Origin: Ensifer aridi
Lineage (GTDB): Bacteria; Pseudomonadota; Alphaproteobacteria; Rhizobiales; Rhizobiaceae
Direction: 5' to 3'
Assembly (NCBI RefSeq): GCF_002078505.1
Contig: NZ_LUAV01000002.1
Location: 7,689 to 71,688 of the forward strand
DNA: 64,000 nucleotides
Shown here: positions 1 through 64,000 of the stretch, in pieces
Layout of the letters: each line of letters begins with the position of its first letter
How positions within the stretch are numbered: the first letter of the stretch is position 1
Program-made: the position numbers and the translations under genes
The notes under the pieces: generated by a model
Database searches by the model: none
Seen by the model: only the letters and a program-made list of their open reading frames with translations
Told to the model about the DNA's origin: nothing

Positions 1-60
1 GGCACCCGCTTTCCTGATTTTCGCAAAGTGCGGCTTGTCCGCGCCATCTCCGGTGCCATA

Positions 61-1017
61 TCAGGCGCCCGCCGCCGACCGCGGCTTTTCCACGGCCGAC
101 GCTTCGGCTCTGGCCTTCAACTCGCGCGCGGCGCGGGCGATGGCCTCGAGCCGCTCGGCGCCATCGAGATTGGAAAGGAACTCGCCAATCGGCCCGGTGT
201 CGCAGATTCCGGCGAGTCTCACCGCCTCATGCAGGACGCGGATCGGCGAATGGGCGTCGCGCAGGTCCTCGAGCGGCAGGAAGCTCTCGCGGATCGCCCG
301 GGCCTCGGCGACCCGGCCGGCCTGGCAGGCCTTGAGGATCGCCGTCGACAGGTGCGGCGCGATGCACACCGAACCGGAGGTGAAGGCGGAGAGGCCCATT
401 TCGAGATGATCGATCGCCGGGCGCTCCCCGATGCCGCTGACGATCCGCTCGCCCGAACCGACTGCATCGAGGATCGCGGCAAGATAGGCATCGTTCCTCG
501 GCTCCGGGCGCACGACCGCATATTTCACGGCCGAGATCGCGCCGTCGCGGAAAAGCCGGGCGACGTCCCCGGGGTCGAGGAAGCCGTCGTTCTTGATATA
601 GGCGATCAGCGGTCTGCCGGCCGCGTCCGCCAGCTTGCCGAAACCGGAGGCGAGGCCCGCTGGCGTCGCCGGGAAGCCGAGCGGCAGCACCATGGCGGTG
701 GGAAAAGCGCGCTCGCGGAGGATCGCAGCCTGATCCATCGCCTTGCCGAAGTCGGCGCCGAATGAGGGAATCATCCAGCCGCCGCCGGGAGCGATCTCTT
801 CCAGGAGATCGAGAAGCCCCGAGAATTCCGCGACGCCGAAATTGTAGAGATTGGCGTTGCCGCCATAGAGATAGGTGGTCACGCCGCCCGAGCGCAGCCA
901 GTCGACCATCCTGCGGTTTTCCGTCTTGCTCGGCTTGCCATCCGCCGCGCGCGCCAATGGCGGCACGGAAAGAACGGAGGAGGCGAGGTCGGCCGTGTCT
1001 ACGGGGGTCGTCTTCAT
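61..1017 (-). CDS. DapA-family (dihydrodipicolinate synthase/KDG aldolase-like) lyase
   Basis: This 318-residue protein belongs to the class I aldolase superfamily typified by DapA and N-acetylneuraminate lyase. The family cleaves, condenses or dehydrates 2-keto acids through a Schiff base. The likely Schiff-base lysine is K165 in AVKYAVV, and Y140 in the stretch LIAYIKNDG occupies the usual catalytic tyrosine position. It is divergent from true DapA, and the genome's lysine pathway is unlikely to depend on it. It is divergently transcribed from a lactonase-like gene at 1178, and the 160-bp gap carries a TGTA-N9-TACA palindrome that also occurs at two other promoters of the cluster. I infer a role late in catabolism of a sugar acid, for example splitting or dehydrating a 2-keto-3-deoxy acid. 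The substrate cannot be read from sequence. Bases 1-60 downstream are too short to assign, although an ATG lies just after the stop. Confidence 0.85.
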   Translation of the reverse strand: MKTTPVDTADLASSVLSVPPLARAADGKPSKTENRRMVDWLRSGGVTTYLYGGNANLYNFGVAEFSGLLDLLEEIAPGGGWMIPSFGADFGKAMDQAAILRERAFPTAMVLPLGFPATPAGLASGFGKLADAAGRPLIAYIKNDGFLDPGDVARLFRDGAISAVKYAVVRPEPRNDAYLAAILDAVGSGERIVSGIGERPAIDHLEMGLSAFTSGSVCIAPHLSTAILKACQAGRVAEARAIRESFLPLEDLRDAHSPIRVLHEAVRLAGICDTGPIGEFLSNLDGAERLEAIARAARELKARAEASAVEKPRSAAGA

Positions 1018-1038
1018 GGAAAGCTCCTTGTCAAGTTT

Positions 1039-1059
1039 CTTGTATTTTTAATTTACAAG
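1039..1059. promoter_or_regulatory. Palindromic operator candidate, TGTA-N9-TACA (site 1)
   Basis: The arms CTTGTA (1039-1044) and TACAAG (1054-1059) are perfect inverted repeats around an AT-rich 9-base spacer. The site lies between the divergent DapA-like gene and the SMP-30-like gene. The same arms with the same spacing occur at 9054-9074 and 14589-14609, each in front of a gene of this cluster. I infer a shared operator; the regulator is unknown. Confidence 0.6.
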
Positions 1060-1177
1060 TTGAACAAGGGCAATAGCGATGTTAGAGAAAACGGCAGCGT
1101 AAGCGCTTCAAAAATAGTGGCTCGACCGGGAGGTTTTGCCGCGTCTTCAGCTGCGCTGTCAGACCAGGGTGCAAGAC

Positions 1178-2065
1178 ATGTCTTTCGAGTTAACATTTGA
1201 ATGCGCACTCGACCTGCGCTGCGCTGTCGCCGAGAGCCCCGTCTACGACGAGCGCCGCAATTGCCTATTCCTTGTCGATATCGGCCGCGGCGCGGTTCAT
1301 CGTGCCGATCTGTCCGGCACGGGCCATGTCGAATGGACCTTCGATCATGGCGCCTGCAGCATCGGCCTTGCCCGGTCCGGGCGCCTGGTGCTGGCGCAGC
1401 GCGACCGCGTCGTTCTGTTCGATCCCGACAGCGGCGCGATCACCGCGGAGATCGCCACGATCGAGACCGAAAGGCGCGATACGCGCCTCAATGACGGCAA
1501 GGTCGGGCCGGACGGCGCGTTCTGGGTCGGCACCATGCATGACGTCGCGGCCGACCGGCGGCCGGTTGCGGCCCTCTATCGCGTTTCGCCGGCGGGCGCG
1601 GTAGAGCGCAAGATCGATGATATCATCTGTTCCAACGGTCTCGCCTGGAGCGGCGACGGTATCCTTCTCTTTCACTCCGATTCGCGCGGCCCCTGGATCG
1701 ACCGTTGGCGCTTCGATCCCGCGACCGGTGCGCTCTCCGATCGCCGGCGCCTCGTCGTGCTCGACGAAGCGAGCGGCCGTCCGGACGGGGCGGCGATGGA
1801 TGCGGAGGGCAATTATTGGAGCGCCGGCGTCTCTGCCGGCATCCTCAATCGCTTCTCGCCCGAGGGCCGGCTGATCGAGGCGCATCCCTTCCCGGTGCCG
1901 GCGCCGACCATGCCCTGTTTTGCGGGGCCGGACTTGAAGACGCTCGTCGTCACCTCTTTGCGTCCGGCGGGGGTCGGAGAGGAAAGCCGATCCGGCGGAA
2001 TTTTCCTGGCCCCGAGTCCGGTGGCCGGCGTCGCGGTCCATCGCTTCGACGACCGCGGGCTCTAA
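1178..2065 (+). CDS. SMP-30/gluconolactonase/LRE family sugar lactonase
   Basis: This is a six-bladed beta-propeller lactonase of the SMP-30/regucalcin family, about 295 residues, which is the usual size. These enzymes open sugar lactones to aldonic acids using one divalent metal. The expected metal and substrate residues are visible: E19 in AVAESPVYD, the LNDGKVGPDGAFWVGTM block, SNGLAWS, and RPDGAAMDAEGNYW with the metal aspartate. The ATG at 1178 gives the canonical N-terminus; an in-frame TTG at 1136 would add 14 unconserved residues. The gene stands alone on the plus strand, divergent from the DapA-like gene and convergent with 2150-2476. It fits as the step after a Gfo/Idh sugar dehydrogenase in this cluster. 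The substrate is not known. Confidence 0.88.
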   Translation: MSFELTFECALDLRCAVAESPVYDERRNCLFLVDIGRGAVHRADLSGTGHVEWTFDHGACSIGLARSGRLVLAQRDRVVLFDPDSGAITAEIATIETERRDTRLNDGKVGPDGAFWVGTMHDVAADRRPVAALYRVSPAGAVERKIDDIICSNGLAWSGDGILLFHSDSRGPWIDRWRFDPATGALSDRRRLVVLDEASGRPDGAAMDAEGNYWSAGVSAGILNRFSPEGRLIEAHPFPVPAPTMPCFAGPDLKTLVVTSLRPAGVGEESRSGGIFLAPSPVAGVAVHRFDDRGL

Positions 2066-2149
2066 GTTGCGGACGCGAGTTTGGAGGGGTCAGGCAGGCA
2101 TAGCCCAAGCCCGGAACAGTTCATCAGCGGCGCCGGCTGCCGTAGGCAA

Positions 2150-2476
2150 TCAGCGTTCGGCGGCCAACTTGTCGCGAATCTGTTCCGCTCCACCGGTCAG
2201 CCGTCGGGCGAACGGTCGATCGGGATCGACAACGCGCCAAAATGGGGCGCTGCCGTCCTGGCTGATGCGCACCAGGTGTCGCCGCATCGTCACCGGGCAG
2301 CAGATATCCGCCCCGTGCTCGGCGGCAAGCATCCGTCTGATCTCCGCAAGATCCGACAAGTGGCCGGGTGGCGCAGCCCGCAGCGCATCGGCAACCATCC
2401 GCTCGCTGGGAATCAGCACGCTCTGCGTAAGGTTTTTGCCTTGCCGCCGTGTTTTGATGATCGGTAATTCGTCCAT
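2150..2476 (-). CDS. Small MGMT/Atl1-like DNA-binding-domain protein
   Basis: This 108-residue protein has a strong ribosome site (GGAGGTGG) in front of its ATG, so it is probably real despite its size. The block GADICCPVTMRRHL followed by APFWRVVDPDR resembles short proteins placed in the O6-alkylguanine alkyltransferase DNA-binding-domain (Atl1-like) group, which bind alkylated bases but lack the methyl-acceptor cysteine in a PCHR motif. No PCHR is present here, so repair by methyl transfer is not expected. It sits 85 bp downstream of the transporter ATPase gene on the same strand, but nothing ties it to sugar uptake. The family assignment comes from memory of similar sequences and is uncertain. 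Confidence 0.6.
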   Translation of the reverse strand: MDELPIIKTRRQGKNLTQSVLIPSERMVADALRAAPPGHLSDLAEIRRMLAAEHGADICCPVTMRRHLVRISQDGSAPFWRVVDPDRPFARRLTGGAEQIRDKLAAER

Positions 2477-2561
2477 GATCCACCTCCAGAAGTGAGCCCT
2501 ACGGAGGACGAACAGAGGAATAGCAAGCCGACAGTCGCTGATGAGATTGCGGGATGAGCGC

Positions 2562-3641
<1,080 letters not shown>

Positions 3642-3667
3642 TGCAATTCCTCCCTGCGGCCTTCGCC

Positions 3668-4741
3668 CTATCTCGTATTCGCGCGCCAATTTGCGTATTT
3701 CGGGCTCTCCGGCCCGATCGGCAGCGATACTTCCTGCCGCGTATCGGCGGACTGGTAAATCGCGGTGACGAGTTCCAGCGCCTGGCGCGCGTCTTTCGTT
3801 GTCACGGGGAGCGGCCCCTTGCCGCTCAAGAAGTCGTGGAAATGCGCCATCTGAGTGGTGAAGCGCGGCGCGACCGGCTGCCAGTCGCCGATCACCTCGT
3901 CGATCCGCGCCTGCACCGCCCCGTTGGCGGCGATGATCTTCCAGGGATCCTTGCCCGGCGCATAGGGCTCATGGCTGCTTTCGAAGGTGACGTTCTCGAA
4001 ATGCAGGCGCAGACGGCTGATCTGCTCCTGGGAGCCGAGCGTACAGGAAAGCGACACGAAGGCGCCGTTTTGCATGAGCAGGCTCGCCGAGGCGCAATCC
4101 TCGACCTCGATGTCGTTGACCCGCGTCGCCACCCGCCCGAACACTTTCGAGACCGGGCCGAGGAGATGCAGCATCATGTCATGCAGGTGCAGCGCGTGGG
4201 TGACGAGCACACCGCCGAGCTCCGTCTCCCAGTTGCCGCGCCAGGGCACGGCGTAATATTCCGGGGTGCGCAGCCAGAAGGTCTCGACCGAGCCGACATA
4301 GGGCTTGCCGGCGATGCCGGCCTCGATGATCCGCTTCGCCTTTTCGATGCCGTCGCCATAGCGATACTGAAAGATCGGCATCAGCACGCCTTTCGCGTGT
4401 TTCTCCGCTTCGATGATCCGGTCGACGCCCTTGAGCGAGCCGGTGAGCGGCTTTTCGCAGATCACGTGCTTGCCGGAAGCAAGAGCATCCAGCACCTGCT
4501 CCAGATGGATGCCGGGCGGCGTGCAGATATCGATGATGTCGATCGTCTCGTCGGCAATGAGTTCCTTGAACGAGGTCGTCCGCTTCTCGATGCCGAATTC
4601 GTCGCCGACCTCGTTCAGCCGCTCCTCGTTCAAATCGCAGAGGGCTTCGACGCGGAACTTCTCCGGATGTGGCAGATAGCCCTCGACGATATGCGATCGG
4701 CCGATGCCGCAGCCGATAATGGCGACTGTCTTTACACTCAT
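3668..4741 (-). CDS. Gfo/Idh/MocA family oxidoreductase
   Basis: This is a 357-residue NAD(P)-dependent oxidoreductase with the classic two-domain layout. The N-terminal Rossmann fold has GCGIGRSH (residues 10-17) and ends in the catalytic EKP motif (CEKPLTGS, 96-98). The C-terminal alpha/beta substrate domain contains GGVLVTHALHLHDMM, where histidines typical of the family's active site lie. The start at 4741 follows the stop of the upstream gene by one base, so the two are translationally coupled. An extension to 4792 is unsupported. It is the second of two consecutive Gfo/Idh genes in the transporter operon, and the family oxidises or reduces hydroxyls of sugars, inositols and glycosides. 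The specific substrate is unknown. Confidence 0.92.
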   Translation of the reverse strand: MSVKTVAIIGCGIGRSHIVEGYLPHPEKFRVEALCDLNEERLNEVGDEFGIEKRTTSFKELIADETIDIIDICTPPGIHLEQVLDALASGKHVICEKPLTGSLKGVDRIIEAEKHAKGVLMPIFQYRYGDGIEKAKRIIEAGIAGKPYVGSVETFWLRTPEYYAVPWRGNWETELGGVLVTHALHLHDMMLHLLGPVSKVFGRVATRVNDIEVEDCASASLLMQNGAFVSLSCTLGSQEQISRLRLHFENVTFESSHEPYAPGKDPWKIIAANGAVQARIDEVIGDWQPVAPRFTTQMAHFHDFLSGKGPLPVTTKDARQALELVTAIYQSADTRQEVSLPIGPESPKYANWRANTR

Positions 4742-4742
4742 G

Positions 4743-5759
4743 TCAGTTCTTTTCCCGGTTCTGTTCGGCGAGCGCTTGGGCGGAAAGGGCAAGCTCCATC
4801 GCCTTGAAGCAGCGTTCCCGCGGCATGGCGGTCTCGGTCCTGTCGCGGATGTCTGCGAGGAACTGCCGACCGAAGGGCAGGTCGACGGCGGAGCAGTCGA
4901 TATGTTGGACGCCGTTTCGGTCGGCGAGGAACAGATGATTGCCGCCCTCGCGCCCGGCGAGATCGACGGTCTTGCGCACCTCGATCGTGCCGGTCGTGCC
5001 GACGATGAAAAGCCGACCGTCGCCCCAGGTCGGCATGCCGTCGGGGGTGAGCCAGTTCACATGAATCATGCCGGTGGCCCGGCCCGTCGACAGATGGATG
5101 TTGCCGGTGTCCTGCAGTTCCGGCTTGTCGGGCACGCTGAGGTTGTCGACATTTGCCGAAAGAATGGTCGCGTCGCTGGCGCCGGTGAAGAACAGGAACT
5201 GCTCGCATTGGTGCGAGGCGATGTCGGTGAGGATGCCGCCATATTCCTCACGCCGGAAGAACCAGTCGGGCCGCGTCTCGCGGCGAAGCCGGTGCGGACC
5301 GAGGCCGACGATATGCACGACCTCGCCGATCGCGCCGGCCGCGACAAGCTCGCCGGCCTTGACCGTCGCCGGGCTTTCGAAATGCTCCGAATAGAGGATC
5401 GAGAAGATGCGCCCCGTCTCGGCCTGGACACGGCGGACCTTGGTGAGCTGATCGAGGCTCGTCATGCCCGGCTTGTCGACGAGCACGTCCTTGCCGTGCT
5501 GCATCGCCCGGATCGCCAGTTCCGCCCGCTCGGCCGAAACGGCGGCCGAGACGATGAGGCCGATGCTCCTGTCCTCGAGTATTTCCTCGAGCGCCGCGAT
5601 GCGGGGCGCGTCCTTGTAGACGCCTGTAAATTCCGCCGCGAGCGTATCGTCCTTCTCATGGAATCCGACGAGGCGGGCGCCGGCCCTGATGAGGCAATTG
5701 ACCTGGCCGTAGATGTGGTTGTGGTTGAGCCCGACGGCGGCGAAACGCAATTCGTCCAT
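4743..5759 (-). CDS. Gfo/Idh/MocA family oxidoreductase (atypical nucleotide loop)
   Basis: This is a 338-residue Gfo/Idh/MocA protein. The usual GxGxxG loop is replaced by AVGLNHNHIYGQ (residues 8-19), and the EKP motif reads VDKPG (94-98). Both variants mark a separate subfamily from the other three oxidoreductases in the cluster. The C-terminal region DIASHQCEQFLFFTGA supplies the expected histidine-bearing segment. I chose the ATG at 5759; a TTG four codons upstream is possible but has poor spacing to GGAG. It lies 30 bp after the permease gene and is coupled to the next oxidoreductase by a one-base gap. It may act on the imported sugar or an oxidised derivative of it. Whether it binds NAD in the canonical way cannot be told from sequence. 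Confidence 0.88.
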   Translation of the reverse strand: MDELRFAAVGLNHNHIYGQVNCLIRAGARLVGFHEKDDTLAAEFTGVYKDAPRIAALEEILEDRSIGLIVSAAVSAERAELAIRAMQHGKDVLVDKPGMTSLDQLTKVRRVQAETGRIFSILYSEHFESPATVKAGELVAAGAIGEVVHIVGLGPHRLRRETRPDWFFRREEYGGILTDIASHQCEQFLFFTGASDATILSANVDNLSVPDKPELQDTGNIHLSTGRATGMIHVNWLTPDGMPTWGDGRLFIVGTTGTIEVRKTVDLAGREGGNHLFLADRNGVQHIDCSAVDLPFGRQFLADIRDRTETAMPRERCFKAMELALSAQALAEQNREKN

Positions 5760-5789
5760 GATGATTTCCAAACTCCGTCGATCAGCGCT

Positions 5790-6668
5790 TCATGCCGTGG
5801 TTGCGATGCCTTCGATCAGAAGGCGCTGGAAAAACAGGAAGAAGAAGAACACCGGCACGAGCGACAGCGTCGACATGGCGAAGAGGCCGCCCCAGTCGGA
5901 GGTGCTGCTCGAGTCGACGAAGGTCCTGAGGCCAAGCTGGATCGTGTAGGTGTTCATGTCGTTCAGGTAGATGAGCGGCCCGAAGAAATCGTCCCAGGTC
6001 CAGATGAAGGAGAAGATCGCCGCCGTCGCCAGAACGGGAAGCGAGAGCGGCAGCATGATCTTCCAATAGATGCGCCACGGGCCGCAGCCGTCCATCATCG
6101 CCGCCTCGTCGAGCTCGCGCGGAATGCCGCGGAAGAACTGCACCATCAGGAAGATGAAGAAGGCGTCGCTTGCGAGGAACTTCGGCACCACCAGCGGCAG
6201 GAAGGTGTTCACCCAGCCGAGATTGAGGAAGAGCACATATTGCGGAATGAGCGTCACATGGTAGGGGATCATCATCGTCCCCAGCATGATCGCGAACCAG
6301 AAATTGCGGCCTGCAAAACGCAGGCGCGCGAAGGCGTAGGCTGCGAGCGAGCAGGCCACCACATTCCCGATGACGGTCAGGACGGACACGACGAGCGAGT
6401 TCCAGGTGAAGCGCCCAAAGCTCACGTCGAGCCCGAACCAGCCGCGCACATAGGAGGCGAAATCGACCGACGAAGGCCAGAGCGAGGTCGAGGCGAAGAT
6501 CTCGTCCTCCGGTCGGACCGAAGCGGAGATCATCCACAGGAGCGGATAAACCATCGCGATCGACGCGGCGATCAGGGCGGCGTGGATGAGGACCGATCCG
6601 ACGGGGCTGCGACGGCCGGGCGGTGCCGATGGCGGGGCGGTTACCGAGCGCATGGTCGCATCAGTCAT
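5790..6668 (-). CDS. ABC carbohydrate transporter permease, MalG type
   Basis: This is a 292-residue inner-membrane permease with about six hydrophobic segments. The first follows a short cytoplasmic N-terminus (VLIHAALIAASIAMVYPLLW). The cytoplasmic EAA loop that contacts the ATPase is visible as DEAAMMDGCGPWRIYWK. Size and architecture match the MalG/UgpE class of CUT1 importers. Its start overlaps the stop of the upstream permease by 8 bp, a typical coupling for a heterodimeric permease pair. It works with the proteins encoded at 6661-7617, 7622-8908 and 2562-3641. Confidence 0.94.
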   Translation of the reverse strand: MTDATMRSVTAPPSAPPGRRSPVGSVLIHAALIAASIAMVYPLLWMISASVRPEDEIFASTSLWPSSVDFASYVRGWFGLDVSFGRFTWNSLVVSVLTVIGNVVACSLAAYAFARLRFAGRNFWFAIMLGTMMIPYHVTLIPQYVLFLNLGWVNTFLPLVVPKFLASDAFFIFLMVQFFRGIPRELDEAAMMDGCGPWRIYWKIMLPLSLPVLATAAIFSFIWTWDDFFGPLIYLNDMNTYTIQLGLRTFVDSSSTSDWGGLFAMSTLSLVPVFFFFLFFQRLLIEGIATTA

Positions 6669-7617
6669 CGTAGTGCACCCAGTAACGAGAGGTCAGGAAC
6701 GAGAAGGCCGTGAACAGGCCGATAATCAGCACGAGGATCCAGGCGAGCGCCGAGGCATAACCCATGCGGAAGTTCCCAAAGGCCTCCTGATAGAGATAGA
6801 GCGTGTAGAACAGCGTCGAGTTGATCGGCCCGCCGGTGCCCCCGGAGATGATGAAAGCGGGGGTGAAGGCCTTGAAGGCGTCGATCGTCTGCACCACCGC
6901 ATTGAAGAAGATGACCGGCGTCAAGAGCGGCAGCGTGATCTTGTAGAACTGCCGGAACTTGGACGCTCCGTCGAGGCTTGCGGCCTCGTACATGTCGGTC
7001 GGGATTTGCCGGAGGCCGGCGAGGAAGATGATCATCGGCGAGCCGAATTGCCAGACACTCAGGACAACCAGCGTCCAGATCGAATAGTTCGGATGCGAGA
7101 TCCAGCTCGGACCTTCTATGCCGAACTGGGCGAGCAGGCTATTGATCAGGCCGTCGCCGGCAAAGAGCTGCCGCCAGAGCACGGCGATCGCGACGCTGCC
7201 GCCGAGCAGCGACGGCAGGTAGAAGAGGGCGCGGTAGAAGGTGAGGCCCTTCACACCGCGGTCCAGAAGTAGGGCGACAAGCAGCGCGAAGGTGAGCTTG
7301 AACGGTACCGAAAGCACGACATAGAGGAAGGTCACCTGCATCGCGGCGGCGAATTTCGGATCGGCCGTCGCGATGCGGACGTAATTGGCAGTTCCGACCC
7401 ATTCCGGTGAGCGGATCAGGTCGAAGCTCGTGAAAGAGAGATAGAACGAGGCGATGGCAGGCCCGAGCGTCAGGCCGAAGAAGCCGATGAGCCACGGCAA
7501 CAGGAACATGTAGCCTGCTCCGTGTTTCGCCCAGAGGCTGGCCCAGCGGCCCTGTGCGGCGGGGCGCGCCTGGGCGCCCCCACCGATCGCGACAGCGGAA
7601 TCCTGCACGGTCGCCAT
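6661..7617 (-). CDS. ABC carbohydrate transporter permease, MalF/UgpA type
   Basis: This is a 318-residue inner-membrane permease of the MalF/UgpA class. It has a basic N-terminal tail, a first membrane segment beginning near GYMFLLPWLIGFFGL, and about six segments in all. The EAA loop reads YEAASLDGASKFRQFYK. AAGGAG precedes the ATG at 7617, only four bases after the stop of the binding-protein gene. It pairs with the MalG-type permease that overlaps its 3' end. The conserved order of binding protein, MalF-type, MalG-type and distal ATPase supports one importer for a mono- or oligosaccharide-like compound. Confidence 0.94.
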   Translation of the reverse strand: MATVQDSAVAIGGGAQARPAAQGRWASLWAKHGAGYMFLLPWLIGFFGLTLGPAIASFYLSFTSFDLIRSPEWVGTANYVRIATADPKFAAAMQVTFLYVVLSVPFKLTFALLVALLLDRGVKGLTFYRALFYLPSLLGGSVAIAVLWRQLFAGDGLINSLLAQFGIEGPSWISHPNYSIWTLVVLSVWQFGSPMIIFLAGLRQIPTDMYEAASLDGASKFRQFYKITLPLLTPVIFFNAVVQTIDAFKAFTPAFIISGGTGGPINSTLFYTLYLYQEAFGNFRMGYASALAWILVLIIGLFTAFSFLTSRYWVHYDD

Positions 7618-7621
7618 CTCC

Positions 7622-8908
7622 TTAGCCTCGCGACAGGATCTGCGTGACCTCGTTCACCAGCGTCTCGCCGCCCTGTTTGGCATCGAGCTGGCCGAAGGCT
7701 ACCTGTTCGGCGACGCTGCGCAGGGCGAGCTCCGCCTCTCCGGCGCCCGACGGAGGCGGCGGCGGCAGGTCGCCGGCGAGCGCTCCGAGCCCGGAGACAT
7801 AGTCGAGCGCCGCCCGCCCGAGTTCATCGAGCGAGGGCGCGAGCGCTTCGCGCACGGAGGCCGATTCCGGCACGCCGCGTTCGACGCCGAGGATCTTGGC
7901 GGCTTCCGGGTCCTTGACGAAGAAGTTGACATATTTGGCGCCGAGTTCCGGATCGCTGCTCTTGGCCGATACCGAGAAGAACATCGATGGCTTGCGGTAA
8001 TGACCGCCCTTGGCATCCTTGCTGATCAGCGCATGGCTTTTGAGCACGATCTTGTCTTTGTTGATCGCCTGATAGCCGACGAGCTGGTTGGAATGGGCGT
8101 AGGACGTCGCCGCATTTCCGAGCGACAAGGGACTCGTCTCGATATTGAACTGGTCGAGCGCCTGTATATCCGCCGGCACGCAGGCCTTGTCCTCGCGCAT
8201 CTTTTGCCACATGGCAAACCATTCGGCGCCGTCATTCGCGTCATAGGCGATCTTGCCGTCCGCGGTGAAGAGCGCCTTGCCGCGCTGGCGAAGCCAGTTT
8301 TCGAGGAGCGGCTCGACGCCGCTGCCGTCCGAGAGGCCGTAATAGCCCTTGCGCTTGCCGGCCTTGGTGATCTCGACACCCATCCGGGCGAGTTCTTCCC
8401 AGGTGGTCGACGGTGTCGGCAGGTCGACGCCGGCTTCCTCGAAGGCGACCGTATTGACCATCATCGCCGTCGAATTGGCGCCGAGGCTGATACCGTAGAG
8501 CTTGCCATCGACGCTGCCGCCCTTGATCTGCACCTCGTCGAAATCCTCGACTTTCAGCACCGAGCCGAGATAGCTGTCGAGCGGCGCGAGCGCGCCGCGC
8601 CGGGCGTATTCGACGATATAGCGATAGTCCATCTGGATGACGTCGGGCGCATTGCCACCCGCGACCTGGGTTGCCAAGCGCGGCCAGTAGTCGCTCCAGC
8701 CCAGAAATTCACCGTTGATGTCAACCCCGGGATTCGCCTTCTTGAAAAGCTCGCTCACCTTGTTGGTGCGGTCGGCGCGGGTCTGCGATCCCCACCAGAG
8801 CAGGCGCAGCCGCGCCTCCTGCGAAAAAGCGCGCGGCGCGAACGCCGCGTAGGAAAGAAGTGCCGCTCCTCCTGCGAGCACCGTGCGTCTGCTGATGCGA
8901 TGCGTCAT
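7622..8908 (-). CDS. Tat-exported extracellular sugar-binding protein (ABC family 1)
   Basis: This is a 428-residue periplasmic solute-binding protein of the CUT1 family. The N-terminus THRISRRTVLAGGAALL is a twin-arginine signal (SRRTVL) followed by a hydrophobic core and a likely cleavage after AFSQ-A. Tat export suggests folding before secretion. The mature part starts with RLRLLWWGSQTRADRT, typical of family 1 binding proteins, and LGWSDYWPRLATQVAGGNAPDVIQ includes the family's conserved ligand-domain signature. The ATG at 8908 has an excellent ribosome site, GGGAGGAGG. It is the first gene of the long minus-strand operon. The 213-bp gap to the divergent tetR carries two different palindromes, so the operon is probably repressed in the absence of substrate. 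Confidence 0.94.
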   Translation of the reverse strand: MTHRISRRTVLAGGAALLSYAAFAPRAFSQEARLRLLWWGSQTRADRTNKVSELFKKANPGVDINGEFLGWSDYWPRLATQVAGGNAPDVIQMDYRYIVEYARRGALAPLDSYLGSVLKVEDFDEVQIKGGSVDGKLYGISLGANSTAMMVNTVAFEEAGVDLPTPSTTWEELARMGVEITKAGKRKGYYGLSDGSGVEPLLENWLRQRGKALFTADGKIAYDANDGAEWFAMWQKMREDKACVPADIQALDQFNIETSPLSLGNAATSYAHSNQLVGYQAINKDKIVLKSHALISKDAKGGHYRKPSMFFSVSAKSSDPELGAKYVNFFVKDPEAAKILGVERGVPESASVREALAPSLDELGRAALDYVSGLGALAGDLPPPPPSGAGEAELALRSVAEQVAFGQLDAKQGGETLVNEVTQILSRG

Positions 8909-8983
8909 TTGTTCCTCCTCCCTCGGGAGCGCCTCCACAACGCTCCGTGTCATCGTCGTCTTGTTGAGTCCTCTTGCATTAAA

Positions 8984-8997
8984 TAACTAATTGGTTA
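8984..8997. promoter_or_regulatory. Palindromic operator candidate, TAAC-N6-GTTA (site 1)
   Basis: TAACTAATTGGTTA is a near-perfect inverted repeat between the binding-protein operon and the divergent tetR gene. The same half-sites with the same spacing recur at 9849-9862 in front of the next operon. I infer binding by the adjacent TetR-family protein because the two sites flank its gene. Confidence 0.6.
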
Positions 8998-9053
8998 CAA
9001 ATTATGGGCAAGCAATGATCGTGTCAAGCACTTGTGTGAAATGCTGTCATTAT

Positions 9054-9074
9054 CTTGTAATGTATCTTTACAAA
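9054..9074. promoter_or_regulatory. Palindromic operator candidate, TGTA-N9-TACA (site 2)
   Basis: CTTGTA (9054-9059) and TACAAA (9069-9074) frame a 9-base spacer, matching the sites at 1039-1059 and 14589-14609. It lies about 50 bp before the tetR start and about 150 bp before the binding-protein start. It may serve either divergent transcript. Confidence 0.55.
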
Positions 9075-9121
9075 GCCGCATCGAGTGCCGCCAAAGGCAA
9101 GATGTGCCGGAGGTGATGTGA

Positions 9122-9793
9122 ATGGACAAGATGCAAGAGGATGTCAGGCGCAGGGCGGGCGGTCGTGCCGAGCGGCCCACGCAGCGCGATCCCGAGCGCA
9201 CGCGCGCCTCGATCCTCGCCGCGGCCACGAAGGAGTTTGCGGAAAACGGGATCGGCGGGGCGCGGGTCGATGCGATCGCCGAGCGCGCGGGCACGAACAA
9301 GCGCATGCTCTATCACTATTTCGGCGACAAGGAGCAGCTTTACCTCGCCGTTCTGGAAGAGGCCTATGTCGGCATCAGAACGGCGGAAAAATCGGTCAAT
9401 CTCAGTGACTTGGAGCCCGAGCAGGGCATAGCGGAACTCGCCATGTTCACCTGGAGGTATTTCCTGGAGCACCCGGAATTCCTGAGCCTGCTCGGCACCG
9501 AGAACCTGCATCGCGCCCGCTGGCTGCGCCAGTCGACGCGGCTCAAGGAACTGCATTCGCACTTCATCGGCAAGCTTTCCGACCTGCTCGACCGCGGCAA
9601 GGCGAAGGGTCTCTTCCGGGCGGACATCGACCCGCTGAACGTCTATCTGACCATTGCGGCACTCGGCTACTTCTACGTCTCGAACCAGTACACCCTTTCG
9701 ACCATCTTCGGCCGCGACCTCATGGAAGAGGCCAATGTCGAGGCCTGGGAGCGCCACATCGTCCACGTGACCCTGGCATCCATCAGGCGCTGA
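9122..9793 (+). CDS. TetR/AcrR family transcriptional regulator of the sugar cluster
   Basis: This 223-residue TetR-family protein has its helix-turn-helix near residues 25-70. The pattern is TRASILAAATKEFAENG, then GGARVDAIAERAGTNKRMLYHYFGDKEQLY, followed by an all-helical ligand domain that is typical of the family in length. The ATG is preceded by an almost ideal ribosome site, GGAGGTGAT. The gene lies between two operons, one transcribed away and one in the same direction, and TAAC-N6-GTTA palindromes stand at both flanking promoters. I infer that it represses both operons and its own gene until a pathway intermediate binds. It could be an activator instead. Confidence 0.92.
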   Translation: MDKMQEDVRRRAGGRAERPTQRDPERTRASILAAATKEFAENGIGGARVDAIAERAGTNKRMLYHYFGDKEQLYLAVLEEAYVGIRTAEKSVNLSDLEPEQGIAELAMFTWRYFLEHPEFLSLLGTENLHRARWLRQSTRLKELHSHFIGKLSDLLDRGKAKGLFRADIDPLNVYLTIAALGYFYVSNQYTLSTIFGRDLMEEANVEAWERHIVHVTLASIRR

Positions 9794-9847
9794 ATCGACC
9801 CGATGTCGTTTTTTCTGTTGACAAGTGTGTTTTTCGTCTGTCACAAA

Positions 9848-9863
9848 GTAACCGTTTAGTTAC
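9848..9863. promoter_or_regulatory. Palindromic operator candidate, TAAC-N6-GTTA (site 2)
   Basis: GTAACCGTTTAGTTAC has perfect 5-base arms and lies 55 bp before the start of the gene at 9918. It shares half-sites and spacing with 8984-8997, on the other side of tetR. The pair supports local TetR control of both operons. Confidence 0.6.
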
Positions 9864-9917
9864 TGGCTTGGGAGGGCTGGTCCGCTCCCTTGGAAAGCCT
9901 GGCAGGGAGGAGACCGC

Positions 9918-11066
9918 ATGCCGCGTTTGGGGATCATATTGCACGGCGTCACCGGCCGGATGGGGTATAACCAGCATCTGGTGCGCTCTATTCTGGCCAT
10001 CCGCGATCAGGGCGGGCTAACGCTCAAATCCGGCGAGCGGCTGGAGATCGATCCGATCATTGTCGGGCGCAACCGCGACAAGATCGAGCAATTGGCCAAG
10101 CGTCATAACATCGCTCGCTGGTCGACCGACCTCGACGCCGCACTCGCCGATGCAAACGATCAGATATTCTTCGATGCCGGCACGACGCTGATGCGTGCCG
10201 AACTGATCGGCAGGGCGCTCGACGCCGGCAAGCACGTCTATTGTGAGAAGCCGATTTCGGATGATCTGAGGACCGCGGTGAAGCTGGCGCGGAAGGCGCG
10301 CGCCTCGGGCCTGAAGCACGGCGTGGTGCAGGACAAGCTGTTCCTGCCCGGGCTGCGCAAGCTGGCGCTCTTGAGGGACTCCGGCTTCTTCGGAAAGATC
10401 CTGTCCGTGCGCGGCGAGTTCGGCTATTGGGTCTTCGAGGGCGATTGGGGCGTGCCGGCCCAGCGGCCCTCCTGGAATTATCGCAAGAAAGACGGTGGCG
10501 GCATCATCCTCGATATGCTCTGCCACTGGCGCTATGTGCTCGACAACCTCTTCGGAGAGGTCAAGGCGGTCTCCTGCCTCGGCGCAACGCATATTCCGAC
10601 CCGCATCGACGAGCAGGGGCGGCCCTATGAGTGCGACACCGATGACGCGGCCTATGCGACCTTCGAGCTCGAAGGCGGCGTGATTGCGCAGATCAATTCC
10701 TCCTGGGCGGTGCGCGTGCGCCGCGACGACCTCGTCACTTTCCAGGTCGACGGCACGCATGGCTCGGCCGTCGCCGGGCTGACGAAATGCTGGACCCAGC
10801 ACCGCGTCAATACGCCAAAGCCGGTCTGGAATCCGGACCAGCCGCAGACCATCGATTTCTACAAGACCTGGGACGAGGTGCCGGACACGCAGGCCTTCGA
10901 CAACGGGTTCAAGGCTCAGTGGGAGATGTTCCTGCGCCACGTCGCCGAGGACGCTCCCTGGCCCTACGGGCTCGAGGCCGGCGCCAAGGGCGTGCAACTC
11001 GCCGAGTTGGGTCTGAAGTCCTGGGCCGAGCGCCGCTGGCTCGACGTTCCGGCACTGGAGTTCTGA
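9918..11066 (+). CDS. Gfo/Idh/MocA family oxidoreductase
   Basis: This 382-residue oxidoreductase opens with a dinucleotide loop, HGVTGRMGYNQHL, that resembles the DapB-type GxxGRMG motif rather than the usual GxGxxG. The catalytic EKP is at residues 110-112 (YCEKPISDD). The C-terminal domain contains DGGGIILDMLCHWRYVLDN, the expected active-site helix. GGGAGGAG precedes the ATG. It begins a tight plus-strand operon (9918-14505) of five genes with gaps of 4 bp or less, or short overlaps. It is one of four Gfo/Idh enzymes in the cluster, and their sequence divergence suggests separate steps rather than duplicates. The substrate is unknown. Confidence 0.91.
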   Translation: MPRLGIILHGVTGRMGYNQHLVRSILAIRDQGGLTLKSGERLEIDPIIVGRNRDKIEQLAKRHNIARWSTDLDAALADANDQIFFDAGTTLMRAELIGRALDAGKHVYCEKPISDDLRTAVKLARKARASGLKHGVVQDKLFLPGLRKLALLRDSGFFGKILSVRGEFGYWVFEGDWGVPAQRPSWNYRKKDGGGIILDMLCHWRYVLDNLFGEVKAVSCLGATHIPTRIDEQGRPYECDTDDAAYATFELEGGVIAQINSSWAVRVRRDDLVTFQVDGTHGSAVAGLTKCWTQHRVNTPKPVWNPDQPQTIDFYKTWDEVPDTQAFDNGFKAQWEMFLRHVAEDAPWPYGLEAGAKGVQLAELGLKSWAERRWLDVPALEF

Positions 11067-11069
11067 GCC

Positions 11070-12233
11070 ATGGTCAGAATCGATCTCCCCCAGGAAGGCC
11101 GCCTCGCCCGTTACGAACTGACGGGCCGGCCGGTTCCCCTGAAGAAGCGTGACGCGGCCGCCTTCGCGCGGGTCGCCTTCGCCGCGGCCCATGTCGTCGC
11201 CGATCCGCTGGCGGACAACGATCCATGGCTCATGCCGGCGATCGATTGGGAGCGCACGCTCGCCTTCCGTCACCGCCTATGGGATCTCGGCCTCGGGGTC
11301 GCCGAATCGATGGATACGGCGCAGCGCGGCATGGGGCTCGGCTGGCCGGAGGCGCGCGAGCTCATTCGCCGCTCCCTTGCCGAGGCGCGCGGCCGCTCCG
11401 GCGCGTTGATCGCCTGCGGCGCCGGCACCGACCATCTGGCGCCCGGGCCGGATGTGTCGATCGACGATATCCTCAAGGCCTACGAGAGCCAGATCGAAGC
11501 GATCGAAGCCGAAGGGGGCCGCATCATTCTGATGGCGAGCCGGGCCCTCGCCGCCGCGGCAAAGGGACCGGAGGACTATATCCGCGTCTACGACCGCGTT
11601 CTCTCCCAGGTGAAAGAGCCGGTGATCATCCATTGGCTCGGCGAAATGTTCGATCCGGCGCTCGATGGCTATTGGGGCAATGCCGATCACATGGAGGCGA
11701 TGAAGACCTGCCTGGCGGTGATCGAGGCGCATGCCGAGAAGGTCGACGGCATCAAGATCTCGCTCCTTTCCAAGGAAAAGGAGATCGTGATGCGGCGGCA
11801 ATTGCCGAAGGGCGTGCGCATGTATACGGGCGACGACTTCAACTATGCGGAGCTCATTGCCGGTGATGCCGAAGGCTATTCGGATGCGCTGCTCGGCATT
11901 TTCGATGCGATTGCGCCGGTCGCCTCTGCGGCGCTCGAGGCGCTCGGCAAGGGGCGGAACGGCGAATTCTTCGAGCTGCTCGAGCCGACGGTGCCGCTCT
12001 CGCGCCATATCTTCAAGGCGCCGACGCGTTTCTATAAGACCGGCGTCGTCTTCCTCGCTTATCTGAACGGCCTGCAGGATCATTTCATCATGATCGGCGG
12101 CCAGCAGAGCGCCCGCTCGCTCGCCCATCTCGCCGAGCTTTTCCGCCTGGCGGACAAAGCCGGTGCTCTCGCCGATCCGGACCTCGCGGTTGCTAGGATG
12201 CAGCGCGTTCTCGCCGTTCACGGTGTTGCGTGA
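11070..12233 (+). CDS. DUF993 family protein (dihydrodipicolinate synthase-like)
   Basis: This 387-residue protein matches my recollection of the DUF993 family, annotated loosely as dihydrodipicolinate-synthase-related TIM barrels. Visible landmarks are LIACGAGTDHL, RIILMASRALA, the strand EPVIIHWLGEMFDPAL, VDGIKISLLSKEKE with a lysine where class I aldolases carry the Schiff-base residue, and RMYTGDDFNY. It follows the oxidoreductase by 3 bp and overlaps the region before the next start, so it belongs to the same transcript. I infer that it acts on a keto-sugar made by the oxidoreductases, but no reaction is established that I can cite. It is distinct from the DapA-like protein at 61-1017. 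Confidence 0.85.
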   Translation: MVRIDLPQEGRLARYELTGRPVPLKKRDAAAFARVAFAAAHVVADPLADNDPWLMPAIDWERTLAFRHRLWDLGLGVAESMDTAQRGMGLGWPEARELIRRSLAEARGRSGALIACGAGTDHLAPGPDVSIDDILKAYESQIEAIEAEGGRIILMASRALAAAAKGPEDYIRVYDRVLSQVKEPVIIHWLGEMFDPALDGYWGNADHMEAMKTCLAVIEAHAEKVDGIKISLLSKEKEIVMRRQLPKGVRMYTGDDFNYAELIAGDAEGYSDALLGIFDAIAPVASAALEALGKGRNGEFFELLEPTVPLSRHIFKAPTRFYKTGVVFLAYLNGLQDHFIMIGGQQSARSLAHLAELFRLADKAGALADPDLAVARMQRVLAVHGVA

Positions 12234-12241
12234 GGCGCGGC

Positions 12242-13660
12242 ATGAGCGAAGCGCCGCGCGTCAGACTCGTCGAAGCGGAAATATTTGAGCGTCCGGTCGA
12301 TTTTCGCTTCCCCTTCCGTTTCGGTGCGGCGCGTGTCGAGCGCGCACCGCAGGCTTTCGTTCGGGTGCGGATCGAGGACGAAGGCGGCCGCTCCGCCGCC
12401 GGCTGGGCGGCCGAGATGATGATGCCGAAATGGTTCGACAAGAGCCCGACGCTTTCGCCGGACGACAATGTCGGGCAGCTTCGCAGGTCGCTGCATCTGG
12501 CGATCGAAGGGCTCAAATCCCTGCCCGCGAATACCGCTTTCGGCCTTCACGCCGCCGCCGAGGCCGATCATCACCGCATGGCCGCGCATGAGGGCCTTCC
12601 GGCGCTGGTCGCCTCCTATGGGCTGGCGCTCGTCGACCGCGCCATTATCGACGCGCTGTGCCGGCTCGAGGCAACGAGTGCTGCCGCGGCCGTCCGGAAC
12701 GATCTCCTTGGTATCACCGACGCGACCGCGCCCGACCTCGCGGGCTTCGACCTGCCGGGTTTCCTCTCGCGGCTGGAGCCTTCGCCGCGCCTTGCGGTAC
12801 GGCATACGATCGGTCTCGCCGACGCGCTGACGGCCGCCGATGTCGAGCCGGCGCAGTGGCTGGAGGACGGCCTGCCGCAGACGTTGGAGGAGGTGATCGC
12901 GGCCTATGGTCACCGCTATTTCAAGATCAAGGTGTCCGGCCGGCCCGAACAGGACGTGGAGCGACTGCTTGCCGTCACGGCGGTGCTCGACCGTGCCATT
13001 GGCGACTACCGGGCGACGCTCGACGGCAACGAGCAGTTCGAGAGCGCCGATGTCGCGGTTGATTTCCTCGAACGTGTGCAAAGAGAACCGCGCCTCGCAA
13101 GGCTCCGCCATTCGCTTCTCTTCTTCGAACAGCCGATAGCGCGGGCAGAGGCGCTGTCGCGATCGGTCGCCGCCGTAAGCGAACGAATACCGCTGGAGGT
13201 AGACGAGTCCGACGGCGATGTCGGAGCCTTCCTGCGCGCCCGCGAACTCGGCTATGCGGGCATTTCGTCGAAGTCCTGCAAGGGCTTCTATCGGTCGCTG
13301 CTCAATCGCGCCCGGGTCGAGAAGTGGAATAGCGAGGTCGGCTCTTCCCGCTATTTCGTCTCAGCCGAGGATCTGACGACACAAGGCGGCATCGGCCTGC
13401 AGCAGGACCTTGTCCTCGCCGCGCTCGTCGGCGCCGGGCACGTCGAACGCAACGGCCATCATTATGTCGACGGCATGGCCGGAGCCCCGGCGAGCGAGCA
13501 GGCCGCCTATCTCGCTGCGCATGGCGATCTTTACGAGAACGGGAATGGCCGCGCGCGACTCGCGATCAAAGCGGGCGAGATCAGCTTTGCGTCCGTGCTG
13601 CGAGCAGCCGGCCTCGGCTCCGCGGTCGAGCCGGACTGGGCGGCTATGTTGCGCTCATGA
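12242..13660 (+). CDS. Enolase-superfamily (mandelate racemase/dehydratase-like) protein
   Basis: This protein of about 472 residues has an enolase-superfamily C-terminal barrel. The lysine pair K228-x-K230 (YFKIKVSG) sits at the end of barrel strand two. Metal ligands follow at D261 (DGNEQF), E296 (FFEQP) and D321 (EVDESD), with further lysines in SSKSCKG. These residues abstract the alpha proton of a carboxylate, so a sugar-acid dehydratase, epimerase or racemase is likely. It is longer than the typical 370-400 residues, and the N-terminal part is divergent. GAGG six bases upstream supports the ATG at 12242; a GTG at 12230 overlaps the previous stop. It sits fourth or fifth in the inferred oxidative pathway. 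Confidence 0.82.
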   Translation: MSEAPRVRLVEAEIFERPVDFRFPFRFGAARVERAPQAFVRVRIEDEGGRSAAGWAAEMMMPKWFDKSPTLSPDDNVGQLRRSLHLAIEGLKSLPANTAFGLHAAAEADHHRMAAHEGLPALVASYGLALVDRAIIDALCRLEATSAAAAVRNDLLGITDATAPDLAGFDLPGFLSRLEPSPRLAVRHTIGLADALTAADVEPAQWLEDGLPQTLEEVIAAYGHRYFKIKVSGRPEQDVERLLAVTAVLDRAIGDYRATLDGNEQFESADVAVDFLERVQREPRLARLRHSLLFFEQPIARAEALSRSVAAVSERIPLEVDESDGDVGAFLRARELGYAGISSKSCKGFYRSLLNRARVEKWNSEVGSSRYFVSAEDLTTQGGIGLQQDLVLAALVGAGHVERNGHHYVDGMAGAPASEQAAYLAAHGDLYENGNGRARLAIKAGEISFASVLRAAGLGSAVEPDWAAMLRS

Positions 13661-13680
13661 GAAATGGGGGAGGGAATCCA

Positions 13681-14505
13681 ATGCAGGTCGAGGGCCTTTC
13701 GATCAATCTGGCGACGATCCGCGCGCAGTGCAGCTTCGCCGAGGCCGTGGATATCTGCCTCAAGCACGGGATCACGGCGATTGCTCCCTGGCGCGACCAG
13801 GTGGCCGCGATCGGTCTCGAGGAGGCGGCTCGCATCGTCAAGACCAACGGGCTCAAGCTCACCGGGCTCTGCCGCGGCGGCTTCTTTCTGGCCGGCGACG
13901 CGGCGGGCCGGGAAAAGGCCCTCGACGATAACAGGCGCGCGATCGACGAGGCGGCGGAGCTCGGCGCGGATTGTCTCGTGCTCGTCGTCGGCGGCTTGCC
14001 CGGCGGCTCGAAGAATATCGATGCGGCCCGCCGCATGGTCGAGGAGGGCATTGCCGCGGTCCTGCCGCATGCTCGTGCGGCGCAAGTGCCGCTCGCGATC
14101 GAGCCGCTGCACCCGATGTACGCCGCGGACCGCGCCTGCGTGAACACGCTCGGCCAGGCGCTCGATATCTGCGAAGCGCTCGGCCGAGGCGTCGGTGTCG
14201 CGATCGACGTCTATCATGTCTGGTGGGATCCCGACCTCGCAAATCAGATCGCGCGCGCCGGCAGAATGGAGGCGATCCTTGCCCACCACATCTGCGATTG
14301 GCTGGTTCCGACCAAGGATATGCTCACGGACCGCGGCATGATGGGCGACGGGGTCATCGACCTCAAAGGCATCCGGCGCCGGGTCGAAGCCGCCGGTTTC
14401 CATGGACCTCAGGAGGTGGAGATCTTTTCGGCCGAGAACTGGTGGAAGCGTCCGGCCGAAGAGGTGATCGCCACCTGTGTAGAGCGTTATCGAAGCTGCT
14501 GTTGA
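13681..14505 (+). CDS. Sugar phosphate isomerase/epimerase-like TIM barrel (AP endonuclease 2 family)
   Basis: This 274-residue protein is a xylose-isomerase-like TIM barrel. Landmarks are LSINLATIRAQCSFAEAVD at the N-terminus, LVLVVGGLPGGSKN, the metal-binding IEPLHPMYAADR segment, VGVAIDVYHVWWDP, HHICDW and the late glutamate in PQEVEIFS. Such proteins isomerise or epimerise keto sugars or act on 3-keto-glycosides. I chose the ATG at 13681 because GGGGGAGGG lies at ideal distance; the ATG at 13657 overlaps the preceding stop but has no such site. It ends the operon that starts at 9918. Pairing with Gfo/Idh enzymes is common in inositol and keto-sugar pathways. Confidence 0.88.
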   Translation: MQVEGLSINLATIRAQCSFAEAVDICLKHGITAIAPWRDQVAAIGLEEAARIVKTNGLKLTGLCRGGFFLAGDAAGREKALDDNRRAIDEAAELGADCLVLVVGGLPGGSKNIDAARRMVEEGIAAVLPHARAAQVPLAIEPLHPMYAADRACVNTLGQALDICEALGRGVGVAIDVYHVWWDPDLANQIARAGRMEAILAHHICDWLVPTKDMLTDRGMMGDGVIDLKGIRRRVEAAGFHGPQEVEIFSAENWWKRPAEEVIATCVERYRSCC

Positions 14506-14588
14506 GATGGATGATGGCTATGTTCCTTACAAGTCGGTTCGCCAGATTGCCGGAGATCGCCTTGACTTTCGTGAAATCTGATCGCTAA

Positions 14589-14609
14589 CATGTATTATAA
14601 GTTTACATG
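14589..14609. promoter_or_regulatory. Palindromic operator candidate, TGTA-N9-TACA (site 3)
   Basis: CATGTA (14589-14594) and TACATG (14604-14609) are perfect inverted arms with a 9-base AT-rich spacer. The site lies 60 bp before the oxidoreductase gene at 14669 and shares architecture with 1039-1059 and 9054-9074. Confidence 0.6.
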
Positions 14610-14668
14610 CCAGTACCGTTACCGCCGGTCGCGCGGCTTCACCCCAGACAGGATTGCGTGAGGAAATG

Positions 14669-15958
14669 ATGGACAACAAGCGTCGTTTTGCGCTGGTCGG
14701 CACCGGCAATCGCGGAACCACCATGTGGGGCAAGGATCTGCTGGCCGGCTGGCGCGGCCTCGTCGATCTCGTCGCCATTGCCGACACGAATTCGCTGAGG
14801 GCCGAGCGGGCCCGCACGATGATCGCCACCAATGCGCCGATCTACGGCAATGTCGACAGGATGCTTGCCGAGGCGCGCCCGGATCTCGTCATCGTCTGCA
14901 CACCGGACGACACGCATGATGACATTGTCGTCAAGGCGCTCGAATCCGGCGCCGACGTCATCACCGAAAAGCCGATGTCCACCACCGTGAAAAAGATCCG
15001 CCGCATCCTGGAAGCGGAGAAGCGCACCGGCCGGCGAGTGGACGTCTCCTTCAACTACCGCTTCGCGCCGACGGCTGCGCGCATCAAGGAGCTGCTCGCC
15101 GCCGGCGAAATCGGCCGCGTCACTTCCGTCGACTTCCACTGGTATCTCGACACGCGGCACGGGGCCGACTATTTCCGCCGCTGGCACGCCTATACGGCGC
15201 GCTCGGGCAGCCTCTTCGTGCACAAGGCGACGCACCATTTCGATCTTTTGAACTGGTATCTCGATAGCGATCCGGAAGCGGTCACCGCCTTTGCCGACCT
15301 GCAGATGTATGGCCGCAAGGGTCCATTCCGTGGGCCCCGCTGCAAGCTCTGTCCCCACAAGGGCGAGTGCGACTTCTATCTCGACCTCAAAGCCGATCCG
15401 TTCCTCGATGCGCTTTACGAGGAGCCTTCCGAGATCGACGGCTATTTCCGCGACGGCTGCGTCTTCCGCGAAGACATCGACATTCCGGACACGATGGTCG
15501 CGAATATCCGCTACCGCAACGACGTTCACGTCTCCTATTCCTTGAACACTTTCCAGCCGATCGAGGGCCACCACATCGCCTTCAATGGCACGAAGGGCCG
15601 GATCGAGCTGCGCCAATACGAGGACCAGCCGTGGGAGACGCCGCCGGAGGACGTTATCCTGCTCGTCCGCAACTTTCCAAAAGGCAAGCCGGCGATGGAG
15701 CGCATCACGGTGCCGCATTTCCCGGGCGGGCATTATGGCGGCGACGATAGGTTGCGGAACATGCTGTTCAAGCCCGACGCGAGCGACCCGCTCGGACAGC
15801 GGGCGGGAGCGCGCGCCGGCGCGATGTCCGTCCTCTGCGGCATCGCGGCGCTTGAAAGTTCGCGCACGGGCAGGCTCGTGCGCCTCGCCAGCCTGATGCC
15901 CGAGCTCTTCACCGAGGGGGTTCCGGCGGTGCGCAAGGTCGCGGCGAATGCGGGCTGA
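14669..15958 (+). CDS. Gfo/Idh/MocA family oxidoreductase with cysteine cluster
   Basis: This 429-residue oxidoreductase has GTGNRG (residues 11-16) in its Rossmann fold and the EKP motif in ITEKPMSTT. The substrate domain includes VHKATHHFDLLNWYLDS, the usual active-site histidine helix. It also contains cysteines C225, C228 and C234 (CKLCPHKGEC), with C264 further on, which suggests a bound metal. It is longer than the other three Gfo/Idh proteins by 50-90 residues. GAGGA precedes the tandem ATGs at 14666 and 14669, and the second has the better spacing. It has its own promoter region with a TGTA-N9-TACA palindrome, so I place it in the same regulon even though it is not co-transcribed with the genes before it. 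Confidence 0.9.
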   Translation: MDNKRRFALVGTGNRGTTMWGKDLLAGWRGLVDLVAIADTNSLRAERARTMIATNAPIYGNVDRMLAEARPDLVIVCTPDDTHDDIVVKALESGADVITEKPMSTTVKKIRRILEAEKRTGRRVDVSFNYRFAPTAARIKELLAAGEIGRVTSVDFHWYLDTRHGADYFRRWHAYTARSGSLFVHKATHHFDLLNWYLDSDPEAVTAFADLQMYGRKGPFRGPRCKLCPHKGECDFYLDLKADPFLDALYEEPSEIDGYFRDGCVFREDIDIPDTMVANIRYRNDVHVSYSLNTFQPIEGHHIAFNGTKGRIELRQYEDQPWETPPEDVILLVRNFPKGKPAMERITVPHFPGGHYGGDDRLRNMLFKPDASDPLGQRAGARAGAMSVLCGIAALESSRTGRLVRLASLMPELFTEGVPAVRKVAANAG

Positions 15959-16037
15959 TGCCGCCAACCGGCCGCATCCGAGCTTGCCTGGCGCCGACGC
16001 CACGCCGCGAAGGAATCCGCCTGACGCAATTTTCGTC

Positions 16038-16068
16038 TTGCACCTCTAGTCACTAGAGGTCGTAGCTT
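16038..16068 (+). promoter_or_regulatory. MerR-family (CadR/PbrR/ZntR-type) promoter and operator
   Basis: A perfect 19-bp palindrome, ACCTCTAGTCACTAGAGGT (16042-16060), sits between a -35 TTGCAC (16038-16043) and a -10 TAGCTT (16063-16068). The spacing is 19 bp. The overlong spacer with an embedded palindrome is the hallmark of promoters activated by MerR-type metal sensors, and the half-site CTCTAGT resembles known CadR/PbrR sites. It stands directly before the P1B ATPase. Confidence 0.85.
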
Positions 16069-16095
16069 GCTCTCGAAGTCCCCAAGGAGCAAGGC

Positions 16096-18369
16096 ATGGC
16101 AAGCAGCAGCATTCGGGAAACCAGATATCGCGTCGACGGCATGGATTGCGCATCCTGCGCAGCGAAGATCGATACCGCCGTCAGGCGTGTCGCCGGCGTG
16201 GAAGACGTCACGGTCTCGGTGACTGTCGGAACGCTGACGGTACTGCATGCGGACGGCGGCGATGTCGGTCCGGCGATCGTTAAGAAGGTCGGCAGCCTCG
16301 GCTATGGGCTGGCTCCGCTCTCGGTCGTGCCGGAGCCGGATCCGGCGCAGTTAGACGACCATGCTTGCTGCGGCCACGATCACGGCAATCACGCCCTGCA
16401 TAGTCATGGGCATGGTCACGCGCATTCGCATGACGGGCCTTCCGGGTCCCCGACAAACACGGTCAGCATTTCCGCTTCGCAGCCCGCTGGCTCTTACGGA
16501 GCCGCGCCGTGGTGGCAGACGACAAAGGGCAGGCTCACCATTGCCTGCGGCATCGCAATTGCAGCCGCCTACGGCATCGGCAAGCTCATGCCTGCAACCG
16601 AGCCTTGGGTATTCACGCTTGCCATGCTCGTCGGCCTGCTGCCGATCGCGAGACGGGCGGTCATGGCGGCGCGTTTCGGCACTCCGTTTTCGATAGAGAT
16701 GCTGATGACCGTCGCGGCCGCCGGTGCCGTTGTGATCGGCGCCGGCGAAGAAGCGGCGATGGTCGTCTTTCTCTTCCTGATCGGCGAACTGCTGGAAGGG
16801 GTCGCCGCCGGCAAGGCGCGGGCGAGCATTCAGGCGCTGTCGGCCCTCGTGCCGAAATCGGCGCTCATCGAAATGGATGGAAAAATGGTCGAAGTGCCGG
16901 CGGAAAGCCTCTCCGTCGGCGCCGTCATCCTCGTTCGCCCCGGCGACCGGCTCCCGGCCGATGGCATAGTCGTCGCCGGTGACAGCAGCGTCGACGAAGC
17001 GCCGGTCACCGGAGAGAGCACGCCCGTCCTGAAGGAAGCGGGCGATGGCGTCTTCGCCGGCACGGTCAACGGCGAGGGTGCGCTTCGCGTGCGCGTTACT
17101 GCCGCCGCGGCGGACAACACCATCGCCCGCGTCATCAGGCTCGTCGAAGAAGCGCAGGAGATGAAGGCGCCGACCGAGCGTTTCATCGACCGGTTCTCGC
17201 GCTACTACACGCCGGCCGTCGTACTCGTCGCCGCGTTGGTTGCGATCGTCCCGCCGCTTTTATTCGGCGGTCTTTGGCAGGACTGGATCTACAAGGGGCT
17301 GGCGCTTCTCTTGATCGGCTGCCCCTGCGCGCTCGTCATTTCCACGCCAGCGGCAATCGCCGCGAGCCTGTCGGCCGGGGCGCGCCGTGGCCTGTTGATC
17401 AAGGGCGGCGCCGTGCTTGAAACGATCGGCAAGATCACGGCGGTCGCCTTCGACAAGACCGGGACGCTTACCGAGGGCAAGCCCAAGCTTACCGATGTCA
17501 TCGGCTTCGACCGGCCGGAATCCGAGGTCATCGCTCACGCCGCCGCGCTCGGGCAGGTCTCCAGCCATCCGCTGGCGCAGGCGATCCTTGCGCGTGCCGA
17601 ATCCGACGGCTTGACGCTGCCTGCCGTGGAAGGCGCAAAGGCCCTCGGCGGCAGGGGCATGTCCGGTTCGGTGGGCAACACGGCACTTTTCCTCGGCTCG
17701 CCTCAGGCCGCCGGCGCGCGCGCGCCGCTCACCGGAGAGCAGCAGGCGCGGATCGAGGCCCTGCAAGGCGAGGGCAAAACCGTGTCTGTGCTTCTCGCGA
17801 ACGGCGCCGTCGCCGGGGCGCTCGCCGTGCGCGACGAGCCGCGCGCCGATGCCGTCAAGGGCGTGAAGGCGCTGACAGAGGCTGGGCTTCGCGTCGTGAT
17901 GCTGACCGGCGACAACCGGCGCACCGCCGGCGCCATCGCCGACCGGCTCGGCGGCATTGAGGTGCGCGCCGAACTCCTGCCCGAGGACAAGCAGCGCATC
18001 ATCGGCGAACTCAAGGCCGAAGGCTTTGCCGTTGCGAAGGTTGGCGACGGCATCAACGATGCGCCGGCACTGGCGGCAGCGGATGTCGGCATCGCTATCG
18101 GCAGCGGAACGGATGTCGCGCTTGAAGCGGCGGATGCCGCAAGCCTCCACGCGCGCGTTGCCGACATCGATGCGATGATCAAGCTGTCGCGGGCAACGTT
18201 GCGCAACATCTATCAGAACATAACGGCCGCGCTCGGGCTCAAGGCCGTGTTTCTGGTGACGACCATCGCCGGCGTAACCGGCCTCTGGCCGGCCATCCTC
18301 GCCGACACCGGCGCCACCGTGCTCGTGACGATGAACGCGCTGCGGCTGCTGCGTTTGCCTGAGAAGTAA
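16096..18369 (+). CDS. Heavy-metal P1B-type ATPase (Zn/Cd/Pb exporter)
   Basis: This is a 757-residue inner-membrane metal pump. An N-terminal heavy-metal-associated domain carries GMDCASC (C18, C21), followed by a histidine-rich linker at about residues 90-115 that could bind Zn. The membrane CPC motif is C409-P-C411, the phosphorylated aspartate is D453 in DKTGTLTEG, the HP motif is in SSHPLAQAI, and GDGINDAPAL forms the ATP hinge. CPC with this histidine-rich linker and a CadR-like promoter points to Zn/Cd/Pb (P1B-2) rather than copper. The ribosome site AGGAGCAAGG supports the ATG. No MerR-family regulator is encoded nearby, so it must act from elsewhere. Family names used include ZntA and CadA. 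Confidence 0.95.
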   Translation: MASSSIRETRYRVDGMDCASCAAKIDTAVRRVAGVEDVTVSVTVGTLTVLHADGGDVGPAIVKKVGSLGYGLAPLSVVPEPDPAQLDDHACCGHDHGNHALHSHGHGHAHSHDGPSGSPTNTVSISASQPAGSYGAAPWWQTTKGRLTIACGIAIAAAYGIGKLMPATEPWVFTLAMLVGLLPIARRAVMAARFGTPFSIEMLMTVAAAGAVVIGAGEEAAMVVFLFLIGELLEGVAAGKARASIQALSALVPKSALIEMDGKMVEVPAESLSVGAVILVRPGDRLPADGIVVAGDSSVDEAPVTGESTPVLKEAGDGVFAGTVNGEGALRVRVTAAAADNTIARVIRLVEEAQEMKAPTERFIDRFSRYYTPAVVLVAALVAIVPPLLFGGLWQDWIYKGLALLLIGCPCALVISTPAAIAASLSAGARRGLLIKGGAVLETIGKITAVAFDKTGTLTEGKPKLTDVIGFDRPESEVIAHAAALGQVSSHPLAQAILARAESDGLTLPAVEGAKALGGRGMSGSVGNTALFLGSPQAAGARAPLTGEQQARIEALQGEGKTVSVLLANGAVAGALAVRDEPRADAVKGVKALTEAGLRVVMLTGDNRRTAGAIADRLGGIEVRAELLPEDKQRIIGELKAEGFAVAKVGDGINDAPALAAADVGIAIGSGTDVALEAADAASLHARVADIDAMIKLSRATLRNIYQNITAALGLKAVFLVTTIAGVTGLWPAILADTGATVLVTMNALRLLRLPEK

Positions 18370-18547
18370 ACGGCCGATGGATGCCGGCAGGAAGGCCGAG
18401 AAACGCGAGCGCAACTCCATTCCCCGTGCTCATTTCACGCACAATCTCCCTGTGTATATTCGCGCTGGACTCTCACCAGTGATCCGGGGAGAGTATAAGG
18501 AGATCGCGATTGAGGGCTTTCACGCCCGGAAATCGATGATAAACTTA

Positions 18548-18559
18548 TACCAAATGGTA
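18548..18559. promoter_or_regulatory. Palindrome TACCA-N2-TGGTA before the nucleoside operon
   Basis: TACCAAATGGTA has 5-base inverted arms around two bases. It lies about 65 bp before the first gene of the nucleoside transport and salvage operon, in an AT-rich stretch that is the likely promoter. It is a candidate operator for an unlinked repressor; the family is unknown. Confidence 0.4.
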
Positions 18560-18623
18560 AAAAAATTGTCGGCACGGTTCCTGCGATGAGCCGAAGCGGG
18601 CAGGAAGGGGATCGCAAGCCAAT

Positions 18624-20159
18624 ATGGACGATATTGCCATCGAATTGCATGGGATCGACAAGAGCTTCGGACTGGTCCACGCCAATAAGGACATCAATCT
18701 CAAGGTTCGCAAGGGCACGATCCACGGCATCATCGGCGAAAACGGCGCGGGCAAGTCGACGCTGATGTCGATCCTCTACGGCTTCTATCAGGCCGATAGC
18801 GGCGAGATCCTGGTCGACGGCAAGCCGGTTGCCATTCGCGATCCGAATACGGCGATCTCCGTCGGCATCGGCATGGTGCATCAGCACTTCATGCTCGTGG
18901 AAAATTTCACGGTGCTCGAAAACGTCATGCTCGGCGCCGAGGACAGCCAGGTCCTCAACAAGGGCATCGCCAAGGCGCGCACGGAATTGAAGCGGCTCGA
19001 GAACGAATATGCGCTGGAGGTCAATCCCGACGCCCTGATAGAGGAGCTGCCGGTCGGTCTCCAGCAGCGCGTGGAGATCCTGAAGGCGCTTTATCGCAAG
19101 GCCGATATCCTGATCCTCGACGAGCCGACAGGCGTGCTGACGCCGGCCGAAGCCGACCATCTCTTCCGCATTCTCGGCCAGCTCAAGTCGCAGGGTAAGA
19201 CGATCATTTTCATCACTCATAAGCTGCGGGAGATCATGGCGATCACCGACGAAGTTTCGGTGATGCGCCGCGGCGAGATGGTCGCCACGCGCAACACGCG
19301 CGAAACCTCGGTCGAGGAGCTGGCCGAGCTCATGGTTGGCCGCCGCGTGCTGCTTCGCGTCGATAAGGGCGAAGCGAGCCCCGGCGACGTGAAGCTCGCG
19401 GTCCAAGGCCTGACGGTCAAGGACAGCCGCGGCGTCACCATGGTCGACGACGTCTCCTTCGAGGTTCGCTCCGGCGAGATCGTCGGCATTGCCGGTGTCG
19501 CCGGCAACGGCCAGTCGGAACTGCTCGAGGCGATCGCCGGCATCCGCAAGGCAACCGCAGGAACGGTGCTTCTGAACGGCAAGTCCGTCGATGTCATGGG
19601 CCATAGGGATCCGGCCGAACTCAGGGCTCGTGGCCTGGCGCACGTACCGGAAGACCGGCATCATGTCGGGCTCGTCCTCAAATTCGAGGAAAGCGAGAAC
19701 GCCATTCTGGGCTACCACCATGATCCGCGGTACCTCAACGGCGTCTTCCTGAACATCGATGCGATCCGCAAGGATGCCGAGGAAAAGATCGCCAAATACG
19801 ACATCCGCCCCCCGAATGCGCGGCTGAAAACCGCCAATTTCTCCGGCGGCAACCAGCAGAAGATCGTCCTTGCCCGCGAGATGGAGCGCGATCCGGACGT
19901 GCTGATCATTGGTCAGCCGACCCGTGGCGTCGACGTCGGCGCGATCGAATTCATCCACAAGCGGATCATCGAGATGCGCGACCAAGGTAAGGCCGTGCTG
20001 CTCGTCTCCGTCGAGCTCGACGAGATCCGCTCCCTTTCCGACCGCATTCTCGTGATGTTTGCGGGTCGCGTCGTCGGCGAGCGCAGCCCGGATGCGACGG
20101 AAGGCGAGCTCGGCCTCCTGATGGCCGGCGTCGAAGGCCGCAAGGAGGCCGCAGAATGA
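18624..20159 (+). CDS. Nucleoside-type ABC transporter ATP-binding protein (two ABC domains)
   Basis: This 511-residue protein has two fused ABC domains, as in RbsA and nucleoside importers of the BmpA-linked type (NupA/YufO). The N-terminal domain has intact Walker [11 protein letters not shown] and Walker [14 protein letters not shown]. The C-terminal half has the degenerate Walker [11 protein letters not shown] and the signature FSGGNQQK, as is usual in this class. The stop overlaps the next start by four bases. The next two genes encode the matching permeases, and cytidine deaminase and nucleoside phosphorylases follow, so import of nucleosides is strongly implied. No binding protein is encoded in the operon. 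Confidence 0.93.
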
Positions 20160-21289
20160 GCACCCCTTATGCGAAACTCCCGGGCTGGGTCGAATATGGC
20201 CTCATCCCGCTGATCAATCTCGCCGTTGCTTTCCTCGTAGCCGGTCTCGTCGTGCTGCTCGTCGGCGAAAATCCGCTGGAGGCGGCTTATCACCTGATCA
20301 ACGGCGCTTTCGGCCGCGGCGAATATATCGGCTTCACGCTCTATTACGCGACGACCTTCATCTTCACCGGGCTTGCCGTGGCGGTCGCCTTCCATGCCGG
20401 GCTCTTCAACATCGGCGGTGAAGGCCAGGCCTATGTCGGCGGCATCGGCGTGGCGCTTGCCTGTCTGTGGCTCGACCAGACGATGCCCTGGTATGTGGTC
20501 TTCCCGCTCGCCATCCTCGGCTCGGTGTTCTTTGGCGCGCTCTGGGCTTTCCTGCCCGGTTGGCTGCAAGCCAAGCGCGGCAGTCACATCGTCATCACCA
20601 CCATCATGTTCAACTTCATCGCGTCGAGCCTGATGGTCTATCTCCTGACGCGCGTCCTGAAGCCGCTCGGGTCGATGGCGCCGCAGACGCGGACCTTCGC
20701 CGAAGGCGGGCAATTGCCGAAGCTCGACTGGCTGCTCTCGATCTTCGGTCTCGATGTCGGAACGGCACCCTTCAACATCTCCTTCTTGCTGGCGCTGGTG
20801 GCGGCCTTCGGCGTCTGGGCGCTGATCTGGCGCACCAGGCTCGGCTACGAGATGCGCACAATGGGCCACAGCCCGTCAGCCGCGCGCTACGCCGGCATTC
20901 GCGAAAGCCGCATCACGGTCATCACCATGATGATTTCCGGCGGCCTTGCCGGCATGATGGCCTTGAACCCGATCATGGGCGAGCAATTCCGCATGCAGCT
21001 CGATTTCGTCCAGGGCGCGGGCTTCGTCGGCATCGCGGTAGCGCTGATGGGCCGCTCACATCCGGGCGGTATCATCCCCGCCGCCATCCTCTTCGGCGTG
21101 CTCTATCAGGGCGGCGCGGAAATCGCCTTCGAGATGCCGTCGATCTCGCGCGACATGATCGTCATCATCCAGGGTCTCGTCATTCTTTTTGCCGGTGCGC
21201 TCGAGAACATGTTCCGCCCAGCCATTGCGCGCGCCTTCGCAATGCGCGGCCAGCGTGCGGCTGCCGTCGTTCAGACCAGGGGAGCCTGA
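20156..21289 (+). CDS. Nucleoside-type ABC transporter permease 1
   Basis: This is a 377-residue polytopic inner-membrane protein of the BPD_transp_2 family (YufP/NupB-like) with about nine hydrophobic segments. Typical blocks are [45 protein letters not shown] and [17 protein letters not shown]. The start codon overlaps the ATPase stop as ATGA. It forms the heterodimeric channel with the next gene product. The family moves nucleosides or related lipoprotein-captured ligands rather than ribose when linked to cdd and deoA, as here. Confidence 0.93.
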
Positions 21290-21292
21290 GTC

Positions 21293-22264
21293 ATGGATTT
21301 CTTCCACGTTCTCGTCGTGCTCCTGGAATCGACGATTCGCGTCTCGGTGCCGCTCGTCTTCGCGGCGCTCGCCGGCCTCTTCACCGAGCGCGCCGGCGTC
21401 TTCGACATCGGCCTCGAAGGCAAGATGCTCGGCGCCGCTTTCGCGGCCGGCGCCGCGGCCGCCGTCACCCAATCGGTCTGGATCGGGCTGATCGCGGCGA
21501 TCCTCATTTCCGTGGCCCTGTCGCTGGTGCACGGCTATGCCTCGATCACCCAGCGCGGCAACCAGATCGTCTCGGGTGTCGCGATCAACTTCATCGTCGC
21601 CGGCTCCACCGTGATCCTCGGCGAGGCCTGGTTCCGCCAGGGCGGACGCACACCGGCGCTCGCCGAAGGCGCCAGGTTCCAGACGATCAGCTTCCCGGAT
21701 GCGGACATGATCCGCGAGGTGCCGCTGCTCGGTCCGATCTATGCGGACCTCCTGTCCGGGCATTTTCTGCTTACCTATCTGGCCTTCGCGATGGTGCCGA
21801 TCAGTTGGTGGATTCTTTATCGCACCCGCTTCGGCCTCCGGCTCAGGGCCGTCGGCGAGAACCCGGGTGCCGTTGACACCGCCGGCATCTCGGTGATCTG
21901 GCTGCGCTACCGCGCCGTCATCTGCTGCGGCATTCTCTGTGGTTTCGCCGGCGCCTATCTGTCGCTGGCGATGACGGCCGGCTTCGTCAAGGGCATGACG
22001 GCGGGCAAGGGCTATATCGCGCTCGCGGCGTTGATCTTCGCCAAGTGGCGGCCGAAGAACGTCATGTTCGCCTGCCTGCTCTTCGGCTTCCTCGATGCGC
22101 TGGCGATCCGTCTGCAAGGCACGCCCTTGCCGCTTATCGGACAGGTTCCGGTGCAATTCATGCAGGCGCTGCCCTATATTCTCACGGTGATCCTGCTTGC
22201 CGGCTTCATCGGCAAGGCGATACCGCCCAAGGCCGGCGGCGTACCCTATGTGAAGGAGCGCTAG
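21293..22264 (+). CDS. Nucleoside-type ABC transporter permease 2
   Basis: This is a 323-residue inner-membrane permease (YufQ/NupC-like) with about eight hydrophobic segments. Blocks such as FTERAGVFDIGLEGKMLG, QRGNQIVSGVAINFI, VGENPGAVDTAGI and KGYIALAALIFAKWRP match the partner permease of this importer class. It starts three bases after permease 1 and ends three bases before cdd. The tight packing puts import and the first catabolic step on one transcript. Confidence 0.93.
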   Translation: MDFFHVLVVLLESTIRVSVPLVFAALAGLFTERAGVFDIGLEGKMLGAAFAAGAAAAVTQSVWIGLIAAILISVALSLVHGYASITQRGNQIVSGVAINFIVAGSTVILGEAWFRQGGRTPALAEGARFQTISFPDADMIREVPLLGPIYADLLSGHFLLTYLAFAMVPISWWILYRTRFGLRLRAVGENPGAVDTAGISVIWLRYRAVICCGILCGFAGAYLSLAMTAGFVKGMTAGKGYIALAALIFAKWRPKNVMFACLLFGFLDALAIRLQGTPLPLIGQVPVQFMQALPYILTVILLAGFIGKAIPPKAGGVPYVKER

Positions 22265-22267
22265 ACA

Positions 22268-22663
22268 ATGTCCAAGGACGAGCTCTTCGTCGCGGCACGT
22301 GAAGCCATGGCAAGGGCGCATGCGCCCTATTCCAAGTTTCCGGTGGGCGCCGCCATCCGTGCCGAGGACGGCAAGATCTACACGGGCGCCAACATCGAGA
22401 ACCTGTCCTTTCCGGAAGGCTGGTGCGCGGAGACGACAGCGATCAGCCACATGGTGATGGCCGGCCAGCGCAAGATCATGGAAGTGGCCGTCGTTGCCGA
22501 GAAGCTCGCGCTCTGCCCGCCATGTGGCGGCTGCCGTCAGCGCTTAGCGGAATTTTCCGGCGCGAGCACCCGTATCTATCTCTGCGACGAGACGGGGATC
22601 AAGAAGACGCTTGCCCTCTCCGATCTCTTGCCGCACAGCTTCGAGACCGAGATCCTCGGATGA
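22268..22663 (+). CDS. cdd: Cytidine deaminase
   Basis: This 131-residue enzyme deaminates cytidine and deoxycytidine to uridine and deoxyuridine in the cytoplasm. The zinc site is clear: the catalytic glutamate and first cysteine in EGWCAETTAIS, and the PCGGC pair in CPPCGGCRQRL. NIENLSFPEG is the nucleoside-binding stretch. The length is typical of the homotetrameric class. Its stop overlaps the punA start in an ATGA arrangement. Confidence 0.96.
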   Translation: MSKDELFVAAREAMARAHAPYSKFPVGAAIRAEDGKIYTGANIENLSFPEGWCAETTAISHMVMAGQRKIMEVAVVAEKLALCPPCGGCRQRLAEFSGASTRIYLCDETGIKKTLALSDLLPHSFETEILG

Positions 22664-23457
22664 CGGCGGCGGCGGAATTCCTGAAAGACAAACTCGGCGC
22701 GCTTATGCCGCGTTACGGCATCGTGCTCGGCTCCGGGCTTGGCTCGCTCGTCGAGGCGGTGGCGAAACCGGTCCGCATTCCCTATGCGGAGATACCCGGT
22801 TTTCCGGTGAGCAGCGTTTCCGGCCACGCCGGCGAACTCGTCGCGGGCAGGCTCGGCGATATTCCCGTCGCCGTGCTCTCCGGCCGCGCCCATTTTTACG
22901 AGCGCGGCGACGCCAATGCGATGCGCGTGCCGATCGAGACGATGAAGCGGATCGGGGTCGAAAACCTGATCCTCACCAATTCGGCCGGCTCGCTGCGCGA
23001 GGACATGCCGCCGGGCTCCGTGATGCGCATCGCCGATCACATCGCCTTTGCCGGTGCCAATCCGCTGATCGGCGTCGAAAGCGACGAGCGCTTCGTCGGC
23101 ATGACGAACGCCTATGATGCGGCGCTTTCCATAGGGATGGAGGAGGCCGCCGAGCGCCTCGGCATCCCGCTCGCGCGCGGCGTCTATATGTGGTTCTCCG
23201 GCCCGAGCTTCGAAACGCCGGCGGAAATCCGCATGGCGCGCATTCTCGGTGCCGATGCGGTCGGCATGTCGACGGTTCCCGAGGTGATCCTCGCGAGGTT
23301 CTTCGGGCTCAGGGTGGCGGCAGCCTCCGTCATCACCAATTTCGCCGCCGGCATGACCGGGGCGGAGCTCAGCCATGAGGAGACGAAGCAGATGGCGCCG
23401 CTCGGCGGTCAGCGCCTGGCAGCGATTCTGAAAGAGATGATCGCGAGCGGAGGCTGA
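22660..23457 (+). CDS. punA: Purine nucleoside phosphorylase
   Basis: This 265-residue enzyme splits purine nucleosides with phosphate to give the free base and (deoxy)ribose 1-phosphate. It belongs to the trimeric class (PNP-II, PunA/XapA). Motifs are VLGSGLGSL near the start, SGRAHFYERG, LTNSAGSLRED, WFSGPSFETPAEIRM, VGMSTVPEV and VITNFAAGM. The ATG at 22660 overlaps the cdd stop, and a longer frame upstream is only read-through. Its pentose phosphate product feeds phosphopentomutase, encoded at 27241-28461. Some annotations would call the family member deoD or xapA. Confidence 0.92.
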   Translation: MTAAAEFLKDKLGALMPRYGIVLGSGLGSLVEAVAKPVRIPYAEIPGFPVSSVSGHAGELVAGRLGDIPVAVLSGRAHFYERGDANAMRVPIETMKRIGVENLILTNSAGSLREDMPPGSVMRIADHIAFAGANPLIGVESDERFVGMTNAYDAALSIGMEEAAERLGIPLARGVYMWFSGPSFETPAEIRMARILGADAVGMSTVPEVILARFFGLRVAAASVITNFAAGMTGAELSHEETKQMAPLGGQRLAAILKEMIASGG

Positions 23458-23458
23458 C

Positions 23459-24775
23459 ATGGCCATGCTCCCTCAGGAAGTGATCCGGAAGAAGAGGGAT
23501 GGCGGAGAGCTCGATCCGGCGGAAATCGCCGGCTTCATCAAGGGCGTGACCGACGGTTCGATCTCGGAAGGGCAGGCCGCCGCCTTCGCCATGGCCGTGT
23601 GGTTCTCCGGCATGAATCGCGACGAATGCGTCGCGCTGACGCTGGCGATGCGCGATTCCGGCGAGACGCTCGACTGGAGCGAGTTCGGGCGCCCGGTGGT
23701 CGATAAGCACTCGACGGGCGGCGTGGGCGACAATGTCTCTCTTATGCTCGCGCCGATCGTCGCCGCTTGCGGTGCCAATGTGCCGATGATCTCGGGCCGA
23801 GGCCTCGGCCACACCGGCGGCACGCTCGACAAGCTCGAATCGATCCCCGGCTACAATATCCAGCCATCGCCCGAGCTGTTTCGCAAGGTCGTCGACGAGG
23901 TCGGCTGCGCCATCATCGGCCAGACGGCCAATCTGGCTCCGGCCGACAAGCGCCTCTATGCGATCCGCGATGTAACGGCGACGGTTGACTCGGTGCCGCT
24001 GATCACGGCTTCGATCCTTTCGAAGAAGCTCGCCGCCGGCCTCCAGTCGCTGGTGCTCGACGTCAAACTCGGCAACGGTTCCTTCATGACGGATCCCGAC
24101 GAAGCCAAGATCCTCGCGCGCTCGCTCGTCGACGTGGCAAACGGTGCGGGCGTGAGCACGTCCGCATTGATCACCGACATGAATGAACCGCTGGCGGACG
24201 CGGCCGGAAACGCGCTCGAAATCGAGACCTGCCTTGCTTATCTGCGCGGCGAGAAGGCGGGAACCCGCCTCGATCAGGTCGTCGTGGCTTTCGCGGCGGA
24301 AATGCTCGTCGCAGCGGGCATTGCGACACACAAGGTCGAGGCCGAGGCCTTGGTCCGCCGCGCTCTAGAGAGTGGTGCCGCGATGGAGCGTTTCGCGCTC
24401 ATGGTCCATCGGCTTAGCGGGCCCGCCGATTTCGTCGATCGGTCCGAGGCCTACCTCGAAAAGGCGCCGGCCGTCGTACCGGTGCCGGCCGCGCGGGAGG
24501 GCTACCTGACGGCTTGCGAGACGCGCGAGATCGGAATGGCGGTCATCGCACTTGGCGGCGGGCGCAGCCGTCCCGATAACCGGATCGATCACCGCGTCGG
24601 TCTCTCCGATTTGTTGCCACTTGGGACCGAGGTGCAGAAAGGTGAGCCGGTCGCCTTCGTGCATGCTGCCGATCTGAGCCAAGCGGAAGCGATGCGGGAG
24701 AGGATTGGGGGCCTCTACACGATCGGGGACGTTGCACCCGATCCGCGCCCCGTCGTCATATCCGGGATTACCTGA
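23459..24775 (+). CDS. deoA: Thymidine phosphorylase
   Basis: This 438-residue enzyme converts thymidine or deoxyuridine and phosphate to base and deoxyribose 1-phosphate. The family signature is seen as SGRGLGHTGGTLDKLESIPGY (quoted here only by its core, GHTGGTLDK), with the phosphate-binding KHSTGGVGDN before it. The length equals that of E. coli DeoA. GGAGG precedes the ATG. It ends the nucleoside operon, and its last eight bases overlap the end of the convergent gene at 24768-25295. Confidence 0.96.
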   Translation: MAMLPQEVIRKKRDGGELDPAEIAGFIKGVTDGSISEGQAAAFAMAVWFSGMNRDECVALTLAMRDSGETLDWSEFGRPVVDKHSTGGVGDNVSLMLAPIVAACGANVPMISGRGLGHTGGTLDKLESIPGYNIQPSPELFRKVVDEVGCAIIGQTANLAPADKRLYAIRDVTATVDSVPLITASILSKKLAAGLQSLVLDVKLGNGSFMTDPDEAKILARSLVDVANGAGVSTSALITDMNEPLADAAGNALEIETCLAYLRGEKAGTRLDQVVVAFAAEMLVAAGIATHKVEAEALVRRALESGAAMERFALMVHRLSGPADFVDRSEAYLEKAPAVVPVPAAREGYLTACETREIGMAVIALGGGRSRPDNRIDHRVGLSDLLPLGTEVQKGEPVAFVHAADLSQAEAMRERIGGLYTIGDVAPDPRPVVISGIT

Positions 24776-25295
24776 CGAGATGGAGCGCGCCGCCCTCGAC
24801 GCGATAGGATGATAGCCGGCTCAGGAAGGACATGCCGACGAGCATGCCGGAGAGTGCCTTGTCGGGCAGGATCATGGCATCGATGTTCTTGAGCGAGATG
24901 TTACCGATCTCGACGCGGTCCAGACTGACGCGGGCAGCCTCTACGATGCCGTTGGCCGTCTGCACGCGTGCATTGAAGGCGAGGCTGCCGACGGCGATGC
25001 CGAAGCGCCGGGCCGCCGAGGCGTTGATGGCGATCGTGCTCGCGCCGGTGTCGACGAGCCCCCGTTCCGATCGCCCATTTATCCGGAACGTGCCGAAGAA
25101 GTGGCCGGCGCGATCCCCTTCGAGCACCACACCTTTGCTGCCCGCGTAGCGTGCCGTCGCCGCCGGCGCCGCGGCGCCTACCGAGCGCTCTACTGCGCTT
25201 TCGCTCTGCCGAGCGAGATAGGTCGAGGCAAGCTCAGGAACGACGAGTGCGAGAGCGGCAAGTCCAGCCGCAAAGGCGAGGAGGCGTGTAATCAT
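24768..25295 (-). CDS. Retropepsin-like aspartic protease family membrane protein
   Basis: This 175-residue protein has an N-terminal hydrophobic helix (LLAFAAGLAALALVVPEL), a short linker and a retropepsin-like domain. The active-site motif is GLVDTGASTIAIN, the DTGA signature of clan AA peptidases. The later GNISLKNIDAMIL and LVGMSFLSRL stretches are typical of the small bacterial clan AA family. Only one catalytic aspartate motif is present, so a dimer would be needed for activity. It is convergent with deoA (8-bp overlap) and shows no obvious link to nucleoside metabolism. The periplasmic location is inferred from the helix. Confidence 0.85.
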   Translation of the reverse strand: MITRLLAFAAGLAALALVVPELASTYLARQSESAVERSVGAAAPAATARYAGSKGVVLEGDRAGHFFGTFRINGRSERGLVDTGASTIAINASAARRFGIAVGSLAFNARVQTANGIVEAARVSLDRVEIGNISLKNIDAMILPDKALSGMLVGMSFLSRLSSYRVEGGALHLVR

Positions 25296-25361
25296 TGGGG
25301 CTCCGGCGGAGCAAGCGGAAACGAGTCTAGCCTAAGCCGATCATCGCTAACGCCATGCAAA

Positions 25362-25388
25362 AAAGCCGCCGGAAAGACCGGCGGCTTT
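25362..25388 (-). terminator. Rho-independent terminator of upp
   Basis: An 11-bp GC-rich stem (AAAGCCGCCGG paired with CCGGCGGCTTT, 5-base loop) ends in a run of T on the minus strand. It lies 37 bp after the upp stop. Confidence 0.9.
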
Positions 25389-25424
25389 GCCGCTGTTTGT
25401 CAGTCTGGTTAAGAAAGCGAAAAC

Positions 25425-26054
25425 TTACTTCGTACCGTACATGCGGTCGCCCGCGTCGCCGAGGCCGGGCATGATATAGCCTTTCTCGTTCAAATGGCTA
25501 TCGATCGCGGCGGTGAAGATCGGCACGTCCGGATGTGCGTTCCTGAAATTGCGGATGCCTTCCGGGGCGGCGAGCAGGCAGAGAAAGCGGATGTTCTTCG
25601 CGCCGCGCTCCTTGAGCTTCTCGATCGCCGCGATCGAGGAGTTGCCGGTCGCAAGCATCGGATCGACGACGATGACGAGCCGCTCGTTGAGGCTCTCCGG
25701 CGCCTTGAAATAATATTCGACCGGCTGCAGCGTCTCGTGATCGCGATAGACGCCGATATGCGAGACGCGTGCTGACGGCACGAGTTCGAGCATGCCTTCG
25801 AGCAGGCCGTTGCCGGCGCGCAGAATCGAGGCGAAAACAAGCTTCTTGCCTTCGAGCACCGGCGCGTCCGTTTCCTGAAGGGGCGTCTCGATCCGCTCGG
25901 TCGTCAGTTCCAGATCGCGCGTCACCTCGTAGCAAAGCAGCGTCGAGATTTCCTTCAGCAACCGGCGGAAGCCTGCGGTCGACGTCTCCTTCTTGCGCAT
26001 GATGGTCAGCTTGTGCTGCACCAGCGGATGATCGATCACTGTAACGCCGTCCAT
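25425..26054 (-). CDS. upp: Uracil phosphoribosyltransferase
   Basis: This 209-residue enzyme makes UMP from uracil and PRPP. The PRPP loop is [10 protein letters not shown], the uracil site region is [16 protein letters not shown] at the C-terminus, and the N-terminal [15 protein letters not shown] block is conserved. GGGGAAGG precedes the ATG. It is separated from add by a repeat-filled gap of 215 bp and followed by a strong terminator. It recovers uracil released by the nucleoside phosphorylases encoded next door. Confidence 0.97.
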
Positions 26055-26087
26055 GGCTCACCTTCCCCGCACAAATTTTGGCATTAT

Positions 26088-26268
26088 CCGCCCTCTTTTC
26101 CATGGAAAGGGCGGGGCTGCAAGGGTGTTCGTCCACTTGGTTGCGGATTGCGCCTCTCATCCCGCTGCCGCGACCTTCTCCCCTTTTTGACGGGGAGAAG
26201 GGACTCGCGCACGCTCCCAAGTTCCCCCCAGGCGGAGAGGGCTAGGGTGAGGAGCAATCCCCCTCCCG
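26088..26268. repeat. Rhizobial intergenic mosaic element (RIME-like)
   Basis: The region contains paired GC-rich hairpins built from CTTCTCCCC and GGGGAGAAGG, then CTAGGGTGAGGAGCAAT. This pattern is typical of RIME-type repeats between rhizobial genes. It fills the gap between add and upp. A related element lies at 56881-57022. Confidence 0.65.
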
Positions 26269-26269
26269 G

Positions 26270-27244
26270 CTAGACATGCAAGGCCGCCAGCAATCTCTCT
26301 CTCGTCGGCTCGTCCACGAAGGCGGCTTCGACCGCCGTTTTCGTCATCCGGTTGAGATCGCCGTCCTCGAACCCCATCACGTGGAAGGCGATTTGGTATT
26401 CCTGGGCGAGTGACGTGTGGAAGAAGGGCGGATCGTCCGAATTGAGCGTGACGCGCACGCCGGCCTCGTAGAGCGGCCGCAGCGGGTGCGAGGCGAAGTC
26501 GGGGAATACCTTGAGTGAGATGTTCGAGCCCGGGCAGACTTCGAGCACGACGCCCTCATCGGCAAGGCGTTTCACCAGATCCGCGTCTTCGATCGCCCTC
26601 ACGCCATGGCTGATGCGCCTCGGCCGCACGTGATCGAGCGCATCGCGCACGCTGAAGGCGCCGGAAAGCTCGCCGGCGTGGATGGTCAAGCCCAGCCCGG
26701 CGTCGCGGACGATGTCGAAGGCGCGAGAAAATTCCGCGACGCTGTGCATGCGCTCCTCACCGGCGAGATTGAAACCGGTCACGAGCGGGTGGCGGCGCAT
26801 GGCGGCATATTGCGCGGTGCTGATCACCGATTCCGGTCCGAGATGGCGAATGCCGGTGATCAGCATGCGGGATTCGATCCCGGTCTTGGCTCTCGCCGCC
26901 TCCATGCCGGCGGCAAGGCCTTCGATATAGGCGTCGGCTCCGAGCCCGATCGTCTCGCCATGATCGGGCGAGACGATGATCTCGCTATAGAACGTGCCCG
27001 CTTCCGCGAGCTCCGTCAGATAGGCCTCGGCGAGCAGCGCATAATCGCCCTCGGTGCGAAACAGCGAGGCGACGGCGTCGTAGCATCTGACGAAGCTGGT
27101 GAAATCCTCCCAGACATAGGCCATGTCGCGGATGATCGAACTGGTGTCGATGCCGTATTTCCGCGCCTGCCTGAGCGCCAGTTCCGGCGGTGTGGCGCCT
27201 TCGATGTGGCAATGCAGTTCGGCTTTCTTCAGATGTGCGGTCAA
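26270..27244 (-). CDS. add: Adenosine deaminase
   Basis: This 324-residue zinc enzyme converts adenosine and deoxyadenosine to inosine forms. The zinc histidines are in [10 protein letters not shown], the catalytic region is [10 protein letters not shown]-like ([10 protein letters not shown]), and the DD pair is in [10 protein letters not shown]. The best start is a TTG at 27244 that overlaps the deoB stop (TTGA), because conserved residues begin at once and no ATG is available there. An ATG at 27406 would add about 54 residues read out of frame through deoB and is rejected. Overlap implies translational coupling to deoB. Confidence 0.93.
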
Positions 27245-28461
27245 ATAAGGCTTCTCCCATGTGGGCCCGGCGCGATGCCGAGATGTCTGGCGACGGTCTC
27301 GCCGATATGCGCGAAGCTGTCGGCGATACCGAAGGAGCGGCTCCTGAGCGTTGGGCCGAACATCAGGACCGGCACGCGCTCGCGGGTGTGGTCGGTGCCC
27401 CGCCAAGTTGGATCGCAGCCATGGTCGGCGGTGAGGATCACCATGTCGCCGGGCTTGAGCCGACGGTCGAGATCGGGCAGGCGGGCGTCGAAGGCTTCGA
27501 GCGCGGCGGCATAGCCGGGCACGTCGCGGCGATGGCCGTAAAGCATGTCGAAATCGACGAAGTTGGTGAAGACGAGATCACCGTCCTCTGCTTCCTCGAC
27601 CGCCGCAAGGCTCGCATCGAAGAGCGCCATATTGCCGTTCGCCTTGGTGAGTTTCGTCACGCCCTGATGGGCGAAAATATCACCGATCTTGCCGATCGCG
27701 TGGACCGTGCGGCCCGCTTCTTTCAGCCGGTCGAGGATGGTCGGCTCCGGCGGCAGTACCGAATAATCGCGGCGATTGCCGGTGCGGATGAAATTGCCGG
27801 CATTGTCGCCGATGAAGGGTCGGGCGATGACGCGACCGATATTGTAGTCGTCGACGAGCCGGCGAACGGTCTGACAGAGCTCGAGCAATCGTTCGAGGCC
27901 GAAGGTCTCTTCATGCGCGGCGATCTGGAAGACCGAGTCGGACGAGGTGTAGCAGATCGGCTTGCCGCTCCGCATGTGCTCCTCGCCGTGGCGCGCGATG
28001 ATTTCCGTGCCGGACGCGTGGCAATTGGCGAGGATGCCGGGCACATTGCCCTCACGGCAGATCGCCTCGACGAGCTCCGGGGGGAAGGCATCGCCCTCCG
28101 CCGGAAAGTAACCCCAGTCGAACATGACCGGCGTGCCGGCGATCTCCCAATGGCCGGACGGTGTGTCCTTGCCGCGCGAGACTTCGCTCGCGGCGCCGTA
28201 GATGCCGTAGACGCGCTCCGGCAGTACCATGCCCGCCGGAATCCGGCCCGTTGCGAGCTTCGCCGCATGCACGAGACCGAGCGCGGACATGTTGGGGAGA
28301 TGGAGCGGCCCTTCGCGCAGTCCCGCGCGGTCGGCGGCACCCGCCGCGCAGAACTCGGCGATGTGGCCGAGCGTGTCGGCGCCGAGATCGCCAAAGGCCT
28401 CCGCATCGGGCGCGTTGCCGATGCCGAAGGAATCGAGGACGAAGAGAAAAGCACGCGCCAT
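27241..28461 (-). CDS. deoB: Phosphopentomutase
   Basis: This 406-residue enzyme interconverts (deoxy)ribose 1-phosphate and 5-phosphate, linking nucleoside phosphorolysis to central metabolism. It belongs to the alkaline phosphatase superfamily: [16 protein letters not shown] holds the first metal aspartate, SGHWE and [19 protein letters not shown] hold the later metal ligands. The ATG at 28461 gives the conserved N-terminus [10 protein letters not shown]. It heads a minus-strand deoB-add transcript. Confidence 0.96.
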
Positions 28462-28592
28462 GAAACACCTGATGACCGGCGCGCCCAAAGGGCGACGAAC
28501 CCGGTGCTGCTAAGCTCACGCGGGCAAGTCCCGCGCAGCCCGGCAGAAATAGCGCGCCATCCCCTCCATTGCAATTGAGCGAGGAGTCGACC

Positions 28593-29180
28593 TTAGCAGT
28601 CGGTGCACTCGATCATCGTGCCGAAGCGCTGACGATAATAGGAGGTCTTGGAAAGCGGAATCGTGGTCGTGTCGGAGCCGAAAAGCGTAAGCTGGTGATT
28701 GACGGTGAGTTCGGTGCGCACGACGAATGCATTCAAGGCGTCGAGCTCCGAGGGCACGTTCGTGACCGAATTGAAGGCATAGGGCACCGTCGCGCCCTCG
28801 TTCCCGTCCGACCAGCCGCGGGACCAGACGACCTTGCCTTCCGTCGTGCCGGTTACCTGGATGCCCGTGATTTTCAAATCGTAGTCCGAGCCGTCATAGG
28901 GCACGAGCATGTTCTTCGCGACGTTCAGCATGTCGTCCAGAAAGGCTTTGTCCACGCCCTGCTGCTGCGTGACGATATCGCTCACCGCGCTCGAAGCGCG
29001 TGCGACCTTGCGCGCGACGGTGAAGCCGAGCGAAAGCTCGAAGGCGCCGATATAGGCGCCGATCAGCAGTGGCGCGATGATCGCGAATTCCACGGCACCG
29101 ACGCCGCGCCGGTCCTTGAGCAGGCGGCGAAGCGGGCGGCGAGTGCGCCGGACGAGCGAAGATCCGTGGAAGCGTCTCAT
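28593..29180 (-). CDS. TadE-like minor pilin
   Basis: This 195-residue protein has a basic N-terminus and the TadE-like segment GVGAVEFAIIAPLLIGAYIG, with the glutamate five residues into the hydrophobic helix as in class IVb pseudopilins processed by a prepilin peptidase. The remainder is probably periplasmic, and a C-terminal CTDC may form a disulfide. It follows the second TadE-like gene by 7 bp in the same direction. I infer a role as a minor component of the Flp pilus encoded nearby. Confidence 0.87.
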   Translation of the reverse strand: MRRFHGSSLVRRTRRPLRRLLKDRRGVGAVEFAIIAPLLIGAYIGAFELSLGFTVARKVARASSAVSDIVTQQQGVDKAFLDDMLNVAKNMLVPYDGSDYDLKITGIQVTGTTEGKVVWSRGWSDGNEGATVPYAFNSVTNVPSELDALNAFVVRTELTVNHQLTLFGSDTTTIPLSKTSYYRQRFGTMIECTDC

Positions 29181-29187
29181 GGCGTCC

Positions 29188-29799
29188 TCAATAGTCTTCG
29201 TTGCGGAAGGTGGCGGTCGCGACCATCAGATAGTCCCGCGGCATGCTGTCCCCGGCGGCCCTGAGTTTGGTGACATAGGGCCGAACGAGATCAGTGATCA
29301 CCTCCCAACGGTAGTAGGCGCGCACCATGGTGAAATCTCGGGGACCGCCGGGAGCGAATTGGAAGCCGCTGGTGTCGAGATCGGAGCCCACGCGCGGGAC
29401 GGCGTCCGGAAAATCGCCGAGATCGGCGATCTCGCGGACGTCGAGATAAAGCTTGGTAGGCTCGGTCGCTTCGGTCGTCGAGCACGTCATCATGATGGCG
29501 ATCTCGTCGCAGAAAGCCTGGCGGAATTGAGCCTCGGTCACATCCGTCGGCTTGCCCTGATTGAAGGTGATCTCGCCGGTGCGGATCTTGCGTGCCAACG
29601 TGTCCGTCGCATTCGCGAGCAATTGCTCGCCGGCAAAGGCGACGAATGTCTCGATCGATGCGAAGACCACGATGAAGAAGGGCAGGGCGAGGATCGCGAA
29701 TTCGATCGCGGTCGCGCCCTTCCGATCGCCGAGGAGACGCCGAAACGGGCCGCGGAATGAGCGCGCCCGAGAGGTGGATGCTTTCTCTTCGATCGACAT
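29188..29799 (-). CDS. TadE/TadG-like minor pilin
   Basis: This 203-residue protein resembles the preceding gene product in layout. A basic region is followed by GATAIEFAILALPFFIVVFA, a pseudopilin helix with the conserved glutamate, then a globular domain with two cysteines (around FCDEIAIMMTCS). TadE and TadF/G-type proteins usually assist Flp pilus assembly. It is co-transcribed with 28593-29180. Confidence 0.87.
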   Translation of the reverse strand: MSIEEKASTSRARSFRGPFRRLLGDRKGATAIEFAILALPFFIVVFASIETFVAFAGEQLLANATDTLARKIRTGEITFNQGKPTDVTEAQFRQAFCDEIAIMMTCSTTEATEPTKLYLDVREIADLGDFPDAVPRVGSDLDTSGFQFAPGGPRDFTMVRAYYRWEVITDLVRPYVTKLRAAGDSMPRDYLMVATATFRNEDY

Positions 29800-29847
29800 T
29801 GCGCCGTTCCGTCATGTCAACTGGATCGGTGCAAAATACGCCGGGAC

Positions 29848-29869
29848 TGTTGAAAAATCGTTTTCAACA
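29848..29869. other. AT-rich hairpin between pilus genes
   Basis: TGTTGAAAA and TTTTCAACA pair around a 4-base loop. It lies between the stop of 29907-30326 and the start of 29188-29799. It could terminate or process the upstream minus-strand transcript, but there is no clear T run. Confidence 0.35.
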
Positions 29870-29906
29870 ACCCGAAGAATTTTAGTGGTTTGGATTGCGT
29901 GATCGG

Positions 29907-30326
29907 TTAGTTGCTGCTGTTTGAGGTGGATGCCTGCCGCTCGGCACGCTCGCAATTGGGCGTGCAGGAGAGAACGGTGCGTGCCGTCTGCTTGTAGACG
30001 CGCAGCGTATTGCCCTCGTCGATCGATACCAGGATGCGCTCGTCGACGATGGCGTTTCCGTCTTGGTCGAGGATGACGAGATTGGTCGTGCCGAAATTGC
30101 GTCCCGTGAGCACGATCGTCTTCGCATCCGCGACCGTCGCATCCGCCACATCGGAATTGCCGATGATCACCTTGCTGACCGGCCTGTCGAGTTTCAGCAC
30201 GCGCGCGTGATCCATATAGACGCGCATCATTTCCTCAGCCGCCTCCGCGATCGCCGGTGCGAAAAGCCCGAGAAGGGCAGCGACGGTAAGCGTGGCGACC
30301 CGCTTGGTCGTAAAGGGCGTGTTCAT
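29907..30326 (-). CDS. Stand-alone secretin N-terminal-domain protein (pilus assembly)
   Basis: This 139-residue exported protein has a signal peptide (VATLTVAALLGLFAPAIAEA). A single domain resembling the N-terminal domain of RcpA/CpaC secretins follows: ARVLKLDRPVSKVIIGNSDVAD, then TGRNFGTTNLVILDQDG. The cpaC product at 32362 shows the same pattern (VVVDLPADAHDILVADPSLAD and GKSVGQTNIFVFGPQG). It therefore looks like a detached homolog of the secretin N-domain. Two C-terminal cysteines (SCTPNC) may be oxidised. It is divergent from pilA, 250 bp away, and probably shares a promoter region with it. Confidence 0.85.
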   Translation of the reverse strand: MNTPFTTKRVATLTVAALLGLFAPAIAEAAEEMMRVYMDHARVLKLDRPVSKVIIGNSDVADATVADAKTIVLTGRNFGTTNLVILDQDGNAIVDERILVSIDEGNTLRVYKQTARTVLSCTPNCERAERQASTSNSSN

Positions 30327-30450
30327 GGCGCGTCCTGATGGCGAATATTGCCCATCTTGGCGCCTTTTGGTGAATGAAAGGTTACGCCGAAGCGCTGCAA
30401 TTTAACTCGTCCGTTTTCCGCACATTTACCCAAGAAAGAGCGGTGCGGCT

Positions 30451-30465
30451 TTAACGTCACGGTAA
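30451..30465. promoter_or_regulatory. Possible CtrA half-matching box before pilA
   Basis: TTAA, seven bases, then GTAA is one base short of the alphaproteobacterial CtrA consensus TTAA-N7-TTAA. It lies about 115 bp before pilA. Pilin genes are under CtrA control in related alphaproteobacteria, but a single near match is weak evidence. Confidence 0.3.
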
Positions 30466-30577
30466 CCGGTTTCCTTAAGCGGAAAGAAATTAGGCCCCGC
30501 TAATTTCAGGGTATCCGATCAACGGCAACAGTTGGCGGAAGTGCTGAACAACAATCACGTGAAGTAGGAGAATCGCC

Positions 30578-30796
30578 ATGAAGACCATTTTCGCCCGTCT
30601 GAAGAAGGACGAATCCGGCGCAACCGCAATCGAATACGGCCTGATCGCAGCGCTGATCTCTGTGGCGCTGATCGGCGGCGCAACGACCCTCGGCGGCAAG
30701 CTGAACACTCAGTTTGAGGAGCTTGGTAAGCAGCTGAAATACACCGCTACTACGTCTGGTACAGGCGGCACCGGCGGCACCGGCGGCACGCAGTAA
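30578..30796 (+). CDS. pilA: Flp-type major pilin
   Basis: This 72-residue prepilin has a short basic leader and the cleavage region ESGATAIEYGLIAALIS; the class IVb G/A-T-A-I-E-Y motif marks cleavage by CpaA before the hydrophobic helix. The C-terminus carries a Gly-Gly-Thr repeat encoded by three copies of a 9-base unit. AGGAGAA precedes the ATG, and a terminator follows 20 bp after the stop. High expression relative to the downstream cpa genes is therefore expected. Confidence 0.95.
   Translation: MKTIFARLKKDESGATAIEYGLIAALISVALIGGATTLGGKLNTQFEELGKQLKYTATTSGTGGTGGTGGTQ
30764..30790 (+). repeat. In-frame 9-bp tandem repeat in pilA
   Basis: Three copies of GGCGGCACN encode Gly-Gly-Thr at the pilin C-terminus, directly before the stop. 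Unit number may vary by slippage without changing frame. Confidence 0.8.
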
Positions 30797-30815
30797 TCTC
30801 TCGCCTACTAAGACA

Positions 30816-30844
30816 AGAAACCGCGCCCCGCCGGCGCGGTTTCT
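30816..30844 (+). terminator. Stem-loop terminator after pilA
   Basis: A 12-bp stem (AGAAACCGCGCC with GGCGCGGTTTCT, 5-base loop) lies between pilA and cpaA. The T run after it is weak, so partial read-through into the cpa genes is likely. Confidence 0.75.
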
Positions 30845-30889
30845 CATTATCGTGTTCTCGTTATCGAATCTACTAGCGGAGGCGTACCG

Positions 30890-31402
30890 ATGATCTATGC
30901 CGTCATCCTTATCGTTTTCCCCTTTTGCCTTGCGCTGGCCGCCTTTTCCGACCTGTTCACGATGACGATTCCGAATCGCGTTTCCGCGGTTCTGCTTGCG
31001 TCCTTCCTTCTTGTGGCACCCCTCGCCGGATTAGATCTGGCGCAGATTGGCCTTCACGTCGCGGCGGCGGTGGTGGTCTTTGCCGTTTGCTTCTGCCTGT
31101 TCGCGGCACACGTGATGGGGGGCGGAGACGCAAAGCTCCTGACGGCGAGTGCGATATGGTTCGGTCTCAACACGTCGCTCGCCACTTTCCTATTGTACGT
31201 TTCCGTTCTTGGCGGCCTGTTGACGCTGGTCGTTCTGCTGTTGCGCAGCCAGGAGAACGTGATCCTCGCAGCTCGTATCCCAGTTCCGCGCCTGTTGCTG
31301 ACCGCAAAGAAAATTCCCTATGGCATTGCCATCGCCCTCGGCGGCTTTGCGGCCTATCCATCTTCGCCGCTAATGCAGGCCGCATTCCGCAATTCTTTCT
31401 AA
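30890..31402 (+). CDS. cpaA: Prepilin peptidase
   Basis: This 170-residue membrane aspartyl peptidase (A24 family) cleaves and may methylate the Flp prepilin. The first active-site aspartate is in AAFSDLFTMTIPNR and the second in HVMGGGDAKLLTA, the GxGD motif. About six hydrophobic segments are visible. GGAGG precedes the ATG. It is the first gene after the pilA terminator. Confidence 0.94.
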   Translation: MIYAVILIVFPFCLALAAFSDLFTMTIPNRVSAVLLASFLLVAPLAGLDLAQIGLHVAAAVVVFAVCFCLFAAHVMGGGDAKLLTASAIWFGLNTSLATFLLYVSVLGGLLTLVVLLLRSQENVILAARIPVPRLLLTAKKIPYGIAIALGGFAAYPSSPLMQAAFRNSF

Positions 31403-31533
31403 AATAGGCGGTTGTAAGTGTCGAACTAGCGCGAAGCCTTTCGTTAACCACGTACATAAGCAATCCGTTAACCATAATTACACCAATTCCTGATCAATCT
31501 GGCCCTGGGCAATTCTTCGGGTTTGGGGCGATC

Positions 31534-32343
31534 ATGAAACCGGTGCGCATATTCATTCTGGCGGTGGCCGTCGGCTCGGCCGCCCTGGCCGGGCTGCTGG
31601 CGATGAAGCTCACCCGCGCGCCCGCGCCGCACATGGCGGAACCTGTCATCGAGCAGGCGCCGACCGTCAATGTTCTCGTCGCCACCAAGAGCCTGCCCGT
31701 GGGCTCCCGCCTCGGCGCCGATTCGATCCATTGGAGAGCCTGGCCGAAGGACGGCGTGGTCGAGGGCATGATCACCGAGGAAACCCGGCCCGCCGCCGTT
31801 GACGATCTTGCCGGCGCCGTCGTGCGCTTGCCGCTCTTCACCGGCGAACCGGTCCGGCAGGAGAAGATCGCCGACGCCTCGAACCGCATCATGTCGTCGC
31901 TGCTGCCGGCCGGAAAGCGCGCGGTCGCCACCGAGATCACGGTGGCGACCGGTGCCGGCGGCTTCATCCTGCCGAACGACCGCGTCGACGTGATCATGGT
32001 GCGCAAGTCCGATGGCGACCTCTACCTGACCGAAACGGTGCTGAGCAATGTCCGGGTTCTCGCGATTGACCAGCAGGTCGAGGAGAAGGAGGACGGCTCG
32101 AAGGCGGTCGTCGGCACCACGGCGACGCTGGAACTGACGCCGGATCAATCGAAGGTCATGACGGTCGCGCAGCAGATGGCGGAGCGCATCTCGCTGGCAC
32201 TTCGCAGCGTCGCCGATGCACAGGAACCCGATACCAACGTTGCCGACCACCTCCTAAGTGGCGACGGCCGGCCGAGCATCCAGCTCATCAAATCGGGCTC
32301 TATCGTCAAAAGCGACGGCGCCGCTGTCCAGAACCAGCAATAA
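31534..32343 (+). CDS. cpaB: Flp pilus assembly protein CpaB/RcpC
   Basis: This 269-residue protein has an N-terminal membrane anchor (IFILAVAVGSAALAGLLAM) and a SAF domain. Features include VLVATKSLPVGSRLGADSIHW, PLFTGEPVRQEKI and the lectin-like core AVATEITVATGAGGFILPNDRVDVIMV. CpaB sits in the periplasm near the secretin and helps pilus passage. It begins a tightly spaced series through tadC. Confidence 0.94.
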   Translation: MKPVRIFILAVAVGSAALAGLLAMKLTRAPAPHMAEPVIEQAPTVNVLVATKSLPVGSRLGADSIHWRAWPKDGVVEGMITEETRPAAVDDLAGAVVRLPLFTGEPVRQEKIADASNRIMSSLLPAGKRAVATEITVATGAGGFILPNDRVDVIMVRKSDGDLYLTETVLSNVRVLAIDQQVEEKEDGSKAVVGTTATLELTPDQSKVMTVAQQMAERISLALRSVADAQEPDTNVADHLLSGDGRPSIQLIKSGSIVKSDGAAVQNQQ

Positions 32344-32361
32344 GAACAGGCGGGTCGTAAG

Positions 32362-33888
32362 GTGAAGCGGAACGGACATAAATTTCGGGCCACACTCGCA
32401 GCCGGCCTCTCCTTCTGCCTGGCGTTTTCGGGCATGAGGATTCCGACGGCCGAGGCGGCGGCCTCGTCTGTCGTCCGGATTGTCGAAAGCGGGCCGGGCG
32501 CACGGAAGATCATCAATCTCGGCCTCAACAAGGCGGTCGTCGTCGACCTGCCGGCGGATGCCCATGATATCCTCGTTGCCGACCCGTCGCTCGCCGATGC
32601 GGTCACACGCACCTCCCGGCGAATCTATCTTTTCGGCAAGTCGGTCGGCCAGACGAATATCTTCGTCTTCGGTCCTCAAGGCGAGGAGATCGTCAGCCTC
32701 GAGGTCGCCGTCGAGCGCGATGTCTCCGGCCTCGAGACGAACCTGCGCCGTTTCATCCCCGATTCCGACATCAACGTCGAGATCATCTCCGACAACGTCG
32801 TCTTGACCGGCACGGTGCGCACGCCGCTCGACTCCACCAAGGCAGTCGATCTCGCCCGCGCCTTCCTGAAAGGCGGCGAGGCGACGACCCGCAACATCAC
32901 TGCCCAAGGCAACAACGGCGACGCCGACATCTTCGCCGAAGATCGCCAGACCTCGCAGATCGTCAACCTGCTGACGATCGAGGGTGATGACCAGGTCACG
33001 TTGAAGGTGACCGTGGCAGAGGTCAGCCGTCAGGTGCTGAAACAGCTCGGCTTCAACGGACGCGTCTCCGACGGCGAAAGCGGCATCAGTTTCCGCAACC
33101 CCGCCAATCTCGGCGACGCGATCGCAGTCGGAACGAACGCGCTCATCAAGGGCTCGATCGGCCCCACCACTATTTCCAGCTACATCAACGCGATGGAGCA
33201 GGCCGGGGTCATGCGCACTCTGGCCGAGCCGAGTCTCACGGCGATCTCCGGCCAGGAGGCGAAGTTTTACGTTGGCGGCGAATTTCGGCTTGCGGGCGTT
33301 CAGGAAGTCAGCACGGATGAAGACACGGGCGTACCCACTGTCGCGCGCGAGGTCAACGACGTCGAATATGGCATCAGGCTGAACTTCAAGCCGGTCGTTC
33401 TCGGCCCTGGCCGCATCAGCCTGCAGATCCAGACGGATGTGTCCGAGCCGACTTATGAAGGCTCGGTCGTCACCGGAAACAGTACGGCCAGCATCCCCGG
33501 CAATACCTTCCTCGGCATCCGCAGACGCGAAGCCTCCACCAGCGTCGAACTGCCGTCCGGCGGCTCGATCGTCATCGCCGGTCTCGTGCAGGACAATATC
33601 CGTCAGGCGATGTCGGGCCTGCCTGCCGCTTCGAAGATCCCGATCCTCGGCACGCTCTTCCGCAGCAAGGACTTCCAGCGCAACGAGACGGAGCTCGTCA
33701 TCATCGCGACACCCTATCTCGTGCGCCCGGTCGCCCGCAGCGCGATTTCTCGTCCGGACGACAATTTCAATCCGGCCAATGATGTCGAGAGCTTTTTCCT
33801 TGGCCGAGTCAACCGGATCTATGGTCGACCGGAAGTCCAGCCCCCCGTCGGCCGCTATCACGGCAATGTCGGCTTCATCTACAAATAG
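32362..33888 (+). CDS. cpaC: Flp pilus outer-membrane secretin
   Basis: This 508-residue secretin starts with a signal peptide, then a pilus-specific N-domain (VVVDLPADAHDILVADPSLAD), a BON-like region (FIPDSDINVEIISDNVVLTGTV), and the secretin core ending in SSGGSIVIAGL-like and GTLFRSKDFQRNETELVIIATPYLVRP. The last motif is the classic secretin C-terminal signature. The start is a GTG at 32362. It forms the outer-membrane channel for the pilus, with the small lipoprotein CpaD as partner. Confidence 0.95.
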   Translation: MKRNGHKFRATLAAGLSFCLAFSGMRIPTAEAAASSVVRIVESGPGARKIINLGLNKAVVVDLPADAHDILVADPSLADAVTRTSRRIYLFGKSVGQTNIFVFGPQGEEIVSLEVAVERDVSGLETNLRRFIPDSDINVEIISDNVVLTGTVRTPLDSTKAVDLARAFLKGGEATTRNITAQGNNGDADIFAEDRQTSQIVNLLTIEGDDQVTLKVTVAEVSRQVLKQLGFNGRVSDGESGISFRNPANLGDAIAVGTNALIKGSIGPTTISSYINAMEQAGVMRTLAEPSLTAISGQEAKFYVGGEFRLAGVQEVSTDEDTGVPTVAREVNDVEYGIRLNFKPVVLGPGRISLQIQTDVSEPTYEGSVVTGNSTASIPGNTFLGIRRREASTSVELPSGGSIVIAGLVQDNIRQAMSGLPAASKIPILGTLFRSKDFQRNETELVIIATPYLVRPVARSAISRPDDNFNPANDVESFFLGRVNRIYGRPEVQPPVGRYHGNVGFIYK

Positions 33889-33944
33889 GTCGGGTCATGA
33901 AGAAGCGAAGCGCAGCTCCAAACAGCCTTGAAAGGCAGCGTCCA

Positions 33945-34625
33945 ATGGCCCTGAACCGCTTTCCGTTCCGCGTGGCCGCAGTCGCCATTCTCGCCGGCCT
34001 GCTTGCGGGCTGCGCCAACAAGGACAAGCTCGCGACCGGCTCGATCGCCGACGACTACCGTACGCGCCACCCGATCGTCATTGCCGAGGGAGAGCGGACG
34101 ATCGACATACCCGTCGCCTCCGGCGACACACGGCTCACCCAGGGCACGCGCGATGTGATCCGCGGTTTTGCCGCCGAATACCGAAACGCGTCGAGCGGCG
34201 TCATCCAGATCATGCTGCCGCGCGGATCGGTGAACAGCCATGCTGCGCAGATCGTCCGCAAGGAAATCCGGCGTCTGCTCGCGGCAACGGGCGTGTCGCC
34301 GAAGAAGATCCTCGAAACCAGCTACGATGCCGGCGCGACGGGTGACGCCGCGCCTATCCGCCTGAGCTATGTCGCGATTACTGCACAGACGGCGCCCTGT
34401 GGCGAATGGCCGGAAGATGTGACGCTGAATACGCTGGAGAATCGTAACTATTACAATTTCGGCTGCGCCTCGCAGTCCAATCTCGCCGCCCAGATTGCCA
34501 ATCCGACGGACCTCATCGGTCCGCGCCAGATGTCGCCGATCGACGCGGAGCAGCGCGGCGAAGTGATCAAGACCTGGCGCGGCACCGATACGGACGACGG
34601 CGGAACGACGATCGTCTTCAACTGA
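33945..34625 (+). CDS. cpaD: Flp pilus assembly lipoprotein CpaD
   Basis: This protein of about 226 residues is a lipoprotein. MALNRFPFRVAAVAILAG is followed by the lipobox LLAGC. The mature part contains LTQGTRDVIRGFAAEYRN and CGEWPEDV with NYYNFGCASQSNLAAQIANP, the CpaD signature. The ATG at 33945 gives a normal-length signal peptide. An in-frame ATG at 33897 would lengthen it by 16 residues and remains possible. It is thought to pilot or stabilise CpaC. Confidence 0.9.
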   Translation: MALNRFPFRVAAVAILAGLLAGCANKDKLATGSIADDYRTRHPIVIAEGERTIDIPVASGDTRLTQGTRDVIRGFAAEYRNASSGVIQIMLPRGSVNSHAAQIVRKEIRRLLAATGVSPKKILETSYDAGATGDAAPIRLSYVAITAQTAPCGEWPEDVTLNTLENRNYYNFGCASQSNLAAQIANPTDLIGPRQMSPIDAEQRGEVIKTWRGTDTDDGGTTIVFN

Positions 34626-34650
34626 TGCGAAGCTTCTTCGAGGAAAAGCG

Positions 34651-35937
34651 ATGAGCGCTATTGAATACACGATCGACAATGGCGGAGCGGCCGACTTTTC
34701 CGCGGACGCGACGCGTCCGGGCGATCTCGACCAGCTCCGGCCGCTGCCGCGCATTTCGATTCATGCCTTCTGCGAGAGCGAGGCAGTACAGCGGTTGATG
34801 GAGCGCTGCGGCCAGGACCGCCGCATGGCGAAGGTGAGCCTGCGCATCACCGGGGGCAGCATCGCTGCCGCGGCGAACATGTTTGCGAGCGTCTCGACGC
34901 CCAACCTGATCATCCTCGAAACCGGGACCGAGCCCAAATTGCTGCTTTCCGAACTCGCGCCGCTTGCCCAAGTCTGCGACCCGAGCACGAAGGTCGTCAT
35001 CATCGGCCGTCACAACGATATCGCGCTCTATCGCGAGCTGATCAAGAACGGCATCTCCGAATACATGGTCGCGCCGGTCGGAATGGCCGATATCCTGACG
35101 GCGGTCTCGGCGATCTTCGTCGATCCGGAGGCCGAGCCGCTTGGCCGCAGCCTCGCCTTCATCGGCGCGAAGGGCGGCTGCGGTTCGTCCGTCATCGCGC
35201 ACAATTGCGCCTGGGGCATCTCCAACCTGTTTTCGACCGAGACGATCCTCGCCGATCTCGACCTGCCCTATGGCACTGCGAACATCGACTTCGACCAGGA
35301 TCCGCCGCAGGGGATCGCCGAGGCGGTTTTCGCGCCGGAGCGACTGGACGAAGTCTTCGTCGACCGGCTCCTCACCAAGTGCTCCGAGCATCTGTCGCTG
35401 CTCGCCGCACCCTCGATGCTCGACCGCGCCTATGATTTCGAGGCCGGCGCCTTTCATCCGATTCTCGAAGTCCTCCAGCGTAGCGCCCCGGTTTCGGTGC
35501 TCGACATTCCGCATGCCTGGTCAGACTGGACCCGCACGGTCCTCGGCGAAGCCGACGAAGTCGTGATCACCGCCGTTCCCGACCTTGCGACCCTCAGGAA
35601 CACGAAGAACCTGCTCGATGCCCTCAAAAAGCTCCGGCCGAACGACCGGGTCCCGCATCTCGTCTTGAACCAGGTGGGCATGCCCAAGCGTCCGGAAATC
35701 GCTCCCAATGAGTTCTGCGAATCGCTGGAGGTGGAGGCAGCGGCGATCATCCCCTTCGACGCGGTGCTCTTCGGCAATGCCTCCAACAGCGGCCGCATGA
35801 TCGCGGAAATCGATAGGAAATCGCCGGCGGCGGAAACCTTCTCGCAGCTCGCCCATCTCCTCACCGGGCGTACTGCAATCAAGAAGGCGCGCCGCGGCGG
35901 CCTCGGCAAGGTCTTGGCAAAGCTCGGCAGGCGGTAG
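34651..35937 (+). CDS. cpaE: Pilus assembly ATPase CpaE/TadZ
   Basis: This 428-residue protein combines an N-terminal atypical receiver-like domain (about residues 35-150) with a ParA/MinD-like domain. The Walker A region is SLAFIGAKGGCGSSVIAHN, a deviant P-loop with serines at the usual K/T positions. ILADLDLPYGTANIDFDQDP is the switch region. TadZ/CpaE proteins place the pilus machine at the cell pole. AGGAAAA precedes the ATG. Confidence 0.94.
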   Translation: MSAIEYTIDNGGAADFSADATRPGDLDQLRPLPRISIHAFCESEAVQRLMERCGQDRRMAKVSLRITGGSIAAAANMFASVSTPNLIILETGTEPKLLLSELAPLAQVCDPSTKVVIIGRHNDIALYRELIKNGISEYMVAPVGMADILTAVSAIFVDPEAEPLGRSLAFIGAKGGCGSSVIAHNCAWGISNLFSTETILADLDLPYGTANIDFDQDPPQGIAEAVFAPERLDEVFVDRLLTKCSEHLSLLAAPSMLDRAYDFEAGAFHPILEVLQRSAPVSVLDIPHAWSDWTRTVLGEADEVVITAVPDLATLRNTKNLLDALKKLRPNDRVPHLVLNQVGMPKRPEIAPNEFCESLEVEAAAIIPFDAVLFGNASNSGRMIAEIDRKSPAAETFSQLAHLLTGRTAIKKARRGGLGKVLAKLGRR

Positions 35938-35984
35938 GCGCCCGCATCTGCTCGAGCTCCATCTGAAGCAACCGGAATTAAGTG

Positions 35985-37445
35985 ATGTTTGGCAAACGCG
36001 GAAACGAGGGTTTTGGCAAGGGCGGCGCGAAAGCTCCCGTGGCTGCGCCGCCGGCCGCACCGACGGCGATCATGGAGCGTTCCGCCGCGCCGGTCCTGAG
36101 TGAGCCGGCTGCTCAACCGTCGCGGCCGCAACCGGCCGCGCAGCCAGCGCGCCGGCGTGCACCGCGGGCGGAGGACTATTACGATACCAAGTCGCAGGTC
36201 TTTTCCGCGCTGATCGACACGATCGACCTCTCGCAGCTCTCAAAACTCGACACCGAGAGCGCCCGCGAAGAAATCCGCGATATCGTCAACGACATCATCA
36301 CCATCAAGAATTTCGCGATGTCGATCGCTGAGCAGGAGGAACTGCTCGACGACATCTGCAACGACGTGCTCGGCTACGGGCCGCTCGAACCGCTCTTGGC
36401 GCGCGACGACATCGCCGACATCATGGTCAACGGCGCCGGCCAGACCTTCATCGAAGTCGGCGGCAAGGTGGAGGAATCGGAGGTTCGCTTCCGCGATAAC
36501 GCGCAGCTCTTGTCGATCTGCCAGCGCATCGTCAGCCAGGTCGGCCGACGCGTCGACGAATCGAGCCCGATCTGCGACGCGCGCCTGCCGGACGGGTCGC
36601 GCGTCAACGTCATCGCTCCGCCGCTCGCGATCGATGGCGCGGCGCTCACGATCCGCAAGTTCAAGAAGGACAAGCTGACGCTGGAGCAATTGGTGCGCTT
36701 CGGCTCGATCACGCCCGAAGGCGCCGTCCTCCTGCAGATCATCGGCCGCGTCCGCTGTAACATTGTCATCTCCGGCGGCACCGGCTCCGGCAAGACGACG
36801 CTACTCAACTGCCTGACGCGCTACATCGACAGCACCGAACGGATCATCACCTGCGAGGACTCGGCCGAACTGCAATTGCAGCAGCCGCACGTCGTTCGCC
36901 TCGAAACGCGTCCACCGAACATCGAGGGCGAGGGCGAGATCACCATGCGCGACCTCGTGAAAAACTGCCTGCGCATGCGACCGGAACGCATTATCGTCGG
37001 CGAAGTGCGCGGCCCGGAGGTCTTCGACCTGCTCCAGGCGATGAACACCGGTCACGACGGCTCCATGGGAACGATCCACGCCAATACGCCGCGCGAGTGC
37101 CTGAGCCGTATGGAATCGATGATCGCCATGGGCGGCTACACGCTGCCGGCCAAGACCGTTCGCGAGATCATTTCCGGCTCGGTCGACGTCATCATCCAGG
37201 CCTCGCGCCTGCGCGACGGCTCGCGCCGCATCACCCACGTCACCGAGGTGGTCGGCATGGAAGGCGACGTCATCATCACCCAGGACCTGATGCGCTACGA
37301 AATCGACGGCGAGGACGCCAACGGCCGTATCATCGGCCGCCACGTCTCGACCGGCATCGGCCGGCCGCATTTCTGGGATCGGGCCCGCTATTTCAACGAG
37401 GACAAGCGGCTCGCCGCGACCCTCGATGCGATGGAAAAGCAATAG
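35985..37445 (+). CDS. cpaF: Pilus secretion ATPase CpaF/TadA
   Basis: This 486-residue hexameric secretion ATPase powers pilus extension and, in the Tad family, retraction as well. A Pro/Ala-rich N-terminal linker covers about residues 15-60. Walker A is [14 protein letters not shown], the Asp box is [15 protein letters not shown], Walker B is [15 protein letters not shown] and the His box is [17 protein letters not shown]. The start is ATG at 35985; the overlapping GTG at 35982 adds one residue. Confidence 0.96.
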
Positions 37446-37511
37446 AACAGGCTTGAGCCTACGCGGCCTTTCGTCCGCGCCGGCCAATGGACCGAAGGGA
37501 CAGACCGAGCG

Positions 37512-38522
37512 ATGTTCGGCATAGACATCACCGTCCTGGCACTGGCCGGCCTCGTCGCGCTGGCGGCGGCGGCGCTCGCCTATGGTCTGCTCTATTCCCG
37601 CATCGAGAACGAGAAGAAGGCCGAGGGCCGGCTGCGCCGCGTCGGCGCCGCGGAAACCGACCGGACCAAGATCAAAGCGGCGCGTGACCGTGTCAACGAG
37701 ATGTCGAAGCGGCGGAAATCCGTTCAGGATTCGCTGAAGGAACTCGAAAAGAAGCAGCAGGAAAAATCCGCCAATACGGCGACTTCGATGAAGAAGCGCC
37801 TGGCCCAGGCCAATCTCTCGATGTCGCTCACGCAGTTCTATGTCGTGAGCGCGCTTTTCGGCCTCTTCGCCTTCGTCGTGGTCCTTTTGACGGGCGCCGG
37901 GCCGCTGATTGCCGCGGGCGTCGCCCTCGTCGGTGCCGCCGGCCTGCCGCGCTGGGTCGTCGGCTCGATGATCAAGCGTCGCTGCAAGAAGTTCCTGGAG
38001 GAATTTCCAAACGCGCTCGACGTCATGGTCCGTTCGATCAAATCCGGTCTGCCGCTTAACGACGCGCTGCGGCTGATCGCCAGCGATGGGCAGGAGCCGG
38101 TGAGGACGGAATTCCGCCGCGTCGTCGAATCCCAGCAGGTGGGCCTCAACGTTCCCGAAGCCTGCGCCCGCATGATCCATAGTGTCCCGCTGCCGGAGGT
38201 GAATTTCTTCGCGATCGTCATCGCGATCCAGGCGCAGGCGGGCGGCAATCTCTCCGAGGCGCTCGGCAATCTCTCCAAGGTGCTGCGCGAACGCAAGAAG
38301 ATGAAGGCCAAGGTCAATGCGCTTTCCATGGAGGCCAAGGCGTCCGCCTGCATCATCGGCGCGCTCCCCTTCATCGTCGCGACGCTCGTCTACCTGACCT
38401 CGCCCGACTACATGACGATCCTCTTCACCGACCCGCGCGGCCATATCATCATGGGCGCCTCTGCCGTCTGGATGAGCATCGGCATCTGGGTGATGCGCAA
38501 CATGATCAACTTCGATATTTGA
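37512..38522 (+). CDS. tadB: Pilus platform membrane protein TadB
   Basis: This 336-residue inner-membrane protein has one N-terminal helix (LALAGLVALAAAALAYGLLY) and a charged coiled linker (about 55-95). A pair of central helices and a GspF-like cytoplasmic domain follow (KKFLEEFPNALDVMVRSIKSGLPLNDALRLI, quoted here by its core FPNALDVMVRSIKSG). A final helix ends the protein. It works with TadC as the platform driven by CpaF. Its stop overlaps a possible early start of tadC. Confidence 0.94.
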   Translation: MFGIDITVLALAGLVALAAAALAYGLLYSRIENEKKAEGRLRRVGAAETDRTKIKAARDRVNEMSKRRKSVQDSLKELEKKQQEKSANTATSMKKRLAQANLSMSLTQFYVVSALFGLFAFVVVLLTGAGPLIAAGVALVGAAGLPRWVVGSMIKRRCKKFLEEFPNALDVMVRSIKSGLPLNDALRLIASDGQEPVRTEFRRVVESQQVGLNVPEACARMIHSVPLPEVNFFAIVIAIQAQAGGNLSEALGNLSKVLRERKKMKAKVNALSMEAKASACIIGALPFIVATLVYLTSPDYMTILFTDPRGHIIMGASAVWMSIGIWVMRNMINFDI

Positions 38523-38536
38523 AGGGCGAGCTACTG

Positions 38537-39520
38537 GTGGACGGCTGGATAGAGACACTCACCGATCCGAACGTCATCATGGCCGCGCTCGTGTCGCTGG
38601 CCGTGCTGGCGACGTTTTATTCGCTCGTCACTCCGTTCTTCGAGCGCGGGGATCTTGCGAAGCGGATGAAATCGGTCGCGACCGAACGCGAACAGATCCG
38701 CGCCCGTGAACGCGCGCGCCTGAATGCCGAGGTCACGAACGGCAGGGCGAGCCTCAGGACGCAGCACAACACGTCGGTCAGGGAGATCGTGGACCGGCTG
38801 AACCTGAAAAAGGCGCTGGTCGACGACAATACCGTCAACCGCCTGAAGACGGCCGGTTACCGCTCGCAGAACGCGCTCAACACCTTCCTTTTCGCCCGCT
38901 TCTGCCTGCCGTTCCTGTTTCTCATCCTCGCGGTCCTCTATATTTTCGTCCTCGGGACCTTTGCCGAGAAACCGTTCATGCTGAGGCTGTGCTTCGCCAT
39001 CGGCTTCGCCTATGTCGGCTTCTATGCCCCGAACATCTTCATCGCGAATGCCATTTCCAAGCGTCAGCATTCCATCCGCCGCGCCTGGCCGGACGCGCTC
39101 GATCTCCTGCTGATCTGCGTCGAATCGGGCGTCTCGATGGAGGTCGCCATGCGCCGCGTCGCCGATGAGATCGCCGCGCAATCGCCGCCGCTCGCAGAGG
39201 AGTTGGTGCTGACGACGGCGGAGCTCTCCTTCCTGCCCGACCGGCGCGTCGCCCTCGAGAATCTCGGCCTGCGCACAGGCCTCGAAGAGGTGAAATCGGT
39301 GACGCAGGCCTTGATCCAGGCGGACCGCTACGGCACGCCGGTGGCGCAAGCTTTGCGCGTGCTGGCTCAGGAAAGCCGCGACCAACGAATGACCGCGGCG
39401 GAAAAAAAGGCCGCAGCGCTGCCGCCGAAGCTCACCGTGCCGATGATCCTCTTTTTCCTGCCGGTGCTCGTCGCCGTCATTCTCGGCCCGGCGGGGATAC
39501 AAGTGGCGGATAAGTTTTAG
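38537..39520 (+). CDS. tadC: Pilus platform membrane protein TadC
   Basis: This protein of about 327 residues is the second GspF-type platform component. It has an N-terminal helix, a charged linker, paired central helices and the domain AWPDALDLLLICVESGVSMEVAM, then ESRDQRMTAAEKKAAALPPKL before the last helix. I chose the GTG at 38537, which has AGGG at suitable distance; a TTG at 38519 overlaps the tadB stop and cannot be excluded. It ends the plus-strand pilus operon and is followed by an inverted-repeat element that may act as terminator. Confidence 0.93.
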   Translation: MDGWIETLTDPNVIMAALVSLAVLATFYSLVTPFFERGDLAKRMKSVATEREQIRARERARLNAEVTNGRASLRTQHNTSVREIVDRLNLKKALVDDNTVNRLKTAGYRSQNALNTFLFARFCLPFLFLILAVLYIFVLGTFAEKPFMLRLCFAIGFAYVGFYAPNIFIANAISKRQHSIRRAWPDALDLLLICVESGVSMEVAMRRVADEIAAQSPPLAEELVLTTAELSFLPDRRVALENLGLRTGLEEVKSVTQALIQADRYGTPVAQALRVLAQESRDQRMTAAEKKAAALPPKLTVPMILFFLPVLVAVILGPAGIQVADKF

Positions 39521-39545
39521 AGTGTTTGCCGTTTCAATGCTTGTG

Positions 39546-39576
39546 CGTGGATCCTCGGGTCAAGCCCGAGGATGAC
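39546..39576 (+). repeat. Left arm of a 31-bp inverted repeat (dispersed rhizobial element)
   Basis: This copy contains CCTCGGGTCAAGCCCGAGG, itself a short hairpin. Its exact reverse complement occurs at 39668-39698. Read through, such elements encode VILGLDPRIH. It may end transcription after tadC. Confidence 0.85.
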
Positions 39577-39667
39577 GAATGCAGAGGAAGCCAATTCACG
39601 CAAGGGCCTTCGAGAGCAGCGACATATTCCGGCGCGAGAGGTGTGTTTGGAGCGTCCCTCCCGCGCT

Positions 39668-39698
39668 GTCATCCTCGGGCTTGACCCGAGGATCCACG
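39668..39698 (-). repeat. Right arm of the 31-bp inverted repeat
   Basis: This is an exact reverse complement of 39546-39576, 91 bp away. The 318-bp gap between tadC and tadD holds these two arms and no credible gene. A shorter related hairpin lies at 56889-56905. Confidence 0.85.
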
Positions 39699-39838
39699 TA
39701 CGGACCCTGCAGGCTCGAAATGCCGTTTGCGCCATATCCGATACGCCATGCAGGGGCTTGTAATTGAAGCCTCGAGCCGAGACCGACGATAACGGTGGAA
39801 TTGCTGCCAATGGCAATGGGCGGAAGACCTAAACCGAC

Positions 39839-40657
39839 CTAATTCGTATTCGCGTCGTCCGCCTTTGCGAGCTGCTTCCAGGCGCCCTGCTGCGACAGCA
39901 TCGAACGCAGATAAGCGACATTCGCTTCCGCCTGCTCGGGCGTCAGTTCCGCACGCGCGATCGTCTCGGCCTCCTGGAAGCGCCCCTGCAGGCCGATCGC
40001 GAGCGCGAGGTTCTGCCGGACGCTGCTGTCGGCGCCCGGCTGGCTTGCCGCCGATTTGAGATAGGTCTCGGCCGTCCGCAAGTCCTTCGTCAGGAGATAG
40101 GACATGCCGAGGTTGGAGAGCACCGAGGGCTCGTTGGGCTTGAGATCGAGCGCCTCGCGGTAGCGCAGGCGTGCCTCGCCGGAGCGGCCGAGCTGATCGA
40201 GAATCGCGCCTTCCGCCGATTTCAGCTTCCAGTCGGGCCGATCGGGCGTCTGCGCCCGGTTGATGGTCGCAAGCGCCTGCTCCAGTTGCCCCGCGGCGGC
40301 CTGCGCCTTGCCATAGGCGCCGAGCACTTCGCGGTCCGTCGGATGGTTGATCGCCACCTGCTGCATAACCGCAAGTGCCTGCTCGTTGCGCCCGGTCATG
40401 CGCAGGAGGTTGGCGTAGTTGAGGCCCGCCTCGCGGTCCTTCGGATTGCGCTCATAGGCTTGGCCGATGCTTTCGGCTGCGGCGGCAAGCTCGGTCGCAT
40501 TCATCGACTGCACGGGCCTCGAGAGCTTCGGGATCGAGCCTGTCGTCAGTTCCTTCTTGCCCTGCTGACCGGCGCAGCCGCCAAGCGTCAGCACCATCAG
40601 CGCGACGGCGGTACCCAGTGCGAGGCGACGCAGGTGGGAGGAGGGAGTGTGTTGCAT
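39839..40657 (-). CDS. tadD: TPR lipoprotein TadD-like, Flp pilus assembly
   Basis: This 272-residue protein has a signal peptide and lipobox (LMVLTLGGC), then five or more tetratricopeptide repeats. Examples are AAAESIGQAYERNPKDREAGLNYANLL (core GQAYERNPKDREAG) and RYREALDLKPNEPSVLSNLG. TadD lipoproteins assist secretin assembly. It faces tadC across the inverted repeat. The ATG at 40657 gives the canonical signal peptide; the longer frame upstream is cysteine-rich and not credible. Confidence 0.9.
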   Translation of the reverse strand: MQHTPSSHLRRLALGTAVALMVLTLGGCAGQQGKKELTTGSIPKLSRPVQSMNATELAAAAESIGQAYERNPKDREAGLNYANLLRMTGRNEQALAVMQQVAINHPTDREVLGAYGKAQAAAGQLEQALATINRAQTPDRPDWKLKSAEGAILDQLGRSGEARLRYREALDLKPNEPSVLSNLGMSYLLTKDLRTAETYLKSAASQPGADSSVRQNLALAIGLQGRFQEAETIARAELTPEQAEANVAYLRSMLSQQGAWKQLAKADDANTN

Positions 40658-40740
40658 AATAATCGAGCCCCAGCATGCATTCGCACCGGAACTCCGAACA
40701 CCAGCGGCGCAACTTTCACTCCAGCAATAATCTGTTAACC

Positions 40741-40755
40741 CTAACAGAGCGTTAA
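40741..40755 (-). promoter_or_regulatory. Possible CtrA box before tadD
   Basis: On the minus strand the sequence reads TTAA-N7-TTAG, one base short of the CtrA consensus, 84 bp before the tadD start. It is weak alone but parallels the near match before pilA. Confidence 0.3.
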
Positions 40756-40756
40756 T

Positions 40757-40862
40757 ACCTACAGCGCCCCGCGTCTGATCGGACGCGCAAAGGTCGCTGC
40801 AGCACTCTGAATCGCTGCACGGATTGCCTCGATCGAGTCCGGTCGAGGCAATCCGTGCAGTA
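40757..40862 (+). repeat. Dispersed rhizobial element ending in an 18-bp perfect hairpin
   Basis: The element starts CTACAGCGCC and includes GTCTGATCGGAC and CGCTGCAGCACTCTGAAT. It ends in CTGCACGGATTGCCTCGA (40815-40832) paired with its exact complement (40843-40860) around a 10-base loop. A related copy in the opposite orientation lies at 60505-60598. The hairpin ends 30 bp before the aminopeptidase start. Confidence 0.8.
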
Positions 40863-40889
40863 ATCCGCATCCGTCAGTCGAGGACTCCC

Positions 40890-42281
40890 ATGGCTCCCTA
40901 TCAGTTCATCGAACGGCCGTCGCCGTTCAACACCAGCAACGGCAAGACGCTGCCGATCTTCGCGGTGACGCCGGCGCATATCGAAACGGGGAGCATCGAT
41001 CCGATCGCGCTCGATTGGGCGAAGAAGGCGGGCTTCAAGGCGGAATCCGGCGCCGTCCTGCTCATCCCGTCGGCCGACGGCCATCTCGGCGGCGCCCTGT
41101 TCGGGCTTGGCGCCAATCCTTCCGAAGCGCCCTTCCTCACCGGCAAGCTCGCCCGTGCGCTGCCGGCCGGTAAATGGCATATCGAAACGGCGCCGCTTAC
41201 GGCCAACCGCCTGGCGCTCGGCTATGGTCTCGGCTCCTACCGGTTCGAGCGCTACAAGGCGGCGAAGGCGGAGGCGCCGACGCTGCTGATCCCGGCCGAC
41301 GCCGACGCGACAGACATCAAACGGCAGCTTGCCGGCGTGTTCCTCGCGCGCGACCTGATCAACACGCCGACCAACGACATGGGCCCGGAAGCGCTGGAGG
41401 CCGCCTTCCGGGCGCTCGCCGGCCACTACAAGGCCGATGTTTCGGTCATCTCCGGCGAAGCTCTGCTCACCCAGAACTTCCCGCTGGTGCACACTGTCGG
41501 CCGCGCCAGCGCCGAGGCGCCGCGGCTCCTCGAAATGCGCTGGGGCAAAAAGGGGCACAGGAAAGTGACGCTTGTCGGCAAAGGCGTCTGCTTCGACACC
41601 GGCGGCCTCGATATCAAACCGGCAGCCTCGATGCTTCTGATGAAGAAGGACATGGGCGGTGCGGCCAATGTGATGGGTCTCGCGTTGATGATCATGGACG
41701 CGAAGCTCAAGGTCGATCTGCGTGTCATCGTCCCGGTCGTCGAGAACTCGGTCTCGGGGAACGCCTTCCGGCCGGGCGACATCTACCGGAGCCGCAAGGG
41801 TCTGACGGTGCAGATCGACAACACCGATGCTGAAGGTCGCCTGATCCTTGCCGACGCGCTCGCCTATGCCGACGAGGAGAAGACCGATCTCATCATCGAC
41901 ATGGCGACACTGACGGGTGCTGCCCGCGTCGCCCTCGGCCCCGATCTGCCGCCCTTCTTCACAGACGACGAGGAACTGGCCCACGATCTTGCCGAGGCGA
42001 GCCTTGACGTCGACGACCCGATCTGGCGAATGCCGCTCTACATGGGCTACGACAAGGATATATCCGCGCGCATTGCGGACCTCACCAATGCGCCTTCCGG
42101 CGGCATGGCGGGCTCGATCACGGCGGCGCTCTTCCTCAAGCGCTTTGTCACCAATGCGAAGAGCTGGGTGCATCTCGACATTTTCGGCTGGGCACAATCG
42201 GAGCGCCCGCATTCCCTGGTTGGTGGCGAAGCGCAGGCGATCCGGGCGCTCTACCATCATATTGGGCGGATCGCGGGGTAA
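40890..42281 (+). CDS. Leucyl aminopeptidase family protein (M17)
   Basis: This 463-residue cytoplasmic metallo-aminopeptidase belongs to family M17, related to PepA. The metal and signature motifs are clear: VGKGVCFDTGGLDIKP, MKKDMGGAANVMG and the family signature NTDAEGRLILADAL. The catalytic lysines and carboxylates fall in these blocks. It is slightly shorter than E. coli PepA at the N-terminal domain, and the leucine preference is not proven. GAGGA precedes the ATG at 40890; an earlier in-frame start at 40824 would run through the hairpin. Confidence 0.93.
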   Translation: MAPYQFIERPSPFNTSNGKTLPIFAVTPAHIETGSIDPIALDWAKKAGFKAESGAVLLIPSADGHLGGALFGLGANPSEAPFLTGKLARALPAGKWHIETAPLTANRLALGYGLGSYRFERYKAAKAEAPTLLIPADADATDIKRQLAGVFLARDLINTPTNDMGPEALEAAFRALAGHYKADVSVISGEALLTQNFPLVHTVGRASAEAPRLLEMRWGKKGHRKVTLVGKGVCFDTGGLDIKPAASMLLMKKDMGGAANVMGLALMIMDAKLKVDLRVIVPVVENSVSGNAFRPGDIYRSRKGLTVQIDNTDAEGRLILADALAYADEEKTDLIIDMATLTGAARVALGPDLPPFFTDDEELAHDLAEASLDVDDPIWRMPLYMGYDKDISARIADLTNAPSGGMAGSITAALFLKRFVTNAKSWVHLDIFGWAQSERPHSLVGGEAQAIRALYHHIGRIAG

Positions 42282-42373
42282 GCTTCTCCGCCGCAAATCG
42301 ACTGGCAAAAGAAACGCTTGCGTAACGATCGTCTCGCTATGGTGCGGCGACGTGGTTTACGCAGGAGTTTCCC

Positions 42374-42718
42374 TTGCCGGTCGAACTGACGCCCTCCCAA
42401 GCGCTGAGGCTCTGGCACGCCGTCTCGCTCGAGCAGGTGCGCGTCGACAGCCGCGATTTGACCTTGCGTCAGATGGCGATTCTCCTGCAGATCTATCTCG
42501 TGCCGCCTCCACATACAGTGCGCGGTCTCGCCGCAACGCTCGGGGTGACGAAGCCGGTGATCACGCGCGCGCTCGATACGATGGGATCGCTCGGGCTCGT
42601 CGATCGCGTGCGCGACGAGCGCGACAGGCGTAATGTCATCATTAAGCGCACAGTTGAAGGCGCGCTTTATCTTGAAAAACTTGGCGATCTGATCATCAAT
42701 CAGGGCCGGAAACTATGA
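42374..42718 (+). CDS. MarR-family winged-helix regulator
   Basis: This 114-residue protein is a small MarR-type winged helix. LTLRQMAILLQIYLVPPPHTVRGLAA leads into LGVTKPVITRALDTMGSLGLVDRVRDERDRRNVIIKRT, the recognition helix and wing (core KPVITRALDTMGSLGLV). The start is probably a TTG at 42374 with AGGAG upstream, since no ATG fits. Its stop overlaps the start of the NlpC/P60 gene, so the two are translationally coupled, which is an unusual partner for a regulator. Its targets are unknown. Confidence 0.83.
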   Translation: MPVELTPSQALRLWHAVSLEQVRVDSRDLTLRQMAILLQIYLVPPPHTVRGLAATLGVTKPVITRALDTMGSLGLVDRVRDERDRRNVIIKRTVEGALYLEKLGDLIINQGRKL

Positions 42719-43581
42719 GACCTGCCATGCCCGAAACGCTTGATCGTCGTCTCAATGCCTATCGCGAAGACCTCGCGGAGGAGCGTCTGCGCGGTCTGGT
42801 AGAGGCAAAGCGCTTTGTCGAAGGCACGCCGGCGCAGATGGCGGCGCCGGTGACGCCGCTCAGGGCTAGGCCCGAGCTTGCCTGCGGCACGGACACGGAA
42901 TTGCTCTATGGCGAAACCGTTCGCGTGCTCGATGTCGCCGACGGATGGGCGTGGGTCAAATCCGATCTCGACGGCTATGTCGGCTACGTGCCTGAGGATA
43001 CGGTGAAGCCGCCGCAAGCTCCGGCGACCCATATCGTCGCGGTGCCGCGCACCTTCATCTATCGCGGTGCCGATTTGCGCTTTCCTCAGGCCTTCGCGCT
43101 CTCGATGGGAAGCCGGCTCAGCGTTGCCGGGGAAGCGGAGAAGCGCGGCACACGCTATCTTCTGCTGGACGGCGGTTTGGCCATCGTCGCCAATCATTGC
43201 GTGCCCGTAGGAAGCCCGCTCGGCGACGATTACGTTGCGGTCGCGACCCGTTTTCTCGAAACCCCCTATCTCTGGGGCGGCCGCTCCGGCTTCGGCATCG
43301 ATTGCTCGGGCCTCGTGCAACTCGCGATGCAGATGACGGGGGGAAACGCGCCGCGCGATTCCGACATGCAGGCAAGCGGCCTCGGCCGGGTGATCAGCCG
43401 CGACGAACTCAGGCGCGGCGATCTCATCTTCTGGAAGGGCCACGTCGCCATCATGGAGGACGAGAAGACGCTGGTGCATGCCAACGGCCACACGATGACG
43501 GTCGCGCGCGAAGGGCTGGAAGACGCCATCCGCCGCATCGGCTGGCTTTATGATCAGCCGACGGGGTATCGCCGCCCCTAG
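42715..43581 (+). CDS. NlpC/P60 family peptidoglycan endopeptidase with SH3 region
   Basis: This protein of about 288 residues has an SH3b-like region (TELLYGETVRVLDVADGWAW) followed by an NlpC/P60 domain. The catalytic cysteine is in FGIDCSGLVQLAMQ, the histidine in FWKGHVAIMEDE, with a third polar residue in LVHANGHTM. Family members cut gamma-D-Glu-diaminopimelate links or related cell-wall or cytoplasmic murein peptides. No signal peptide is visible, suggesting a cytoplasmic role in recycling, or export by another path. It starts at the ATGA overlap with the MarR gene; an ATG four codons later is also possible. Confidence 0.91.
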   Translation: MRPAMPETLDRRLNAYREDLAEERLRGLVEAKRFVEGTPAQMAAPVTPLRARPELACGTDTELLYGETVRVLDVADGWAWVKSDLDGYVGYVPEDTVKPPQAPATHIVAVPRTFIYRGADLRFPQAFALSMGSRLSVAGEAEKRGTRYLLLDGGLAIVANHCVPVGSPLGDDYVAVATRFLETPYLWGGRSGFGIDCSGLVQLAMQMTGGNAPRDSDMQASGLGRVISRDELRRGDLIFWKGHVAIMEDEKTLVHANGHTMTVAREGLEDAIRRIGWLYDQPTGYRRP

Positions 43582-43661
43582 GGGCCTGGGGCAATCCTTC
43601 GCACAGTCATGCTCGGGGCGCGCTCGCGATTGCCTTCGTAGTGATTCTCGGCGGAGGCAGG

Positions 43662-44621
43662 TCAGTAGCCGGCTACCTTGTCCACCACATGCTCCAGCGG
43701 CAGGCCGCTTTCGAAACGCTCGATCTGGTGTTCGACATGCGCAAAGAGCGCCTTGATATCTGACGCCGCCGCCACGTGCGGTGTCACATAGACATTCGGC
43801 ATGTCCCAGAAGCGGCTTTCCGGTGAGAGCGGCTCCCGTTCGAAGACGTCGAGCGAAGCCGCGAGCAAGGTGCCGTTATCGAGACATTGCAGGATGTCGC
43901 TTTCCACCTGGCTGCCGCCGCGGCCGGCATTGATGAAGACCGGAGCGCCGAACGGACCCTTGCGGCTCAGCTTCTTGAAGAGGTCGGCATTGAAGATCCC
44001 TCTGGTATCCGGCGTCAGCGGCAAGAGGCCGACGAGGAAATCCGTCCTGCCGAGAAATCTATCCAATCCGGCGGCGTCATAGGTCTCGACGCCTTCGACG
44101 GCGCGCTTCGTGCGCGACCAGCCGATCACCTTGAAGCCCATCATTGGGAGCTTGCGCGCGGCATCCTGGCCGAGCACGCCCATGCCCATGATGCCGACGG
44201 TCACATCGGCGGCCTCCGGCTGGATGAGGTCGCGCCACTCGTGCTTTCTCGCCAGCGCCTCATAGGCCCGATGCTGGCGAAGATGCAGGAGGCACTGCAT
44301 CACGACCCATTCGCTCATGCGCGTCGTCAGCGTCCGGTCGACGAAGCGAACGAGCGGCACGTCGGGCAGGCCCGGCAGCGTCAGCACGTGGTCGACGCCG
44401 GCACCGCCGGAAAAGACGACTTTGAGGTTCGGGGCACGGGAGAAGAGGTCGGGCGCAGATTTCCACACGACTGCGTAGTCGATGCCAGAAAGATCGCGCC
44501 GTTCATGGGCGGAATCGGCAAGATTGATCACCTCGCGATCGGGAAAGGCGCCGAGGAGCGCCGCTTCGACCTCCTCCGGAATGAATTTCAGGTCGACGAT
44601 CACGGGGCTCTTTACGGGCAT
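43662..44621 (-). CDS. Glyoxylate/hydroxypyruvate reductase, GhrA-like
   Basis: This 319-residue D-2-hydroxyacid dehydrogenase reduces glyoxylate or hydroxypyruvate with NADPH in the GhrA branch. The dinucleotide loop is VGIMGMGVLGQDAA. Catalytic arginine, glutamate and histidine appear in NAGRGGSQVESD, FEREPLSPES and TPHVAAASD. It lies 9 bp after yejF on the same strand, so it may be transcribed with the peptide importer, though no functional link is evident. A different member of the same superfamily begins at 63073. Confidence 0.92.
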   Translation of the reverse strand: MPVKSPVIVDLKFIPEEVEAALLGAFPDREVINLADSAHERRDLSGIDYAVVWKSAPDLFSRAPNLKVVFSGGAGVDHVLTLPGLPDVPLVRFVDRTLTTRMSEWVVMQCLLHLRQHRAYEALARKHEWRDLIQPEAADVTVGIMGMGVLGQDAARKLPMMGFKVIGWSRTKRAVEGVETYDAAGLDRFLGRTDFLVGLLPLTPDTRGIFNADLFKKLSRKGPFGAPVFINAGRGGSQVESDILQCLDNGTLLAASLDVFEREPLSPESRFWDMPNVYVTPHVAAASDIKALFAHVEHQIERFESGLPLEHVVDKVAGY

Positions 44622-44630
44622 TGGGATACT

Positions 44631-46259
44631 CTACTGACGAACGGCGGCGAGGTTGACGGCTTCGAGGTTGAAGGCGGCGGCCATCAGCGCTTTGGTATAA
44701 TCTTCCGTAGGCGCGTTGAAGATGCGCTCGGCCGGACCCTGCTCGACCACTTTCCCCGTCCGCATGACGATCACCTCGTTGGCGAGCGCCCGCACGACCT
44801 TCAAGTCGTGGCTGATGAAGAGATAGGCGAGATTGTGCTTGCGCTGCAGGTCACGCAGAAGGTCGACCACCTGCGCTTGCACGCTCATGTCGAGCGCCGA
44901 GGTCGGCTCGTCGAGCATGACGAATTGCGGCTTCAACACCATCGCCCGGGCGATCGCGATGCGCTGGCGCTGACCGCCGGAGAATTCGTGCGGGTAGCGC
45001 CAGCGGGTGGCGGGATCGAGCCCGACCTCTTGAAGAGCGGCGGCGACGCGGGCGTCGCGCTCTTCATCCGAGAGCGCCTTTTCGTGAATCTTCAGCCCCT
45101 CGCCGACGATATCGGCGACGGACATGCGCGGACTGAGCGACCCGTAAGGATCCTGGAAGACGATCTGCATCCGGTTGCGGAGCGGCCGCATCTCACGGAA
45201 GCTGTAGGCGTCGATATCCTTGCCGACGAAAGCGATTCGGCCCTGCGATGAGATGAGCCGCGTCAGCGCCAGACCGAGCGTCGTCTTGCCGGAGCCCGAT
45301 TCGCCAACGACCCCAAGAGTCTGGCCGGAGCGAAGCGTCAGATCGACGCCATCGACCGCCTTCACATGGTCGACGACGCGGCGCAGGAGGCCGGCCTTGA
45401 TCGGAAACCAGACCTTCATGTCCTTCGCTTCGATGACGATCGGTTTCGAAACGTCGGAAGCCGGCGGCTCGCCCTTGGGTTCAGCGGCGAGCAGATGACG
45501 GGTATAGGCGTGCTGGGGATTGGCGAAGATCTCGGCGGTCGGGCCGGCCTCGACGATCTTGCCCTTGGTCATGACGCACACGCGGTCGGCGATCTTGCGG
45601 ACGATGCCGAGGTCATGCGTGATGAACAGCATGGACATGCCGTGCTGGTCCTTGAGCGATTTCAGGAGCTCGAGAATCTGCGCCTGCACGGTCACATCAA
45701 GCGCCGTCGTCGGCTCGTCGGCGATCAAGAGCTCCGGACGGTTGGCGAGCGCCATGGCGATCATGACGCGCTGGCGCTGGCCGCCGGAAAGCTGGTGCGG
45801 ATAGGCGCCGAGGCGTTTTTCCGCTTCGCGAATGCCGACCTGGTTCAGGAGTTCCAGCGTTTTCGTGCGGGCGGCGGCACCCTTGACGTCCTGATGGAGC
45901 TCCAGGATTTCGCCGATCTGCTGCTCGATTGTGTGCAGCGGATTGAGCGACGTCATCGGCTCCTGGAAGATCATCGTAATGTCGTTGCCGCGCACGTGCC
46001 TGAGTTCCGCATCGCTCGCTTTCAGGAGGTCCTTCCCGTTGAAGACGATTTCCCCGCTGGGGTGGCTTGCGGCCGGATAGGGCAGCAGCTTCAAGATCGA
46101 GTTGGCCGAGACCGATTTGCCGGAGCCGGACTCGCCTACGAGCGCGACTGTTTCGCCGCGGCGGATGTCGAAGGAAATATGGTCGACGGCGATGGAGGTT
46201 TCGCCGCCCTGGTGGAAGGCGACGGAGAGATCGCGCACGGAGAGAAGGGTGTCTGTCAT
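44631..46259 (-). CDS. yejF: Peptide ABC transporter double ATPase YejF
   Basis: This 542-residue protein has two fused ABC domains of the oligopeptide importer class. Walker A motifs are [12 protein letters not shown] (first half) and [11 protein letters not shown] (second half), and the signatures are LSGGQRQRV and FSGGQRQRI. Each half ends with the Opp-type C-terminal extension. It powers YejB and YejE. In related rhizobia this importer affects tolerance of host NCR peptides. The ATG at 46259 is chosen; the 39-residue upstream extension is unconserved. Confidence 0.95.
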
Positions 46260-46267
46260 CGTCGCGC

Positions 46268-47401
46268 TCACCGGAACGTCTTTCTCGGGTCGAAGGCATC
46301 GCGCGTTGCTTCGCCGACGAAGATCAGGAGCGACAGCATGATCGACATGGCGAAGAAGGCGGTGAGCCCCAACCATGGCGCCTGCAAGTTCGATTTGCCC
46401 TGGGCGATCATCTCGCCGAGCGAGGGCGATCCCGGCGGCATGCCGAAGCCGAGGAAGTCGAGCGAGGTAAGCGTGGTGATCGAGCCCGAAAGGATGAAGG
46501 GCAGGAAGGTGAGCGTCGCGACCATCGCATTCGGCAAGAGGTGCCGGTACATGATCGTGCCGTTGCCGACGCCGAGCGCGCGTGCAGCGTTGACGTATTC
46601 GAAGTTTCGGGCGCGCAGGAATTCGGCACGGACCACGCCGACGAAACCGACCCAGGAGAAGAGCAGCATGATGCCGAGCAGGATGAAGAAGCCAGGCGGC
46701 AGGATGGCGGCGATGATGAGCAGGATGTAGAGCACCGGCATCGACGACCAGATCTCGATGAAGCGCTGGAGGAGGAGGTCAGTCCAGCCGCCGAAATAGC
46801 CCTGCACGGCGCCAGCCGAAACCCCGATCACGGCGGAGGCGATCGTCAGAGCGAGGCCGAAGAGAACGGAGATGCGGAAGCCGTAGATCATCCGCGCCAT
46901 AACGTCGCGCGCCTGGTCGTCGGTGCCGAGCCAGTTGAGGTTGCCGAGTATGCAGTTCGGATCGGCCGCTCCTTGCGGGTAGGCGGAGCAGCGTTCTTCC
47001 TCGCTCATCAGCCAGAAGGGCGGCGTTGGCGCCGAATGCGGGATGTTGGAATTGACCGTCTGGTAGGAATAGCGGATCGGCGGCCAGATCGCCCAGCCGT
47101 TCGCCTCGATCTCGTCGCGGATGAAGTCGGAGCGGTAGTCGGTTTCGGCGAGAAACCCGCCGAACTTCTCTTCCGGATAGTCGATCAGCACCGGAAACAG
47201 GATCTCGCCTTTGTAGGAGGCGAGGATCGGCTTGTCGTTGGCGATGAATTCCGCAAACAGGCTGAGGCCGAAGAGCAGGAGGAAGATCCAGAACGACCAG
47301 TAGCCGCGGCGGTTCGCCTTGAAATTCTGCCAGCGGCGGCGCCCGATCGGCGTCAACCAGCCTTTTTCCGGTGTCTTGGCATAGGTCGCGACGGTGCTCA
47401 T
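46268..47401 (-). CDS. yejE: Peptide ABC transporter permease YejE
   Basis: This 377-residue inner-membrane permease has a long YejE-type N-terminal region (NRRGYWSFWIFLLLFGLSL, then a periplasmic insert with CILGNLNWLGTDDQARDV). The usual core has NAARALGVGNGTIMYRHLLPNA as EAA-like loop. Its start is adjacent to the YejB stop (shared base), indicating coupling. It forms the channel with YejB. Confidence 0.95.
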   Translation of the reverse strand: MSTVATYAKTPEKGWLTPIGRRRWQNFKANRRGYWSFWIFLLLFGLSLFAEFIANDKPILASYKGEILFPVLIDYPEEKFGGFLAETDYRSDFIRDEIEANGWAIWPPIRYSYQTVNSNIPHSAPTPPFWLMSEEERCSAYPQGAADPNCILGNLNWLGTDDQARDVMARMIYGFRISVLFGLALTIASAVIGVSAGAVQGYFGGWTDLLLQRFIEIWSSMPVLYILLIIAAILPPGFFILLGIMLLFSWVGFVGVVRAEFLRARNFEYVNAARALGVGNGTIMYRHLLPNAMVATLTFLPFILSGSITTLTSLDFLGFGMPPGSPSLGEMIAQGKSNLQAPWLGLTAFFAMSIMLSLLIFVGEATRDAFDPRKTFR

Positions 47402-48480
47402 CAGACGTCCCTCCGCTCGAAATCGATGCGGGGATCGACCCAGGTGTAGATGAGGTCCGAGATGAGGCTGACGACGAGGCCCATCAGCGAGTAGATGTAG
47501 AGCGTCGCGAAGACGATCGGATAGTCGCGCTTGACGACCGCGTCATAGCCGAGGCGGCCGAGCCCATCGAGGGAGAAGATATATTCGATGAGCAGCGAGC
47601 CGGTGAAGAAGGCGGAGATGAAAGCACCCGGGAAGCCGGCGATGATGATCAACATGGCGTTGCGGAAAACGTGGCCGTAGAGCACTTGCCGCTCGCCGAG
47701 CCCCTTGGCCCGCGCCGTGGTGACATATTGCTTCTTGATCTCGTCGATGAAGGAGTTCTTGGTGAGCAGCGTCGTCGTCGCGAAGGCCGAGAGCAGGAGC
47801 GTGATCAGCGGCAGCGTCATATGCCAGAAATAGTCGAGAATCTTCTGGTACCAGGGAAGCTCGTGGAAATTATCGGAGACGAGGCCGCGCAAGGGGAACC
47901 AGTCGAAGAAGGACCCACCGGCAAAAAGCACGATCAGGAGAATGCCGAAGAGGAAGCTCGGCACCGCGTAGCCGACGATGATGACGCCGGAGGTCCACAC
48001 GTCGAAGGTCGAGCCATCCGACACCGCCTTCTTGATGCCGAGCGGGATTGAGATCGCGTAGGAAAAGATGAGAATCCAGATTCCGAGCGAGATGGACACC
48101 GGCATCTTCTCGATGATGAGGTCGATGACGGACGTGTTGCGGAAGAAGCTCTCGCCGAAATCGAAGCGGGCATAGTTCCACATCATCGTGACGAAGCGCT
48201 CGAGTGGCGGCTTGTCGAAGCCGAATTGCTTCTCGAGCTTGGCGATGAATTCCGGATCGAGCCCTTGCGCGCCGCGATACTGGCCGCCCTCGCCGCCCCC
48301 CTGCACGAGATCGCCTCCGGCGCCGGACAGCCTGTCGGACCCGGCGGCATTGGTAAGATCGGCAATCACCTGTTCAACCGGGCCGCCCGGCGCGAACTGC
48401 ACGACGGCAAAGGAGATGGCCATGATCCCGATGATCGTCGGGATCATCAGGAGCAGCCGGCGCAGGATATAGGCACCCAT
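47401..48480 (-). CDS. yejB: Peptide ABC transporter permease YejB
   Basis: This 359-residue permease begins [20 protein letters not shown], the standard DppB-like first helix. Characteristic YejB blocks include [26 protein letters not shown] (core [16 protein letters not shown]) and [19 protein letters not shown] as EAA loop. A 177-bp gap separates it from yejA upstream, which may hold a weak promoter or processing site; I see no hairpin there. Confidence 0.95.
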
Positions 48481-48657
48481 CAGGCGAACCTCTGGATCGA
48501 CGTGTTGCCGGCGAACCGGACCCGCGAAGCCTCGGCATGCCCTTTATTGTGTTTCAATCCCTGCATCTCCCGTCGGCTGCGGCCTCGGCGGAGCCTTTCG
48601 TGTTTCGTGATTCGTTTCCCGCATTTGGAATCGAGACGCCGCCCGAGCGCAAGGGCT

Positions 48658-50508
48658 TCATTTGGCCCCCGCCTTCGTCGACCACCAGATTGTCGGAAAT
48701 CCGGTGGAGTACTGTGGCAATGTCTCTGGCCGGGTAACGGTGTTCCAATAGGCGATACGACCATGTCGGGCGGTGTAACTCGGAACGACGAACTGATAGG
48801 CAAGGAGCACGCGATCGAGAGCCTTCGTTGCTGCAACGAGGTCGTCGCGATCTTTGGCGAAGATGACTTTGTTGATCAAGGCATCGATTCCCGGGTCACT
48901 GATACCGGAATAGTTCTGTGAGCCCTCGCGCTTGGCGGCCTCCGAGCCCCAGTACTCGGCCTGCTCGTTGCCCGGGCTGATCGATTGCCCCCATCCAAGA
49001 TAGAGGACATCGAAGTCCCGCGAACGCCATCGATTAGTGTATTGCGAAGAATCGACCGTTCGCACGGCGGCGTTGATTCCAATCTTCTTCAGGTTCTGCG
49101 CGAAGGGCAACGCGACGCGCTCGATCGTCGGTCCATCGAGAAGTATTTCGAAAGCGAACGGTTCGCCCGTCTTGACGTTGATCATGCGGTTGTCGCGGAG
49201 TTCGTAGCCGGCTTCCTTGAACAGGGCTATCGCCTTGCGCAGGTTGTCGCGCAGCTTCTTCGGCTCCCCGTTAACGGGATTCTTGTATTCCGTTGTGAAA
49301 ACTTCAGGCGGTATCTTGTCTTTTACTTCGTTTAGGATCTCCAGTTCACGGCCTTGGGGAAGGCCGCGCGAGGCAAGCTCGGAACCGTAGAAGAAGCTGT
49401 CGATCCGCGTATACTCGTTGAAGAAGATCGTGCGCTGCAGTTCCTCGAAGTCGAAGGCATAGTTGATTGCCCGCCGTACACGGATGTCCTGAAATTTCGG
49501 CCGGCGCAGATTGAAGATGAAGCCCACGAGGACGCCGCTGTCGCGATAATCGTTCTCGAGTTTCTCGCGCTTGATGCGCCCATCCTTGACGGCCGGGAAA
49601 TCGTAGGCGGTCGCCCAGCGACGGGCCGAGTTCTCCGACCAGAAGTCGGCATTGCCCGACCGAAATGCCTCGAATGCAACGTCGAGGTCGGCGAAGTAGG
49701 TGTAGGTGATGGCACTGAAGTTGTGGCTGCCGACATTCACGTTGAGGTCTTTGCCCCAATAGTCGTCTCGCAACTCGTAGCGCAATGTCGAACCGGGCGA
49801 GACTTGCGTCAGCTTATATGGCCCCGACCCCATGGGAATTTCCAACGTCGTCTTGCTGATGTCGCGCTCTTTGCCGTCGGCCGTCTTGCCTTCCCACCAA
49901 TGCTTCGGCACGACCACGAGTTCGCCGACGATCCGCGGCAGTTCACGGTTGTTCTTCTCGTCGAACGTGAAAGTGACCTCGCGGTCGCCCGTCTTTTCCG
50001 CCCTTACGACGTGCTGATAATAGAACTGCCGCTGCGGGTCGTGTTCCTTCGCCTTGTCGAAACTGAAGACGACATCTTCCGGTGTCACCGGTTTCCCGTC
50101 GGCCCATTTTGCCTCAGGCCGCAGCCGGAACTTGGCGAAGGATATGTCGTCGGGAAAGGCGACCGCTTCAGCCAGGAGGCCGTAATCCGTACCGAGCTCA
50201 TCGAATGCGCGCGTGAGTAGCGTCTCGAATACGAGTGTGATGCCAGAGGCGGCCTCGCCTTTGGCAAGGAGGGGGTTCAATGTGTCGAAGGTGCCCAGCG
50301 CCGTGAGTCGAAGCTCTCCGCCCTTGGGTGCGTGGCGATTGACGTAGTCGAAATGGGGGAAACCGTCGTCATATTTCGGCTCCCCGAACATCGAGACGCC
50401 ACTGCGCCATTGCACGTCCTGGCTTGCAGCGAACGAGGGAAGGAAGAGGCTCAATGCCAGAAGCGCACACGCCAGTTTGCCCACTTTCCTTGCGCTATCA
50501 TGCTGCAT
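48658..50508 (-). CDS. yejA: Peptide ABC transporter binding protein YejA
   Basis: This 616-residue periplasmic binding protein of family 5 has a Sec signal peptide (LACALLALSLFLPSFAAS). Blocks typical of YejA include FDYVNRHAPKGGELRLTALG, TFDTLNPLLAKGEAA, AKWADGKPVTPEDVVFS, and RWRSRDFDVLYLGWGQSISPGNEQAEYWGSEAA (core YLGWGQSISPGNEQ). It captures peptides for import by YejBEF; microcin C-type peptides are known cargo in E. coli. Third-position bias looks a little weaker than in the neighbouring genes. Confidence 0.94.
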   Translation of the reverse strand: MQHDSARKVGKLACALLALSLFLPSFAASQDVQWRSGVSMFGEPKYDDGFPHFDYVNRHAPKGGELRLTALGTFDTLNPLLAKGEAASGITLVFETLLTRAFDELGTDYGLLAEAVAFPDDISFAKFRLRPEAKWADGKPVTPEDVVFSFDKAKEHDPQRQFYYQHVVRAEKTGDREVTFTFDEKNNRELPRIVGELVVVPKHWWEGKTADGKERDISKTTLEIPMGSGPYKLTQVSPGSTLRYELRDDYWGKDLNVNVGSHNFSAITYTYFADLDVAFEAFRSGNADFWSENSARRWATAYDFPAVKDGRIKREKLENDYRDSGVLVGFIFNLRRPKFQDIRVRRAINYAFDFEELQRTIFFNEYTRIDSFFYGSELASRGLPQGRELEILNEVKDKIPPEVFTTEYKNPVNGEPKKLRDNLRKAIALFKEAGYELRDNRMINVKTGEPFAFEILLDGPTIERVALPFAQNLKKIGINAAVRTVDSSQYTNRWRSRDFDVLYLGWGQSISPGNEQAEYWGSEAAKREGSQNYSGISDPGIDALINKVIFAKDRDDLVAATKALDRVLLAYQFVVPSYTARHGRIAYWNTVTRPETLPQYSTGFPTIWWSTKAGAK

Positions 50509-50710
50509 CCCGGCCGCTTCTCCTTGTGTTTTCGATTATTCTTGAAAACCAGAATAGGCCAAATCAGGGCAATTGACAGGGCTTGCCCAAAATCAGGCGA
50601 AATTTTTGAGTCACATCCGGGTGAGTCGCAAGGCTGATGCAACTGCGGCGAATCAGGGTAGGAGAGGTCGGCGGCTGTTTTGCCGCTCGTCACTGCTTGA
50701 GGGGAATGGA

Positions 50711-51772
50711 ATGGGATTTTTCGGGCGTGCTGCGCTTCGACGTTGCGGTTCAGCGCTCTTGGCGTTGGTCATGGGCGCGAGCCTCCTTTCAGCGGATGCG
50801 ACAGCGGCAGACGGCCCGCCGGCCAAGGAACTCTTCGGCGCCAAGGCCTTGCCGATGCAGGCCGCACCCGCCTCGTTCGGGTTCTATTCCAAGGGCTGCC
50901 TCGCCGGCGGCGTTGCCATCCCGACCGATGGTCCGACCTGGCAGGCGATGCGCCTGTCGCGCAATCGCCGCTGGGGGCATCCGGCGATGATCGCGCTGAT
51001 CGAGCGCTTCTCTCATGACGCGGTGGAAAAGATCGGCTGGCCCGGGCTTCTGCTCGGCGACATCTCGCAGCCGCGCGGCGGTCCGATGCTCTCCGGCCAT
51101 GCCTCGCACCAGATCGGCCTCGACGCCGACATCTGGCTGACGCCGATGCCGCAAAGGACGCTTAGCTACCAGGAGCGCGAGACGATTTCCGCCACGTCGA
51201 TGCTGGACAAAAACAAGTTCCTGACGATCGACCGCTCCATCTGGACGCCGTCTCACGCCAGGCTGATCATGCTGGCGGCGAGTTACCCGGAAGTCGAGCG
51301 GGTCTTCGTCAATCCCGCCATCAAGAAGAAGCTCTGCGATACCTGGAAAGGCGATCGCGCGGCGCTCGGCAAGGTCCGGCCGATCTACGGTCACGACTAC
51401 CACTTCCACATCCGCATCAAGTGCCCGCCGGGCTCCAAGGGCTGCAAGGATCAGGCTTCGGTCCCCACGGGCGATGGCTGCGACAAATCGCTCGCCTGGT
51501 GGTTTACGGACGAGCCCTGGGCAAAGCCGAAGAAGCCGCAAAAGCCGGTAAAGCCGAAATTCGCCACTCTCGCCGATCTGCCGAAGGCCTGCGCCCTGGT
51601 GCTGAACGGTCCGGCCCCGGCTACCGAACAGGAGGCGACCTTCGGCACCGCCTATCGCGCTCCGGCCGCGATCCCGGCCGCGGCGACCAGCATCGAGGCG
51701 GTGATCGGCGCGGCAGCGGAGGAGCCGCTCGCAAACGTACCAGTTCCCTCTCCCAGGCCCGGCCTGCAATAG
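50711..51772 (+). CDS. mepA: Penicillin-insensitive murein endopeptidase
   Basis: This 353-residue periplasmic zinc peptidase (M74 family) cuts D-alanyl-meso-diaminopimelate cross-links in peptidoglycan. A signal peptide (ALLALVMGASLLSADATA) is followed by RNRRWGHPAMI. The zinc site is LSGHASHQIGLDADIWL and the second site YGHDYHFHIRIKCP. A Pro/Lys-rich C-terminal tail is extra relative to E. coli MepA. The ATG at 50711 is preceded by GAGGGGAA. The frame upstream to 50573 lacks a signal sequence and is not used. Confidence 0.94.
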   Translation: MGFFGRAALRRCGSALLALVMGASLLSADATAADGPPAKELFGAKALPMQAAPASFGFYSKGCLAGGVAIPTDGPTWQAMRLSRNRRWGHPAMIALIERFSHDAVEKIGWPGLLLGDISQPRGGPMLSGHASHQIGLDADIWLTPMPQRTLSYQERETISATSMLDKNKFLTIDRSIWTPSHARLIMLAASYPEVERVFVNPAIKKKLCDTWKGDRAALGKVRPIYGHDYHFHIRIKCPPGSKGCKDQASVPTGDGCDKSLAWWFTDEPWAKPKKPQKPVKPKFATLADLPKACALVLNGPAPATEQEATFGTAYRAPAAIPAAATSIEAVIGAAAEEPLANVPVPSPRPGLQ

Positions 51773-51900
51773 CGGCAGCTAAGCCGAGCCTTCCCAATCT
51801 CACGACGCTCATGTATAGGGCGATCAAATCGATTTAATGTCGATGCGGGGAGCGTCTCGCTGGCTTCGCGCATCATGAAATCCTTGTCGGGGGCTCTCGC

Positions 51901-52281
51901 ATGGCAGATCGGAAATGTCTCGCCCTGATCGCCCATGATCAGAAGAAGGATGACCTTGCCGCCTTCGTCAAGGCGAACGAGGCGGTGTTCGCCACCTGCA
52001 AGATCGTCGCGACGGGAACGACCGGCGGGCGCGTCCTCGACGTCTGCCCCGGGCTCGACATCACGCGGCTGAAGAGCGGTCCGCTCGGCGGCGACCAGCA
52101 GATCGGCGCGCTGATCGCGACGGGCGACGTGGACTGCCTTATCTTCTTCGTCGATCCGCTGACGCCGATGCCGCACGATGTCGACGTCAAGGCGCTGATG
52201 CGGCTCGCGATCGTCTACGACATCCCCATGGCGCTCAATCGCGCGACCGCCGAAGAGTTGATCGCCTTCAGGCGCAACTGA
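51901..52281 (+). CDS. mgsA: Methylglyoxal synthase
   Basis: This 126-residue enzyme converts dihydroxyacetone phosphate to methylglyoxal and phosphate. [10 protein letters not shown] appears as [14 protein letters not shown], and the phosphate loop as [11 protein letters not shown]. The catalytic aspartate region is [20 protein letters not shown], and [23 protein letters not shown] follows (core [15 protein letters not shown]). The length is slightly short relative to E. coli (152). It stands next to glk, possibly linked with sugar overflow control. Confidence 0.95.
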
Positions 52282-52288
52282 TACTAAG

Positions 52289-52380
52289 CATGTCGCCCAA
52301 AAGTGTGCAGCGGTTTTGGGTCAACAACATGCACAGACAAGGACCTAAAGCGCGTTGCAAGAAATGCGAGGCGCTTTAAA
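52289..52380 (+). repeat. Dispersed rhizobial intergenic element, copy A
   Basis: The sequence GCATGTCGCCC-A-AAAGTGTGCAGCGG and the later CTAAAGCGCGTTGCA match a second copy at 59307-59403 at roughly three positions in four. It lies between mgsA and glk. Similar sequences are common between rhizobial genes. Confidence 0.75.
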
Positions 52381-52418
52381 CCCTGAATATCCCACGGCGC
52401 GATCAGGACGGATTTGCC

Positions 52419-53438
52419 ATGCTCAATGCGAGTGACCCCAGCTTCCCCTTTCCGATATTGATCGGCGATATTGGCGGCACGAATGCCCGCTTCGCGTTGC
52501 TTGTCGATGTTGATGCCCTGCCGCAGCAGCTTCCGCCGATCAAGACCGGGGATTTCGCGACCATCGAAGAAGCGATGCAGAAATGCATCCTAGACAAGAC
52601 CCCAGTCAGGCCGCGCTCGGCGATCCTCGCGGTGGCCGGGCCGATCAAGAGCGACGAGATCCCGCTCACCAATGCAGGCTGGGTCATCCGGCCGAAGGAC
52701 ATGCTGGCGAGCCTCCGGCTCGAGGACGTGCTGATCATCAATGACTTCGAGGCCCAGGCGCTCGCGATCGCCACGCCGGCCGAGGGGGACGTCGTGCAGA
52801 TCGGCGGCGGCAGCGTCCGCGCGATGAGTTCCCGCGTCGTCCTCGGCCCCGGGACAGGTCTCGGCGTCGCGGGGCTCGTTTTCGCGCAAAACACCTGGAT
52901 TCCGGTGCCCGGCGAGGGCGGCCATGTCGATATCGGGCCGCGCACCGAGCGCGACTTCCGCATATGGCCTTTCCTCGAGCCGATCGAGGGGCGCATGGCA
53001 GGCGAGCAGATCCTGTGCGGCCGCGGCATCATGAATCTCTATCGCGCGGTCTGCGCCGCCAATGGCGAGGAGCCTGCTCTCGCGGATCAGGCCGAAGTGA
53101 CGACGAGCGCGCTTACGGGCAGCGATGCGGCGGCGGTGGAGACCGTATCGCTCTTCTCGACCTATCTTGGGCGCGTTGCCGGCGATATGGCTTTGATCTT
53201 CATGGCGCGTGGCGGTGTGTTCCTGTCCGGCGGCATTTCTCAGAAGATCCTGCCGGCGCTGATGAAGCCGGAATTCCGCGTCGCCTTCGAGGACAAGGCG
53301 CCGCATTCGGCGCTGATGCGGACGATTCCGACCTTCGCCGTCATTCATCCGATGGCGGCGCTCTCCGGCCTTGCCGCCTTCGCACGTGCGCCGAGCGACT
53401 TCGGTGTTGCATTGGAGGGACGACGCTGGAGAAGCTAA
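52419..53438 (+). CDS. glk: Glucokinase
   Basis: This 339-residue enzyme phosphorylates glucose to glucose 6-phosphate with ATP. The phosphate 1 loop is [14 protein letters not shown], the catalytic aspartate is in [14 protein letters not shown], and the ATP loop is [12 protein letters not shown]; the C-terminal [12 protein letters not shown] is the adenosine region. It is the bacterial Glk type, not the ROK type, because the CxCGxxGCxE zinc motif is absent. It precedes an ABC exporter gene by about 100 bp. Confidence 0.95.
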
Positions 53439-53541
53439 AGCGCCGCTCACGGCAAAGACTCGCCAAAGCGGCTTCAAACCACTATAGAGCCCGGCAGACG
53501 ACGCCGGCATCCGGCACACGGGCTCAGGGAAGACGGGCTTA

Positions 53542-55344
53542 TTGAACGCCAAGGATAGAAACCAGCGCGCAGTCGATTCCGAAACAATCACCGGAATCCT
53601 GCGGCGCGTTATCGCCGAAAACGGCCGCGACCACATCCGGGGCTATGCCTTCGCCATCGCATGCCTTGTCGTGGTGGCGGCAACGACGGGCTTCACCGCC
53701 TGGATCATGGAAACCGTGATCAACGAGGCCTTCGCCAACCGGCGCGCGGACATCGTGTTGGTGATCTGCGTAGCGATCTTCGCCGCCTTCGTTCTCCGGG
53801 GCCTTGCGACCTACGGGCAGGCCGTCGCGCTTTCGAAGATCGGCAACAACATCGTCGCGCGTTATCAGCGACGCCTTTATGCGCACCTGATGGCGCTCAG
53901 CGTCGGCTATTTCCACGAGCAACGCTCCGCCCAGCTCGCCGCCAAGATCAGCCAGAACGTCGGCGGTATCCGCGACGTGCTCAACATGACGGTGACGTCG
54001 ATTGCCCGCGACTTCCTGACGCTGGTCGCCCTGGTCGGCGTCATGTTCAGCAAGGACTGGCTCCTGTCGCTGATCGTCTTCTTCGTGGCTCCCCCACTGC
54101 TCCTCGGCCTGCGCTACATCTCCAAGCGTCTGCGCCTGGCGACGCGCGAGGCGATCGAGGTCAACAGCCGCGTCCTGGGTGCGATGCAGGAGACCATCCA
54201 GGGCATCACCATCGTCAAGGCCTTTACGATGGAAGAGGAGCTGCGCCGCAAGGTCGAGGCAATCATCGAGCGCGCAGAAAACCGCGCCAACCGCATCGCT
54301 CGCCTCAGCGAGCGCACGGCGCCGATGACCGAGACCTTCGCTGGCTTCGCGATCTCGAGCGTGCTCGCCTACGCGGCTTTCCGCACGATCTATAGCAATA
54401 TCCCGCCGGGCGCCTTCTTCGCCTTCGTCACCGCGCTCCTCATGGCCTACGACCCGGCCCGGCGCCTAGCGCGCCTGCAGGTGTCGCTCGAGCGCGCCGT
54501 CGTCAATGCCCGGATGATCTACGAGATCCTCGACACGGTGCCGCATCAGCGTGACCGGCCCGACGCGACCGAAATCAAGCTCGGCGAGGCGACGGTCGAG
54601 CTGCGCGACGTGCGCTTCGCCTACGGAAACGGCGAGGAAATCCTCAAAGGGGTCAGTTTCCGGGCGGAAGGCGGCAAGACGACGGCGCTCGTTGGTCCGT
54701 CCGGCGCCGGCAAGTCGACGATCATCAGCCTCATCCCGCGCTTCTATGATCCGCACGCGGGCGAGATCCTCATCGACGGGCAGAATATCGCCGGCGTCAC
54801 CAAGCAGTCGCTGCGCAACGGCCTCGCCTATGTCTCGCAGCAGCCCTATCTTTTCGAGGGTTCGATCCGGGACAACATCCGTTATGGCCGGCCCGAGGCG
54901 ACGGATGCAGAAGTCGAGGAAGCGGCTCGGCTCGCCTACGCGCATGATTTCATTCTGGCGCAGCCGGAGGGATACGACACTCCCGTCGGCGAACATGGCA
55001 TCACGCTTTCGGGCGGCCAGCGCCAGCGCCTGTCGATCGCTCGTGCGCTCGTGCGTGATGCGCCCATTCTGCTTCTGGACGAGGCCACTTCGGCGCTCGA
55101 CACCGAGTCGGAGGCGGCCGTGCAGAAGGCGCTCGAACAGGCGATGAGCGGCCGCACAGTTATCGTCATCGCCCATAGGCTCTCGACCGTCGTCAACGCG
55201 GACAAGATCGTCGTCATGAAGGACGGCACCGTCGTCGAGGAGGGCACGCATGAGGAGCTTGCGCGGCGTCCGGACGGTCTTTACGCTCGCCTGCACAATC
55301 TTCAGGGCAGCGCCGACACGCCCGCCGAGGTCCAAATCCTGTAG
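53542..55344 (+). CDS. MsbA-like ABC exporter (fused membrane and ATPase domains)
   Basis: This 600-residue half-transporter has an N-terminal six-helix membrane domain (about residues 30-320) and a C-terminal ABC domain. Walker A is [11 protein letters not shown], the Q-loop is [10 protein letters not shown], the signature is LSGGQRQR and Walker B is [12 protein letters not shown]. It acts as a homodimer and likely exports lipid, lipopolysaccharide or a drug-like substrate. The best start is a TTG at 53542, giving the conserved N-terminal charged region. Rhizobia carry several MsbA-like proteins, so the substrate cannot be named. Confidence 0.92.
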
Positions 55345-55361
55345 AACGAAGGAATTCGACG

Positions 55362-56180
55362 ATGAGCGAAACGGACATGAAGCTCGTGGTGGTCGGCGCG
55401 GCCGGCCGTATGGGCCAGACGCTGATCCGGATCGTTCATGAGATGGACGGCGTGCGTCTCCACGCCGCAATCGGGCGGCCCGGCTCGCCCGTCATCGGCC
55501 GCGACGCAGGCGAGATCGCGGGGCTTGGGCCGATCGGCGTTCCCGTCACCGATAAGCCACTCGAAGCCTTTCTCGATGCCGAAGGCGTGCTCGATTTCAC
55601 GTCGCCGGCGACCTCCGTCGAATTTGCCGCGCTCGCGGCGCAGGCGCGCATCGTCCATGTCATCGGCACGACCGGCTGCTCGGCGGACGACGATGCGAAG
55701 ATTCTCGCCGCCGCCCGCCATGCCCGCATCATCAGGTCCGGCAATATGAGCCTCGGCGTCAACTTGCTCGGGGTCCTCACGGAAAAGGCGGCGCGCGCGC
55801 TTCCGGCCGCAGGATGGGACATCGAGATCCTCGAAATGCACCACAAGCACAAGGTCGATGCGCCATCGGGCACGGCGCTGCTTCTCGGCGAGGCGGCGGC
55901 GAAGGGACGCGGCATCTCCCTCGCGCAACATTCCGTGCGCGTGCGCGACGGCCATACCGGCGCGCGGTCTCGAGGGACGATTGGCTTTGCCACGCTGCGC
56001 GGCGGTTCGGTCGTCGGCGAGCACTCCGTCATCCTCGCCGGCGAGGGTGAGATGGTGACGCTCTCGCACAGCGCCACGGATCGCTCGATCTTCGCGCGCG
56101 GCGCGATCGCCGCCGCCCTCTGGGGCCGCGGCCGGAAGCCGGGCTTCTATACCATGCTCGACGTTCTCGGGCTCAACTGA
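55362..56180 (+). CDS. dapB: 4-hydroxy-tetrahydrodipicolinate reductase
   Basis: This 272-residue enzyme catalyses the second step of the lysine/diaminopimelate branch with NAD(P)H. The nucleotide loop is [13 protein letters not shown], and the catalytic histidine-lysine signature is [16 protein letters not shown]. The late [17 protein letters not shown] stretch is conserved. AAGGA precedes the ATG. gpmA follows after 28 bp. Confidence 0.97.
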
Positions 56181-56208
56181 ACATCTACATATTCAAGAGG
56201 AAAACGAA

Positions 56209-56844
56209 ATGAGCGGCACCCTCGTCCTTGTCCGGCACGGCCAGAGCGACTGGAACCTGAAGAACCTCTTCACCGGCTGGCGCGATCCTGACCTCACCGA
56301 GCTCGGCATCGAGGAGGCAATGGCCGGCGGCAAGGCACTCGCTGAATACGGCATCAAATTCGACATCGCCTTCACCTCCGCTCTCGTCCGCGCACAGCGC
56401 ACTTGCCAGCTCGTGCTCGATGCGGTCGGCCAATCGTCGTTGGAAACGATCCGCGATCAGGCGCTGAACGAGCGCGACTACGGCGATCTTTCCGGCCTCA
56501 ACAAGGACGATGCGCGTGCGAAGTGGGGCGAGGAGCAGGTGCACATCTGGCGCCGCTCCTACGACGTGCCGCCGCCCGGCGGCGAAAGCCTGCGCGACAC
56601 CGGCGCCCGCGTCTGGCCCTATTATCTCACCGACATATTGCCACGCGTGCTCGCAGGCGAGAAAGTGCTGGTCGCCGCCCATGGCAACTCGCTGCGCTCG
56701 CTCGTCATGGTGCTTGATCGCTTGACCAAGGAACAGATCCTCAAGCTCAACCTCGCCACCGGCGTGCCAATGGTCTACAAGCTGAAGGCGGATTCGACCG
56801 TCGCCTCCAAGGAAGTGCTCGGCGATATGTCCGGCGCGCATTGA
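56209..56844 (+). CDS. gpmA: 2,3-bisphosphoglycerate-dependent phosphoglycerate mutase
   Basis: This 211-residue glycolytic enzyme interconverts 3- and 2-phosphoglycerate. The phosphohistidine is in [12 protein letters not shown] and the second active-site histidine in [28 protein letters not shown] is also typical. It is shorter than the E. coli enzyme (250), as expected for the alphaproteobacterial form. GAGGAAAA precedes the ATG. Confidence 0.96.
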
Positions 56845-56880
56845 ACTTGGCGCGTTGACGTTGCAGGTGCGGGCGATTTG

Positions 56881-57022
56881 CCCCTCTCCTCGGGCTTAAC
56901 CCGAGGACTAACTCTCTCCCCGCGCGCGGGGAGAGAGGGGACTGAGGCGGCGCCGCGAGTCGCCTTTGTCCCACCTGCGGGGAGAGGGTGCCCGGCAGGC
57001 CGGATGAGGGGCAATCGGCGGC
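56881..57022. repeat. Rhizobial intergenic mosaic element (RIME-like)
   Basis: Nested GC-rich inverted repeats include CCTCTCCTCGGGCTTAACCC, CTCTCCCCGCGCGCGGGGAG and the tail GCCCGGCAGGCCGGATGAGG, which is the typical RIME end. It separates the convergent gpmA and alkyltransferase genes. Confidence 0.75.
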
Positions 57023-57037
57023 AATCCGTTTAAGCCC

Positions 57038-57910
57038 TCACGCCTTCCCCGCCTCCCAGCCGAGAATTGCGCGTTTGCGCGTCAGCCCCCAGTGGTAGCC
57101 TGTGAGGTCGCCGGTCTTGCCGAGCGCACGATGGCACGGCACGACGAAGGAGATCGGGTTGCGCCCGACCGCAGCACCAACGGCGCGTGAGGCCGTCGGC
57201 TGGCCGATATCTTCGGCGATTTTCGAATAGGTCGTCGCCTTGCCAAGCGGGACCTTCAGGAGCGTCTGCCATACCCGAACCTGGAAATCCGAACCGATCA
57301 GGAAGATTCTGAGCGGCTCCTCGGCCGACCAGCGATCCGGATTGAAAATGCGCGCCGCGTAGCGTGCCGTGGCGGCGCTGTCCTCGACATAGCTCGCGTT
57401 CGGCCAGCGGGCGGCCATGTCGTCGAAGCTCGCACGCTCCTCGCCGGTATCGGCGAAGGCGAGCCCGGCGAGGCCCCGGTCGGTGATCATCACCAGCGCC
57501 GTGCCGAAAGGCGAGGGATGGAAGCCGTAGCGGATGGTGAGGCCCGCGCCGCGCGCCTTCCACTCGCCGGGCGACATCGCCTCGTGCGTGACGAAAAGGT
57601 CGTGCAGCCGCCCCGGACCGGACAGGCCGACCTCGATGCTGGTCTCGAGCAGGGGCATGTCCTCCTGGCGCAGGAGTCGCTTCGCGTGGTCGAGTGTGAT
57701 CGCCTGCAGGAAAGCCTTGGGCGAAAGTCCCGCCCAACGGGTAAAGACCTTCTGAAGCTGCGTCGGCGATTGGCCGAGGCGCCGCGCGATCGTCTCGAGC
57801 GACGGCTGGTCGCGGTAATCCTCGGTCAGCATTGCGATCACCCGCCGGACCGTGTCGTAGTCGCTGCCCTCGGGGGTGATGTCGGTGGGAATGGATGTAA
57901 CGACGTTCAT
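57038..57910 (-). CDS. AraC-HTH/O6-methylguanine-DNA methyltransferase fusion (Ada-like without N-terminal domain)
   Basis: This protein of about 290 residues joins an AraC-type helix-turn-helix (about residues 20-110) to an alkyltransferase domain. The methyl-acceptor cysteine is in FVVPCHRALGKTG, preceded by the arginine-finger region TASRAVGAAVGRNPI. The zinc-binding N-terminal domain of E. coli Ada, which senses methylphosphotriesters, is missing. It therefore probably repairs O6-methylguanine but cannot be switched on in the classical Ada way. The ATG at 57910 has GAGGAG eight bases upstream, whereas 57916 is too close. Confidence 0.92.
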   Translation of the reverse strand: MNVVTSIPTDITPEGSDYDTVRRVIAMLTEDYRDQPSLETIARRLGQSPTQLQKVFTRWAGLSPKAFLQAITLDHAKRLLRQEDMPLLETSIEVGLSGPGRLHDLFVTHEAMSPGEWKARGAGLTIRYGFHPSPFGTALVMITDRGLAGLAFADTGEERASFDDMAARWPNASYVEDSAATARYAARIFNPDRWSAEEPLRIFLIGSDFQVRVWQTLLKVPLGKATTYSKIAEDIGQPTASRAVGAAVGRNPISFVVPCHRALGKTGDLTGYHWGLTRKRAILGWEAGKA

Positions 57911-57987
57911 GATCATCTCCTCATGCTGCAGATAATCATGCGGGCGAGCCTATAACCACCCGATTCTTGTCGGGCTTCGCGTTGCGC

Positions 57988-58485
57988 TTATCGCGATCGT
58001 GCGGTCGCCAGGGCGCGGGCGAAGGCGACGGCGAAGGTCTCGCGGTCGTCGCGGTTGAGAAAGGAGCCGATATCGGTCTGCCGCCCGCCGCCGCTGATCT
58101 TCATCGAGACGATGCCGATTTCCTGATGGCGCTTTATGCTGAACCGCGTCCAGAAGGGATTAAAGCGGTGCTCGGTCATCCTTCCCGACGGCGCGAACTT
58201 CTTCACCGACACATCGGTGCGCGAAACGCTGACCTCCTCGCGGGCGCGCGCCGAGTGGTAGTTGAGCCAGAAGGCGCCGAGGAGCAGCACGAAATCGAGA
58301 CCGAAGAAGAAGACAATCGGCCATGCGCCGATCACCAGGAAGACGAATATGTGCATGAGGCTCATGGCGCCGGCAATCAGAAAGAAAACCTTGAAGCCCC
58401 TTGAACCCAGGGAGCGGTAGGGCGTCAGTTCGGCCGCAAAGATCGGCTTTTCGTTGATGCTTGTCTCGACATTGCCTTCGGTCAT
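57988..58485 (-). CDS. DUF2244 membrane protein
   Basis: This 165-residue protein has two adjacent hydrophobic helices at about residues 30-75 (VFFLIAGAMSLMHIFVFLVI and IVFFFGLDFVLLLGAFWL). A cytoplasmic domain with RFNPFWTRFSI and the C-terminal FLNRDDRETFAVAFARALA follows. This matches DUF2244, a family often near nth in alphaproteobacteria. Its function is unknown. It is divergent from nth with only 22 bp between the starts. Confidence 0.85.
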   Translation of the reverse strand: MTEGNVETSINEKPIFAAELTPYRSLGSRGFKVFFLIAGAMSLMHIFVFLVIGAWPIVFFFGLDFVLLLGAFWLNYHSARAREEVSVSRTDVSVKKFAPSGRMTEHRFNPFWTRFSIKRHQEIGIVSMKISGGGRQTDIGSFLNRDDRETFAVAFARALATARSR

Positions 58486-58507
58486 GACCCATGACTATAG
58501 ATGCGCC

Positions 58508-59284
58508 ATGAAAAACGTGAAACTCAAATCGCCGCCGCAACCGTCAAAACCGAAGAAGGCGACGACAGGACGCAATGGCGCGCGGCGGCGCAGCGCCTAT
58601 AGCGCCGCTGAAGTCGAGGAGATCTTTCGCCGCTTCTCCATCCAGCGGCCGGAACCGAAGGGCGAGCTCGAGCACGTCAATCCGTTCACGCTGCTGGTAG
58701 CCGTCGCGCTTTCGGCGCAGGCGACGGACGCCGGCGTCAACAAGGCGACGCGGCCGCTCTTTGCCGTGGCCGATACGCCGGAGAAGATGCTGGCGCTCGG
58801 GGAGGAAAAGCTGCGCGACTACATCAAGACGATCGGCCTCTACCGCAACAAGGCAAAAAACGTCATCGCCCTCTCCGAGAAACTCATTACCGATTTCGGC
58901 GGCGAGGTGCCGCGCACGCACCAGGAGCTCATGACTCTGCCGGGCGTCGGGCGGAAGACCGCGAACGTCGTGCTCTCGATGGCTTTCGGTCAGTCGACGA
59001 TCGCCGTCGACACGCATATCTTCCGCATCGCGAACCGCATCCGGCTCGCTCCCGGCAAGACGCCGGACGAGGTGGAGGCGCATCTCCTGCGCGTCATTCC
59101 GAAGAAATATCTCTATCACGCGCACCATTGGCTGATCCTGCACGGCCGCTATGTCTGCAAGGCGCGCCGGCCGGAATGCGAACGCTGCGTGATTGCCGAC
59201 CTGTGCAAATCGCCGGAGAAGACCTGCGACATCCCGGCGCCGCTCGTCGAACTGCCGCCACAGGTGGTCCCCGTCGCCGGCTGA
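58508..59284 (+). CDS. nth: Endonuclease III (DNA glycosylase/AP lyase)
   Basis: This 258-residue base-excision repair enzyme removes oxidised pyrimidines. The helix-hairpin-helix is LPGVGRKTANVVL with the catalytic lysine, the catalytic aspartate is in VDTHIFRIANR, and the 4Fe-4S ligands are the four cysteines of CKARRPECERCVIADLC (spacing 6-2-5). A basic N-terminal tail of about 35 residues precedes the core. The ATG at 58508 has a weak ribosome site. Confidence 0.95.
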   Translation: MKNVKLKSPPQPSKPKKATTGRNGARRRSAYSAAEVEEIFRRFSIQRPEPKGELEHVNPFTLLVAVALSAQATDAGVNKATRPLFAVADTPEKMLALGEEKLRDYIKTIGLYRNKAKNVIALSEKLITDFGGEVPRTHQELMTLPGVGRKTANVVLSMAFGQSTIAVDTHIFRIANRIRLAPGKTPDEVEAHLLRVIPKKYLYHAHHWLILHGRYVCKARRPECERCVIADLCKSPEKTCDIPAPLVELPPQVVPVAG

Positions 59285-59306
59285 CGGTCGTGCCTGCCGT
59301 CCTCGT

Positions 59307-59403
59307 GCATGTCGCCCGAAAGTGTGCAGCGGTTTCGGACAACGACACGCCCAAAAACGAGGGCATAAAGCGCGTCGCGTGAATTCGATGAACGCGAGGT
59401 GCT
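59307..59403 (+). repeat. Dispersed rhizobial intergenic element, copy B
   Basis: It starts GCATGTCGCCCGAAAGTGTG and includes ATAAAGCGCGTCGCGTGAAT. It is the partner of copy A at 52289-52380. It fills the gap between the convergent nth and tetR genes. Confidence 0.75.
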
Positions 59404-59997
59404 TCATGCAGCGATCAGGCGATCGATCAGCCTGTCGATGGCGTAGGCGTAGTCGGCACGCGCGGCGCCGGCATCGATCTCGAGCGCGGCCCGGTCGAAA
59501 GCGGCCGATAGCAGGAACGCCATTGCCTTGACCGCCTTTTCCTCCAGGCGGTGCGGAGCCATGACGGCGGCCAGCCCTTCCTCGAGCGTTCTGCCGCCAT
59601 GCGCAGCGTCGATCATCGCCATTTCGGTAACGCCGAGGACGGCCGGGCCGTCGAGCAGCAGCAGGCGCACCCTGCCGGGCGCCGCCATCGCGTCGAAATA
59701 GGCGGCGGCCCCGGCGAGTAGCGCCTCGCGAGGCGCAAAGCCTTCAGCGGCGGAGTTCTCGATGGTCGCCGCGACTTCGCGCGCCTCCCGTTCTATGACC
59801 GCGCGAAACAGCGCCTTCTTGTCCTCGAAGTGGTGATAGAGCGCGCCACGCGTAAGCCCGGCCGCGGCAACGATCTCCGGTGTCGCCGTGTCGGCATAGC
59901 CCTTCTCGACGAAGAGTGCGCGGGCGGCATCAAGGATCGCGGCTCGGGTCGCGTCGGAGCGCTCCTGATTCGAGCGTCTCGGTCTTCTCTGTTGCAT
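59404..59997 (-). CDS. TetR/AcrR family regulator
   Basis: This 197-residue repressor-type protein has its DNA-binding domain at residues 14-62 ([16 protein letters not shown], then [21 protein letters not shown]). The C-terminal ligand domain is typical in size. It is divergent from a VOC-family gene. Two palindromes lie in the 67-bp gap, and the nearer one abuts the start codon, so autorepression is likely. The inducer is unknown. Confidence 0.92.
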
Positions 59998-60014
59998 ACA
60001 TACAGCCTGTATGT
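59998..60014. promoter_or_regulatory. TetR operator candidate, proximal
   Basis: ACATACAGCCTGTATGT is a perfect 8+1+8 palindrome touching the tetR start codon and covering its ribosome site. Its centre is 28 bp from that of the second site. Confidence 0.8.
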
Positions 60015-60025
60015 TATCGATGAAT

Positions 60026-60042
60026 ACATGCAGATTGTATGT
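60026..60042. promoter_or_regulatory. TetR operator candidate, distal
   Basis: ACATGCAGATTGTATGT matches the proximal site with two mismatches between arms. It lies 22 bp before the VOC-family start. Confidence 0.7.
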
Positions 60043-60064
60043 TGCTGATCGACGGAGGGGAAGG

Positions 60065-60490
60065 ATGAAATCGACGAGCTATTATCCGGTCATCATGACG
60101 GACGACGTTCGGGCCACGGCGGATTTTTACGTGAAGCATCTGCGCTTCGAGCCGCTTTTCATGAGCGACTGGTATATGCATCTTCAATCGGCTGAGGACG
60201 AGCATGTGACGCTCGCCGTCCTCGACTATCGGCATGAGACCGTGCCGGAACAGCACCGGGCGCCCGTCCGCGGCGTGCTGCTGAATTTCGAGGTGGAGGA
60301 TCCCGACCGGCTTTATGATGAGATGCGAAGTGCGGGGCTGCCTATCCTCAAGCCGATCTGCGACGAGGACTTCGGTCAACGCCATTTCATCACAGCCGAT
60401 CCCAACGGCGTCATGATCGACATCATCAAGCCGATTCCGCCGAGTGCCGAGTTTGCCGCGGCCTATGACGCCGAGGCGCTGCCGGCATGA
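60065..60490 (+). CDS. VOC/glyoxalase family protein
   Basis: This 141-residue protein has the paired beta-alpha-beta-beta-beta modules of the VOC superfamily. Landmarks are [38 protein letters not shown], and [22 protein letters not shown] (core [16 protein letters not shown]) with a metal-ligand glutamate replaced by aspartate in this last block. It could be a resistance protein or a dioxygenase-like enzyme. It is divergent from the TetR gene and probably its main target. GGAGGGGAAGG precedes the ATG at 60065. Confidence 0.88.
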
Positions 60491-60504
60491 TCACCGGCAT
60501 CTTT

Positions 60505-60598
60505 GCCCGCTGCACGCATCGTTGAAACGCAGCATTCTAAGTGCAGCAGCGCCCTTTGGACGTCTGAAAAGACGCGCCGCGCTGTAGTGTCTTCCAAA
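60505..60598 (-). repeat. Second copy of the element at 40757, opposite orientation
   Basis: Read on the minus strand it contains CTACAGCGCGGCGCGTCTT, GGGCGCTGCTGCACTTAGAAT and a GCTGCG tail. It lacks the long perfect hairpin of the 40757 copy. It lies between the VOC gene and the PfkB gene. Confidence 0.65.
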
Positions 60599-60655
60599 TG
60601 GCCGGAAAACCGCTATTAACGAACACCGGTCATTTTGAAAACCCGGACGGAGTTC

Positions 60656-61648
60656 ATGGCAAAATTCGACGTGCTGGCGATCGGCAATGCGATCGTTGAT
60701 ATCATTGCGCGCTGCGACGACGGTTTCCTTGAGGAAAACGGCATCATCAAGGGCGCGATGAACCTCATCAATGCCGATCGCGCGGAACTCCTCTATTCGC
60801 GAATGGGGCCTGCAGTCGAGGCGTCCGGCGGCAGCGCCGGCAATACGGCGGCCGGCGTGGCCAGCCTCGGCGGACGGGCGGCCTATTTCGGCAAGGTCGC
60901 CAGCGACCAGCTGGGCGAGATCTTCACCCACGATATCCGCGCCCAGGGCGTGCACTTCCAGACGAAGCCGCTCGACGGCCATCCGCCGACGGCACGCTCG
61001 ATGATCTTCGTCACCGAGGACGGCGAGCGCTCGATGAACACCTATCTCGGCGCCTGTGTCGAGCTCGGCCCGGAAGACGTCGAGGCCGACGTCGTCGCCG
61101 GCTCCAAGGTCACCTATTTCGAAGGTTATCTGTGGGATCCGCCGCGCGCCAAGGACGCGATCCGCGAGGCGGCACGCATTGCCCATGCGCACGGCCGCGA
61201 AACGGCGATGACGCTTTCCGACAGTTTCTGCGTTCACCGCTACCGCGGCGAGTTTCTCGAGCTCATGCGCTCGGGCACGGTCGACATCGTCTTCGCCAAC
61301 CGCCAGGAAGCCCTCGCTCTCTATGAGACGGAGGACTTCGATCACGCGCTCGACATGCTGGCGAAGGACTGCAAGCTCGCCGCCGTTACGCTGAGCGAAG
61401 AAGGCTCCGTCGTCGTGCGCGGCGCCGAGCGCGTCCGCGTCCGTGCGAACTCGCTTGAGCAGGTGGTCGATACCACCGGCGCCGGCGATCTCTATGCCTC
61501 CGGCTTCCTGTTCGGCTATACGACCGGCCGCTCGCTCGAGGATTGCAGCCGGCTCGGCAATCTTGCCGCCGGCATCGTGATCGGTCAGATCGGTCCGCGC
61601 CCGCTGGTCTCGCTCGCGAGCGCCGCCCGCGAGGCCGCTCTCGTCTGA
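60656..61648 (+). CDS. PfkB-family carbohydrate/adenosine kinase
   Basis: This 330-residue ribokinase-fold enzyme has the two PfkB signatures: GGSAGNTAAGVASLGG near the N-terminus and DTTGAGDLYASGFLFG with the catalytic aspartate near the C-terminus. Rhizobial proteins of this type are usually annotated as adenosine kinase, which would turn adenosine into AMP and complement the salvage genes at 18.6-28.5 kb. The substrate cannot be fixed from sequence. GGAG precedes the ATG at 60656. Confidence 0.9.
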   Translation: MAKFDVLAIGNAIVDIIARCDDGFLEENGIIKGAMNLINADRAELLYSRMGPAVEASGGSAGNTAAGVASLGGRAAYFGKVASDQLGEIFTHDIRAQGVHFQTKPLDGHPPTARSMIFVTEDGERSMNTYLGACVELGPEDVEADVVAGSKVTYFEGYLWDPPRAKDAIREAARIAHAHGRETAMTLSDSFCVHRYRGEFLELMRSGTVDIVFANRQEALALYETEDFDHALDMLAKDCKLAAVTLSEEGSVVVRGAERVRVRANSLEQVVDTTGAGDLYASGFLFGYTTGRSLEDCSRLGNLAAGIVIGQIGPRPLVSLASAAREAALV

Positions 61649-61697
61649 TGCATGGCATCCGAAAGCGCGGTTTTGACGGAATCGAAAGCGTCTGTTC

Positions 61698-62219
61698 ATG
61701 CTCATTATCTTGGGCGGCTTGCCGGGAAGCGGGAAAACGACAATTGCTCGCGCTTTAGCCAAGCGGCTACGCGCAGTGCATGTGCGCGTCGATACGATCG
61801 AGCAAAGCATTCGGGCTTCCGGTGTCCTGGACTCGGACGTCGGCCCAGCAGGATATGTAGCAGCTTATGGGGTGGCTGAAGACAACCTCACTCTCGGCAA
61901 TACAGTCATTGCGGATTCGGTAAATTGCCTGCAAGTAACCAGAGACGCTTGGCTGGCGGTGGCAGAGCGATCGGCAATGCCAGCCGTCGAGGTGGAGGTC
62001 ATCTGCTCGGACAAGGCGGAACATCGCCGGCGGGTAGAAACCCGGGTGACCGATGTACAGCGGCTGTTAAAACCGACGTGGGAAGAGGTCACCGATCGAG
62101 TCTACGAAGATTGGGGGTCGCGTCCCATCGTCATCGACACCGCGACGGCGAACGTGGACGAGCTTGTTACCGATCTGGTTTCGAACCTTGAGCTTGGCCG
62201 GAAATCAATCAAGCCATGA
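61698..62219 (+). CDS. Small P-loop kinase/AAA-type ATPase
   Basis: This 173-residue protein starts with Walker A GGLPGSGKTTIARALA and continues VRVDTIEQSIRASG and ADSVNCLQVTRDAW, a layout shared with chloramphenicol phosphotransferase- and zeta-toxin-like small kinases. The C-terminal VYEDWGSRPIVIDTATANVDELV is common to predicted AAA family kinases. Codon use is less GC-biased than in the neighbours (TTA, GCA, TTG codons are frequent), which suggests recent acquisition. No antitoxin-like gene is adjacent. Confidence 0.8.
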   Translation: MLIILGGLPGSGKTTIARALAKRLRAVHVRVDTIEQSIRASGVLDSDVGPAGYVAAYGVAEDNLTLGNTVIADSVNCLQVTRDAWLAVAERSAMPAVEVEVICSDKAEHRRRVETRVTDVQRLLKPTWEEVTDRVYEDWGSRPIVIDTATANVDELVTDLVSNLELGRKSIKP

Positions 62220-62285
62220 CTTCTGGCACGCTCTACTTTTTTGCGGACGCTTTGCTAGCGAGCTAACGGCCCGTCCCGACGCCGC

Positions 62286-62825
62286 CTACTTGAAGGCCTC
62301 GCCGGGATAGGCGCCCCAGATCTCGGCCTGGGCGATCCAGCCCTCGACCCCTTGCGTCTCGGCATGGCACCACTCGCCATTGCACTCGCCGATATGCAGC
62401 ATGACGCCGGGCTCCATCCGCGCGACGATCGGCGCCGTGCTCTGCGGATCGCGCCTTAAATTGACGAAGACCTCCTCGCCCTTGCCGCGCATCCAGGGAG
62501 CCGCAAGCGCAGTGCGGTCACCGGAGAGAAGCGCCTGGTTGACCCAGCCCTCGGTACCGTCCGCGTCGCGGATCCGACGCCAGTTGTCGTATTCCTGGAT
62601 GATCTCGACCGGAACGCCCGGTTTGAGATAGCGGAACGCGACCGCATAATCGAGGCTCGGGCCGATTCTGAGATTGACGCTCTTGGCCTTCAGGCTGACG
62701 AAGCGGGGAAGGGGCAGGCCGCTCGGCCCCTTGGCCGCCTGGGCATGGGCGGTGGTGGTCAGCATGGCCGTCGCGAGGAGTGCGGCTGATATGAGTGCAG
62801 AGGCTTTGGAAATGATGTGACGCAT
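62286..62825 (-). CDS. Secreted SH3-domain protein
   Basis: This protein of about 179 residues has a signal peptide (ASALISAALLATAMLTTTAHAQA) and two SH3-like modules. The first covers FVSLKAKSVNLRIGPSLDYAVAF to GWVNQALLSGD, the second covers EVFVNLRRDPQSTAPIVARM to GWIAQAEIWG. It is probably periplasmic and may bind cell wall. I chose the ATG at 62825; one at 62837 would add four residues. A conserved CNGEWCHAE stretch carries two cysteines. Confidence 0.88.
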   Translation of the reverse strand: MRHIISKASALISAALLATAMLTTTAHAQAAKGPSGLPLPRFVSLKAKSVNLRIGPSLDYAVAFRYLKPGVPVEIIQEYDNWRRIRDADGTEGWVNQALLSGDRTALAAPWMRGKGEEVFVNLRRDPQSTAPIVARMEPGVMLHIGECNGEWCHAETQGVEGWIAQAEIWGAYPGEAFK

Positions 62826-63072
62826 GACGAGGCCCATTTTCCGAACGTAAGCGAGACTTTGCGCAAGCCCGAGCGGGATGAGAAAAAAGTGTCTGCGGTT
62901 TCCGCCCGCACCCCGCTCCAACCTCTTGACCAGCCGCGCGGCGCCGCAAATCCTTGAACCCGGACAGCGACTTTCAATTGTCTTCCCCACCGGGTCTGGT
63001 AGAAATTGCGGCTACAGGGAGAAACTATCGCCCAACTTGGTTAAGGACCCGTCAACGAGGCCGCCCACGGGA

Positions 63073-64000
63073 ATGACAAGCAAGAAAAAGCCAACCGTCT
63101 ACATCACCCGGAAACTGCCGGACGTCGTCGAAACCAGGATGCGGGAGCTCTTCGATGCGGAGCTCAACATCGACGACACGCCGCGCAGCCAGCCGGAGCT
63201 CGTTGCGGCGGTCAAGCGGGCGGACGTGCTCGTGCCGACGGTGACGGATCGAATCGACGCCGCGCTGATCGAGCAGGCGGGACCGCAACTGAAACTGATC
63301 GCCGCCTTCTCGAACGGCGTCGACAACATCGATGTCGATGCGGCAGCGAGGAAAGGCATCACCGTCACCAACACGCCGAACGTGCTGACGGAAGACACGG
63401 CCGACATGACTATGGCGCTGATCCTCGCGGTGCCACGCCGGCTCGCCGAAGGTGCGCAGGTGCTGACCGACCGCAAGGGTGAATGGGCGGGCTGGTCGCC
63501 CACCTGGATGCTCGGCCGGCGCATAGCCGGTAAGCGGATCGGCATCGTCGGCATGGGGCGGATCGGCACCGCGGTCGCCCGCCGCGCCAAGGCCTTCGGC
63601 CTCTCGATCCATTATCACAACCGCCATCGCGTCAAGCCGGAGACCGAGGAGATGCTGGAGGCGACCTACTGGGACAGCCTCGACCAGATGCTCGCCCGCG
63701 TCGACATCGTCTCGGTCAATTGCCCGTCCACGCCGGCCACTTACCATCTGATTTCGGCCCGGCGGCTGGCGCTTATGCGCCCGGACAGTTACATCGTCAA
63801 CACCGCGCGCGGCGACATCATAGACGAGACGGCGCTGATCAAATGCCTGAGGGAAGGCAAGATCGCCGGTGCCGGCCTCGACGTCTTCGAGAATGAGCCC
63901 GCCGTCAACCCCCGGCTGATCAAGCTCGCAGGCGAAGGCAGGGTGGTGCTTTTGCCGCATATGAGTTCGGCAACGCTCGAAGGTCGCATCGATATGGGCG
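63073..64000 (+). CDS. D-2-hydroxyacid dehydrogenase (glyoxylate reductase-like), truncated by window end
   Basis: The visible 309 residues are most of a D-isomer-specific 2-hydroxyacid dehydrogenase. The NAD(P) loop is GIVGMGRIGTAVARRA, the catalytic arginine region is IVNTARGDIIDE, the glutamate is in FENEP and the histidine in LLPHMSSAT. The last pattern resembles GyaR/GhrB-type glyoxylate reductases rather than the GhrA-like protein at 43662-44621. The gene runs off the window, and about 20-25 residues are missing. Confidence 0.92.
   Translation, partial: MTSKKKPTVYITRKLPDVVETRMRELFDAELNIDDTPRSQPELVAAVKRADVLVPTVTDRIDAALIEQAGPQLKLIAAFSNGVDNIDVDAAARKGITVTNTPNVLTEDTADMTMALILAVPRRLAEGAQVLTDRKGEWAGWSPTWMLGRRIAGKRIGIVGMGRIGTAVARRAKAFGLSIHYHNRHRVKPETEEMLEATYWDSLDQMLARVDIVSVNCPSTPATYHLISARRLALMRPDSYIVNTARGDIIDETALIKCLREGKIAGAGLDVFENEPAVNPRLIKLAGEGRVVLLPHMSSATLEGRIDMG

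Follow-up and report, generated by a model that had tools for sequence, protein, structure and literature searches.

Two matching palindromes that flank a tetR gene of Ensifer aridi are most probably operators at which the product of that gene would switch off the operons on both sides together; judging from sequence comparison, we put the probability of this reading at about 0.85. The palindromes lie in a 64-kb stretch of DNA, the whole of which was analysed and is called the window here. The initial annotation had reported a TAAC-N6-GTTA pair at 8984-8997 and 9849-9862 and had placed one site before a transporter operon and the other before an oxidoreductase operon, on either side of tetR. 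The pair is confirmed, both matches to TAACN6GTTA in the window being found there, and the layout is as described when the sequence is read together with its open reading frames (Table 1). The motif forms the core of a 16-bp palindrome, GTAACYRNNYRGTTAY, whose spans describe the sites better. The left site is 75 bp from the start of the solute-binding protein (SBP) gene (8908, minus strand) and 124 bp from the start of tetR (9122), while the right site lies 55 bp past the tetR stop and 55 bp ahead of the start of the oxidoreductase gene gfo3 (9918). Besides its transporter parts, the left operon includes two Gfo/Idh oxidoreductase genes and an ATPase gene.

Table 1. Positions of the predicted operators, promoter elements and genes of the tetR locus in the window.
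Feature	Position	Strand	Remarks
Left operator (putative), GTAACCAATTAGTTAT	8983-8998 (core 8984-8997)	-	15/16 columns invariant, 31 genus rows
Right operator (putative), GTAACCGTTTAGTTAC	9848-9863 (core 9849-9862)	+	14/16 columns invariant, genus rows
TTGACA (-35-like), transporter operon	9022-9027	-	30 bp before operator core
TTGACA (-35-like), oxidoreductase operon	9818-9823	+	31 bp before operator core
tetR, TetR_N + TetR_C_29 regulator	9122-9793	+	Predicted fold resembles RutR; gene order matches S. meliloti SMc04134
ABC solute-binding protein SBP_bac_1 (SBP)	7622-8908	-	First gene of left operon; nearest solved chains 4r6k, YesO 5z6b
ABC permease A (permA)	6661-7617	-	Left operon
ABC permease B (permB)	5790-6668	-	Left operon
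gfo2, Gfo/Idh/MocA oxidoreductase	4743-5756	-	Left operon
gfo1, Gfo/Idh/MocA oxidoreductase	3668-4756	-	Left operon
ABC ATPase	2562-3689	-	Read from ORF sequence; start codon uncertain
gfo3, Gfo/Idh/MocA oxidoreductase	9918-11066	+	First gene of right operon; solved relative 3oqb
DUF993 protein	11070-12233	+	Solved relative 4dnh
Enolase-superfamily (MR_MLE_C) protein	12242-13660	+	Right operon
Sugar phosphate isomerase/epimerase-like TIM barrel	13678-14505	+	Relative of S. meliloti SMc04130 (3ju2)
gfo4, Gfo/Idh/MocA-like oxidoreductase	14654-15958	+	From ORF, solved relatives and Ak57 annotation; start codon uncertain

The core motif occurred in none of 100 dinucleotide shuffles of the window, and when each gap was shuffled alone (20,000 dinucleotide shuffles) at least one match arose in 20 shuffles of the left gap and 5 of the right. 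The organism's own genome (6.6 Mb, 79 contigs) has 9 places that match the loose pattern TAACN6GTTA, against 53 for the reversed control, and it has the tighter form TAACYRNNYRGTTA at exactly the two sites of this locus, against 5 for its reversed control; by these comparisons the genome-wide motif count is unremarkable and is not raised, and it is the location of the sites that stands out. The idea that they are chance palindromes, or RNA hairpins with no protein partner, takes its appeal from the shortness of the motif and the nine loose matches in the genome, but it has a vanishingly small probability in view of the shuffle controls, the conservation of the sites above that of the surrounding gaps and their locked position relative to the promoters, and we regard it as ruled out by the shuffles and the conservation.

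Within the genus, the sites were found to travel with the genes. A TetR orthologue (at least 83% identity) is present in 31 of 33 genus genomes, our own included, with only weaker TetR matches in the other two (G015 and G017), and gfo3 is present in the same 31 genomes and absent from the same two (E <= 1e-90); the two genes are thus jointly present or absent in all 33. Both sites are kept in every one of the 31 congeneric loci (L010-L040, including this one), and also in three loci from further genera (L041-L043) whose TetR is 60-79% identical. When the columns of the genus alignment (31 rows for the left gap) are counted, 15 of 16 are invariant in the left site compared with 78 of 187 in the rest of its gap (Fisher p 7e-5), and 14 of 16 in the right site compared with 48 of 106 (Fisher p 0.002), the columns that these tests treat not being fully independent. 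Inside the sites, the genus varies between C and T at one position and between A and T at the centre. Another inverted repeat, TTGTAA-N7-TTACAA, is located at window positions 9055-9073, in the gap that separates tetR from the left operator; the genus rows preserve its left arm and, for the most part, its right arm, and it may be part of tetR's own promoter or a site for another regulator.

The position of each site relative to a TTGACA hexamer is similarly constrained. The left hexamer is exact in all 34 aligned rows, at 30 bp from the core in 33 and 31 bp in one, and of the 35 aligned rows on the right, 32 have the exact hexamer at 31 bp, two have it at 30 bp and the remaining one has it at 32 bp with one mismatch. 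The pattern extends to the larger set of 80 loci described below: TTGACA is exact in 25 of 29 SBP promoters, always at 29-32 bp (the other four have at least three mismatches). Of the 39 gfo3 promoters, 26 have it exact, 25 of these at 30-31 bp and one at 27 bp, and the remaining 13 have one mismatch at 28-32 bp. A sigma-70 consensus scan of 8850-9950 that required a TATAAT-like -10 element found no promoter, and the -10 and start positions are therefore placed from TTGACA alone. At the usual promoter spacing the cores of the sites would span about -6 to +8, and both sites would thus probably lie over the transcription start, a position that argues for repression.

In the mechanism that we infer, from dimerisation, binding and repression to the inducer, the placing of the -10 element and the transcription start, and any control of tetR by its own product, a TetR dimer would sit on GTAACYRNNYRGTTAY, covering the start of transcription immediately after the -10 region, and would keep RNA polymerase off two promoters that both begin with TTGACA. 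The likeliest inducer is the sugar-like compound that is transported, or one of its metabolites, and it would bind the C-terminal domain of TetR; the inducer-bound repressor would then leave the DNA, allowing the uptake and breakdown genes to come on together. Activator sites usually lie upstream of the -35 element, and the cores here start 30-31 bp beyond the first base of TTGACA, which places them over the start site. A TetR that occupies both sites as an activator or dual regulator has precedent, since some TetR-family proteins do activate (the available text of PMC7382501 describes FasR as an activator), but given where the cores lie we consider this improbable here.

To what extent the sites follow the operons can be seen in a wider set of genomes. 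A profile search of genome contigs gave 551 loci, the best 80 of which were kept; they are not a random sample of TetR proteins, as the seed patterns of the search include part of the recognition helix, they overlap with an earlier collection of gfo3 and tetR loci in at least 6 loci, and related genomes among them are not independent. The pattern was counted within 300 bp upstream of a gene, and no locus with a gene over the identity threshold was dropped. In these best 80 of 551 loci it stands upstream of SBP in 29/29 and of gfo3 in 39/41, the arm-reversed control CAATN6ATTG being found in 0/29 and 1/41 of the same regions, respectively. The inner genes are devoid of it (DUF993 0/34, permA 0/29, permB 0/30, gfo1 0/27, gfo2 0/18, TIM barrel 0/35, ATPase 0/23), it is rare before the enolase-like gene (1/10) and gfo4 (2/20), and it precedes tetR in 37/79. 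At two loci (L162 and L187) gfo4 directly follows tetR, and the site after tetR precedes gfo4.

The arrangement of the genes varies among these loci. In Sinorhizobium, Rhizobium and Agrobacterium the common order is SBP, site, tetR, site, gfo3, and in six Devosia loci (L215, L217, L222, L223, L224, L226) it is gfo3, site, tetR, site, SBP, with more than 1 kb between tetR and the second (SBP) site in the last four of these. The gfo3 site is kilobases away from tetR in L196, L200 and L204, and in G065 (L151), where the operons run in one direction, tetR, gfo3 and SBP each have a site of their own. Because gene order differs or tetR lies elsewhere, the sites can be separated from tetR's own flanks; we rejected the possibility that they are a passive part of those flanks, as they remain with the operons under other gene orders. 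That a single TetR serves both operons, as the initial annotation had proposed, thus draws support from the comparison of sequences at both scales, in the 31 of 31 congeneric loci and in the SBP and gfo3 counts of the larger set. It is conceivable that only one site is functional, for instance if the left site, which is also upstream of tetR, served tetR autoregulation only or if one operon had escaped control, and a site does lie within 300 bp upstream of tetR at nearly half of the loci counted. We nevertheless hold this to be very improbable, given that the SBP site in the four Devosia loci is over 1 kb from tetR while gfo3 keeps its own, and that both operons are covered in nearly all of the 80-locus set that holds them.

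One genome, G069 (L134), has sites at both operons and no match of this TetR between them. It is the kind of case expected if another transcription factor, such as a TetR relative encoded elsewhere, used the sites and the local tetR regulated something else; our own genome holds at least 19 matches to this TetR, and sites beside tetR come and go on the TetR tree. Against this, the sites, the operons and a member of the TetR group co-occur across many genera and gene orders, G069 itself encodes a 50% TetR relative on the contig that carries gfo3, about 19 kb from that gene, and no exact site flanks tetR, over 400 bp upstream and 350 bp downstream, in 20 loci with weaker TetR relatives (42-48%). 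On balance we think it unlikely that another factor replaces the local TetR at these sites. The control provided by the weaker relatives is a soft one, because two of the 20 loci (L131 and L132) lie near gfo3, one such genome having sites before gfo3 (L140), and because Devosia TetR relatives at 46-51% identity do have sites; one-mismatch sites also occur in L114, L116 and L122. By these sequence comparisons TetR identity alone does not separate the loci with sites from those without. Site presence requires 12 changes on the TetR tree and is not a clean property of one clade, loci with sites falling on both sides of the midpoint of what is a rough FastTree phylogeny with open forks and flagged long branches.

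The sites are missing from a number of distant loci. Among 18 loci collected around gfo3, the exact pattern is found just before gfo3 in seven (L134, L135, L140, L147, L148, L149, L151) and is absent from that position in ten (L136, L137, L138, L139, L141, L142, L143, L145, L146, L150), where the gfo3 match of L145 is only 43%; L144 begins inside gfo3. In L138, L139, L141, L142 and L143 the promoter may lie further up, because an enolase-like gene precedes gfo3, and L138 and L146 have a site near tetR. No variant palindrome resembling the operator was found before gfo3 in L136, L137 and L150, or before tetR in L136, L137, L139, L142, L143 and L150. The absence of sites at these loci implies that some of the distant lineages have dropped or changed this control. 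Two further loci (L183 and L190) have a site by tetR that is more than 1 kb from gfo3. In Chelativorans (L164 and L165, positions 6001-7949) two TetR relatives, one of 64 or 60% identity and the other of 54%, are encoded convergently about 0.7 kb apart, and neither the interval nor its immediate surroundings hold an exact operator; in L165 a site precedes a gfo3 gene about 5 kb further on.

The candidate regulon would extend as far as Pararobbsia alpina (L181), a betaproteobacterium. We lean, with distinctly less confidence than for the two operators themselves, towards a portable TetR regulon that is marked by TAACYRNNYRGTTA, crosses alphaproteobacterial families, reaches at least one betaproteobacterium and serves one uncharacterised catabolic pathway (gfo3, DUF993 and the TIM-barrel enzyme, with or without the ABC transporter). 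If this is true, the operator would be a tag that delimits the genes of the pathway, and TetR would be a handle on its substrate.

The protein encoded by tetR has the attributes of the TetR family: a helix-turn-helix domain, a known class of C-terminal domain and, in the predicted structure, an all-helical two-domain fold. The helix-turn-helix (PF00440) is matched at residues 31-77 with an E value of 2e-16 and 59.9 bits (cut-off 24), and the C-terminal domain is PF17938 TetR_C_29 (E 1.1e-42). An AlphaFold2 model (mean pLDDT 91.1) has 12 helices of at least 4 residues, and when this predicted structure is used as the query its nearest solved folds are TetR proteins. In the recognition region N59, K60, R61, Y64 and Y66 are invariant in 32 aligned relatives, an invariance favoured by a search whose seed patterns included part of the recognition helix.

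Among solved structures the model matches RutR with uracil bound best (4jyk; 27% identity, with a TM of 0.73 for the query and 0.82 for the target), and RutR is also the top NCBIfam match (TIGR03613), but at 58.9 bits against a cut-off of 368, so by this sequence score the local protein is not a RutR orthologue. The RutR box, presumably TTGACCAnnTGGTCAA, appears to share the centre ACCAnnTGGT with TAACCANNTGGTTA, the perfect form of the local site. The outer half-site differs between the two; TAACCAA is the commonest half-site of the 80-locus set (41 of 136). RutR is described as binding a palindrome of about 16 bp (PMC10891134, in the available text). The contexts also differ: RutR of E. coli is concerned with pyrimidine use, whereas the local TetR is flanked by ABC transporter, Gfo/Idh, DUF993 and TIM-barrel genes. 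In S. meliloti Ak57 (L060), genes for a cytidine deaminase and a thymidine phosphorylase are annotated at a greater distance along the stretch, beyond a cadmium ATPase gene.

Repressors of the TetR/QacR type are commonly encoded beside their target operons. The local TetR resembles them in that its gene adjoins its proposed targets, with palindromic operators at the promoters; it differs in that two operons, for uptake and catabolism, have one site each on either side of tetR, and there is no efflux pump. The system would be an ordinary kind of local TetR repressor on an unstudied pathway. For an uptake and breakdown system that is conserved in rhizobia and their relatives, it provides a concrete predicted pair of regulator and operator; the inducer of TetR would point to the pathway substrate and the operator can help to locate pathway genes in other genomes. 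By locus order, tetR is very probably the same gene as SMc04134 of S. meliloti 1021, which PMC11387232 names as a transcription factor in its computed regulatory networks. The available text of that paper gives no operator sequence and no link of SMc04134 to these two operons; it was the only paper on SMc04134 found, and among the matches listed no operator was described for the protein.

The genes of the two operons point to a pathway that is uncharacterised and probably sugar-related. The solved relatives (YesO, DgpA) suggest sugar or glycoside chemistry for its substrate without settling it, and 3oqb, 4dnh and 3ju2 are listed just as an oxidoreductase or as uncharacterized proteins. A literature search on DUF993 found no paper, and no described function for this uptake and breakdown system was found in the literature searched. 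S. meliloti Ak57 has the same gene order, with two tight-pattern sites at the corresponding places and a gene annotated as UgpC in the place of the ATPase. The TIM barrel matches 3ju2, which is named SMc04130; the other SMc numbers were assigned by gene order, and these assignments agree with the gene descriptions in the available text of PMC12542648.

Expression data from S. meliloti are available in the same source. In module 6 of its Table 2, the log2 ratio of phbC phaR to phbC in TY medium is -1.69 for SMc04132 and -3.65 for SMc04133, and -1.23, -1.31 and -1.07 for SMc04135, SMc04138 and SMc04139, respectively (PMC12542648, available text). By gene order these are DUF993 and gfo3 of the right operon and SBP, gfo2 and gfo1 of the left. 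Members of both operons thus drop together, which fits common control, in a comparison that concerns phaR and in which the regulator is not named; SMc04130, 04131, 04134, 04136, 04137 and 04140 are absent from the main text of that paper.

A wider regulon in the organism's own genome was sought and rejected: the tight pattern has its two places only, the 16-bp form with up to two mismatches gave 90 forward and 98 reverse matches compared with 192 and 187 for the reversed control, and no additional target can be put forward. One more match, TAACCGCGCAGTTA, is found away from the locus in at least six congeneric genomes (G008, G025, G013, G023, G029, G011) and may represent either coding sequence that is conserved or another target. 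Near-identical matches of the form GTAACCRNCCGGTTGT lie fewer than 30 bases from the contig start in G000 (C1:6-21, C21:6-21, C33:14-29, C60:6-21), with two more at C18:160747-160762 and C22:345183-345198, a distribution expected of a repeated element that interrupts the assembly. At the far end of the left operon, beyond the ATPase reading frame, a minus-strand ORF at 61-1017 appears by eye to be of the dihydrodipicolinate-synthase type and a plus-strand ORF at 1136-2065 to be SMP-30/gluconolactonase-like; S. meliloti Ak57 has an SMP-30/gluconolactonase annotated near the place that corresponds to 61-2065.
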